Below are positions 1-28,806 of a DNA stretch of 28,806 nt, piece by piece. The notes under the pieces were generated by a model that worked only from the letters and a program-made list of their open reading frames with translations, was not told where the DNA came from and ran no database searches. The stretch's first letter is position 1. Every line of letters begins with the position of its first letter. Location of the stretch: positions 1 to 28,806 of IMG/VR virus record IMGVR_UViG_3300046820_000235. The stretch is one strand, 5' to 3'. Source of the DNA: a virus. The position numbers were made by a program, and so were the translations under genes.

Positions 1-463
1 CTGTACCAGTTGTATTTTGATTCCAAGTAGGAACTGTGCCTGATAAGTTTGCATATGTATAACCTGTACAGTTAGTCAAAGCACCTGAAGCAGGAGTGCC
101 TAATGCTGGAGTAGTTAGTGTAGGACTTGTTAATGTTTTATTAGTAAGTGTTTGCGCCCCATCTATGGTCACGGATTTGTCAGCAGGATAGGTAACAAAT
201 ACGTTCTTTACACCGGCATTAAATGATACGGCAGACCCAGTAGATGATGATAGGATTGTGTCACGGGATAAAGTGCCGGCAGCGACAGTACCAATGCCTA
301 CTTCCCATTGATTATCACCTACAATTGAATAGTATGTTGTATTAGTATTGCCAATAGCAGACGAAAATGTCTGAAAGCCTGATACAGCACCACTAAGCGT
401 AAGTGTACCTGTGCCTGTGGTAGACGTTGTTTCCTGTACCCTATCCTTGACTATAAGAGCCAT
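1..463 (-). CDS. Tail fibre / tail protein, N-terminal part (cut by window edge)
   Basis: The reading frame opens with ATG at 463 (MALIVKDRVQETTSTTG...) and runs off the left edge without a stop, so only about 154 residues are visible. The start follows an AGGA ribosome binding site (TTAGGATAAAACATG) and lies 8 bases after the stop of the preceding gene. The N-terminus, rich in Thr, Ser and Gly with a short TTYYSIVGDNQWEVG segment, is of the type that begins many podovirus tail fibre or tail-associated proteins. Around residues 100-130 it becomes a low-complexity run of L-T-x-P-x-L-x-T-P-A-L-G-T repeats, typical of beta-helical fibre shafts. It probably attaches to the tail at its N-terminus and contacts the host with the missing C-terminus. 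The class is fairly clear; the receptor and exact role cannot be judged. Confidence 0.75.
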   Translation of the reverse strand, partial: MALIVKDRVQETTSTTGTGTLTLSGAVSGFQTFSSAIGNTNTTYYSIVGDNQWEVGIGTVAAGTLSRDTILSSSTGSAVSFNAGVKNVFVTYPADKSVTIDGAQTLTNKTLTSPTLTTPALGTPASGALTNCTGYTYANLSGTVPTWNQNTTGT

Positions 464-471
464 GTTTTATC

Positions 472-858
472 CTAAGATAATGTTACTGAAAGGCTGCCGG
501 AAGCAATCTTAAATATATCACCTGAATCAATTGTTTTAGAAGCATCTAGTGGAGTGTGATATAGCAAGTTACCGCTTGTTGATGCATCCATTAGACCAAT
601 CCAACCTATCGTTCCCCATGCAGATGTACATTGTGGGAATGTACAGTCTGCGTTAGATAAGCTAACACCGTTTGATGGTGCAGCAAATGTTACTGATGTA
701 CGTGCGTAAGAGCCACCAGACACCTCTGTACCTGTGTTAGCATCTGTAGGGTCACTTGTGTAAAGTGCCACGTAGATTGTTGTTGGAGCTGTGTAAGCTG
801 TGCCTCGTAGCGTTACATTAATCAGCGCATTTTCTAGGTAGTTGGACATTTCTGACAT
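472..858 (-). CDS. Phage virion-associated protein (tail/fibre-type small family)
   Basis: This is a 128-residue protein starting MSEMSNYLENALINVTLRGT; the ATG is preceded by AAAGGA eight bases upstream. The core 'YVALYTSDPTDANTGTEVSGGSYAR' region (about residues 29-53, with its T-D-P-x-D and G-T-E-V motifs) belongs to a small family common in phage genomes next to tail fibre and adaptor genes. Members are usually annotated as hypothetical or tail-fibre-related virion proteins. No signal peptide, membrane segment or catalytic motif is seen. Ser, Thr and Gly richness with alternating hydrophobic residues suggests a beta-sandwich. Its place between the head-tail adaptor and the tail fibre gene supports a structural role at the tail. 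Function is inferred from context and family resemblance recalled from memory. Confidence 0.65.
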   Translation of the reverse strand: MSEMSNYLENALINVTLRGTAYTAPTTIYVALYTSDPTDANTGTEVSGGSYARTSVTFAAPSNGVSLSNADCTFPQCTSAWGTIGWIGLMDASTSGNLLYHTPLDASKTIDSGDIFKIASGSLSVTLS

Positions 859-868
859 AATAAATCCT

Positions 869-1489
869 TTATCGTGTTGCTATTGAGATTGAGATTGGTG
901 AACCAGCGTATTCGCCTTGGTCATCTGATACTGTTAAAGCAGTTACACCACGGTCATACAATGAAGCCCAAGTCTGTAACCTTGCATCGTTCATAATGTA
1001 AGGCTCTGCCTCACCCAAAGCACCGTAAAGTAACAAGTCTGGACAGATAGCCATAAATGCGTTAGATGGTGTTGAGTTGCTTAAAAATGTAGGTGCAGCG
1101 TAGTACAACATACTTAGCGTATAGTTGCTGTCCGGTATTGGAGCTAGTTGAAATTCTTGAGCTAGTACGGTGTATTGATGTGGAAGACCAGATTCCATAG
1201 TGCGAGCATTACGAAATAAGTTGCTTGGTGACTGATACTCTAATGTTGCTGCTGGATTTGTTGCTACGTGCAGGTCACGCATCTGCAAGAAGTCTGATGG
1301 TAGCTCTACTGTAGAGTCACCGGCTACTGCTGTGGTGGTTACTACCTTTAGCATTTGACGTATACGCAACTCCCTGCGTAGTCGTGTTTCGGCAAGCCTA
1401 ATAAAGTCAGGAATCATTGCCGTTAAATCGCTACGTGCTAGGTAACTGGCAATCGTAGTCTGTAAGTCTGCGTAGTTTGTCAATGCCAT
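869..1489 (-). CDS. Head-tail adaptor (SU10 adaptor-like)
   Basis: This 206-residue protein (MALTNYADLQTTIASYLARSDL...) resembles the adaptor proteins of SU10-like podoviruses, which form the ring below the portal. Its helical N-terminus, 'IPDFIRLAETRLRRELRIRQM' at about 26-46, followed by 'VELPSDFLQMRDLHV' and a central beta segment, is the recurring pattern of this family. The residues 'LLLYGALGEAEPYI' near 152-165 are also typical. The start ATG overlaps the stop of the preceding gene by one base (TAATG), so translation is probably coupled. Position after capsid and before tail fibre fits a connector that closes the filled head. It is placed in the family by memory of the pattern; a profile search would settle it. 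Confidence 0.8.
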   Translation of the reverse strand: MALTNYADLQTTIASYLARSDLTAMIPDFIRLAETRLRRELRIRQMLKVVTTTAVAGDSTVELPSDFLQMRDLHVATNPAATLEYQSPSNLFRNARTMESGLPHQYTVLAQEFQLAPIPDSNYTLSMLYYAAPTFLSNSTPSNAFMAICPDLLLYGALGEAEPYIMNDARLQTWASLYDRGVTALTVSDDQGEYAGSPISISIATR

Positions 1490-1806
1490 TAGATGCGCCC
1501 TGCCCTTGTGCGAAATGCCCTGTTATCAGGATTATTTAACCATTCGTTAAATCGTTTCTTATCTATCACAGCAAAGCCTCGTGTTATGCCTTGCTTTTCT
1601 AATTCGGAGAAAACTGTAAGCGGTATAGATGCAACCTTGTTACTCAATGCATCATTGCCCCATGTTTTACGTTCGTCTTGAGCAGCGTACTCACGCTTAT
1701 TCCTCTCAAGTATGCCAGTTATGTCTTGGCTCTTAGCTATAACTAATTGGTCACCGTTATCAATAAACGATGTATTGGTAATGCCGTTGGATATTGTATT
1801 ACTCAT
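1489..1806 (-). CDS. Hypothetical head-cluster protein
   Basis: An ATG at 1806 (MSNTISNGITN...) gives 105 residues and has GAGG five bases upstream (ACGAGGTCTTATG). A longer in-frame GTG start at 1842 exists but would lie inside a GC-rich hairpin, so the ATG is preferred. The protein is charged, with a middle Lys/Glu/Arg stretch (residues 27-45) and a basic end (RAFRTRAGRI). No family is recognised and no membrane segment or signal is present. It is encoded between the major capsid and the adaptor, a place often filled by minor head, decoration or head-completion proteins. That role is only suggested by position. Confidence 0.6.
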   Translation of the reverse strand: MSNTISNGITNTSFIDNGDQLVIAKSQDITGILERNKREYAAQDERKTWGNDALSNKVASIPLTVFSELEKQGITRGFAVIDKKRFNEWLNNPDNRAFRTRAGRI

Positions 1807-1820
1807 AAGACCTCGTAATG

Positions 1821-1840
1821 GGGGAGAGTTTCCCCTCCCC
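1821..1840 (-). terminator. GC-rich hairpin between capsid and next gene
   Basis: GGGGA at 1821-1825 pairs with TCCCC at 1836-1840, with a further one to three possible inner pairs around a short loop. It lies 18 bases after the capsid stop and just before the ribosome binding site at 1806. There is no T tract on the minus strand, so it is not a textbook Rho-independent terminator. It could be a partial terminator or an mRNA-end stabiliser that lets capsid mRNA outnumber the genes that follow. Confidence 0.45.
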
Positions 1841-1857
1841 ACATATCTAACTAACTA

Positions 1858-2802
1858 TTAGGTTAAGTCAGCGATGATACCGTGTGCTGCTTGGTTTTTA
1901 ACTTCTAATGTGTACTCAACTAGCAACTGAGTTAAATCAGCATCGCCAGTTTTTGCAAGCTCATTAGTTTGGAATGGGCGCAAGTAAGATACAGCAGCCA
2001 TTTCAGGGTCTAATAAGAATGCTACGTCATCATTGTCTGTGTTAGGAATGAAACGGTTAGGCACGATAGAGATAGTACCAAAGTCAGAAACATAAACGTC
2101 TGCTGCACCGATGATGGCTGCTTGAACATTGCTAGGTACATCTTTAAAGCGAGTAGCGATACCGGCAAATGTAGATGCAACTACTTTTTGTGCTGGAGTT
2201 ACCATCAAGATTGTTGGTGAACCACCGTTAACGTAAGTAGATTGAATCACGTTGTTTAAGATAGTTGCTGTGAAAGCACGGTCTGTACCAGTTACACGAG
2301 CAGTAGTACCCAAAGAACCAGCAGTACCAGAAGTACCACCAGAGTAGTTTGAGTTCAACCATGTTTGTAGACCACCCAAAACACGAGCAGTAGAAGAGTC
2401 ACCAGCAGAAGCAACTTGGTTGCTTAATAGGATAGCTTCCATGTCACGTTTGATTTCAGCAGAAGCCTTAGCCAATTGGTATGCTTTCTCTGATTTACGA
2501 CCAGCTTTGTTTACAGTTTCCAAAGTACCAGAAATTTTGATGGTTTTTTGTGAAATTTGTGTACGGTTACCAACACGAGTAGTAGGTGACAATGTTGCAT
2601 CAGATGCAGTTGCGCCCTCAACTACAGCGTTAGAAGTGTTAACAGCAGATAAGCTGTCAGTTTGCCATTCGTGGTATACAGCAGTAGCTGCAGTTTTACC
2701 AACAGATGTCATAAATGGGGTATCGGTAGGTGAGATGTTGTAAATAACATCAGCTAAGTCTTCACGTAGACCGATACTGGTATAGGTTTGATATGTTGCC
2801 AT
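1858..2802 (-). CDS. Major capsid protein (SU10-type)
   Basis: This 314-residue protein (MATYQTYTSIGLREDLADVIYNISPTDTPF...) carries the features of SU10-like major head proteins, which have the HK97 fold. These are the N-terminal 'EDLADVIYNISPTDTPFM' segment, the 'RVGNRTQISQKTIKISGT' strand region near residues 76-93, a long helix 'SEKAYQLAKASAEIKRDMEAILL', and the late 'VSDFGTISIVPNRF' and 'LDPEMAAVSYLRPFQTNELAKTGD' motifs. The ATG has AAGGA about seven bases upstream. It directly follows the scaffold gene by nine bases and is followed by a GC-rich hairpin, an arrangement that would favour high expression. Capsid identity is well supported by both family pattern and neighbours. Confidence 0.92.
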   Translation of the reverse strand: MATYQTYTSIGLREDLADVIYNISPTDTPFMTSVGKTAATAVYHEWQTDSLSAVNTSNAVVEGATASDATLSPTTRVGNRTQISQKTIKISGTLETVNKAGRKSEKAYQLAKASAEIKRDMEAILLSNQVASAGDSSTARVLGGLQTWLNSNYSGGTSGTAGSLGTTARVTGTDRAFTATILNNVIQSTYVNGGSPTILMVTPAQKVVASTFAGIATRFKDVPSNVQAAIIGAADVYVSDFGTISIVPNRFIPNTDNDDVAFLLDPEMAAVSYLRPFQTNELAKTGDADLTQLLVEYTLEVKNQAAHGIIADLT

Positions 2803-2811
2803 GATAATTCC

Positions 2812-3777
2812 TTAAATAAAGTTTTCAAAGACAGATGCAGCGTCACGCACCTTGCCTGATTTTTGTAATTGAGCCATAGTCTTTTTAGCTTGGTCAGTAT
2901 TTACAGATGAATTACTGTTACCAGACTTAATCGTCTTAGGCGGTTCACTAACCCTCTTGTTTAGTTGAGGCTTAGACTGTTGTAATTTGTCGTACTGCAT
3001 TGCTTTATACAATGCCATAACGTGCCGAGCATCTCGTACTGCCGATAGCTCTTGGTCTGAGAATCCTAAGTTCTTTGCAAACTTACGCAAATCTGACCTT
3101 AGTGCCTCGCCTTTTACTGGGTCGCTGTATTCCGGTAGTGATTCAGACAATACGGCAGCCTGCTGAGATAGATATTCCTGCATTCCTTGCTGTTGCTCGG
3201 CTTGTTGCATCTCTGCAATGCGTTGTCTTTCAGCTTGTATTGCGTATAACTTCTCTTTGTTCTGCGATATCTCTGCCACTCGTACAGCGTAACCGATAGG
3301 GTCAGATTCTTTTAAAGACTCTAAATCCTCTACTGGTTGTTGAGCACTCAGTAACTGCTCCATTGCTTGCAACCGTTCTGCATAAGCATCACGCATATAC
3401 TTGGCTTCTTCAATAGCTTGTTGTTCAGCCTGTAGTGCTTTGCGTTGCTCTGCTACTTGTTGCGTTTTTTTGGTATAGTCTGCACCTTGTTGAGCTAGTG
3501 ACTTTAGTTCAGTTAAGGTTAGTTCTTTCTCTTCGCCACCGACTTTAACTTGAAATCGTTGTTCGTCTTGGTCTGAGTTAGACTCCTCTGAGCTATCATC
3601 GCCTTGCTCTTCTTGTTGCTCTTCTACCTGCTCATTCTCTTGTTCTAGTTGCTCTTCTGCTTGCCCTTCTGTGGGTGCTTCCGATGCATCCATTAAACCT
3701 AAGAATGCGTTTTGTGCTTCATTGATAGTTCCAGTACTTTGTGTGTCACTCCCGTTAGGGTTGGTGTCGGTAGTCAT
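2812..3777 (-). CDS. Capsid assembly scaffold protein
   Basis: The protein has 321 residues and is very rich in Glu and Gln. Residues 30-75 are an acidic, disordered stretch (repeated E-Q, D-E and S-E pairs). Residues 80-95 form a small 'FQVKVGGEEKELTLTEL' domain, and residues 100-190 form a long predicted coiled coil with many Gln and Ala. The C-terminus (TMAQLQKSGKVRDAASVFENFI) resembles the conserved capsid-binding tails of podovirus scaffolds. The start has GGAG six to eight bases upstream. Position between portal and capsid and the composition are what is expected of a scaffold that co-assembles with the capsid and leaves the mature head. No protease motif is visible. Confidence 0.85.
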   Translation of the reverse strand: MTTDTNPNGSDTQSTGTINEAQNAFLGLMDASEAPTEGQAEEQLEQENEQVEEQQEEQGDDSSEESNSDQDEQRFQVKVGGEEKELTLTELKSLAQQGADYTKKTQQVAEQRKALQAEQQAIEEAKYMRDAYAERLQAMEQLLSAQQPVEDLESLKESDPIGYAVRVAEISQNKEKLYAIQAERQRIAEMQQAEQQQGMQEYLSQQAAVLSESLPEYSDPVKGEALRSDLRKFAKNLGFSDQELSAVRDARHVMALYKAMQYDKLQQSKPQLNKRVSEPPKTIKSGNSNSSVNTDQAKKTMAQLQKSGKVRDAASVFENFI

Positions 3778-3821
3778 TTAAATCTCCAAATGCTAGTGCG
3801 CCTAGCCACGTTTTATAGATA

Positions 3822-4052
3822 CTATAAAATCTTCCAGCGTTTGGCATTAATCTTGCGGTCATCTGCCATGCCAACTATATGAGCCATTACTTCACGAATA
3901 GCCGTTAGCTTTGTGTAAGCATCTTGTCGCTCATCGTAATCATAAAGCGGTGAGTTAGACCACCGTTGCATCTGTAATTCTTCCATCTCTTTAAATACTT
4001 CCAAGAAATTTTGGTCTTGGAGCATATTGTTTGCCCACTCTGATTTGGTCAC
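3822..4052 (-). CDS. Small portal-adjacent hypothetical protein
   Basis: The protein has 76 residues beginning at a GTG codon (GTGACCAAA) that overlaps the stop of the preceding gene by four bases (GTGA); AAGG lies six bases upstream. It is charged and helical, with Trp and Met residues (MEELQMQRWSNSPLYDYDERQDAYTKLTAIREVM). Small proteins of this type sit between the portal and scaffold genes of many podoviruses, but no function is known to me. A minor virion or head-assembly role is a guess from position. Nothing in it points to an enzyme, a membrane segment or a DNA-binding fold. Confidence 0.65.
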   Translation of the reverse strand: MTKSEWANNMLQDQNFLEVFKEMEELQMQRWSNSPLYDYDERQDAYTKLTAIREVMAHIVGMADDRKINAKRWKIL

Positions 4053-4393
4053 ATGAACCTTCCAGCACCGCTAGATGCTGATTGTGCTGCGCCTTGTCCA
4101 CCAAGTAAACCGGCACTAGCTTGTGAATCACCTTGCATACCTGTCGCTGCTTGATATAACTCTGGGAATAATGCAGCAATATCAATTGGAGTAAATTGTT
4201 GCGCTGGCTTTGCAGTCATAGACTGATTATTAAAGTCATTAATATAATTACGTTGCGCTTTACTTTTCATCATGCCAAGCACGGGATTAAAAAACGTGTT
4301 TTGCCTAGCTGGCATAGTATAGTATTGCCCTGTATCAGCATCGTAATAAACTTGCCCTTGGTCTTGTTGCCTATTTTGTGCTTGGTAACCCAT
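4049..4393 (-). CDS. Hypothetical head-cluster protein, Gln/Gly-rich
   Basis: The protein has 114 residues, with a Gln-rich N-terminus (MGYQAQNRQQDQGQVYYDAD) and a Gly/Ala/Ser-rich C-terminus, suggesting mostly disordered ends around a short central segment. The ATG has AAGGG seven bases upstream. It lies just after the portal gene and overlaps the next gene by four bases. I do not recognise a family. Composition and location suit a minor virion component or assembly helper. No catalytic residues, Cys clusters or hydrophobic helices are visible. Confidence 0.6.
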   Translation of the reverse strand: MGYQAQNRQQDQGQVYYDADTGQYYTMPARQNTFFNPVLGMMKSKAQRNYINDFNNQSMTAKPAQQFTPIDIAALFPELYQAATGMQGDSQASAGLLGGQGAAQSASSGAGRFM

Positions 4394-4424
4394 ATTTTAC
4401 CCTTTTCCCACTATATCTTGTGTA

Positions 4425-6554
4425 TTATACACCGTAATCTTCCATATCTTGTGGTTCAGCCTTTATACCACCTTTTACCATTTCATTCAAGCTAGTAATG
4501 GCTGACATAATAGCGTTAAGCTGCTCTGTCTGTAGTTTTCCATCAGTTGCTTGTGACTTCATCTCTAGCTCCATCTGTTTCAATTGCAATTCAGCTTCCT
4601 TGATACGGTATTCGCCCTCAAGTTGCATTTGTTTTTGTTGGAACTCTAGTTCTTTACGAGCATTCTCTACTTGCATTTGCTCACGGTCTAGTTGTAGTTT
4701 GGCTTGGTTAGTTTGTGCAGACAATTGAGCCTTTTGTTCTTCTACCCTAGCGTATAACTGCGCTGCCTCTGAGTTAGGGTCAGCCGGTGCTTGGCTTGCT
4801 TGTTGCATTATTTGCTGCTCAACTTCTGGTGTAATCTCATTAATGAATGAAGTTGTGTCCTTGAAGCCAGCCATCTCAATCATACGACCAAGAGTGCTAC
4901 GGTATTGCGTTACAGTCACCAATGGATTGTTAGCACCGTACTTGCCGATGATTTCTTCCTGTTTAGCCATAATCATTTGTAGCATAGCAATCTGCTCTTG
5001 GCGGTTACCGTTGCCTAAACCTACGTTGATTGATACATCGTATAGGTTAGACCATTCACGTGGGTCATAAGATACCCATTTGCCACGCATACGGATTGTC
5101 TTAGCTTGGTTTTGGTATTTGCATAGTAGGTGCAAGATGCCACGGAATAATGATTTGACACCTGTTTCAGCAAAGATACGAGCCATTAGCTCTAGCTTAC
5201 CTGCTGACTGTTGCATCATGGCTGCCACGGCTGTTGCTGTAGTGTTCTGAAGCACGTTAGTATCAAGACCTTGCTGTAGGTCACTAACACCAGTACGTTT
5301 AGCCTGTACACCGTCTAGATATTCCATCATCGGGAATGATTGACCGGCTGTGTTTGCTACCGTTAGTTGGTTTACTGCTTGAGGATTCTTAACACGGATA
5401 ACACCACCGGCAGTAGATGTTAGCAAGTCATCTAGGTTAACTTGACCCTCTACGGCTGTAACACGGGCATTGTTTGTTAGGTATAAGTTGTCTAGCATCT
5501 GACGTAGGATAGTAGACTTGGTTAGTTGTAAGTCCATTGTCCTGTCGGCTAGTGACTGACCAAAGAATTTGTGTGGGATAGGAATCGGGCATACAGAGTG
5601 GAATGGCACGTAGTCGCACTCTTCATTAGATAGGATTTGCTCACCACCGATGATAACCCTGCGTAACTCTAGCAAGCCATTGTCGTTTGTGTCTACCTTG
5701 ATGTAGCACTCAAATATCTCTACCTCTTCCATTGATAGGTCGCTGGACTGTGCATAGTCTGGCATCTCGTCACGACCAAAACGTGCTAAACGCTCTGGTG
5801 AATACTCTAAACGGTCACCGGCTGGGATAGTATCTACGATAGACTTCTCGTAGCCCATAGCAATCAAGTCACCACGAGCAATCATTCTACGGTGCGCTGT
5901 GAATGGTGAGTCCTCAATGGTCTTAGCACGTTTGCTAATTAGGAACTCTTCTGGCGGTACGTTCTCAATAGCGATACGGCTGTCATCTTGGATGCGCTCA
6001 ATCGTTACGTTATGTGTGTTGTAAGGTAAACCATCAATGCCAATAACAATGTCAGTCACTTGCTTGGTAATTTCCCACTCACCAGTCTGCATAATCATGG
6101 CTAACTCGTCATCAGTCAGCCCTTTGTATTTTTCTTTGATGGTGTCCTTCTTCTCTTCCCAGTAGGCTTTAACAACACCGACCTTCTGTAGCAATGCATC
6201 CTTGAACCAGTTGTGTAGGATTAGGAAGCCATCGTTGTCTTTATAGAATACCCAGTTCGCCATGTCACTAGCTTGGTCAGCGAGTTCTTCTTCACCATCT
6301 TTAGTCGGCTCAAAGCGGACTGCATCCTCGCATGATGTGAATACACGGATTAATTGTGGCAATGCACCATCTACGGCTTCAGCTACCTCACCGGTAACTA
6401 CTTGGCTGCGACCTTCTACCTCAGTTCCGTATTTGTCACGGAAGTAGTAGTTCATGGCATCAGCACGTTCTTGAACAGTATCGGACTCTAAGTAGCCAAT
6501 AGCGTTATTGATTTCGTCAGCACATAGTGCCTTTAATTCTTCTTGATTCATCAT
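4425..6554 (-). CDS. Portal protein (P22/SU10-like)
   Basis: This protein of about 709 residues is the dodecameric portal through which DNA is packaged and ejected. The N-terminal 'EELKALCADEINNAIGYLE...RADAMNYYFRDKYGTEVEGRSQVV' and 'EAVDGALPQLIRVFTSCEDAVRFEP' are the recurring opening of this portal family. The body around residues 120-520 holds the clip, wing and stem regions, and a long Gln/Glu-rich coiled coil (about 600-690) suits the barrel or a C-terminal extension. Three in-frame ATGs lie at 6566, 6554 and 6551. The ATG at 6554 overlaps the terminase stop by one base, whereas that at 6566 has its AAGG only one base away, so 6554 (or 6551, MNQEELK) is preferred. Family assignment is strong. 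Confidence 0.92.
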   Translation of the reverse strand: MMNQEELKALCADEINNAIGYLESDTVQERADAMNYYFRDKYGTEVEGRSQVVTGEVAEAVDGALPQLIRVFTSCEDAVRFEPTKDGEEELADQASDMANWVFYKDNDGFLILHNWFKDALLQKVGVVKAYWEEKKDTIKEKYKGLTDDELAMIMQTGEWEITKQVTDIVIGIDGLPYNTHNVTIERIQDDSRIAIENVPPEEFLISKRAKTIEDSPFTAHRRMIARGDLIAMGYEKSIVDTIPAGDRLEYSPERLARFGRDEMPDYAQSSDLSMEEVEIFECYIKVDTNDNGLLELRRVIIGGEQILSNEECDYVPFHSVCPIPIPHKFFGQSLADRTMDLQLTKSTILRQMLDNLYLTNNARVTAVEGQVNLDDLLTSTAGGVIRVKNPQAVNQLTVANTAGQSFPMMEYLDGVQAKRTGVSDLQQGLDTNVLQNTTATAVAAMMQQSAGKLELMARIFAETGVKSLFRGILHLLCKYQNQAKTIRMRGKWVSYDPREWSNLYDVSINVGLGNGNRQEQIAMLQMIMAKQEEIIGKYGANNPLVTVTQYRSTLGRMIEMAGFKDTTSFINEITPEVEQQIMQQASQAPADPNSEAAQLYARVEEQKAQLSAQTNQAKLQLDREQMQVENARKELEFQQKQMQLEGEYRIKEAELQLKQMELEMKSQATDGKLQTEQLNAIMSAITSLNEMVKGGIKAEPQDMEDYGV

Positions 6555-7849
6555 TATACGACCCATGCCTTATTTTGTTGTAATGGTTTAGACCATGTTG
6601 TATCTACTTCTACTAATCCTATTGCCATGTAACGAAAGCTATCTGCAAAGTGTGATGACCAGTCGTGAACTGGCTTATCGTAAAACACGTTCTGCTTCTC
6701 GTTAAACTCACGTCTATAGTTACGCAATGCCACTAGACCGTTCTTTGTGCGCTCCATGTCAAACCAGCATCTAGGCAGCATACGTCTGACTGCTTGAATG
6801 CCATCTGCTATAGATAGGCTTGGTGCTACAGTAACATCTAGTCCAGCTTCCATTAAGACTTCTAACCGGCTGCGCCCTGTGGTCATCTCTCTGACTCTTA
6901 CATCGTGCGGAAGAATCTGCTGACCCTTGTCATAACCATTATCACGTAACCAACTAACATAGTAATCAAGTCCGACTCCGTGGTTCTCTGTGCAATCTAT
7001 TAGCTGTATCTCTTTGCCGACTATCTGCGCTACCCAAATACACGTACTGTCGCTGACACCCAAATCCCAGCTACAAACAATCTTTGCCAGTTCGTCTTTA
7101 GGAATCTTAGTAACTCTATTCTCGTTATCGGCTGCATGTAGTAGTGACCCATAGTAAGCACCTTCTACTGGCGCATCAAAGCTACACTCAAACTCTTGCT
7201 TGTACTTGTCCTCGCCCATCTCGTTCTTAGCACTAGCCAACTCTTGTGGGTCTAGTATGCCAGTATCACTAGCCTTAAACTCTAAGAACTTCCAACCTTC
7301 TGTGACCATTGCACGTTCTTTGAACTCTCTAAAGTGATTGTTGCCTTTAGGAGTACCAATAAACAAACAGAATCCTTTTCTGTCTGCTAGTGCCGGTCTT
7401 ACAATCTCATTCCAAATCTTTGGGTCTTGGTCACCGACCTCGTCTAGCACAACACCATCAAAGTATTGACCTCGTAAGCTGTCACCGTTCTCACTACCGT
7501 ATAAGCTAATACGTCTACCTAAGAAGTCTACACGCAATTCAGCAATGTTGACTGTAGCACCCAATGGTCTTGTATATTCTATAAGGTAATCAAATGCTAC
7601 TCGTTTAGCTTGGGCATACGTTGGTGCAATGTAAGCGTAACGAGGGTTCTTCTGTTCGTTATTTAATGCTGCATTAATAAGATGTAGGATAGCTGAAACA
7701 GTCTTACCCATACGTCTATGTGCAACTACTACAGTAAAGCGATTCTTATTTACCGCTCTATGAATATCTAGCTGAGGTTGTCTTGGTCTGTAACCTAAAT
7801 CTGGTGGTGCTTCCTCAACTTCTTCATACTCTAATACTTCATCAGTCAT
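6554..7849 (-). CDS. terL: Terminase large subunit (packaging ATPase/nuclease)
   Basis: This 431-residue packaging motor shows a Walker A motif at about 41-50 (VVAHRRMGKT), Walker B at 130-137 (FDGVVLDE) and the coupling motif 'FIGTPKG' at 163-169. The C-terminal RNase H-like nuclease has Asp262 in 'CSWDLGVSDST', Asp316 in 'ILPHDV' and a late Asp in 'WSSHFADSFRY'. It drives DNA into the prohead using ATP and cuts the concatemer. The length is at the short end of large terminases but both domains are present. The start ATG overlaps the preceding small gene by eight bases (ATGACTGA) and its end touches the portal start, so translation is probably coupled. Confidence 0.96.
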   Translation of the reverse strand: MTDEVLEYEEVEEAPPDLGYRPRQPQLDIHRAVNKNRFTVVVAHRRMGKTVSAILHLINAALNNEQKNPRYAYIAPTYAQAKRVAFDYLIEYTRPLGATVNIAELRVDFLGRRISLYGSENGDSLRGQYFDGVVLDEVGDQDPKIWNEIVRPALADRKGFCLFIGTPKGNNHFREFKERAMVTEGWKFLEFKASDTGILDPQELASAKNEMGEDKYKQEFECSFDAPVEGAYYGSLLHAADNENRVTKIPKDELAKIVCSWDLGVSDSTCIWVAQIVGKEIQLIDCTENHGVGLDYYVSWLRDNGYDKGQQILPHDVRVREMTTGRSRLEVLMEAGLDVTVAPSLSIADGIQAVRRMLPRCWFDMERTKNGLVALRNYRREFNEKQNVFYDKPVHDWSSHFADSFRYMAIGLVEVDTTWSKPLQQNKAWVV

Positions 7850-8099
7850 TAGGTACGCCTGTAATGATTTTCATCACCATAGGAGCTTCTGCATCGCCAC
7901 TCATCTCTACTGACTTTAAATCAGGTAAGACTTTGTCTAATAAAGTTTTTCCGATATTAACTTGTGTTGCTGTTAGCTCAATTTCACCATCGTAGGCTTT
8001 CATTAATCTATTGATGATTGCCGAGGCTTGAATCTTACTTCTTACATCGTCTTGATGTCTACGACCCATAGGTCTACCAGCTAGTTTTTTGTCTTCCAT
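7842..8099 (-). CDS. terS: Probable terminase small subunit
   Basis: The protein has 85 residues, opens with a basic stretch (GRPMGRRHQDDVRSKIQ) and continues with helices 'IINRLMKAYDGEIELTATQVNIGKTLLDKVLPDLKSVEM'. A short basic, helical protein lying directly upstream of and overlapping terL is the usual place for the DNA-recognising small terminase. The pattern 'A-x-G-x-x-x-L-T-A-T-Q-V' followed by 'LLDKVLPDLKSVE' recurs in small proteins at this position in other podoviruses. It is shorter than typical TerS proteins (about 120-160 residues). The assignment rests on position and on a helical DNA-binding look rather than on a firm signature. Confidence 0.65.
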   Translation of the reverse strand: MEDKKLAGRPMGRRHQDDVRSKIQASAIINRLMKAYDGEIELTATQVNIGKTLLDKVLPDLKSVEMSGDAEAPMVMKIITGVPND

Positions 8100-8141
8100 T
8101 GTCTTGTGACTCCTTATAGGTTGGTCACCCTGTTGTTAAAA

Positions 8142-8546
8142 TTATTTCATGCCACTTGCGTTATAAAAAGGAGATTGACCTTGTGATTGCATTAAATCTC
8201 TGTATGCTGCTGCTTTCTTAGCAATAGATGGAGTTATTATCCCTTTTGCTATTGATAGTCTTTCGTATTCGTCTAGCGTAGGAACTACTGTTGGAAAGTC
8301 ACCTCTTTCATCGCCTATAGAATACTCTGTAACGTCACTACCCTTTAACTTGCCTTGACCAGTAAGCAATCCTAGCCAACCAGTAGACTTAGGCATCATC
8401 TCGCCACCATATCCTGTTATGTTGCCTTGCTTATCTTTTAATTCGTATGCTCTTAGACCATAAGGACTAGGATAGTTTAAAGCATTTAACCCACCTTGTT
8501 GAGATGGGTTGTTAAATAATAATCCTAGTATCTGACTATAGTCCAT
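8142..8546 (-). CDS. Hypothetical phage protein with GDFPTVVPTL motif
   Basis: This 134-residue protein has the motif 'TEYSIGDERGDFPTVVPTLDEYE' around residues 72-94. Similar segments (E-x-S-I-G-x...P-T-V-V-P-T-L) recur in hypothetical phage proteins and in pieces of larger virion proteins, but I know no established function. The N-terminus (MDYSQILGLLFNNPSQQ) could be a short amphipathic helix; the C-terminus is small and polar. The start ATG lies three bases after the stop of the tiny membrane gene at 8550-8630, in a chain of touching genes that continues to the terminase genes. It is probably a minor virion or assembly protein. Confidence 0.6.
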   Translation of the reverse strand: MDYSQILGLLFNNPSQQGGLNALNYPSPYGLRAYELKDKQGNITGYGGEMMPKSTGWLGLLTGQGKLKGSDVTEYSIGDERGDFPTVVPTLDEYERLSIAKGIITPSIAKKAAAYRDLMQSQGQSPFYNASGMK

Positions 8547-8549
8547 AAG

Positions 8550-8630
8550 TTACCAATGGTGAACGGCATTTATAACTAAAGTTATATTAGCCACAACAGC
8601 TAACAGGATAATAAACCAATGGTCGTTCAT
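8550..8630 (-). CDS. 26-residue predicted membrane peptide
   Basis: The frame reads MNDHWFIILLAVVANITLVINAVHHW (26 residues; shown here as its two halves, MNDHWFIILLAVVAN and ITLVINAVHHW). The middle about 18 residues form one hydrophobic membrane helix flanked by polar His/Trp ends. The ATG follows the stop of the preceding gene directly (TAGATG) and its own stop lies three bases before the next ATG, so it fits the touching-gene pattern exactly. AAGG lies about ten bases upstream. No function can be assigned; size and topology recall tiny holin-like or envelope-acting phage peptides. Confidence 0.5.
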   Translation of the reverse strand: MNDHWFIILLAVVANITLVINAVHHW

Positions 8631-8891
8631 CTACCATTTAACCTTGTTCGCCCAGTAAGCAGCAGACATCTTACCTTTAGCAATGTTATCAGCATGACGT
8701 GCCTTAAATGCTTCGTTACGCTTGCTGTTATCTGGACTGCCTTTTACACCTTGTTGACCAAAGCGAATAGTCTTAATCTCGTCACCATCTTTTGCTACTA
8801 CTACGTGTGACTTGGTTGGATGGTCTGGAGTTGCCTTTGGTTTGTTAAAGCCAGTAACACCAGCTCTCTCTAATCGTGGGTCTTTAGCCAT
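8631..8891 (-). CDS. Conserved phage protein, KARHxxNIxKGKMSAAYW family
   Basis: This basic 86-residue protein ends with 'EAFKARHADNIAKGKMSAAYWANKVKW' (split here as EAFKARHADNIAKG and KMSAAYWANKVKW) and has the middle motif 'TIRFGQQGVKGSP'. This pairing of a short beta part and a basic, aromatic C-terminal helix recurs in many marine and freshwater phages as a domain of unknown function. Lys/Arg richness suggests contact with nucleic acid or with virion surfaces. The start overlaps the stop of the preceding gene by one base (TAATG). Function unknown; only the family resemblance, recalled from memory, can be offered. Confidence 0.7.
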   Translation of the reverse strand: MAKDPRLERAGVTGFNKPKATPDHPTKSHVVVAKDGDEIKTIRFGQQGVKGSPDNSKRNEAFKARHADNIAKGKMSAAYWANKVKW

Positions 8892-9055
8892 TATTTCTTA
8901 GCCTTTGCTGGTTTCTTAGCTGTCTTGGCTGCATCTTTAAAGTCTTGTGATGATGGTGCTTTTTTAGAGCCTACCTTGTTCATCTTTTCGCCAGAGCCTT
9001 CTTCAATACGCTTGCGCTTTGCGTGAATGTTTGAGTAAAGACCTTGTTTAGCCAT
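8891..9055 (-). CDS. Small Lys-rich conserved phage protein
   Basis: The protein has 54 residues, beginning MAKQGLYSNIHAKRKRIEEG and ending in a Lys/Ala tail (TAKKPAKAKK). The opening 'GLYSNIHAKRKRI...GSGEKM...G' is a pattern that recurs as a small hypothetical protein in phage head clusters. The ATG overlaps the stop of the upstream gene by one base (TAATG) and the stop overlaps the next ATG in the same way, so it is firmly part of the coupled chain. Its very basic character suggests binding to DNA or to acidic capsid surfaces, but this is inference. Confidence 0.65.
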   Translation of the reverse strand: MAKQGLYSNIHAKRKRIEEGSGEKMNKVGSKKAPSSQDFKDAAKTAKKPAKAKK

Positions 9056-9372
9056 TACACTAACTCAGTTACGCAGACTGTTGATGATGTTACTGCTGCA
9101 TCTTTAATGTAAGCCATTTTATCACCAGCATTAACTTTAAATATTGATGTGCTGTTATTTGAAATCATCATGCTAGTAGTGACAGAAGCTGTTGGATTAG
9201 TGCCAAATGCTACATGGCAATGCCCTAAAGAACACGATACACGTACCAAAGTAGTGTTTGAACCGAATGCAGTTGATTGTGCTGTTGTATTGCCTACAGC
9301 AAATACTTGTGATGTGGATGGTGTGTATGCATCTACTACAGTACCACCTTGGTCTCTTGCGACTATACTCAT
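9055..9372 (-). CDS. Small virion-type beta protein
   Basis: The protein has 105 residues, is Ser/Thr/Val-rich and mostly beta-forming. Its central part 'TTLVRVSCSLGHCHVAFGTNPTAS' (split as TTLVRVSCSLGHCHV / AFGTNPTAS) is followed by 'IFKVNAGDKMAYIKD'. This looks like small jelly-roll-like decoration or tail-associated proteins seen in phage structural clusters, in which a 'GDKMAYI' turn precedes a last strand. It has three Cys and no signal peptide. Its gene is in the chain of small genes upstream of the terminase genes. A capsid-decorating role is plausible but not shown. Confidence 0.55.
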   Translation of the reverse strand: MSIVARDQGGTVVDAYTPSTSQVFAVGNTTAQSTAFGSNTTLVRVSCSLGHCHVAFGTNPTASVTTSMMISNNSTSIFKVNAGDKMAYIKDAAVTSSTVCVTELV

Positions 9373-9374
9373 AA

Positions 9375-9533
9375 TTATTTACCCTTCATTTTATTTGCTT
9401 CGCTGAGTGCGATAGCAATTGCTTGTTTACGTGACTTAACGACCTTGCCACCTTTACCAGAATGAAGGTCTTTATCTTTATACTCGCCCATTACTTTGCC
9501 AATCTTTTCTGCAATCTTATCCATGTTTCGCAT
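9375..9533 (-). CDS. Small conserved phage protein (DUF6496-like)
   Basis: The protein has 52 residues, beginning MRNMDKIAEKIGKVMGEYKD; an internal ATG at codon 4 is an alternative start. The core reads 'GEYKDKDLHSGKGGKVVKS' followed by 'RKQAIAIALSEANK'. This is the recognisable pattern of the DUF6496 group: a flexible '(D/E)LHSG-G-VK' segment, then a helix R-K-Q-A-I-A-I-A-L-S-E-A. These proteins occur in phages and some bacteria and have no known activity to my knowledge. The gene starts one base after the upstream stop, as its neighbours do. Confidence 0.7.
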   Translation of the reverse strand: MRNMDKIAEKIGKVMGEYKDKDLHSGKGGKVVKSRKQAIAIALSEANKMKGK

Positions 9534-9534
9534 T

Positions 9535-9912
9535 TTAGTCTTCCTCAGTTTCAAAATCTTTACGTTCCCATACGCTGCATAAACGTGAGTTATGGCAAAT
9601 CAAATCTAGCTTATGACACCAGCCACGTTGAGCTTGACCATCGTATAAGTCGTATTTGTTAAGTGGGATTGCCTCCATTTCTTCAAACATTTCTGGAGTA
9701 TTGTCGTAGTATTCGCAGTTACCGCATCGTTGACGTTTGACTTCTGCTGGTGTGATTCGGAACATCTTAGCCATCTTTGCCCAGTACTCGGTATTAGGCA
9801 AACTTGGGTTCATAGCTCCAAGAGAATAGTTATCAATGGCATTCTTGGTGTTGTCAGCAATCTCTTTGGCTGTGCCAATAGTAGTCTTTGTGTCTAACAA
9901 ACCTTTTGCCAT
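9535..9912 (-). CDS. Cys-rich metal- or Fe-S-binding candidate protein
   Basis: The protein has 125 residues with five Cys in its C-terminal half: C63-G-N-C66-E-Y-Y, then G97-W-C99-H, C106 and C112-S-V-W. The spacing and the aromatic and Trp partners recall high-potential iron-sulfur proteins (C-x2-C ... C ... G-x-C/W pattern) and small phage proteins related to them. A zinc site is the alternative. The N-terminal half is helical and polar. It has no signal peptide, so it would act in the cytoplasm or in the virion. AGGGA precedes the ATG. It is the first gene of the leftward head cluster after the non-coding element at 9933-10018. Confidence 0.6.
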   Translation of the reverse strand: MAKGLLDTKTTIGTAKEIADNTKNAIDNYSLGAMNPSLPNTEYWAKMAKMFRITPAEVKRQRCGNCEYYDNTPEMFEEMEAIPLNKYDLYDGQAQRGWCHKLDLICHNSRLCSVWERKDFETEED

Positions 9913-9932
9913 AGTTATTCCCTAAAAAATAG

Positions 9933-10018
9933 GAGGCTCTCGCAACTAGACTGCCTCGGAGTCTACCCTACCACGTCTGGGGGGCGATGATTGCTTTCTA
10001 GCGATGTACTGTCGCTGG
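9933..10018. other. Compact GC-rich multi-hairpin non-coding element
   Basis: The 144-base gap between the methyltransferase and the next leftward gene is unusually GC-rich. It holds several perfect short stems: GAGGC (9933-9937) with GCCTC (9953-9957); AGACT (9948-9952) with AGTCT (9960-9964), which excludes the first; and AGCGA (10000-10004) with TCGCT (10012-10016). A G6 run lies at 9979-9984. No T tract follows any stem on either strand, so these are not ordinary terminators, and no tRNA T-loop was found. It may be a regulatory RNA, an mRNA processing site or the scar of an insertion. Confidence 0.4.
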
Positions 10019-10056
10019 AATAAAAAAGTAATGCAAAATCGCAATACTATAAATCT

Positions 10057-10848
10057 TTACGTGACTATATCATATCCTTTACTTTGCGTCAATACATCAC
10101 CAATACGTGCTTTTGCTATGTCTAAATACTCTTGGCTAATCTCTATGCCAATAAAGTTTCGGTTTAATTGTTTAGCCATTTTACCTGTCGTTCCGCTTCC
10201 CATAAAACAATCTAATATTGTATCGCCTTCATTTGACCATGAAATAATGTGGTCATGTGCTAATTTTTCTGGAAATGGTGCTGGATGTCCTTTATATCCA
10301 CTTTGGCTTTCTTTCCAAATATTACTTCTCATTCTGTATTCAGACGATTCAATTAACTTAGTTTTGCCATTATATTTTCCATTATTTTTAGTTTTAATTT
10401 TACATTTAATATTAATTAATTTTCCTACTGATTTATTTGGAATATCAAATATTGGATTATGTGTATTTATAATGCCTTTTGTAAATACAAACATATATTC
10501 AAATTGTTGTTTATATCTTTTTGCATTTATATGATGTGGAAATATTGCTGTTTTCTCCCAAATCATTGTGTCATGCAAATTAAAGCCACATTCTATAAAA
10601 TACAATGCTTGTCTAAATGATGTGCCTGTCTCACTACCTTTAACCGTAGCATCGCCAACAATCCACACGACTACACCACCATCTTTTGTAACACGATATA
10701 ACTCTTGCGCTATGCCTTCAAAGTCAAAAGTAAATCCATTGTATGTGCGTAGGTTGTCGTAAGGTGGACTAGTAACTGTTAAATCAATGCTATTATTTTC
10801 CATTAACTTCATTATTTCTAAGCAATCACCCAATCTTAAATCAATCAT
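10057..10848 (-). CDS. DNA methyltransferase, beta class (N4-cytosine or N6-adenine)
   Basis: This 263-residue enzyme transfers a methyl group from S-adenosylmethionine to an amino group of a DNA base. The catalytic motif TSPPY is at 26-30 and the cofactor-binding motif DCFMGSGTT at 213-221. The order catalytic-then-cofactor defines the beta class. The middle (about 130-185), 'SVGKLINIKCKIKTKNNGKYNGK' (split as SVGKLINIKCKI / KTKNNGKYNGK), is Lys/Asn-rich and strongly AT-coded and is probably the target-recognition region. AGGA precedes the ATG. It is an orphan, as no restriction enzyme partner is visible, and it would protect phage DNA or alter host methylation. Its AT-rich middle and its place in the pqqA island suggest acquisition. 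Confidence 0.93.
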   Translation of the reverse strand: MIDLRLGDCLEIMKLMENNSIDLTVTSPPYDNLRTYNGFTFDFEGIAQELYRVTKDGGVVVWIVGDATVKGSETGTSFRQALYFIECGFNLHDTMIWEKTAIFPHHINAKRYKQQFEYMFVFTKGIINTHNPIFDIPNKSVGKLINIKCKIKTKNNGKYNGKTKLIESSEYRMRSNIWKESQSGYKGHPAPFPEKLAHDHIISWSNEGDTILDCFMGSGTTGKMAKQLNRNFIGIEISQEYLDIAKARIGDVLTQSKGYDIVT

Positions 10849-10914
10849 GTTGTTCCTATTATTTAATGGTTTTTACTATATGTAGTCTATAACAATTGGT
10901 GCATTATTACATAC

Positions 10915-10928
10915 AAGCAATCTTGCTT
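10915..10928 (+). promoter_or_regulatory. Perfect palindrome in the pqqA leader
   Basis: AAGCAATCTTGCTT is a self-complementary 14-base sequence lying 11 bases before the ribosome binding site AAGGA (10939-10943) of pqqA. It can fold as a five-pair hairpin or serve as an operator. No convincing sigma70 promoter with both boxes was found in 10849-10950; TATAAC at 10888-10893 is the best -10 candidate but lacks a good -35 box. The pqqA promoter therefore remains unplaced. Confidence 0.35.
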
Positions 10929-10951
10929 AGTACAGATTAAGGACTAATATC

Positions 10952-11023
10952 ATGTGGACAACTCCAGCAGCTACAGAAATGCGTTTTGGCTTTGAAGTAA
11001 CTATGTACGTAATGAACAAGTAA
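10952..11023 (+). CDS. pqqA: PQQ precursor peptide PqqA (phage-borne)
   Basis: This 23-codon gene starts MWTTPAATEMRFGFEVTM and ends YVMNK. It matches PqqA in length, in the opening M-W-T-x-P, in R11-x-G13, and in the diagnostic E15-V-T-x-Y19, where Glu15 and Tyr19 provide every ring atom of pyrroloquinoline quinone. In cells, the radical-SAM enzyme PqqE with chaperone PqqD joins these two side chains, then protease PqqF/G, PqqB and PqqC finish the cofactor. PQQ serves methanol dehydrogenase in the periplasm. A strong AAGGA lies eight bases before the ATG and a terminator follows. The gene stands alone on the plus strand between two leftward genes and no other pqq gene is visible, so it must rely on host enzymes. 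A decoy role, or a chance match, cannot be excluded, though the whole-length match makes chance unlikely. Confidence 0.93.
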   Translation: MWTTPAATEMRFGFEVTMYVMNK

Positions 11024-11043
11024 CATATTTGTTACTACTCAAT

Positions 11044-11079
11044 AGCCGGTCAGGATTTCTCTTGACTGGCTAATCTTTT
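11044..11079 (+). terminator. Rho-independent terminator after pqqA
   Basis: AGCCGGTCA (11044-11052) pairs with TGACTGGCT (11063-11071) as a nine-pair stem with one G-T wobble and a ten-base loop, followed by AATCTTTT. It acts on plus-strand transcripts and ends pqqA mRNA 20 bases after its stop. A second small hairpin, GTAACA-TATT-TGTTAC (11019-11034), overlaps the pqqA stop. The terminator's right part lies within the last codons of the leftward gene that ends at 11050, so the DNA serves both strands. Confidence 0.75.
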
Positions 11080-11283
11080 AAGTTCTGCATTAGCATAGAA
11101 TAGTATCTTTTTAATTCCCCTTATTTCGTCACAATGTGATGCTTGACCATAACGGTAGCACTCACGAAATATCTCACCGATTTGTGCGTTCATATTCTTT
11201 GCGCTAATCAAGTCTTGCAACTCACTAGCATTATTTGGCAACTCGTAGTAGCTTGCGCTTGAACCATCGCTAGTAACTCTCAT
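11050..11283 (-). CDS. Small phage protein, DUF3310-like helical family
   Basis: The protein has 77 residues from ATG at 11283 (MRVTSDGSS...); the frame extends upstream to a TTG, but this ATG overlaps the previous stop (TAATG). The motif 'ELPNNASELQDLISAKNMNAQIGEIFRECYRYG' (split as ELPNNASELQDLISAKNM / NAQIGEIFRECYRYG) followed by 'IRGIKKILFYANAELKRL' is the pattern of a helical family seen in many phages: a 'ELQDLI' helix, then 'N-I-F-K-x-x-Y-R-x-G', then 'D-L-x-K-I-x-x-F'. It is related in outline to DUF3310-type proteins. Function is not established. Its last codons share DNA with the pqqA terminator on the other strand. Confidence 0.65.
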   Translation of the reverse strand: MRVTSDGSSASYYELPNNASELQDLISAKNMNAQIGEIFRECYRYGQASHCDEIRGIKKILFYANAELKRLASQEKS

Positions 11284-11885
11284 TACCAATCACTCCCTGA
11301 CATTGTTGCACCACTTGTATAGTTCTTAGGTGATTTCATGTTAGCTCGGTCTATTGCACGTTGAGTCATATATAGATTGCTTAATTTTCTGTCATCAAAA
11401 TTAATGACCCTAGCACCTTCAATTGTTGGTGTATTCTCGCTAACTTTAGTTTTGTACTTCTTAGGTGATACATACTCTAATGCATCCTCGTAGGTCATTA
11501 GCTTGGTAGTGACAAAGCTGTAATATTTACGTGTGCCGGTGTCGCTAACAATAATGCTTTTCATAAAGCCTCTAGCCATTAAGCTCTTGATGGTATTAGA
11601 TGCAGTATTCTTGTCATCATCTAATTGTTGCTTCATGTCTGTTAAAGTCTTAGGCAATACGCAAAACTCTAGGTAGACGTTATATCTAGCAACCATCTCT
11701 TTTGCCATCCTGTCTAGCTTTGCTTCTTGTTGTGCGTACGAGTCTGCTAGTTTTTTATCTCTATATGCTTGCTCTGCTGCCTTTGCTTCTTCTTGGGTCT
11801 TGTAGTCACCTATGTGGATAATCTGACAGTCTGAATCCCTAGCTGTTACTACCCATGCATCTACTTTTTTACGAAAGACAATCAT
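11283..11885 (-). CDS. DNA-binding protein, AP2-like N-terminus plus winged helix
   Basis: The protein has 200 residues. The first about 50 (DAWVVTARDSDCQIIHIGDYKTQEEAKAAEQAY, split here as DAWVVTARDSDCQIIHIGDY / KTQEEAKAAEQAY) look like an AP2 or integrase-type three-strand DNA-binding domain ending in a helix. Residues 70-130 form a winged-helix candidate: 'YNVYLEFCVLPKTLTDMKQQL' then 'ASNTIKSLMARGFMKSI' and a beta wing 'TRKYYSFVTT'. The C-terminal 70 residues are basic and polar. It is probably a regulator of the operon in which it is the second-to-last gene. The start has AAAGG and overlaps the upstream stop by four bases (ATGA). Fold reading is from pattern only. Confidence 0.6.
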   Translation of the reverse strand: MIVFRKKVDAWVVTARDSDCQIIHIGDYKTQEEAKAAEQAYRDKKLADSYAQQEAKLDRMAKEMVARYNVYLEFCVLPKTLTDMKQQLDDDKNTASNTIKSLMARGFMKSIIVSDTGTRKYYSFVTTKLMTYEDALEYVSPKKYKTKVSENTPTIEGARVINFDDRKLSNLYMTQRAIDRANMKSPKNYTSGATMSGSDW

Positions 11886-12172
11886 AATAAACCTTTCTCA
11901 ATTAATCTTAACTGCGTTTCAATTACACCTTCTAGGTGCGATAACTTTAATTCATCTCTTGTGTGGTTAGTTCTTACTCTTCCATCTATAGCATCGTGGC
12001 ATCCAGAGCAACAATAAGCACCGTGTAGGTCATTTACTTTCTGACCAGTACCGTGTCCATACCTAATGCCACTTAAATGCGCTAGAACGGTTGTTTCCGG
12101 ATTGCCATTGCAGTAGCCAATAATTCTGACTGTGCAGTTCTCGCCTTTGGCTGATTGTGTGATTTTACTCAT
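11882..12172 (-). CDS. DUF1364 family protein (lambdoid nin-region-like, zinc-binding HNH-type)
   Basis: The ATG at 12172 gives 96 residues starting MSKITQSAKGENCTVRI; a longer frame begins only at a TTG. The pattern 'A-K-G-E-N-C-T-V-R-I-I-G-Y-C-N-G-N-P-E-T-T-V-L-A-H-L' followed by 'D-L-H-G-A-Y-C-C-S-G-C-H-D-A-I-D-G-R' is that of DUF1364 proteins encoded by lambdoid prophages near ninB. Paired Cys (12 and 19 region; C-C-S-G-C-H) and the 'AHL' and 'CHDAID' histidines suggest a zinc-stabilised HNH-like nuclease or structure-binding fold. It overlaps the ninB-like gene by eight bases, as expected of a nin-type recombination module. Confidence 0.85.
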   Translation of the reverse strand: MSKITQSAKGENCTVRIIGYCNGNPETTVLAHLSGIRYGHGTGQKVNDLHGAYCCSGCHDAIDGRVRTNHTRDELKLSHLEGVIETQLRLIEKGLL

Positions 12173-12527
12173 TGAACACAAACCCAATCGTGCCAGCCCA
12201 AATCTCTACGTGACGTTGGTAGTCTGCCATCTCTGCGGTAGATAATTTGGTTGTACTTTTAATGACTTCAATTGTTTCGCCATTGACTACAGACTGGCTG
12301 CGTAAAAACTTCCATCCCATAAGTTCATGAATCTTATCTGGTGACTCGCCAATATACTCGCCAATCGCACCATACAGTTTCCATAGTCTAGCGTTTTGTT
12401 CTAAGTTTCGTGTGTTTGACTTGATTGTTACGTTAGCCACATAACCCTGTGACAAATCTAGTGCCTTAATCTTTTCAAACAAGTAAGGCAGATTGCTTGT
12501 GCTGATATTAAAATTCTTAACTTCCAT
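12165..12527 (-). CDS. ninB: NinB-like recombination protein
   Basis: This 120-residue protein has the 'N-T-R-N-L-E-Q-N-A-R-L-W-K-L-Y-G-A-I' core (about residues 37-54), then 'DKIHELMGWKFL' and a polar C-terminal helix 'LSTAEMADYQRHVEIWAGTIGF'. That arrangement marks the NinB (lambda Orf) family. Lambda Orf binds SSB and single-stranded DNA and helps load the annealing protein, replacing RecFOR. This phage carries its own SSB and ERF on the other strand, so the partners are present. The ATG overlaps the stop of the upstream gene; an AGGA lies about 12 bases before it, so its translation may rely on coupling. Confidence 0.85.
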   Translation of the reverse strand: MEVKNFNISTSNLPYLFEKIKALDLSQGYVANVTIKSNTRNLEQNARLWKLYGAIGEYIGESPDKIHELMGWKFLRSQSVVNGETIEVIKSTTKLSTAEMADYQRHVEIWAGTIGFVFNE

Positions 12528-12711
12528 TTTTAAACATATCCTTTATTTTTTGTCTTGACTCCGTAGAAGTCTTAACTTTCACCGTTTCTATTGTTGAGTC
12601 TTGCTTTATTTCACCAGTTATTACCCTAGTGCCATCTGTTGCACGAAACTTACCAGTAAACCCAGCAGCCTTCATACGTTTAATAAACTCATTGCAGCTT
12701 ATCTCAGTCAC
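12517..12711 (-). CDS. Small hypothetical protein, GTG start
   Basis: The protein has 64 residues beginning at GTG (GTGACTGAG) that overlaps the stop of the HTH gene by eight bases. It is basic and Thr/Lys-rich: 'FIKRMKAAGFTGKFRATDGTRVITGEIKQD' (split FIKRMKAAGFTGKF / RATDGTRVITGEIKQD). This suggests a short helix followed by beta strands, perhaps a small nucleic-acid-binding fold. I recognise no family. It sits in a coupled chain between the Cro-like gene and ninB, so it is probably expressed with the recombination proteins. Confidence 0.55.
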   Translation of the reverse strand: MTEISCNEFIKRMKAAGFTGKFRATDGTRVITGEIKQDSTIETVKVKTSTESRQKIKDMFKNGS

Positions 12712-12871
12712 TAAACACAGCCTTTACTAAAATGTCCATGTAAGCAGGAATCGTAAACTTGCCAGACTCGTACTTGGCAATGCTATCCCTAGTCTTAAAC
12801 AACTTAGTGCCAAACTCTTTCTGTGATAAACCTGTTTTACTGCGTAGTTCTTTTAACTCTGTGTGTGTCAT
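12704..12871 (-). CDS. Cro/C1-type helix-turn-helix repressor
   Basis: This 55-residue protein reads MTHTELKELRSKTGLSQKEF followed by GTKLFKTRDSIAKYESGKFT. It is a classic HTH_3 fold: 'LRSKTGLSQKEFGTKLF' (helix 1 and 2), recognition helix 'TRDSIAKYESG', then a closing helix. Such short, single-domain proteins act as Cro-like dimers. It lies directly behind a candidate promoter at 12900-12929, at the head of the gene set running to 11050. It may repress its own promoter or the divergent early promoter near 15100; the palindromes at 15133 and 24010 are candidate targets. The link to those sites is inference. Confidence 0.85.
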   Translation of the reverse strand: MTHTELKELRSKTGLSQKEFGTKLFKTRDSIAKYESGKFTIPAYMDILVKAVFSD

Positions 12872-12899
12872 ATATAACCCTATCTGTCGTTGATGATTT

Positions 12900-12929
12900 A
12901 TTATATATCACGCTGTATAAAATATGCAA
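12900..12929 (-). promoter_or_regulatory. Candidate sigma70 promoter before the HTH gene
   Basis: On the minus strand a perfect TATAAT (-10, at 12905-12900) is preceded by TTGCAT (12929-12924, a partial -35) with 18 bases between. The area 12872-12932 is very AT-rich and is the only real gap in the leftward replication-control operon. A start site here would make a short leader for the HTH repressor gene, a natural place for autoregulation. Confidence 0.45.
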
Positions 12930-12932
12930 CAA

Positions 12933-13091
12933 TTACTTGGCTTTTCTTTTAGCTTGCTCAACCGTGTCAAAGTAACCTAAGTTTTTATTGCGATGACTAA
13001 GACCATACTTGATGCCGGTAGGTGAAAAGTATTTTGCTATAGTCCATGCGCCAGAGCTAATGTGATACTTGTCCTGTTCAATCCATTTCAT
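12933..13091 (-). CDS. Small AP2-like hypothetical protein
   Basis: The protein has 52 residues beginning MKWIEQDKYHISSGAWTIAK and ending 'GYFDTVEQAKRKAK'. A strand-rich first part followed by 'LGYFDTVEQAKRKA', a short helix, resembles minimal AP2-type or Arc-like phage domains that read DNA with a three-strand sheet. The same 'G-x-(Y/F)-x-T-x-E-E-A-K-A' signature occurs near the N-terminus of the protein encoded at 11283-11885. The ATG overlaps the upstream stop by four bases (ATGA). Function is unproved; a small DNA-binding regulator is the best guess. Confidence 0.6.
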   Translation of the reverse strand: MKWIEQDKYHISSGAWTIAKYFSPTGIKYGLSHRNKNLGYFDTVEQAKRKAK

Positions 13092-13456
13092 GCGTATTTC
13101 TCTTTTAGTTTAAGAACAGCATCGTGCAATGTAATTCGTGAGTTTGGTTCGTGCCATTGTTTTTTCCATCTGTATTTAGATACAAGCGAATTGCCTAGGT
13201 CAATCTCGTCATGGTCTACGTGAGATGTTAAAAATACAAATGACTGTTTTCCTGTTTCGTAACACATATCGCAAAGACGTTCTAAAGCAAGCTGCTGACC
13301 AAATGGCATTTGTGCATCTAAGTATTTTGTTTCAATAAATATGTATAGCTTGTTGTTAAACTCCATAAACGCATCTAAATCCATTGGAGTTATCTTGCCA
13401 AATGTCATGTTGTCAAAATTGACAATGCTTCTCATGTGTTCACGATTTCGTATCAT
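13088..13456 (-). CDS. PD-(D/E)xK-type nuclease
   Basis: The protein has 122 residues. The core 'PMDLDAFMEF...LYIFIETKYLDAQMPFGQQLALE' holds Asp26 and Asp28, then Glu42-x-Lys44 on a strand and a following Gln54/Gln55 in a helix. This is the arrangement of the restriction-endonuclease fold that cuts DNA with divalent metal. A second about 40-residue half (VFLTSHVDHDEIDLGN...) completes the sheet. It is small, like phage resolvase or Hjc-like enzymes, and may trim recombination intermediates made by ERF and NinB. Its start overlaps the stop of the upstream gene by 17 bases. The exact substrate is unknown. Confidence 0.75.
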   Translation of the reverse strand: MIRNREHMRSIVNFDNMTFGKITPMDLDAFMEFNNKLYIFIETKYLDAQMPFGQQLALERLCDMCYETGKQSFVFLTSHVDHDEIDLGNSLVSKYRWKKQWHEPNSRITLHDAVLKLKEKYA

Positions 13457-13871
13457 AATGTTCTCCTAGCACTTCTTTTGCAGCAATAACTGAAGTATCT
13501 GGGAAGTTCTTAGGATTGCGTAATATACGCTTAGCCCAAGCATGATAGTCTGTCTTAGGCTTAATCCTTTCGTGAATAAACAAAGCTAACTTATCTGCAT
13601 GAGCCTTATTGTCTTCATGGCTTACAGGTGCTGGCAATGCTTGGTAAATTGGGTCTTTTGGTCTGCATAGTCCTAGTATATCGTGTGGTGTAGGTGGCTT
13701 GCTTGAGCTGTCTACCCAATGACTAACAGCCTTCTCTACTACGCTGTACTCGTACTTAGATAGTAAGTTCCACCAAGTTAAGATGGCTTCTTTCGTTAAA
13801 GGCGGTTTGTTAGTAAGCTCCATTGCTACGTTTAACATTCCCCAAAACTGCTTTTTATTAGAATCATTCAT
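13440..13871 (-). CDS. Helicase-loader candidate (G39P-like)
   Basis: The ATG at 13871 (MNDSNKKQFWGMLNVAMEL...) gives 143 residues; it overlaps the previous stop by eight bases (ATGAATGA), whereas the longer frame begins at TTG. The helical N-terminus 'FWGMLNVAMELTNKPPLTKEAILTWWNLLSKYEYSVVEKAVSHWVDSSSKPPTPHDIL' (about residues 8-66, described in pieces) has the layout of G39P-type loaders: an 'L-T-x-E-x-I-x-x-W-W-x-x-L' helix, 'Y-x-Y-x-x-V-x-x-A-V', and 'P-P-T-P-x-D-I-L'. These bind DnaB-type helicase and hand it to the origin. It follows the DUF1376 initiator-like gene, as expected of a lambda O/P-like pair. Confidence 0.7.
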   Translation of the reverse strand: MNDSNKKQFWGMLNVAMELTNKPPLTKEAILTWWNLLSKYEYSVVEKAVSHWVDSSSKPPTPHDILGLCRPKDPIYQALPAPVSHEDNKAHADKLALFIHERIKPKTDYHAWAKRILRNPKNFPDTSVIAAKEVLGEHYDTKS

Positions 13872-14574
13872 TTGCAATCCTTTCTAGTGTAGGTGCTGAC
13901 TCTAGCCAGTCATTGAATTGTGCGTCAGATACAAAGCCATAACCTTTCATTGGCTTGTTTGGTCTGTCTTTAACCCAGCTAGCATCTAAATTAACCCAAC
14001 TTTTTTCACAACAATAAGTAACAGCTTGCTCTGGTGTCCAATTAAGTTTTTCAGATTCTCTTAATAAAGCCTTCCAAACTAACTCTGTTACATCACCAGC
14101 TTTTTTCTTTTTACGAACAGATAACCATTCAGATAATAATTCCGCAGGAATTGGTGGTATGTATTTGTTTAATGGTTTATGGTTAGTGGTTATTGTTTCT
14201 TGTTTAGCATTAGCCTTTGGTACACCCCCTGATAGCCCCCCTATAACCTTGCTATAACCATCCTTTGACCACCTCTTAGCAGCCCCACGTTTACCAGCTT
14301 CACTAAATGCTTGGTATTGTTCAATTTCTTTGTCTGCTCTAGGATTTATAAAGCCTTCTGCTACAATAACAAAAAATTCATCAAGCACAGTCATTAGTTC
14401 TAAATGATATTCATTAAGCATTAATAGTCTAGCTAATTTTGCAATATCGTTAGTAAGTGGCTTTTCATGTAGATAGTAATAATCTAGTAGCCTACGATAA
14501 CAAATATCCTCAATAGGGGATAAATGCTTTGTATGACTATAATAATCACCAATGTTAAATTGGTAGTAATGCAT
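13864..14574 (-). CDS. DUF1376 replication initiator-like protein
   Basis: The ATG at 14574 (MHYYQFNIGDYYSHTKHLSP) is preceded by GGAGA six bases upstream; a longer frame to 14613 would start inside a terminator-like stem, so the shorter 236-residue form is chosen. The N-terminal 'FNIGDYYSHTKHLSPIEDICYRRLLDYYYLHEKPL' (about residues 5-39) is the DUF1376 signature of prophage replication proteins. A polar linker with an 'AGKRGAAKRW' stretch follows, then a C-terminal helical domain ending in 'MKGYGFVSDAQFNDW'. Such proteins occupy the place of lambda O. It precedes a helicase-loader candidate and no primase or polymerase is visible, so host replication enzymes are probably recruited. Confidence 0.85.
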   Translation of the reverse strand: MHYYQFNIGDYYSHTKHLSPIEDICYRRLLDYYYLHEKPLTNDIAKLARLLMLNEYHLELMTVLDEFFVIVAEGFINPRADKEIEQYQAFSEAGKRGAAKRWSKDGYSKVIGGLSGGVPKANAKQETITTNHKPLNKYIPPIPAELLSEWLSVRKKKKAGDVTELVWKALLRESEKLNWTPEQAVTYCCEKSWVNLDASWVKDRPNKPMKGYGFVSDAQFNDWLESAPTLERIANE

Positions 14575-14585
14575 TTGGTTTCTCC

Positions 14586-14692
14586 AAAAAAAAACCTTAG
14601 ACAACACTCTCATCTTTTTTAGGGATGTTGACGGACTGGCGGATACCAGCAGAGTGTTGACTAAGGCTTATCCGATGTTCACCGTCAAGTGA
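14586..14692 (-). promoter_or_regulatory. Attenuator-like structured leader before the DUF1376 gene
   Basis: On the minus strand a 16-base arm (CCTTAGTCAACACTCT, plus-strand 14651-14666) pairs with AGAGTGTTGTCTAAGG (14595-14610) with one mismatch. This is followed at once by nine T residues and then GGAGA and the start codon, which is a Rho-independent terminator in the leader. The 40-base loop holds a further CTGG/CCAG hairpin (14636-14649). Upstream TTGACGG (14682-14688) and CGGATA (14669-14674) are complementary, in the right order, to CCGTCAA (14628-14634) and TATCCG (14640-14645) in that loop. A competing helix or pseudoknot is therefore possible. Confidence 0.6.
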
Positions 14693-14707
14693 TGTGATAA
14701 CTATAAA

Positions 14708-15067
14708 CTAACTTTTTCTTTCTTGCAAGTAATTTGTTATGGCGGTCTTAGCTTCATCAAAACCATAGCAGACAACAGCTAGGTAGTTCATTGAACTAGC
14801 TGCTGCCATAAACTCTTTCTGACTATCTGACACTTTGCCAGACTTTGCCTTCATCTCAATAAACATTCCGTGATACTTACTATTAGGAATCATTAAGAAT
14901 AGGTCGCTGACTCCGGCAAGCACTCCCTCTGCCTTTAAATTGACTGCCGTTACTATGTGCCTAGACCCACCGTTAGGAATTGCCCATAGGTGATACTTGT
15001 ATTGCTTGTATTGCATTCTGAACCATGTGATTAGCATGACCTGTTCTTGGTGTTCTGATATTTTCAT
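14708..15067 (-). CDS. VRR-NUC domain nuclease
   Basis: This 119-residue protein is a stand-alone VRR-NUC domain. 'LWAIPNGGSRHIVTAVNLKAEGVLAGVSDLFLMIP' (about 27-61, in pieces) gives the 'I-P-N-G-G-S-R' and 'G-V-x-x-G-V-S-D55' motifs, then 'G-M-F-I-E71-M-K73', and 'S-x-x-Q83-K-E-F' completes the D-ExK-Q active site. Such phage nucleases cut branched DNA, for example Holliday junctions. It is the first gene of the leftward operon beside the divergent control region. No strong ribosome binding site is seen before the ATG, so expression may be weak or leaderless-like. Confidence 0.9.
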   Translation of the reverse strand: MKISEHQEQVMLITWFRMQYKQYKYHLWAIPNGGSRHIVTAVNLKAEGVLAGVSDLFLMIPNSKYHGMFIEMKAKSGKVSDSQKEFMAAASSMNYLAVVCYGFDEAKTAITNYLQERKS

Positions 15068-15097
15068 AATTATTTTAAATAAATGTATAAATAATGC

Positions 15098-15126
15098 TTG
15101 ACATGGCTATTTCCTGTTGATATTAT
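15098..15126 (+). promoter_or_regulatory. Strong sigma70 promoter for the early genes
   Basis: TTGACA (15098-15103), a perfect -35 box, is separated by exactly 17 bases from TATTAT (15121-15126), a five-of-six -10 box. It reads rightward into 15184-19410 and is the best promoter in the window. The gap 15068-15183 also separates the leftward operon, so this is the divergent early control region. Confidence 0.85.
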
Positions 15127-15132
15127 ACACAC

Positions 15133-15152
15133 ATCGCAGCAAGTTATGCGAT
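15133..15152 (+). promoter_or_regulatory. Operator-like palindrome at the early start site
   Basis: ATCGCA (15133-15138) and TGCGAT (15147-15152) are perfect inverted half-sites with eight bases between. The site begins seven bases after the -10 box, so it covers the expected transcription start, where a bound repressor would block the promoter. A second copy with the same halves, the same spacing and the same following TTAA lies at 24010-24029. The Cro-like protein at 12704-12871 is a candidate ligand. Confidence 0.55.
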
Positions 15153-15183
15153 TAACTTAATAGAAACGGTAAGGAGAAATATA

Positions 15184-15522
15184 ATGGACTATAACGCAGA
15201 TTGGTATCCTGGTTGCACTAACGACCCAGATTGGCAAGACCGTGGCAATCATAATGACAATACAGAAGAGCGTATTTATGACCACATCACAGATACATTT
15301 CAATCATCAGCAGACGATATATTTTCAATCGTATTAGATTACGCTGACGAGCAAGCTATTGCACAGACTCTCAAAGCAATGGTTATTGCATACGACAATT
15401 CCTTAAACGCAGGTAGAAAAGTAGACCGTGAGCAAAGCGCACAAGATTTCGTTGTGTTTGCCAAGTCGTTTGCTAACGTATGTATGTCTGCCATTCAAAG
15501 CGAGGCTGAAAAAAATGCGTGA
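15184..15522 (+). CDS. Acidic early protein of unknown function
   Basis: This is the first gene behind the strong early promoter. The 112-residue protein starts MDYNADWYPGCTNDPDWQDR and has AAGGAG eight bases before its ATG. It is acidic (many Asp/Glu), with a polar N-terminus rich in Asn and Trp and a helical rest ('DDIFSIVLDYADEQAIAQTLKAMV'). No family is recognised. First-expressed, small, acidic phage proteins often bind and redirect host enzymes, or mimic DNA, but nothing here shows a target. Its stop overlaps the next gene by eight bases. Confidence 0.65.
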   Translation: MDYNADWYPGCTNDPDWQDRGNHNDNTEERIYDHITDTFQSSADDIFSIVLDYADEQAIAQTLKAMVIAYDNSLNAGRKVDREQSAQDFVVFAKSFANVCMSAIQSEAEKNA

Positions 15523-15631
15523 TTACAAAAACCATAAACCTAAGACAGACCTTACACCAGTTATAGAAGGTATTTGCTTTGTTGGTGCAATGTTATTGTT
15601 ATCTTTCTTTTACTTGTTGATTGGAGCATAA
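15515..15631 (+). CDS. 38-residue single-pass membrane protein
   Basis: The ATG at 15515 overlaps the end of the preceding gene by eight bases. The product begins MRDYKNHKPKTDLTPVIEGI and continues CFVGAMLLLSFFYLLIGA. It has a basic, polar first 15 residues and one hydrophobic helix at about 17-36, ending close to the C-terminus. The positive-inside rule would put the N-terminus in the cytoplasm. Its ribosome binding site would lie inside the previous gene (GAGGCTGA). Function unknown; it may be a membrane-acting early peptide. Confidence 0.55.
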   Translation: MRDYKNHKPKTDLTPVIEGICFVGAMLLLSFFYLLIGA

Positions 15632-15632
15632 G

Positions 15633-15824
15633 ATGTCAGTTATTGGTGAAGTAGAATACAAACAGCATATTGCTGACCTGCAAGCACAGTTTACAGAGTT
15701 TCTGTATGACAACTACAGCATAGGTAATGGTGAGCAACTTATTAACATACTTGAGCAAGGTGATGCACTTGAGGCTTTCTTAGACCTTAAAGGTTTACCA
15801 GAAGACACAGAGATTGAAATTTAA
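15633..15824 (+). CDS. Small acidic early protein
   Basis: The ATG at 15633 has GGAG six bases upstream; the frame extends further only to a TTG. The product has 63 residues, beginning MSVIGEVEYKQHIADLQAQF. It is acidic and helical (QHIADLQAQFTEFLYDNYS, then 'NGEQLINILEQGDALEAFLDLKGL') with a strongly acidic end (PEDTEIEI). No family is recognised. It lies between the membrane peptide gene and ERF, in the same early transcript, and its small size suggests an accessory or host-directed role. Confidence 0.6.
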   Translation: MSVIGEVEYKQHIADLQAQFTEFLYDNYSIGNGEQLINILEQGDALEAFLDLKGLPEDTEIEI

Positions 15825-15834
15825 GGAGAATGAT

Positions 15835-16437
15835 ATGTCAGTTTACAAAAAATTAAACAATGCACGATTAGAGTTACAAAATACCAAACTAAGCAAGTCC
15901 GGTCACAACAAGTTTGCTGGCTACAAATACTTTGAGCTTGGTGATTTCTTGCCAACCATCAACAACATATTTAGCAATGCTGGCTTGTGTGGTGTGGTTA
16001 GCTTTACTGCCGACCTAGCAACATTGACTATCACAGACGTTGATGACAATTCACAGATAGTTATCACCAGCCCTATGGGTAGCGCAGCGTTAAAAGGCTG
16101 CCATGAAGTGCAAAACGTAGGTGCAGTAGAAACATATCAGCGCAGGTACTTGTGGGTAACGGCAATGGAAATCGTGGAGCATGATGCACTTGATGCCACT
16201 ACTGGAGCAGAGAAGCCAGTAATACCAGAACTCAAGTCACCAGAGTACAGCAAGGAAGAGATGGACATATTGCATTCACTAGCTGAAGGCTTTACTGCAT
16301 TCGTTGCTGACAACAATCATGCTGAAGCTAAAGTAACATGGGATGCGCTTGATAATGAGCAGAAGTCTGTAATGTGGGGTTTGTTAGACAGCAAGACTAG
16401 GTCATCATACAAAAAATATTCTAGTACAAATAAATAG
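15835..16437 (+). CDS. erf: ERF single-strand annealing protein
   Basis: The ATG at 15835 (MSVYKKLNNARLELQNTKLS) has AAGGAG six bases upstream, which rules out the slightly longer frame. The 200-residue protein carries the ERF core: 'KSGHNKFAGYKYFELGDFLPTI' (the N-x-F-x-x-Y-x-Y-x-x-L pattern), 'GCHEVQNVGAVETYQRRYLW' (the G-S-x-x-T-Y-x-R-R-Y-x-L type motif) and a polar C-terminal helical part. ERF binds single-stranded DNA and pairs complementary strands, as in P22, and would circularise or concatenate the phage genome with SSB and NinB as helpers. It is the best-supported recombination gene in the early operon. Confidence 0.93.
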   Translation: MSVYKKLNNARLELQNTKLSKSGHNKFAGYKYFELGDFLPTINNIFSNAGLCGVVSFTADLATLTITDVDDNSQIVITSPMGSAALKGCHEVQNVGAVETYQRRYLWVTAMEIVEHDALDATTGAEKPVIPELKSPEYSKEEMDILHSLAEGFTAFVADNNHAEAKVTWDALDNEQKSVMWGLLDSKTRSSYKKYSSTNK

Positions 16438-16446
16438 GAGATAGTC

Positions 16447-16599
16447 ATGAACAAAATTTTAATAGCTTTAGTATTATTAGTAGTATCAGCAACAGCGTAC
16501 GCAGCCTGTACAACTCAAACATATACATCTGGTGGCAAGATGGTAACCTGCACTACTTGTTGCGATAGCCGTGGCAACTGCAACACGAATTGCTTTTAA
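16447..16599 (+). CDS. Secreted small Cys-rich peptide
   Basis: The 50-residue product begins with a signal peptide (MNKILIALVLLVVSATAYA), predicted to be removed near Ala19/Ala20. That leaves about 30 residues with six Cys, including C-T-T-C-C and C-N-T-N-C, enough for three disulfide bonds in the periplasm. AGGAG precedes the ATG by six bases. It is not a known lysis or colicin-type peptide to my eye. Phage genomes do carry short secreted Cys-rich proteins whose roles are mostly unknown. It lies between ERF and SSB, so it is an early, cell-envelope product. Confidence 0.65.
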   Translation: MNKILIALVLLVVSATAYAACTTQTYTSGGKMVTCTTCCDSRGNCNTNCF

Positions 16600-16609
16600 G
16601 GTGGAACAC

Positions 16610-16747
16610 ATGGTTATCAAGTCACTATATGGCTTAACACCACCTAGCCAAAAAGAGGTGGCAGACCGTGATGCTAAAATAGCCTTGGCTAAAAAACAAA
16701 TGGGTCACAAATATTTACTTTCAAAACCAATGCCTAGAATTAGATAA
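16610..16747 (+). CDS. Small basic early protein
   Basis: The 45-residue product begins MVIKSLYGLTPPSQKEVADR and is basic, with one likely helix (EVADRDAKIALAKKQMG) and a basic end (KPMPRIR). Its stop overlaps the next ATG by one base (TAATGG). A weak AGGTGGA lies six bases upstream of the ATG. No family is recognised. It may bind nucleic acid, but this is only suggested by charge. Confidence 0.5.
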   Translation: MVIKSLYGLTPPSQKEVADRDAKIALAKKQMGHKYLLSKPMPRIR

Positions 16748-16920
16748 TGGAAAAAATTAATTTAACATTTTATGTAAATGTTTTTAAAAGCAGAAATGGA
16801 AATTATTTTTGTTTTGGAAATTTTAAATCTATTGAAACTGCTGAAATTGGTGCAACAAGATATAAAACTACTAACCCAGCATCAACTTTTATTAAAACAG
16901 AACTAATCAACATCAACTAA
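16747..16920 (+). CDS. Small AT-rich early gene
   Basis: The product has 57 residues, beginning MEKINLTFYVNVFKSRNGNY. It is rich in Phe, Tyr and Asn and beta-forming in its first half (FCFGNFKSIETAEIGATRYK), with a mixed strand-helix layout like the short AP2-type proteins encoded on the opposite strand. The coding DNA is visibly more AT-rich than the ERF and SSB genes on either side, which hints at a separate origin. It shares one base with the preceding gene and ends ten bases before the ssb start. Confidence 0.55.
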   Translation: MEKINLTFYVNVFKSRNGNYFCFGNFKSIETAEIGATRYKTTNPASTFIKTELININ

Positions 16921-16930
16921 AGGAAATAAA

Positions 16931-17311
16931 ATGAATAATCTAAACGCAACCGGTCGCTTAGGACAAGATGCAAAATTAAGTTACACAGCAAACCAAGATG
17001 CAATCTGCAACTTTTCTCTATCATTAACTGCTGGTTATGGTGATAAAGCCACGACCACATGGTTGAACTGCAACTTATGGGGGAAACGTGCAGAAATACT
17101 TGCGCCAATGCTTCTAAAAGGCACACAAATAGGCATTACAGGCGAGATTAGTATGCGCCCATACAAAGCAAAGGATGGCACAGAAAAAACTAGCCTAGAG
17201 TGTCGTGTTGGTGACGTAACTTTGCTAGGTGGAAAATCTGAAGGTGGTGCAGCTAAACCAGCAGCAAAGGCTGACCCAATGGATGATTTAGAAAGTAGTA
17301 TACCGTTTTAG
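16931..17311 (+). CDS. ssb: Single-stranded DNA-binding protein
   Basis: This 126-residue SSB starts MNNLNATGRLGQDAKLSYTA after AAAGGA. The OB fold shows 'L-N-A-T-G-R-L-G-Q-D', 'I-C-N-F-S-L-S-L', 'T-W-L-N-C-N-L-W-G-K-R-A-E-I-L' and 'G-T-Q-I-G-I-T-G-E-I-S'. A Lys/Ala/Gly-rich linker leads to the acidic tip 'DDLESSIPF' (118-126), which docks partner proteins. It coats single-stranded DNA during replication and ERF-dependent pairing and could bind the NinB-like protein. It is shorter than cellular SSBs, whose linker is longer. A terminator follows within six bases. Confidence 0.95.
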   Translation: MNNLNATGRLGQDAKLSYTANQDAICNFSLSLTAGYGDKATTTWLNCNLWGKRAEILAPMLLKGTQIGITGEISMRPYKAKDGTEKTSLECRVGDVTLLGGKSEGGAAKPAAKADPMDDLESSIPF

Positions 17312-17316
17312 CATAC

Positions 17317-17356
17317 AAGGTCGTGTTATGAAAATTAGATGGCACGACCTTCTTTT
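17317..17356 (+). terminator. Terminator behind ssb
   Basis: AAGGTCGTG (17317-17325) pairs perfectly with CACGACCTT (17343-17351) over a 17-base loop, followed by CTTTT. It starts six bases after the ssb stop and divides the early region in two; the next gene set must be read through or has its own promoter. A frame opening at 17328 would begin in this loop, which supports the later start at 17385. Confidence 0.7.
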
Positions 17357-17384
17357 GAAACCAATAAATTTATGGAGTTTACCT

Positions 17385-17627
17385 ATGTCTAGCAACCCTG
17401 TAACTGGAGATAGCCTAGTAAGTAAGATTGGCAGCAAAGAACAAAAAGAAAAGTTTGATGAAGGCTTTGACCGTATCTTTCGTAAGAAAGACCCAATCTG
17501 TAACGTGTGTGGCAAGACTTTAAGTGCAGTTAAAGAATGTGCTTGGACTGGTTGCCAGCTTAACTGGGATGAAGACCGTATAGACAATATCTCCCAAAAT
17601 GGGAACGATGGTCTGCACTACGATTAA
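17385..17627 (+). CDS. Zinc-ribbon early protein
   Basis: The ATG at 17385 (MSSNPVTGDSLVSKIGSKEQ) with GGAG eight bases upstream gives 80 residues. Four Cys form a zinc-ribbon pattern: C39-x2-C42-G-K and C52-A-W-T-G-C57, followed by 'WDEDRIDNIS'. The N-terminal half is polar and helical (KEQKEKFDEGFDRIF). Similar small proteins ('N-P-x-T-G-D-S-L-x-S-K' with paired Cys) occur in several phages without known function. It is probably a small DNA- or RNA-binding or protein-interaction factor. Confidence 0.65.
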   Translation: MSSNPVTGDSLVSKIGSKEQKEKFDEGFDRIFRKKDPICNVCGKTLSAVKECAWTGCQLNWDEDRIDNISQNGNDGLHYD

Positions 17628-17667
17628 CGATAGACGTTTAACGAGAAGCGTTATATAGGAGATTAAT

Positions 17668-17892
17668 ATGCCGTGCCGAGGTGACTGTAATCAAGGTCGT
17701 AACTGCGACTGCAAGAAAGATTCAAGTGTAGATAGAGCAGCAGTAATTGTAGTAACGTTACTACTTGTCGCTGTAGTTTCTATGGGATTTGGAGTTTATA
17801 AACTAATACATGGAACTAAAGGTCAAGACTGCGCTGTAGAGGTGCAATTTGCAGGTGGTGTTAAGGCAACTTACCTTGGCACTTCAATTTAG
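17668..17892 (+). CDS. Single-pass membrane protein with Cys-rich N-terminus
   Basis: The 74-residue product begins MPCRGDCNQGRNCDCKKDSS with Cys at 3, 7, 13 and 15, then one membrane helix at about 24-46 (AAVIVVTLLLVAVVSMGFGV), and a short beta-like end (DCAVEVQFAGGVKATYLGTSI). AGGAG lies six bases before the ATG. The N-terminal Cys cluster could hold a metal if it faces the cytoplasm. Role unknown; it may alter the inner membrane early in infection. Confidence 0.55.
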   Translation: MPCRGDCNQGRNCDCKKDSSVDRAAVIVVTLLLVAVVSMGFGVYKLIHGTKGQDCAVEVQFAGGVKATYLGTSI

Positions 17893-17933
17893 TCGCTACT
17901 ATATTGCAAAGCGGTTCAATAAAGTCGTTAAAA

Positions 17934-17950
17934 CTAAACTAAAAGTTTAG
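17934..17950 (+). promoter_or_regulatory. Hairpin in the leader of the next early gene
   Basis: CTAAACT (17934-17940) and AGTTTAG (17944-17950) are perfect seven-base arms around AAA. The stem sits 14 bases before the start codon at 17965 and just before its ribosome binding site GGGGA, where it could modulate translation. It lacks a T tract, so it is not a terminator. Confidence 0.35.
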
Positions 17951-17964
17951 ATATGGGGAATAAC

Positions 17965-18132
17965 ATGAAGATAGAATTGATAGGCGATATCAAAGACCAC
18001 CCAGACGGTAGCGGTATTGCAGAGCTGGACATAGACGAAGAAGGTAAGATGTACTTAATGCAGCTAGGCTTTGAGGTATTGCTTATGCGAGGCATTGAGG
18101 CAATGAAAGAAGAGTATAAATGTATACGTTAG
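17965..18132 (+). CDS. Small phage protein, GFEVLLMRGIEAM type
   Basis: The 55-residue product from ATG at 17965 (GGGGA five bases upstream) reads MKIELIGDIKDHPDGSGIAE, then 'LDIDEEGKMYLMQLGFEVLLMRG'. It is acidic and alternates strands and a final helix. Small proteins with 'D-x-D-E-E-G-x-x-x-L-x-x-x-G-x-x-x-L-L-x-x-G-I' are frequent in phage early regions, with unknown function. A start at 17953 (ATGGGG) is possible but has no ribosome binding site. Confidence 0.6.
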   Translation: MKIELIGDIKDHPDGSGIAELDIDEEGKMYLMQLGFEVLLMRGIEAMKEEYKCIR

Positions 18133-18263
18133 ACTACATCTTGTGCTACAAAGAGGCTTTTATACTAGGTATTGTGGTAGGGTTAATTATATCTACATAC
18201 TATTCTAAATATGTATATAATAAACAAAAACATAGGAATAAATATGGTAACTCCAATAGATGA
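18120..18263 (+). CDS. 47-residue membrane protein overlapping its neighbours
   Basis: The product begins MYTLDYILCYKEAFILGIVV and has one hydrophobic helix (about 13-30) followed by a basic tail (SKYVYNKQKHRNKYGNSNR). It starts 13 bases before the previous stop and ends 20 bases into the next gene, so three frames are packed together. GAAGAG lies about five bases before the ATG. A basic tail after the helix suggests the C-terminus stays in the cytoplasm. Function unknown. Confidence 0.5.
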   Translation: MYTLDYILCYKEAFILGIVVGLIISTYYSKYVYNKQKHRNKYGNSNR

Positions 18264-19410
18264 TAAGTTAGCCCAGTATGCTACTAACCGACAATGGGAA
18301 TACTACTCAAAGTCTTGTGAGCTAGGTTCTAATCGTGCAGCAGCCAAATTCTTTGGTGTAACTGCTACGGTAGTTGATGTGTCTGTTAGAGGCTTAAAGG
18401 CTAAAGCAGCACTAGCCGGTTACTCACCTAACCACGATATGACTAGGGTAGCACCTGAGCCGTTTATAGTTCGTGGTGTGTCTACCTACTACAATGCTGA
18501 AGGTAAGGCTAGTGGGCAATGGGTTAAGAGCCGGATTGATGACAATAAGATGCAGGAGCTTATGCTTCAAGCTGTTGAGGCAATGAAAGAAGAAATACCT
18601 CGCATCTCAATGACAGAGCCTCCACCGCTAGGCAATGACAATCTGCTTAACTGCTACGTGATTACCGATTACCACATGGGTATGCTTGCTTGGGATGAAG
18701 AATGCGGTGAGAACTGGGATGTAAAGATAGCAGAGGAATTGATTATTAAATGGTTTGCTCAAGCAATACAGCAATCGCCTCATGCTAATCAAGCCGTGTT
18801 TGCTCAATTATCAGACTTTCTACACTTTGATGGTATGGATGCAGTAACACCAGCATCTAAACATTTACTAGACGTAGACTCCCGATTCTCAAAACTAGTT
18901 CGGTCATCTATACGTGTATTGCGTACAGTCATTGATATGCTGTTACAGAAACACCAAAACTTGCACATCATTATGGCTGATGCTAACCACGACCCAGTTA
19001 GTCAGATTTGGTTACGTGAATGGTTTAGCGTTATGTACGAGAATGAGCCAAGAGTAACAGTAGATACATCACCTAACCCATACAATGCGTTTGAGTTTGG
19101 TAAGACAGCGTTATTCTTCCATCATGGTCACAAGCGTAGAGTTCACAATGTCAGCGAAGTATTTGCTGGTCAATTCCGTGAAATGTTTGGTCGCACCAAG
19201 TATGCCTATGCCCATACAGGTCATTTGCATCATATAGACGTTAAAGAAAACAACCTAATGATAGTAGAGCAGCACCGTACACTAGCACCTGCTGATGCTT
19301 ATTCTGCTCGTGGTGGATGGCTAACTGGTCGTGATGCTAAAGTCATAACATACGACAAGCGTTACGGTGAAGTATCTAGACTAACAATCAATTCAGATAT
19401 GCTGAAATAA
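18244..19410 (+). CDS. HTH + metallophosphoesterase-like protein
   Basis: The ATG at 18244 (MVTPIDDKLAQYATNRQWEY) with AGGAAT upstream gives 388 residues. Residues 10-58 look like a homeodomain-like HTH ('EYYSKSCELGSNRAAAKFFGVTATVVDVSVRGL', in pieces). Residues 135-345 hold a calcineurin-type metal site: D142-Y-H144, Asp191 of 'QLSDFLHFDG', N248-H-D250 in 'MADANHDP', H293-H-G-H296 and G326-H-L-H329. Such proteins occur in many phages, often misnamed oxidoreductase or resolvase-like. It may be a phosphodiesterase or a nuclease directed by its HTH. It is the last gene of the early strand and its stop abuts the last codon of the convergent gene. Confidence 0.75.
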   Translation: MVTPIDDKLAQYATNRQWEYYSKSCELGSNRAAAKFFGVTATVVDVSVRGLKAKAALAGYSPNHDMTRVAPEPFIVRGVSTYYNAEGKASGQWVKSRIDDNKMQELMLQAVEAMKEEIPRISMTEPPPLGNDNLLNCYVITDYHMGMLAWDEECGENWDVKIAEELIIKWFAQAIQQSPHANQAVFAQLSDFLHFDGMDAVTPASKHLLDVDSRFSKLVRSSIRVLRTVIDMLLQKHQNLHIIMADANHDPVSQIWLREWFSVMYENEPRVTVDTSPNPYNAFEFGKTALFFHHGHKRRVHNVSEVFAGQFREMFGRTKYAYAHTGHLHHIDVKENNLMIVEQHRTLAPADAYSARGGWLTGRDAKVITYDKRYGEVSRLTINSDMLK

Positions 19411-20706
19411 TTACTTAGTTTTTTTCTTATCTTTCTTTGGTTTTTCTTGCATGTTGTTATATGTATTTAATCCAAGTAAACTACCTACTGCTAATGGAGC
19501 AACACCAGCTAGTATATCTGCTTCATTACGTCTAAATGGGTCAAATGCTGCAAAACGTGAACGAATGTTTGATGGATTAAAAATAGCATAATGAGTTGCA
19601 TCTCTATTTGCAAAAAATGGGTCATCATCAAGATTATGTATAACTAAAGAATCTTTCTTGCTTAATTTTGCATTTTTTAACTCTGAATTGATATTTTTTT
19701 CTGCACCTGTCCAATTTTCTGACATAGCAGTCATATTATTAGATTTACCTTTTTTTATCATTAAAGGCAAAACATTTTGACCTAATAGATTGTTAGCTTG
19801 ATTTGATGACTCCAATTCTTCTGCCTTTGTTATAAGTTCATCATATTTATCCCATTTACCCAATGATTCCATTTTATCTGCGTCTGCAAGCAATCTACTT
19901 ACAGGGGCATCTAAAGCTGCATAATTAGCATAACTAGACGCAACATCAGGTCTATTTGTTGACCAATGAGCCATATTTGCAGATTTTGCTTTAGTTGCAT
20001 ACCCTAACTTATCATTAGAAAAATTTGCTATATCTGCATTAGTTCCATGATAAGCAGAAGTATCAAATCCTAAAGCCTTAGCCCTATCCATAGCAGTATT
20101 ACTTGCTGGCAATCCTAGACCACCTTCTGCTACTGGTAATGTTGCATTCTTTTGAGCTGTAGCTTGTTGAATTTCATATTTTGTTCTTCCATGCAATGCA
20201 ACTGGAACTTGAGTAATCCCTAACTCTTTTGCTAAATATGCTCTATGCCTTCCATCTTCTTTACCATTTGGATATATTGCTAATGGGTCTAATTTACCAC
20301 CTGATTCAATGTGTCTTTTTAAATCTGCAATGTTATCTAAAGAAGATTCATCAAGAGTTAAAGGTCTAACATTTCTTAAATATTCATCAGGTGTCATATA
20401 AGTTAGATTGCCAGAATATTCCTGATATCTAGTGCCAGCAGGTGCTAATGGATACGCATTTATTTCTTTTCCTACATTTTTAATAGAAGCACCCATGCTA
20501 GGCACAAATGGCAATAAGCCAAGAGCATTAAGCGCAGCAGAACCATAATTACCTTTAGATACGTCTTGTGCAGCTAATAGACCAGATGCAATATCACCTA
20601 CAGGATTTGGCACGGTAGAAACGACATCAAGTAAACTTGGGTCTTTTGGCTCTTGCAAGCGGAATTTCTGCTTATCTGTTAAATTTTTATCCCACCAATT
20701 TGCCAT
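19411..20706 (-). CDS. ParB-like + ADP-ribosyltransferase-like phage effector candidate
   Basis: This 431-residue protein has two recognisable parts. Residues about 98-170 resemble a ParB/Srx-like domain, with 'LDPLAIYPNGKEDGRHRAYLAKELGITQVPV' (in pieces; DGRHRA at 151-156). Residues about 215-390 resemble an ADP-ribosyltransferase: 'AYHGT' (218-222), 'HWSTNRPDVASSYA' (247-260) and the closing 'HYAIFNPSNIRSRFAAFDP' (372-390) typical of phage and polyvalent-protein ART domains. The N-terminus (about 30-80) is Ala/Leu/Gly-rich and the C-terminus is basic (KPKKDKKKTK). Codon use is more AT-rich than in the capsid genes. It may be carried in the head and ejected to modify host proteins. No catalytic test is possible here. 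Confidence 0.65.
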   Translation of the reverse strand: MANWWDKNLTDKQKFRLQEPKDPSLLDVVSTVPNPVGDIASGLLAAQDVSKGNYGSAALNALGLLPFVPSMGASIKNVGKEINAYPLAPAGTRYQEYSGNLTYMTPDEYLRNVRPLTLDESSLDNIADLKRHIESGGKLDPLAIYPNGKEDGRHRAYLAKELGITQVPVALHGRTKYEIQQATAQKNATLPVAEGGLGLPASNTAMDRAKALGFDTSAYHGTNADIANFSNDKLGYATKAKSANMAHWSTNRPDVASSYANYAALDAPVSRLLADADKMESLGKWDKYDELITKAEELESSNQANNLLGQNVLPLMIKKGKSNNMTAMSENWTGAEKNINSELKNAKLSKKDSLVIHNLDDDPFFANRDATHYAIFNPSNIRSRFAAFDPFRRNEADILAGVAPLAVGSLLGLNTYNNMQEKPKKDKKKTK

Positions 20707-20709
20707 AAC

Positions 20710-21207
20710 TTATCCTTGTTTATTAAATAATGCTGCTTCGTCTTTACGTCTATTGTCCAAGCCTTTTAAGACCTTGCCACCAGCTTTGTTATACTTGAGT
20801 AGACTCTGTATAGCCGTGATTTTATCCCCACGCAAAAGCGCCTGACGGATGGTTGACCTCTGAAATGTACCAAGACCAAGATTAAAGCAGAAACTAAGAA
20901 TAGCATCGTATTCATTCTGTGAAAGTCGTATAGGTAAATAACGGGCAAGCCCTCGTTCAAATCGTGCGACATCCTTAGCCAATAACTTGTCAACTTCTTC
21001 CTCACTCCATCTGCGATTGTCTTCAGGTTTCAAAGGGTACGCTTTACGAGCAGCCATTCCCTCTATGCTTGATGGTATTTTAGCCTGTTCTGGGTACAAC
21101 ACACTACCAACACCAATAGTCCAGAGTTTAGCCGGACATTGGTATGGTTTGTATCTCACACCTTCATGGTGTTTCAACATTTTAAATAGTTCTTTACTTG
21201 CCTTCAC
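20710..21207 (-). CDS. Endolysin, GH24 lysozyme
   Basis: The protein of 165 residues from a GTG start at 21207 (overlapping the holin end by 14 bases) is a phage lysozyme that cuts the glycan chains of peptidoglycan. The triad pattern E-8aa-(D/C)-5aa-T is seen as E15 ('HHEG'), C24 ('PYQC') and T30 ('LWTIGVG'). Further marks are 'LSQNEYDAILSFCFNLGLGTF' (described in parts) and 'GGKVLKGLDNRRKDEAALF'. A longer frame begins at a TTG (21246) and is less likely. Its N-terminus lacks a signal peptide, so it needs the upstream holin for release. Confidence 0.93.
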   Translation of the reverse strand: MKASKELFKMLKHHEGVRYKPYQCPAKLWTIGVGSVLYPEQAKIPSSIEGMAARKAYPLKPEDNRRWSEEEVDKLLAKDVARFERGLARYLPIRLSQNEYDAILSFCFNLGLGTFQRSTIRQALLRGDKITAIQSLLKYNKAGGKVLKGLDNRRKDEAALFNKQG

Positions 21208-21691
21208 GGTGTTTTTCCCATTGACGTGAGCCAAAGTAGAAACCAATTATACTTGATACGATAGCCATTTCGTCATCAGAAAATACTAAGCCCATAGCCG
21301 TTGTAAACTCTACACCAGTATAGATTGCCCAGCCAAGACCAACAAGGTCTACTAGCACTAGTAAGCCAACAAAAGTAAATGCAATGTATGGGCGAACTTT
21401 ACCATTAAGGTCTACAACAGATTGAGAAGCCTTGTCCATGATTTTCATGTCATGTGCATATAAAGCCTCACGTTCTTGAGTATATGTTTGCATCTCTATG
21501 CCATCTAACTTGATAGCCTCAATCTTTTCTTGTGATGCAAAGCCAGCAGCAGCCATAGCAGCTTCACGTTCTGTCTGCAAACGAGCCATAGCCATCTCAT
21601 GCTTTTGGTCACCTTTCTGTTGAAAGAAACCTAATAAACTTGGTAAGGCAGAAGAACCGATGCCTAATAGACCTGATATGATTGATAACAT
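21194..21691 (-). CDS. Holin, GTA-type three-membrane-segment family
   Basis: The 165-residue protein opens with a hydrophobic helix (MLSIISGLLGIGSSALPSLL), then a charged coiled stretch (about 27-95). 'RPYIAFTFVGLLVLVDLVGL' and 'MAIVSSIIGFYFGSRQWEK' are two further membrane segments near the C-terminus. This is the outline of the holin family first seen in gene-transfer agents. It would make the membrane pores that let the lysozyme reach the wall. It overlaps the lysozyme start, as holin-lysin pairs often do, and starts ten bases after the upstream coiled-coil protein. Confidence 0.8.
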   Translation of the reverse strand: MLSIISGLLGIGSSALPSLLGFFQQKGDQKHEMAMARLQTEREAAMAAAGFASQEKIEAIKLDGIEMQTYTQEREALYAHDMKIMDKASQSVVDLNGKVRPYIAFTFVGLLVLVDLVGLGWAIYTGVEFTTAMGLVFSDDEMAIVSSIIGFYFGSRQWEKHREGK

Positions 21692-21700
21692 AATTTTTCC

Positions 21701-22171
21701 TTAATTGCCTAACGGGTTGCTGGTAGCACGTTTAAGTGCTTTAAGTTGTGATTCAATGCCTTCACGGGTAGCTTTCATTTCCTCACGAACACCTAGTAAA
21801 GATGCTGAAGTTTCACGCACGTTGCCGTTAGTGGTAGCCTTGGCTTCATTCGCTGTACCGATAGCGTTAGATACTTTCTCTTGCATAGATACAAGTTGAT
21901 TAGATGTAGTCACCATAGAGTCTTTAACTACATTGACTGAGGCTTGTTGTGCAGATAATTGAACCTTTAACGCATTGACCTCTGCTCGTAACTCTGCATC
22001 GTCATAAGGCTTTGCTGCCTCAATTGCTTCAGTCGCAGCTATAACACGATTGTAAGTCGTTATCCCTACGTAACCTGTCCCACCTATCGCTGGCAAGATT
22101 ATTGAAAGCGTCAGAAATATTGCTTTCGGTGATAAGTTGGAGTAAGACTCCTTGATTTCCTCTAAGCTCAT
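21701..22171 (-). CDS. Membrane-anchored coiled-coil protein in the lysis cluster
   Basis: The ATG at 22171 (MSLEEIKESYSNLSPKAIFL) has AGGAG seven bases upstream, so the longer frame to 22201 is not used; the product is 156 residues. One membrane helix lies at about 17-40 (AIFLTLSIILPAIGGTGYVG). It is followed by a long polar coiled coil (EAKPYDDAELRAEVNALKVQL ... SNAIGTANEAKATTNGNV). The shape is that of an inner-membrane spanin-like or holin-associated protein, with the coil in the periplasm. Its first 143 bases overlap, in another frame, the end of the secreted repeat protein gene. Confidence 0.65.
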   Translation of the reverse strand: MSLEEIKESYSNLSPKAIFLTLSIILPAIGGTGYVGITTYNRVIAATEAIEAAKPYDDAELRAEVNALKVQLSAQQASVNVVKDSMVTTSNQLVSMQEKVSNAIGTANEAKATTNGNVRETSASLLGVREEMKATREGIESQLKALKRATSNPLGN

Positions 22172-23288
22172 ACGGTAACTCCTGCTGGTATGCCAATGCA
22201 TCGTTCAATTGAATCTCCTGAGTTTGCATCGGTCGGTTTAAAATCTCTAGGCTCATCACTAACCCGAACCCCTGTACTAACGTCTTCCCTACCGGCACTT
22301 GTACTGGCGAGGTATTCTGCGTATTCCCTGTTGAGGATGTCGTTGGCGCACTCACGGCTGGTTGTGATGGTTGTGTACTTGTGCTTCCTGACGAGGCTGT
22401 TGGCGGTGGTGCTGCTTCTGCCTTTGGAGCTTCCGGTGGTGGAGCTTCTGCTGGAGGCGGTGCTTCCGGTGGAGGTGGCTCTGGTGGTTGCTCTGCTGGA
22501 GGCTCTGGCGCAGGTGGTGGCGATGCTGGTAGACTCAACGGACTCGCTGGGTTTACCGGACTGGTCATATTCGTTGGATTTGTTTGACTCTTTACGCAAG
22601 TGTCTTGTGACTGAGTCCAATCGCTCCATAGCGGTTCGCTGTATGGTGTGGAGCAGACAGAAGTCCTGTTTTCTGTTATTGAGCCAATGAAGCCATCTTG
22701 ACATGAAAGAGTCCTAATTTGAGTTGATGTTAAACAGGTTGCTGGATTTGGTGTGCATGAATTTGACACCGTTGTCCATATGCCTTCCGTTGGTTGTCCA
22801 TACGGGTCTGAGCAAGTATTGGTCTTTGTTTGCTGTATTGAGCCAGAGAAGTTTTGCGGACATACTAAATTTTGACTTTCAACAGTTGTTTGACACGTTG
22901 GAGGAGCTGGCTGACAAGAGTTTGATATTTCAAACCATCCTGAGTCAACATGGCTGCCGTATGGGTCTGGACAGTTTTGCTCCCTTTTGTACGTGACCGA
23001 GCCGATTTGGTTATCCCCACAGGTTTGCCTTTCTTCTGTTTCTGCGCTGTAGGTGCAGGTTGGTTGCGGTGGAGGAGGTGGCGGTGGAGCAGGTTGACCA
23101 CACTCAGGTATATTAGGGAAAAGCTGACACGCAAGTTGCTGACAAGATTCCATAGTCGTACCTTGAGCCACACCAAGGCTTGAGTACACCGGCATATTAT
23201 TTTCCCAAGCAGTTGCATAACAGTATGCACTAGCATCATTACTCTTTAGAATTAGGCAGAGGAGTAATAAGGACAAAATCCTTACCAT
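22029..23288 (-). CDS. Secreted protein with three Cys-rich repeats and Pro-rich linker
   Basis: The ATG at 23288 (MVRILSLLLLCLILKSNDAS) with GAGGAA upstream gives 419 residues. The signal peptide ends near residue 21 (ASA-YC). A Cys-bearing N-domain precedes a Pro-8 run, then three about 53-residue repeats at 78-125, 132-178 and 185-231. Each has C...G-x-I/V-x...R/K/T...C-x-x-P-Y-x...W...S-x-(S/D)-(S/T)-C, similar in outline to thrombospondin-like modules. Residues 255-320 are a P/A/E-rich linker, followed by a C-terminal domain. It may be a cell-surface adhesin or exclusion factor, or a virion part. Its last 143 bases overlap the membrane-anchored coiled-coil gene in another frame. Confidence 0.65.
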   Translation of the reverse strand: MVRILSLLLLCLILKSNDASAYCYATAWENNMPVYSSLGVAQGTTMESCQQLACQLFPNIPECGQPAPPPPPPPQPTCTYSAETEERQTCGDNQIGSVTYKREQNCPDPYGSHVDSGWFEISNSCQPAPPTCQTTVESQNLVCPQNFSGSIQQTKTNTCSDPYGQPTEGIWTTVSNSCTPNPATCLTSTQIRTLSCQDGFIGSITENRTSVCSTPYSEPLWSDWTQSQDTCVKSQTNPTNMTSPVNPASPLSLPASPPPAPEPPAEQPPEPPPPEAPPPAEAPPPEAPKAEAAPPPTASSGSTSTQPSQPAVSAPTTSSTGNTQNTSPVQVPVGKTLVQGFGLVMSLEILNRPMQTQEIQLNDALAYQQELPYELRGNQGVLLQLITESNISDAFNNLASDRWDRLRRDNDLQSCYSCD

Positions 23289-23700
23289 ATATTTCCTCAA
23301 ACCATGTTGGATGTAAGTCATACCAAGCCTTTCTAGCTGCATCACCAATAGCACCACCTATAGGACAAGGTGAACCAGACATTTCCATAGCAACCCAGTT
23401 TTCATGGTTGGCTGCACAGGCTAACGATACTGCTGCTACCTTTAGACCACTATCACTTAGGAACTTAGCCCAGCGTAACTTAACGCAGTTACTATCTGTT
23501 ACCATTGTGCCACCGGCTACAGAAAATATACCACCATTGACAGCACCGCTAATACCAATACTACAGACATCTTGGCTAAAGGCTGACATGGATGGAGCCA
23601 TAGCACTAGGAACTGGCTGCCCTTTGTAATTTATCGTGGTTTCATCGGCATAAACTGTAGTTACAAAGAATAAAGTAATAAAAAGTAATATATGTTTCAT
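23239..23700 (-). CDS. Secreted phage protein of unknown function
   Basis: The 153-residue product begins with a clear signal peptide (MKHILLFITLFFVTTVYADE, cleavage near ADE). The mature part holds Cys in 'QDVCSIGISGAVNGGIFSVA', 'SNCVKLRWAKFLSDSGLK', 'VSLACAANHENWVAMEMSGS' and 'PCPIGGAIGDAARKAWYD', a pattern I associate with conserved phage proteins of unknown role. Four Cys may form two disulfide bonds in the periplasm. The start overlaps the preceding stop by one base and its end overlaps the repeat-protein gene by 50 bases, so the two secreted proteins are probably made together. Confidence 0.7.
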   Translation of the reverse strand: MKHILLFITLFFVTTVYADETTINYKGQPVPSAMAPSMSAFSQDVCSIGISGAVNGGIFSVAGGTMVTDSNCVKLRWAKFLSDSGLKVAAVSLACAANHENWVAMEMSGSPCPIGGAIGDAARKAWYDLHPTWFEEIYGKDFVLITPLPNSKE

Positions 23701-23888
23701 TAATCATCCAATTCTGGTCGTTCGTTTATCTGCATTGCCAAACCTGCTTCGTCTTCAAAGATACATACTTCGGACAAGTCATCTAGGAATATGACTAGCT
23801 CACCATCAAAGATAGCCACTTCTTCTATGGTCTTGCCAACCATGTGTTGAAAGTAGTCTTGCATACCAAATAGTTTATGCACGGTCAT
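23700..23888 (-). CDS. Small acidic protein
   Basis: The ATG at 23888 (MTVHKLFGMQDYFQHMVGKT) gives 62 residues and overlaps the previous gene by 14 bases; GGGA lies six bases upstream. The longer frame to 23900 lacks support. The protein is acidic and beta-forming: 'IEEVAIFDGELVIFLDDLSEVCIFEDEAG'. Small proteins with this 'I-x-x-x-x-F-D-G-E-L-V-I-x-L-D-D-x-S' layout are common in phages without known function. It lies among secreted and membrane genes but has no signal peptide itself. Confidence 0.55.
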   Translation of the reverse strand: MTVHKLFGMQDYFQHMVGKTIEEVAIFDGELVIFLDDLSEVCIFEDEAGLAMQINERPELDD

Positions 23889-24048
23889 AATTAATCCCAA
23901 TCAAGTCACCGGAGTCTATCAACTCATGTGTTAGCTCGTCTTCCGCTAAACAATTGTCACAGGTAGTTTCATCGCCCTGCTCGTTGATAATAAATGCTTG
24001 CCGACACTTATCGCATAATGCAATGCGATTAATCATGACTTGTTTCAC
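23875..24048 (-). CDS. Small zinc-ribbon protein
   Basis: The product begins at a GTG at 24048 (GTGAAACAAGTC, four-base overlap with the upstream stop) or an ATG at 24036 (MINRIALCDKC); about 53-57 residues result. It carries C-D-K-C and T-T-C-D-N-C, a two-pair zinc ribbon, and an acidic tail (AEDELTHELIDSGDLIGINY). The longer frame to 24129 crosses the preceding gene and is not used. The palindrome ATCGCA-N8-TGCGAT (24010-24029) is inside its first codons. Function unknown; it may bind nucleic acid or another protein. Confidence 0.6.
   Translation of the reverse strand: MKQVMINRIALCDKCRQAFIINEQGDETTCDNCLAEDELTHELIDSGDLIGINYDRA
24010..24029 (+). promoter_or_regulatory. Second copy of the ATCGCA-N8-TGCGAT palindrome
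   Basis: The half-sites ATCGCA (24010-24015) and TGCGAT (24024-24029) match those at 15133-15152 in sequence, eight-base spacing and the following TTAA. This copy lies inside the zinc-ribbon gene, where the halves are also read as codons, so it may be coincidence or a genuine second operator for the lysis and secretion gene cluster. Confidence 0.4.
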
Positions 24049-24221
24049 TTTATTACCCAGCCATGTGCAGCAGCGTAGGCATACAGAAACATACCTAGAG
24101 CCACCGATAAGATGCCACGTAATGTCCACTTACCAACCGTAGCAAATTGTTTGTCTAGCCACTCGGAAATAGCCTCTTTGAATGCTGCCTTGTGTAGTTC
24201 TTTTTGTTCTTCTGGAGTCAT
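24045..24221 (-). CDS. 58-residue membrane protein (holin-like)
   Basis: The ATG at 24221 has AAGGA six bases upstream. The product begins MTPEEQKELHKAAFKEAISE, a charged amphipathic helix, and has one membrane segment at about 36-52 (GILSVALGMFLYAYAAA) with a short C-terminus (HGWVIK). It starts nine bases after the end of the large ejection gene and begins the lysis and secretion gene set. It could be a small holin, antiholin or membrane anchor; the size and single helix do not decide it. Confidence 0.6.
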   Translation of the reverse strand: MTPEEQKELHKAAFKEAISEWLDKQFATVGKWTLRGILSVALGMFLYAYAAAHGWVIK

Positions 24222-24230
24222 GCTATTTCC

Positions 24231-25802
24231 TTATTGATTTTGTGTTGATAATAAGCCTGCGTATGGAATATATGGAGTAACTAATGGGTCATATTTTGGT
24301 TTAACGTATCTTTGTTGGAATGGTGCTGATTCCATTAAGTAGCGACTACCTACACGTGCAGCAGGGAATCCACTAGCAAATGGAACACCAGTTAAAGCAT
24401 CAATACCAAGACCAACACCAGATGCAAATACATCCGGCAAAGTAAATGCTGTAGGCTCATATGCAACAGGTTTATTTACACGTGGAAACTCTTTAGCAAA
24501 CTTACCTGCTAATGCTAACTCACCTGTAACTGGTGCGCCTTTATCAATTGCTTTGCCAATCTTACGGTAATCAATTAGGTTTTCGCCAATAGTAGCTTTT
24601 TCTACTGTATATACTTTTGCTATGTTACGTCTTGCATCGTTTAATGCTTTAAGTAAATCTGGTTGATTAGCTGCTTTAGCTAAAGAATCAAGTTGATTTT
24701 CTAATTGAGTAACAAGTTTTTCTGATGCTTGAGCTTGTTTACGCAATTCAGTAGGATTATTTGCTGTACCAGAATTATATGACTTCCATGCTGCACGTGC
24801 ATCATCTCTAGCCATTTTTAATTCATCAACAATTTGTGCGCCATTTTTCATAACAGGCATGGTTGATACTTTACCAGTAGCTAATGATTTAGTTGATGTA
24901 GTGCCAATTTGACCGACTGGCAGTTGTGATGCTAATCTATATGGTTCACCATAAGTATCTCGTAATGCAGAGAATGTATCATCATTTAACGGAGCTGATT
25001 CAGGCAAACCAAGGTATTTTCTAGTTAAATTGTTAGCAACATTTTGATTTTTAGATGATGCCAATTCTTCAGACTTAAATTTACCAGACAATGTTTCAAG
25101 TGCTTTTGCACCTTTACCAGCACCAACATCACTAGGCAAAGCTATATAACCTGCTTTTTGTGCAGTATTTAATAGTTTATCTTTATTTATGTTTTGTAAT
25201 TGCTCTTTTGATAAGCCAATTGGTTTTGGTGAAACTAAAGCACCACCAACAATACCACCACCTAATCCAGCAAGCATTTGTGCTACTTCACCGCCACCAG
25301 CTTCTCTAGTTAAGCCACCAGCACCACCAGCACCAACAGCACCAGCAAGTTGTGTAGGTGCATTAGCAGATAAAGATGTAGCAACATTGCGACCAATTGC
25401 TGATGTAGGAGATAACCCACCAGCTAATTTCATTACTCCACCAGTACCAGCAATAGCACGGCTTATATCACCAACTACTCGCTCAGTTCCAGTTTGCGGT
25501 TGTGGTAAACCTAAAACATCAGCAATAGAACCACCAAATGAAACAGGTTGCAATTGTCTATCTTTAGGCATAGCAAGATTGATTGCGCCACGAATAGGTG
25601 CTTGTGCTAAATCAACAATAGAACCAAGTCCTTCTAAACCATAACGACCCGTTAAACCTGCTTGACGCATTAATTCTTCAGACATAGGTCTTTGTGGTGG
25701 CAGTCTTTTTGCTGTAACTGATACAGTTGGAGTAACACCTAAATACTCGTCAGGATTGAACTCATTTGATTGTAAATATTCGTCTGGATTAAATTCTGCC
25801 AT
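24231..25802 (-). CDS. Internal virion / ejection-type protein with tandem FNPDEYL motif
   Basis: The 523-residue protein starts MAEFNPDEYLQSNEFNPDEY, with an 11-residue unit (EFNPDEYL...) occurring twice. 'F-(D/N)-P-D-x-Y-L' tandem motifs begin several large phage ejection proteins. Residues 75-210 are Gly/Ala/Leu-rich with membrane-active character (GAVGAGGAGGL, AQMLAGLGGGIVGGAL). The middle is polar and helical with Ser/Ala-rich stretches, and the end is 'YDPLVTPYIPYAGLLS'. It probably sits inside the head and enters the cell with the DNA. No enzyme motif is visible. It starts directly at the end of the neighbouring ejection gene. Confidence 0.65.
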   Translation of the reverse strand: MAEFNPDEYLQSNEFNPDEYLGVTPTVSVTAKRLPPQRPMSEELMRQAGLTGRYGLEGLGSIVDLAQAPIRGAINLAMPKDRQLQPVSFGGSIADVLGLPQPQTGTERVVGDISRAIAGTGGVMKLAGGLSPTSAIGRNVATSLSANAPTQLAGAVGAGGAGGLTREAGGGEVAQMLAGLGGGIVGGALVSPKPIGLSKEQLQNINKDKLLNTAQKAGYIALPSDVGAGKGAKALETLSGKFKSEELASSKNQNVANNLTRKYLGLPESAPLNDDTFSALRDTYGEPYRLASQLPVGQIGTTSTKSLATGKVSTMPVMKNGAQIVDELKMARDDARAAWKSYNSGTANNPTELRKQAQASEKLVTQLENQLDSLAKAANQPDLLKALNDARRNIAKVYTVEKATIGENLIDYRKIGKAIDKGAPVTGELALAGKFAKEFPRVNKPVAYEPTAFTLPDVFASGVGLGIDALTGVPFASGFPAARVGSRYLMESAPFQQRYVKPKYDPLVTPYIPYAGLLSTQNQ

Positions 25803-27071
25803 TTATAACCCCAATCGTTGTTTAATTTGTTGCGACCTTGGGTCATTAGGATTTTGTTTTGCCCAATCTAATGCTTGTTGGTCTTTAACTGTAAAATTTG
25901 GTTTTTGTTGAGCAGATGGTTTAGCTGATTTTAATACATCTTGTTCAGCTTGTTTCCGCATACGAGCTTTTTGGTCAATTACTTTAGGGTCAGTTTCACC
26001 AATTTTAGGGAAATAAGTATTAATATTACGTTTTACTTCACCTTCTGTTGCTGCTGCACCTGTTTTATAGCGTAGATATGCTTCAGCCCATTGTTCTTGA
26101 GATTGTTGCGCTCTTTGTGCTAATGGGTCAGCAAATACTCGTAATGGAGTTCCTGCTAATTCAACTTGTGCTTGTGACGTTGTTGCGCTAGGAGTAAATC
26201 CTTCTTTTTGTAGTTGTGCAAACTCTTGACTAGCAGATTGCATTTGACTGCCAAATGCTGATGCTTTAGCTTGTGATTCTGTAGGTGCTTTTTCTTCACG
26301 TAATGGAGCAACACCAGAAACTATTTGTGGTGCGCCACCAGTTTTAGATGGTTGGAAGAATACAGGATTACCACTTGCATCAACACCTGCTTGTGGTGCG
26401 CCATAATTTACTTGAATAGCAGGAGCAAAATTTGCTTCTTTATTGATGGCAGCATCCACACTTTTAATTCTTGGGTCTTTTGGGTTTGCTTTAACTAAAG
26501 TCTCTCTGTATGTTTGCAATTTTTCTAAAGTAGTAGCAGGACTTTCTTTTGTTTCAGTACCACCAATTAAAGATACACCAGATTCAGTCATTTGATACCT
26601 TTGACCTTTATCAGTAGGCAAACCATATGCAGTAGTTTGTTCTGGAGTAAGTATATTAAATGATTTTTGTGGTTTAAATTTAGCAGCTACATATTGTTCA
26701 GGTGCAAGTTCAGCAGCCAATCGCTCATTTGGGTCAGTAATCCCAGCAAGCATACCTTGCAATTGAGTTTGTTGAGCTTGTTTACGCTGTAAGTCAGCAA
26801 TCTTTTGTGCAGCCAAATAATCTTGCGTAGCAGTATCGTAGACACCTTGTGCGCCTTGCATACCTGCTTGTAGCGACTGACCAATGATACGACCTAATCC
26901 TAAGTTTTGATTCTTAGGTGCTGCTAGATAGCCTAATACAGCGTTAGCGATACCAGTAGTAGCTGCACGACCTTTTAACTTGTCTACAGCCTCTTGACCT
27001 AGCAGACCGCCCAAATACTCTGGTGGTGTAGCACCAAAGCCACTTAAATAATCTAATAATCCGTTTGCCAT
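25803..27071 (-). CDS. Ejection-type protein, Ala/Gln-rich
   Basis: The 422-residue protein begins MANGLLDYLSGFGATPPEYL. Residues 40-75 'GIANAVLGYLAAPKNQNLGLGRIIGQSLQ' (in pieces) are followed by a coiled helical region 'AQKIADLQRKQAQQTQLQGML'. The remainder is a low-complexity Gln/Ala/Pro area and a C-terminal 'QALDWAKQNPNDPRSQQIKQRLGL' (split as QALDWAKQNPND / PRSQQIKQRLGL) in the style of virion 'WA-x-x-N-P-x-D-P-R' tails. This tail recurs in phage internal virion and ejection proteins. It lies between two other ejection-type genes, supporting a shared role. Confidence 0.6.
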   Translation of the reverse strand: MANGLLDYLSGFGATPPEYLGGLLGQEAVDKLKGRAATTGIANAVLGYLAAPKNQNLGLGRIIGQSLQAGMQGAQGVYDTATQDYLAAQKIADLQRKQAQQTQLQGMLAGITDPNERLAAELAPEQYVAAKFKPQKSFNILTPEQTTAYGLPTDKGQRYQMTESGVSLIGGTETKESPATTLEKLQTYRETLVKANPKDPRIKSVDAAINKEANFAPAIQVNYGAPQAGVDASGNPVFFQPSKTGGAPQIVSGVAPLREEKAPTESQAKASAFGSQMQSASQEFAQLQKEGFTPSATTSQAQVELAGTPLRVFADPLAQRAQQSQEQWAEAYLRYKTGAAATEGEVKRNINTYFPKIGETDPKVIDQKARMRKQAEQDVLKSAKPSAQQKPNFTVKDQQALDWAKQNPNDPRSQQIKQRLGL

Positions 27072-27074
27072 ATA

Positions 27075-27683
27075 TTATCCTATCAAGCTAAAATTTGTTT
27101 CTCTACGTTTTGGCATTGTATAACCTAGTTTGCGTAGTTCATCGTAGATTGCCCCTGTAGGTGCTTGACCAACTTCAATACGACCTGCTGGTGCTGCTTG
27201 CATTGGCTGTGGTTGATACATACTGGCTACCTGTGCTGCACCTTGTAGATTATCAATCGTGCCATATTGTTTTAGCGTATCAAGCATAGATGGTGAAATT
27301 GCAGGTGTTGAGTTAGCTAAATTCATTATTGGAATTAATCCGCTAGTTAGTCCAGTTGTGCCTTCAGCTAAAGCAGCATTGTTTAATGCCCCCATAGCAC
27401 TACCACCTTGAGAGATAGAAGAAAGCCCACCAACATCAGCAAATGAAGGTAACCCACTTGCAGATAATAAACCTTCAGTAGCATTACCAAGACTAGCAGT
27501 ACCAGTTCCACCAGTAGCACCAGCAGCACCACCACCAGCACCCATCAATCCACCAGTAGCACCACCCATTGCCCCACCTAAAGCAGCACCTTTAAGAATA
27601 CTACCAAGACCTTTACCTTGGAGTAATTTTGTGCCACCACCTACGGCAGCACCTATCATCATTGGAACAGCTAATTGACCCAT
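27075..27683 (-). CDS. Gly/Ala-rich internal virion protein
   Basis: The 202-residue protein begins MGQLAVPMMIGAAVGGGTKL. Residues 25-75 are a run of G-A-A-L-G-G-A-M-G-G-A-T-G-G-L-type helices with GxxxG spacing, the sort that inserts into membranes. The end 'GAIYDELRKLGYTMPKRRETNF' is polar and basic. GGGAG lies seven bases before the ATG. A small membrane-active protein next to large ejection proteins suggests a role in passing DNA across the cell envelope, as in other podoviruses. That role is inferred. Confidence 0.6.
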   Translation of the reverse strand: MGQLAVPMMIGAAVGGGTKLLQGKGLGSILKGAALGGAMGGATGGLMGAGGGAAGATGGTGTASLGNATEGLLSASGLPSFADVGGLSSISQGGSAMGALNNAALAEGTTGLTSGLIPIMNLANSTPAISPSMLDTLKQYGTIDNLQGAAQVASMYQPQPMQAAPAGRIEVGQAPTGAIYDELRKLGYTMPKRRETNFSLIG

Positions 27684-27684
27684 A

Positions 27685-28788
27685 TTAAGCTCCCTTTACC
27701 TTGCCAACAACGTAGCAAATAGGTTCTATGATTGCACGATAGATACGACCTAGTGGGTCACGTTTCTTACCACGCATTTCTTTCCACAAGTCAGCAGTAC
27801 GATGACGTGCAATATGCTCTGCAACACGTCTTACAGCGTTTCTAAGCGCATTTGGTGTACCGTTGAAGGCATAGGCTACGACAGGTAAGAATAATGTGTG
27901 ATAGCCCTTCTCAATCGCCTTAGCATTTGGCATCGTAGCAGAATGTTGCAACCAGATAGCTTGTCGGAATGAACCAAAGCCATAAGCCTCGTTCATTGCG
28001 GTACATACTATTTTACCACCACTTGATGTGCTTGTAGTAGTAGAACCTTGAGGTGTGCCAGATAAATATTGAGCGTATTGGTTAAGTTTAGCAGTTGGCA
28101 AGTTCTCGTTATAGTTAAAGCGATTAATGTCTGCCTGTAGTGCTGTGTTGGCATAGTCTTCTTGCGCTTGACCAGTTTTAAGCAATTGATTGATGTCTGT
28201 GTAGTCAGCGTTAGCCAATGCCGGTGCGCCCATTGCTGCTGCCTCTTGTCTACCACGTTCAGCAGCATAGTTTTGATAAGCTAAATCACCATACTTGTTA
28301 GCCAATGTGTTTGATAATGTGTTAGCAGCGCGGTTTTGAATGTCAGCACTTACACCAGAGCCATAACGACCAGCCATTGATGCGCCACCTTGGGCAGCCT
28401 TAATTGCATCCATATAGGTTTGTGTTGCACCTTGTGATGCACCAGCAAGAGCTTGATTAAAGTATGGGTTATTTTGTAGGTATTGACCGCTAATAACAGC
28501 TTGTTGTTGTTGCTGTGCTGCCGGTAACAATGGATTACCTGCCATAGCACGATTACCTGCTGCTGTTAGAGCTGCTTGAGTATTAGCAGATGGCGCTACA
28601 TATGTTTGACCTTCGTAATAACGAGGACTAGAGCCTTGATATAGATTTTTAGCTTCTTGTAAGCCATAGCTAACGTAAGGTTTAAGTATTGGGTCAATAC
28701 CTGTTTGTGATTGTTGTGACTGACCACCACCGCCACCTTCTAACGTCATGCGTTTGCCTACTGGTTTGAATGCTAACTCTGGCAACAT
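27685..28788 (-). CDS. Ejection-type protein, Gln/Ala-rich with conserved C-terminal domain
   Basis: The 367-residue protein begins MLPELAFKPVGKRMTLEGGG; no good ribosome binding site precedes this ATG, and ATG at codon 14 is an alternative. After a Gly/Gln/Ser stretch come Gln/Ala-rich helices with 'Y-Y-E-G-Q-T-Y-V-A-P', 'N-P-Y-F-N-Q-A-L' and 'M-A-G-R-Y-G-S-G-V-S'. These recur in podovirus internal virion proteins. From about residue 262 a separate domain 'GKIVCTAMNEAYGFGSFRQAIWLQHS' (in pieces) follows, a C-terminal module seen in many phage virion proteins. It begins the ejection gene cluster in this window and is followed, two bases later, by the Gly-rich protein gene. Confidence 0.65.
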   Translation of the reverse strand: MLPELAFKPVGKRMTLEGGGGGQSQQSQTGIDPILKPYVSYGLQEAKNLYQGSSPRYYEGQTYVAPSANTQAALTAAGNRAMAGNPLLPAAQQQQQAVISGQYLQNNPYFNQALAGASQGATQTYMDAIKAAQGGASMAGRYGSGVSADIQNRAANTLSNTLANKYGDLAYQNYAAERGRQEAAAMGAPALANADYTDINQLLKTGQAQEDYANTALQADINRFNYNENLPTAKLNQYAQYLSGTPQGSTTTSTSSGGKIVCTAMNEAYGFGSFRQAIWLQHSATMPNAKAIEKGYHTLFLPVVAYAFNGTPNALRNAVRRVAEHIARHRTADLWKEMRGKKRDPLGRIYRAIIEPICYVVGKVKGA

Positions 28789-28806
28789 ATCTAAGTGATT
28801 GTATTT

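Follow-up and report, generated by a model that had tools for sequence, protein, structure and literature searches.

A lone pqqA gene in a phage genome, and what it may supply to a methylotrophic host

Why would a small tailed phage carry a gene for PqqA, the peptide precursor of PQQ, and none of the enzymes that complete the cofactor? The question is raised by a 23-codon plus-strand gene in the window, by which we mean the whole stretch of DNA analysed, an entire IMG/VR record of 28.8 kb. We consider it likely that the gene encodes a functional PqqA, acquired from a host of the Methylophilales and maintained by selection, which supplies the consumed substrate for host PQQ synthesis; expression, conversion and benefit are inferred.

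The gene, its signals and its genome

The gene (Table 1) translates as MWTTPAATEMRFGFEVTMYVMNK, followed by a stop codon. A sequence-only reading had taken this to be a full-length PqqA, and the profile searches bear this out: the peptide matches the whole 19-position Pfam PqqA profile (PF08042; E 3e-10, 40.3 bits against a cut-off of 21.1) and the NCBIfam equivalog TIGR02107 (E 5.6e-10, 38.8 bits against a cut-off of 20). A degenerate PqqA DNA pattern has a single match in the window, and 100 dinucleotide shuffles gave none. The Glu and Tyr of the ExxxY motif, three residues apart and crosslinked on the way to PQQ, are present as E15 and Y19. PHROGs offered no PqqA family for the window peptide.

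The ribosome-binding site had been called strong; TAAGGA is indeed there and is a good site, but not an exceptional one, and an AGGA, GGAG or GAGG site is found in 94 of 99 non-redundant phage pqqA leaders. No match to a sigma-70 promoter was found in the window. The inverted repeat in the leader may form a hairpin close to the 5' end of the mRNA, or may serve as an operator. In the leaders, at about -60 to -12, perfect 6-bp inverted repeats that differ in sequence occur in 37% of the 99 from phages versus 13% of shuffles; TATAAT appears in 30 of the 99, often just before the inverted repeat, and in host pqqA leaders the inverted-repeat enrichment is weaker than in those of phages. We do not claim a conserved RNA leader element before phage pqqA, as the hairpin enrichment is only modest. 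Downstream, the hairpin listed in Table 1 is the one terminator found in a search of the window (0.1 expected), and it shares bases with the 3' end of the convergent gene on the minus strand.

Table 1. Features around pqqA in the window
Feature	Position	Strand	Basis or remark
Terminase large subunit	6554..7849	-	PHROG 2, E 1e-34
DNA methyltransferase, upstream neighbour of pqqA	10057..10848	-	PHROG 67, E 2.7e-66
Leader inverted repeat AAGCAA-TC-TTGCTT	10915..10928	+	Sequence; role unproven
Ribosome-binding site TAAGGA, ending 8 nt before ATG	10938..10943	+	Sequence
pqqA, PQQ precursor peptide MWTTPAATEMRFGFEVTMYVMNK	10952..11023	+	PqqA profiles; E15 and Y19 become PQQ
Terminator hairpin TAGCCGGTCAGGATTTCTCTTGACTGGCTA, 13 pairs, then ATCTTTT	11043..11072	+	-20.4 kcal/mol, z -5.9
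Small phage gene, downstream neighbour of pqqA	11050..11289	-	Weak match to a PHROG annotated as kinase

PHROGs matches identify terminase, portal, major capsid, endolysin, Erf-type annealing protein and SSB genes in the window, which is probably an incomplete genome, since close relatives reach 35-36 kb. A minus-strand gene at 22029-23357, without a PHROGs match, encodes a protein of 442 aa that looks secreted, with repeats containing Cys and a long stretch rich in Pro, Glu and Ala. The pqqA coding DNA is identical at 72 of 72 nt to a pqqA copy of Ca. Methylopumilus universalis MMS-RIV-52, and the peptide is, letter for letter, the commonest Methylophilaceae PqqA allele retrieved (102 of 122 host copies). 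Thus the window shares with Methylophilaceae PqqA (PF08042/TIGR02107) the same 23 residues and the E15/Y19 core, but its copy is phage-encoded, runs opposite to its neighbours, has a leader and terminator unlike those of the host, and stands without pqqB-E. Among annotated records, OM43 phage Venkman and Manatee Spring podovirus have the nearest terminases, at 63%. Because of this kinship and the identity of pqqA with the Ca. Methylopumilus copy, we infer that the host is most likely a freshwater methylotroph of the LD28/Methylopumilus type, in line with the methylotroph first suggested.

An auxiliary metabolic gene should be a host-type metabolic gene in a genuine virus genome, and the terminase, portal and capsid genes, together with the isolated phages described below, satisfy this. 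We give next to no weight to the possibility that the locus is an artefact, whether host DNA wrongly binned as viral or a short ORF arisen by chance. Mislabelling does happen, as one "Acinetobacter phage" contig proved to be a bacterial pqqABCDE region. However, pqqA is present in the genomes of isolated phages, the window also has an endolysin gene beside its structural and packaging genes, the host pqqA loci that we fetched have no more than 150 bp in common with any viral locus, and the E-values exclude chance. For the window and the isolates, an artefact is already refuted.

The absence of the PqqB, C, D and E genes from the window also held. Searches by tblastn gave no match to pqqB, C, D or E there, and a profile search found no PqqE in the window record or in three near-complete relatives (G011, G013 and G018). 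Of the virus records with pqqA, 49 were examined, six of which came from the annotated phage collection: none had a PqqE above the cut-off, and one had a methanol dehydrogenase. Across 1.93 Mb of viral DNA there was again no match to pqqB, C, D or E, while 28 host loci scored. One 72-kb viral record (L166 in G039) has pqqA together with a methanol dehydrogenase-type gene, a second case beside that of Lake Baikal discussed below; its pqqA is flanked by genes for a thioredoxin-like and a periplasmic-looking protein, and the wholly viral nature of this contig is not established.

Carriers of pqqA and the placement of the gene

Searching 50,697 phage records by tblastn yielded 12 with pqqA, namely P19250A, MEP301, Venkman, MEP401, MEP402, four Melnitz records, Manatee Spring podovirus and two "Acinetobacter phage" contigs; a divergent PqqA query returned the same 12. 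Nine of these are isolated Methylophilales phages of several kinds (P19250A, Venkman, MEP301, MEP401/402 and Melnitz). The count leaves out HIM624-A, MEP431-434 and other Methylophilales phage names, and we do not claim that every cultured phage carries the gene. Setting aside the contigs labelled Acinetobacter phage, of which one was inspected and is bacterial, the carriers among these records are phages of methylotrophs only. "Acinetobacter phage MD-2021a" was rejected as a phage of another host: the inspected contig (CAKLQF020000010.1, L312) has bacterial pqqBCDE, polyphosphate kinase and peptidase genes at pqqA, and is probably a mislabelled chromosomal contig.

It had been predicted that so short a gene would be easily missed, and so it was: pqqA is named as such in none of the 10 phage records that carry it, mostly for want of any gene call. 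In Melnitz and Manatee Spring podovirus the annotated gene at the site is on the opposite strand. These hypothetical proteins (L309 3961-4056 in Melnitz-1 and L313 2067-2195 in Manatee Spring podovirus) are probably miscalls.

A pattern scan of IMG/VR found at least 120 contigs with pqqA. The IMG/VR contigs among the matches listed, together with the window and six phage records, fall into about 25 gene-context groups. Four viral contigs (L147, L150, L204 and L125) have PqqA types unlike those of Methylophilales (MKWETPSFEDLRFGFEVTMYINASN, MKWSKPTYQKLRLGFEVTMYFKQV); they are possibly phages of methanotrophs or of other PQQ producers, and their hosts are undetermined.

The placement of the gene differs among groups. 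In the broad group of the window, pqqA is mostly a separate cassette that runs against the direction of both neighbours. In L167, L171, L190, L203, L206, L227 and others it comes directly after the major capsid gene and is read the same way; in L150 and L202 it likewise lies behind a major capsid gene, of a different capsid family, and in L220 behind a T4-type capsid gene. Since capsid genes give rise to some of the most abundant transcripts of an infection, the position behind such a gene suggests high, late expression of pqqA, an inference from gene order.

This placement bears on whether pqqA might serve the host, through long-lasting or lysogenic infection or as a mobile copy that raises the dose, instead of lytic growth. 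Hosts often gain extra pqqA copies (PMC4109929), and phages could be one route. Nonetheless, a PHROGs search with 20 window proteins turned up no integrase, isolates of several kinds of phage carry the gene, and its place in the late capsid operon of several lineages speaks for productive infection. We regard such a benefit to the host as quite unlikely to be the reason for the gene, and prefer a supply of substrate during lytic growth.

Selection on the peptide

The first IMG/VR scan was rejected as evidence that E15 and Y19 are conserved, since its pattern required both residues. Conservation was tested instead in three sets selected without regard to these two residues: relatives found with the window terminase as query, and thus independently of pqqA; contigs chosen by the N-terminal half of the peptide only; and relatives of the capsid. 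Across the three sets combined, all 155 copies have both E15 and Y19.

Among the terminase relatives, pqqA lies upstream of the terminase and on the opposite strand in 24 loci, with terminase divergence of up to about 13%; the position in related phages is conserved. Six of the seven terminase relatives of 34 kb or more carry it, one at a different place. Counting the window, W, P, R, G, E, V, T and Y stand at the conserved places in 25 of 25 copies, and these residues are retained even in alleles such as MWTSPAATEHRIGFEVTAYIMTR, behind the same leader as ordinary alleles. This suggests, on sequence grounds, that the coding part of pqqA is exchanged within a fixed cassette among these relatives, perhaps to match different hosts. 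The shared leader extends about 60 nt upstream when the diverged alleles of L257, L278, L243 and L252 are compared with those of L248 and L280.

In the contigs chosen by the N-terminal half, E15, Y19 and the length of 23 aa are each kept in 120 of 120, and the 107 distinct coding sequences give a dN/dS of 0.034 over codons 12-23; pqqA in the terminase set gives 0.18. No broken copy was seen in either set. Neither loss of the frame nor loss of the Glu/Tyr pair, either of which would have told against the identification, was seen in the related copies examined. Among the capsid relatives pqqA occurs in 10 of 160, with Glu and Tyr in all 10; so few carriers would be expected if only infectors of methylotrophs carry the gene, although this is inferred and the other hosts are unknown. 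As far as comparison of sequences can establish it, these data show strong purifying selection on the frame, length and Glu15/Tyr19 of phage pqqA across many phage lineages, and purifying selection within viruses is a further mark of an auxiliary metabolic gene. Repeated uptake of host alleles that were themselves under selection could account for part of the low dN/dS.

Selection of this kind is hard to square with a mere passenger, a host gene recently captured and without function in the phage. The identity of the coding sequence to the host copy is compatible with recent capture. However, the same position is held across the 24 terminase relatives despite their divergence, dN/dS is 0.03-0.18 with no broken copy seen, and the gene has its own leader and terminator, unlike the host's, in many independent contexts. 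We therefore think it highly improbable that pqqA is only a passenger.

The sequence-only reading had also offered a decoy, a phage peptide that occupies PqqD, PqqE or the protease, blocks host PQQ synthesis and diverts SAM or reducing power. PqqA binds PqqD tightly (Kd 0.39 uM; PMC10906245), such that an excess could titrate PqqD, and some diverged alleles exist (MWTSPAATEHRIGFEVTAYIMTR). Yet a decoy has no need of both reactive residues, and a copy with Glu/Tyr lost or relaxed and the leader part kept was found in 0 of 155; E15 and Y19 persist throughout although other positions vary, which disfavours this explanation. In addition, the window peptide is identical to host PqqA and is thus a substrate, and a phage should itself suffer if the chief energy pathway of its obligately methylotrophic host were blocked. 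A decoy is in our judgement improbable, and we return to PqqA as a supplied substrate.

Supply of a consumed substrate

PqqE, with PqqD, joins the Glu and Tyr of PqqA, after which a protease, PqqB and PqqC complete PQQ (PMC10906245). In an infected cell, we infer, phage pqqA would be expressed, host PqqD and PqqE would crosslink Glu15 to Tyr19 of the phage peptide, and the host protease, PqqB and PqqC would finish the cofactor. Since the window peptide has the sequence of host PqqA, its acceptance by the host enzymes is expected, though not measured. PqqA is the sole component spent, one per PQQ, while PqqB-E act repeatedly; hence, once host expression stops, PqqA would be exhausted before PqqB-E. 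Replacing it may keep the PQQ-dependent methanol dehydrogenase (XoxF/MxaF) active, and with it energy and carbon for an obligate methylotroph, at a coding cost of 72 bases.

Several observations bear on the supply of PqqA as a bottleneck. A cell extract given PqqA alone made PQQ with 70-80% conversion, according to work cited in PMC9851590. All of 80 Methylophilaceae genomes have pqqA, in 1-12 copies (median 4), and a single pqqBCDE set was reported in nearly all genomes examined (PMC4109929); the Methylophilaceae themselves raise pqqA dosage. On the other hand, raising pqqAB alone in Acetobacter gave only 29% more PQQ, while the whole cluster gave an eightfold increase (PMC7936290), and PqqA is therefore not limiting in every organism. 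The main weakness of the supply model is that methanol dehydrogenase made before infection is already loaded with PQQ, and PQQ limitation has not been shown.

A viral pqqA is not without precedent. Lake Baikal VP_266, reported in 2020, has pqqA beside methanol dehydrogenase (Coutinho et al. 2020, PMC7678222); that virus, too, was assigned to Methylophilaceae and proposed to support methanol oxidation, but it is a T4-like contig with methanol dehydrogenase, whereas the window is a small tailed phage with a lone pqqA. The same study stated that P19250A encodes none of its auxiliary metabolic genes, yet P19250A has an unannotated pqqA whose protein is identical to that of the window. In a reservoir study of 2026, pqqA figures in the list of viral genes (PMC13188868). 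We found no mention of pqqA in a 2024 survey of viral methane-metabolism genes, nor in the papers on Venkman, Melnitz, MEP401/402 and MEP301, and the literature searched described no lone-substrate pattern, no pqqA in cultured phages of several kinds, no selection on the reactive pair and no position behind capsid genes. What appears to be new is the supply of the substrate gene alone, how widely this occurs, and the overlooked genes in cultured phages. Cyanophage psbA and methanotroph-phage pmoC (PMC7674155) are similar in that one limiting component is supplied and host energy metabolism is kept running; however, these encode subunits of enzymes or complexes, whereas pqqA encodes a peptide substrate that is consumed in becoming a cofactor.

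We also propose, with only modest assurance, that unrelated phages of methylotrophs convergently adopted pqqA as substrate only, some of them in the capsid operon, with the enzymes left to the host, and that the gene is near-universal and unannotated in Methylophilales phages. Cultured and abundant phages gain from these findings a testable metabolic gene absent from their published descriptions, and a class of metabolic genes of 20-25 codons is being missed by gene callers. A lone pqqA can mark viruses of methylotrophs and bears on viral effects on methanol turnover in lakes and seas. For the biology of infection, the finding suggests that a cofactor precursor, of which one peptide is spent per product, runs short in the infected methylotroph.
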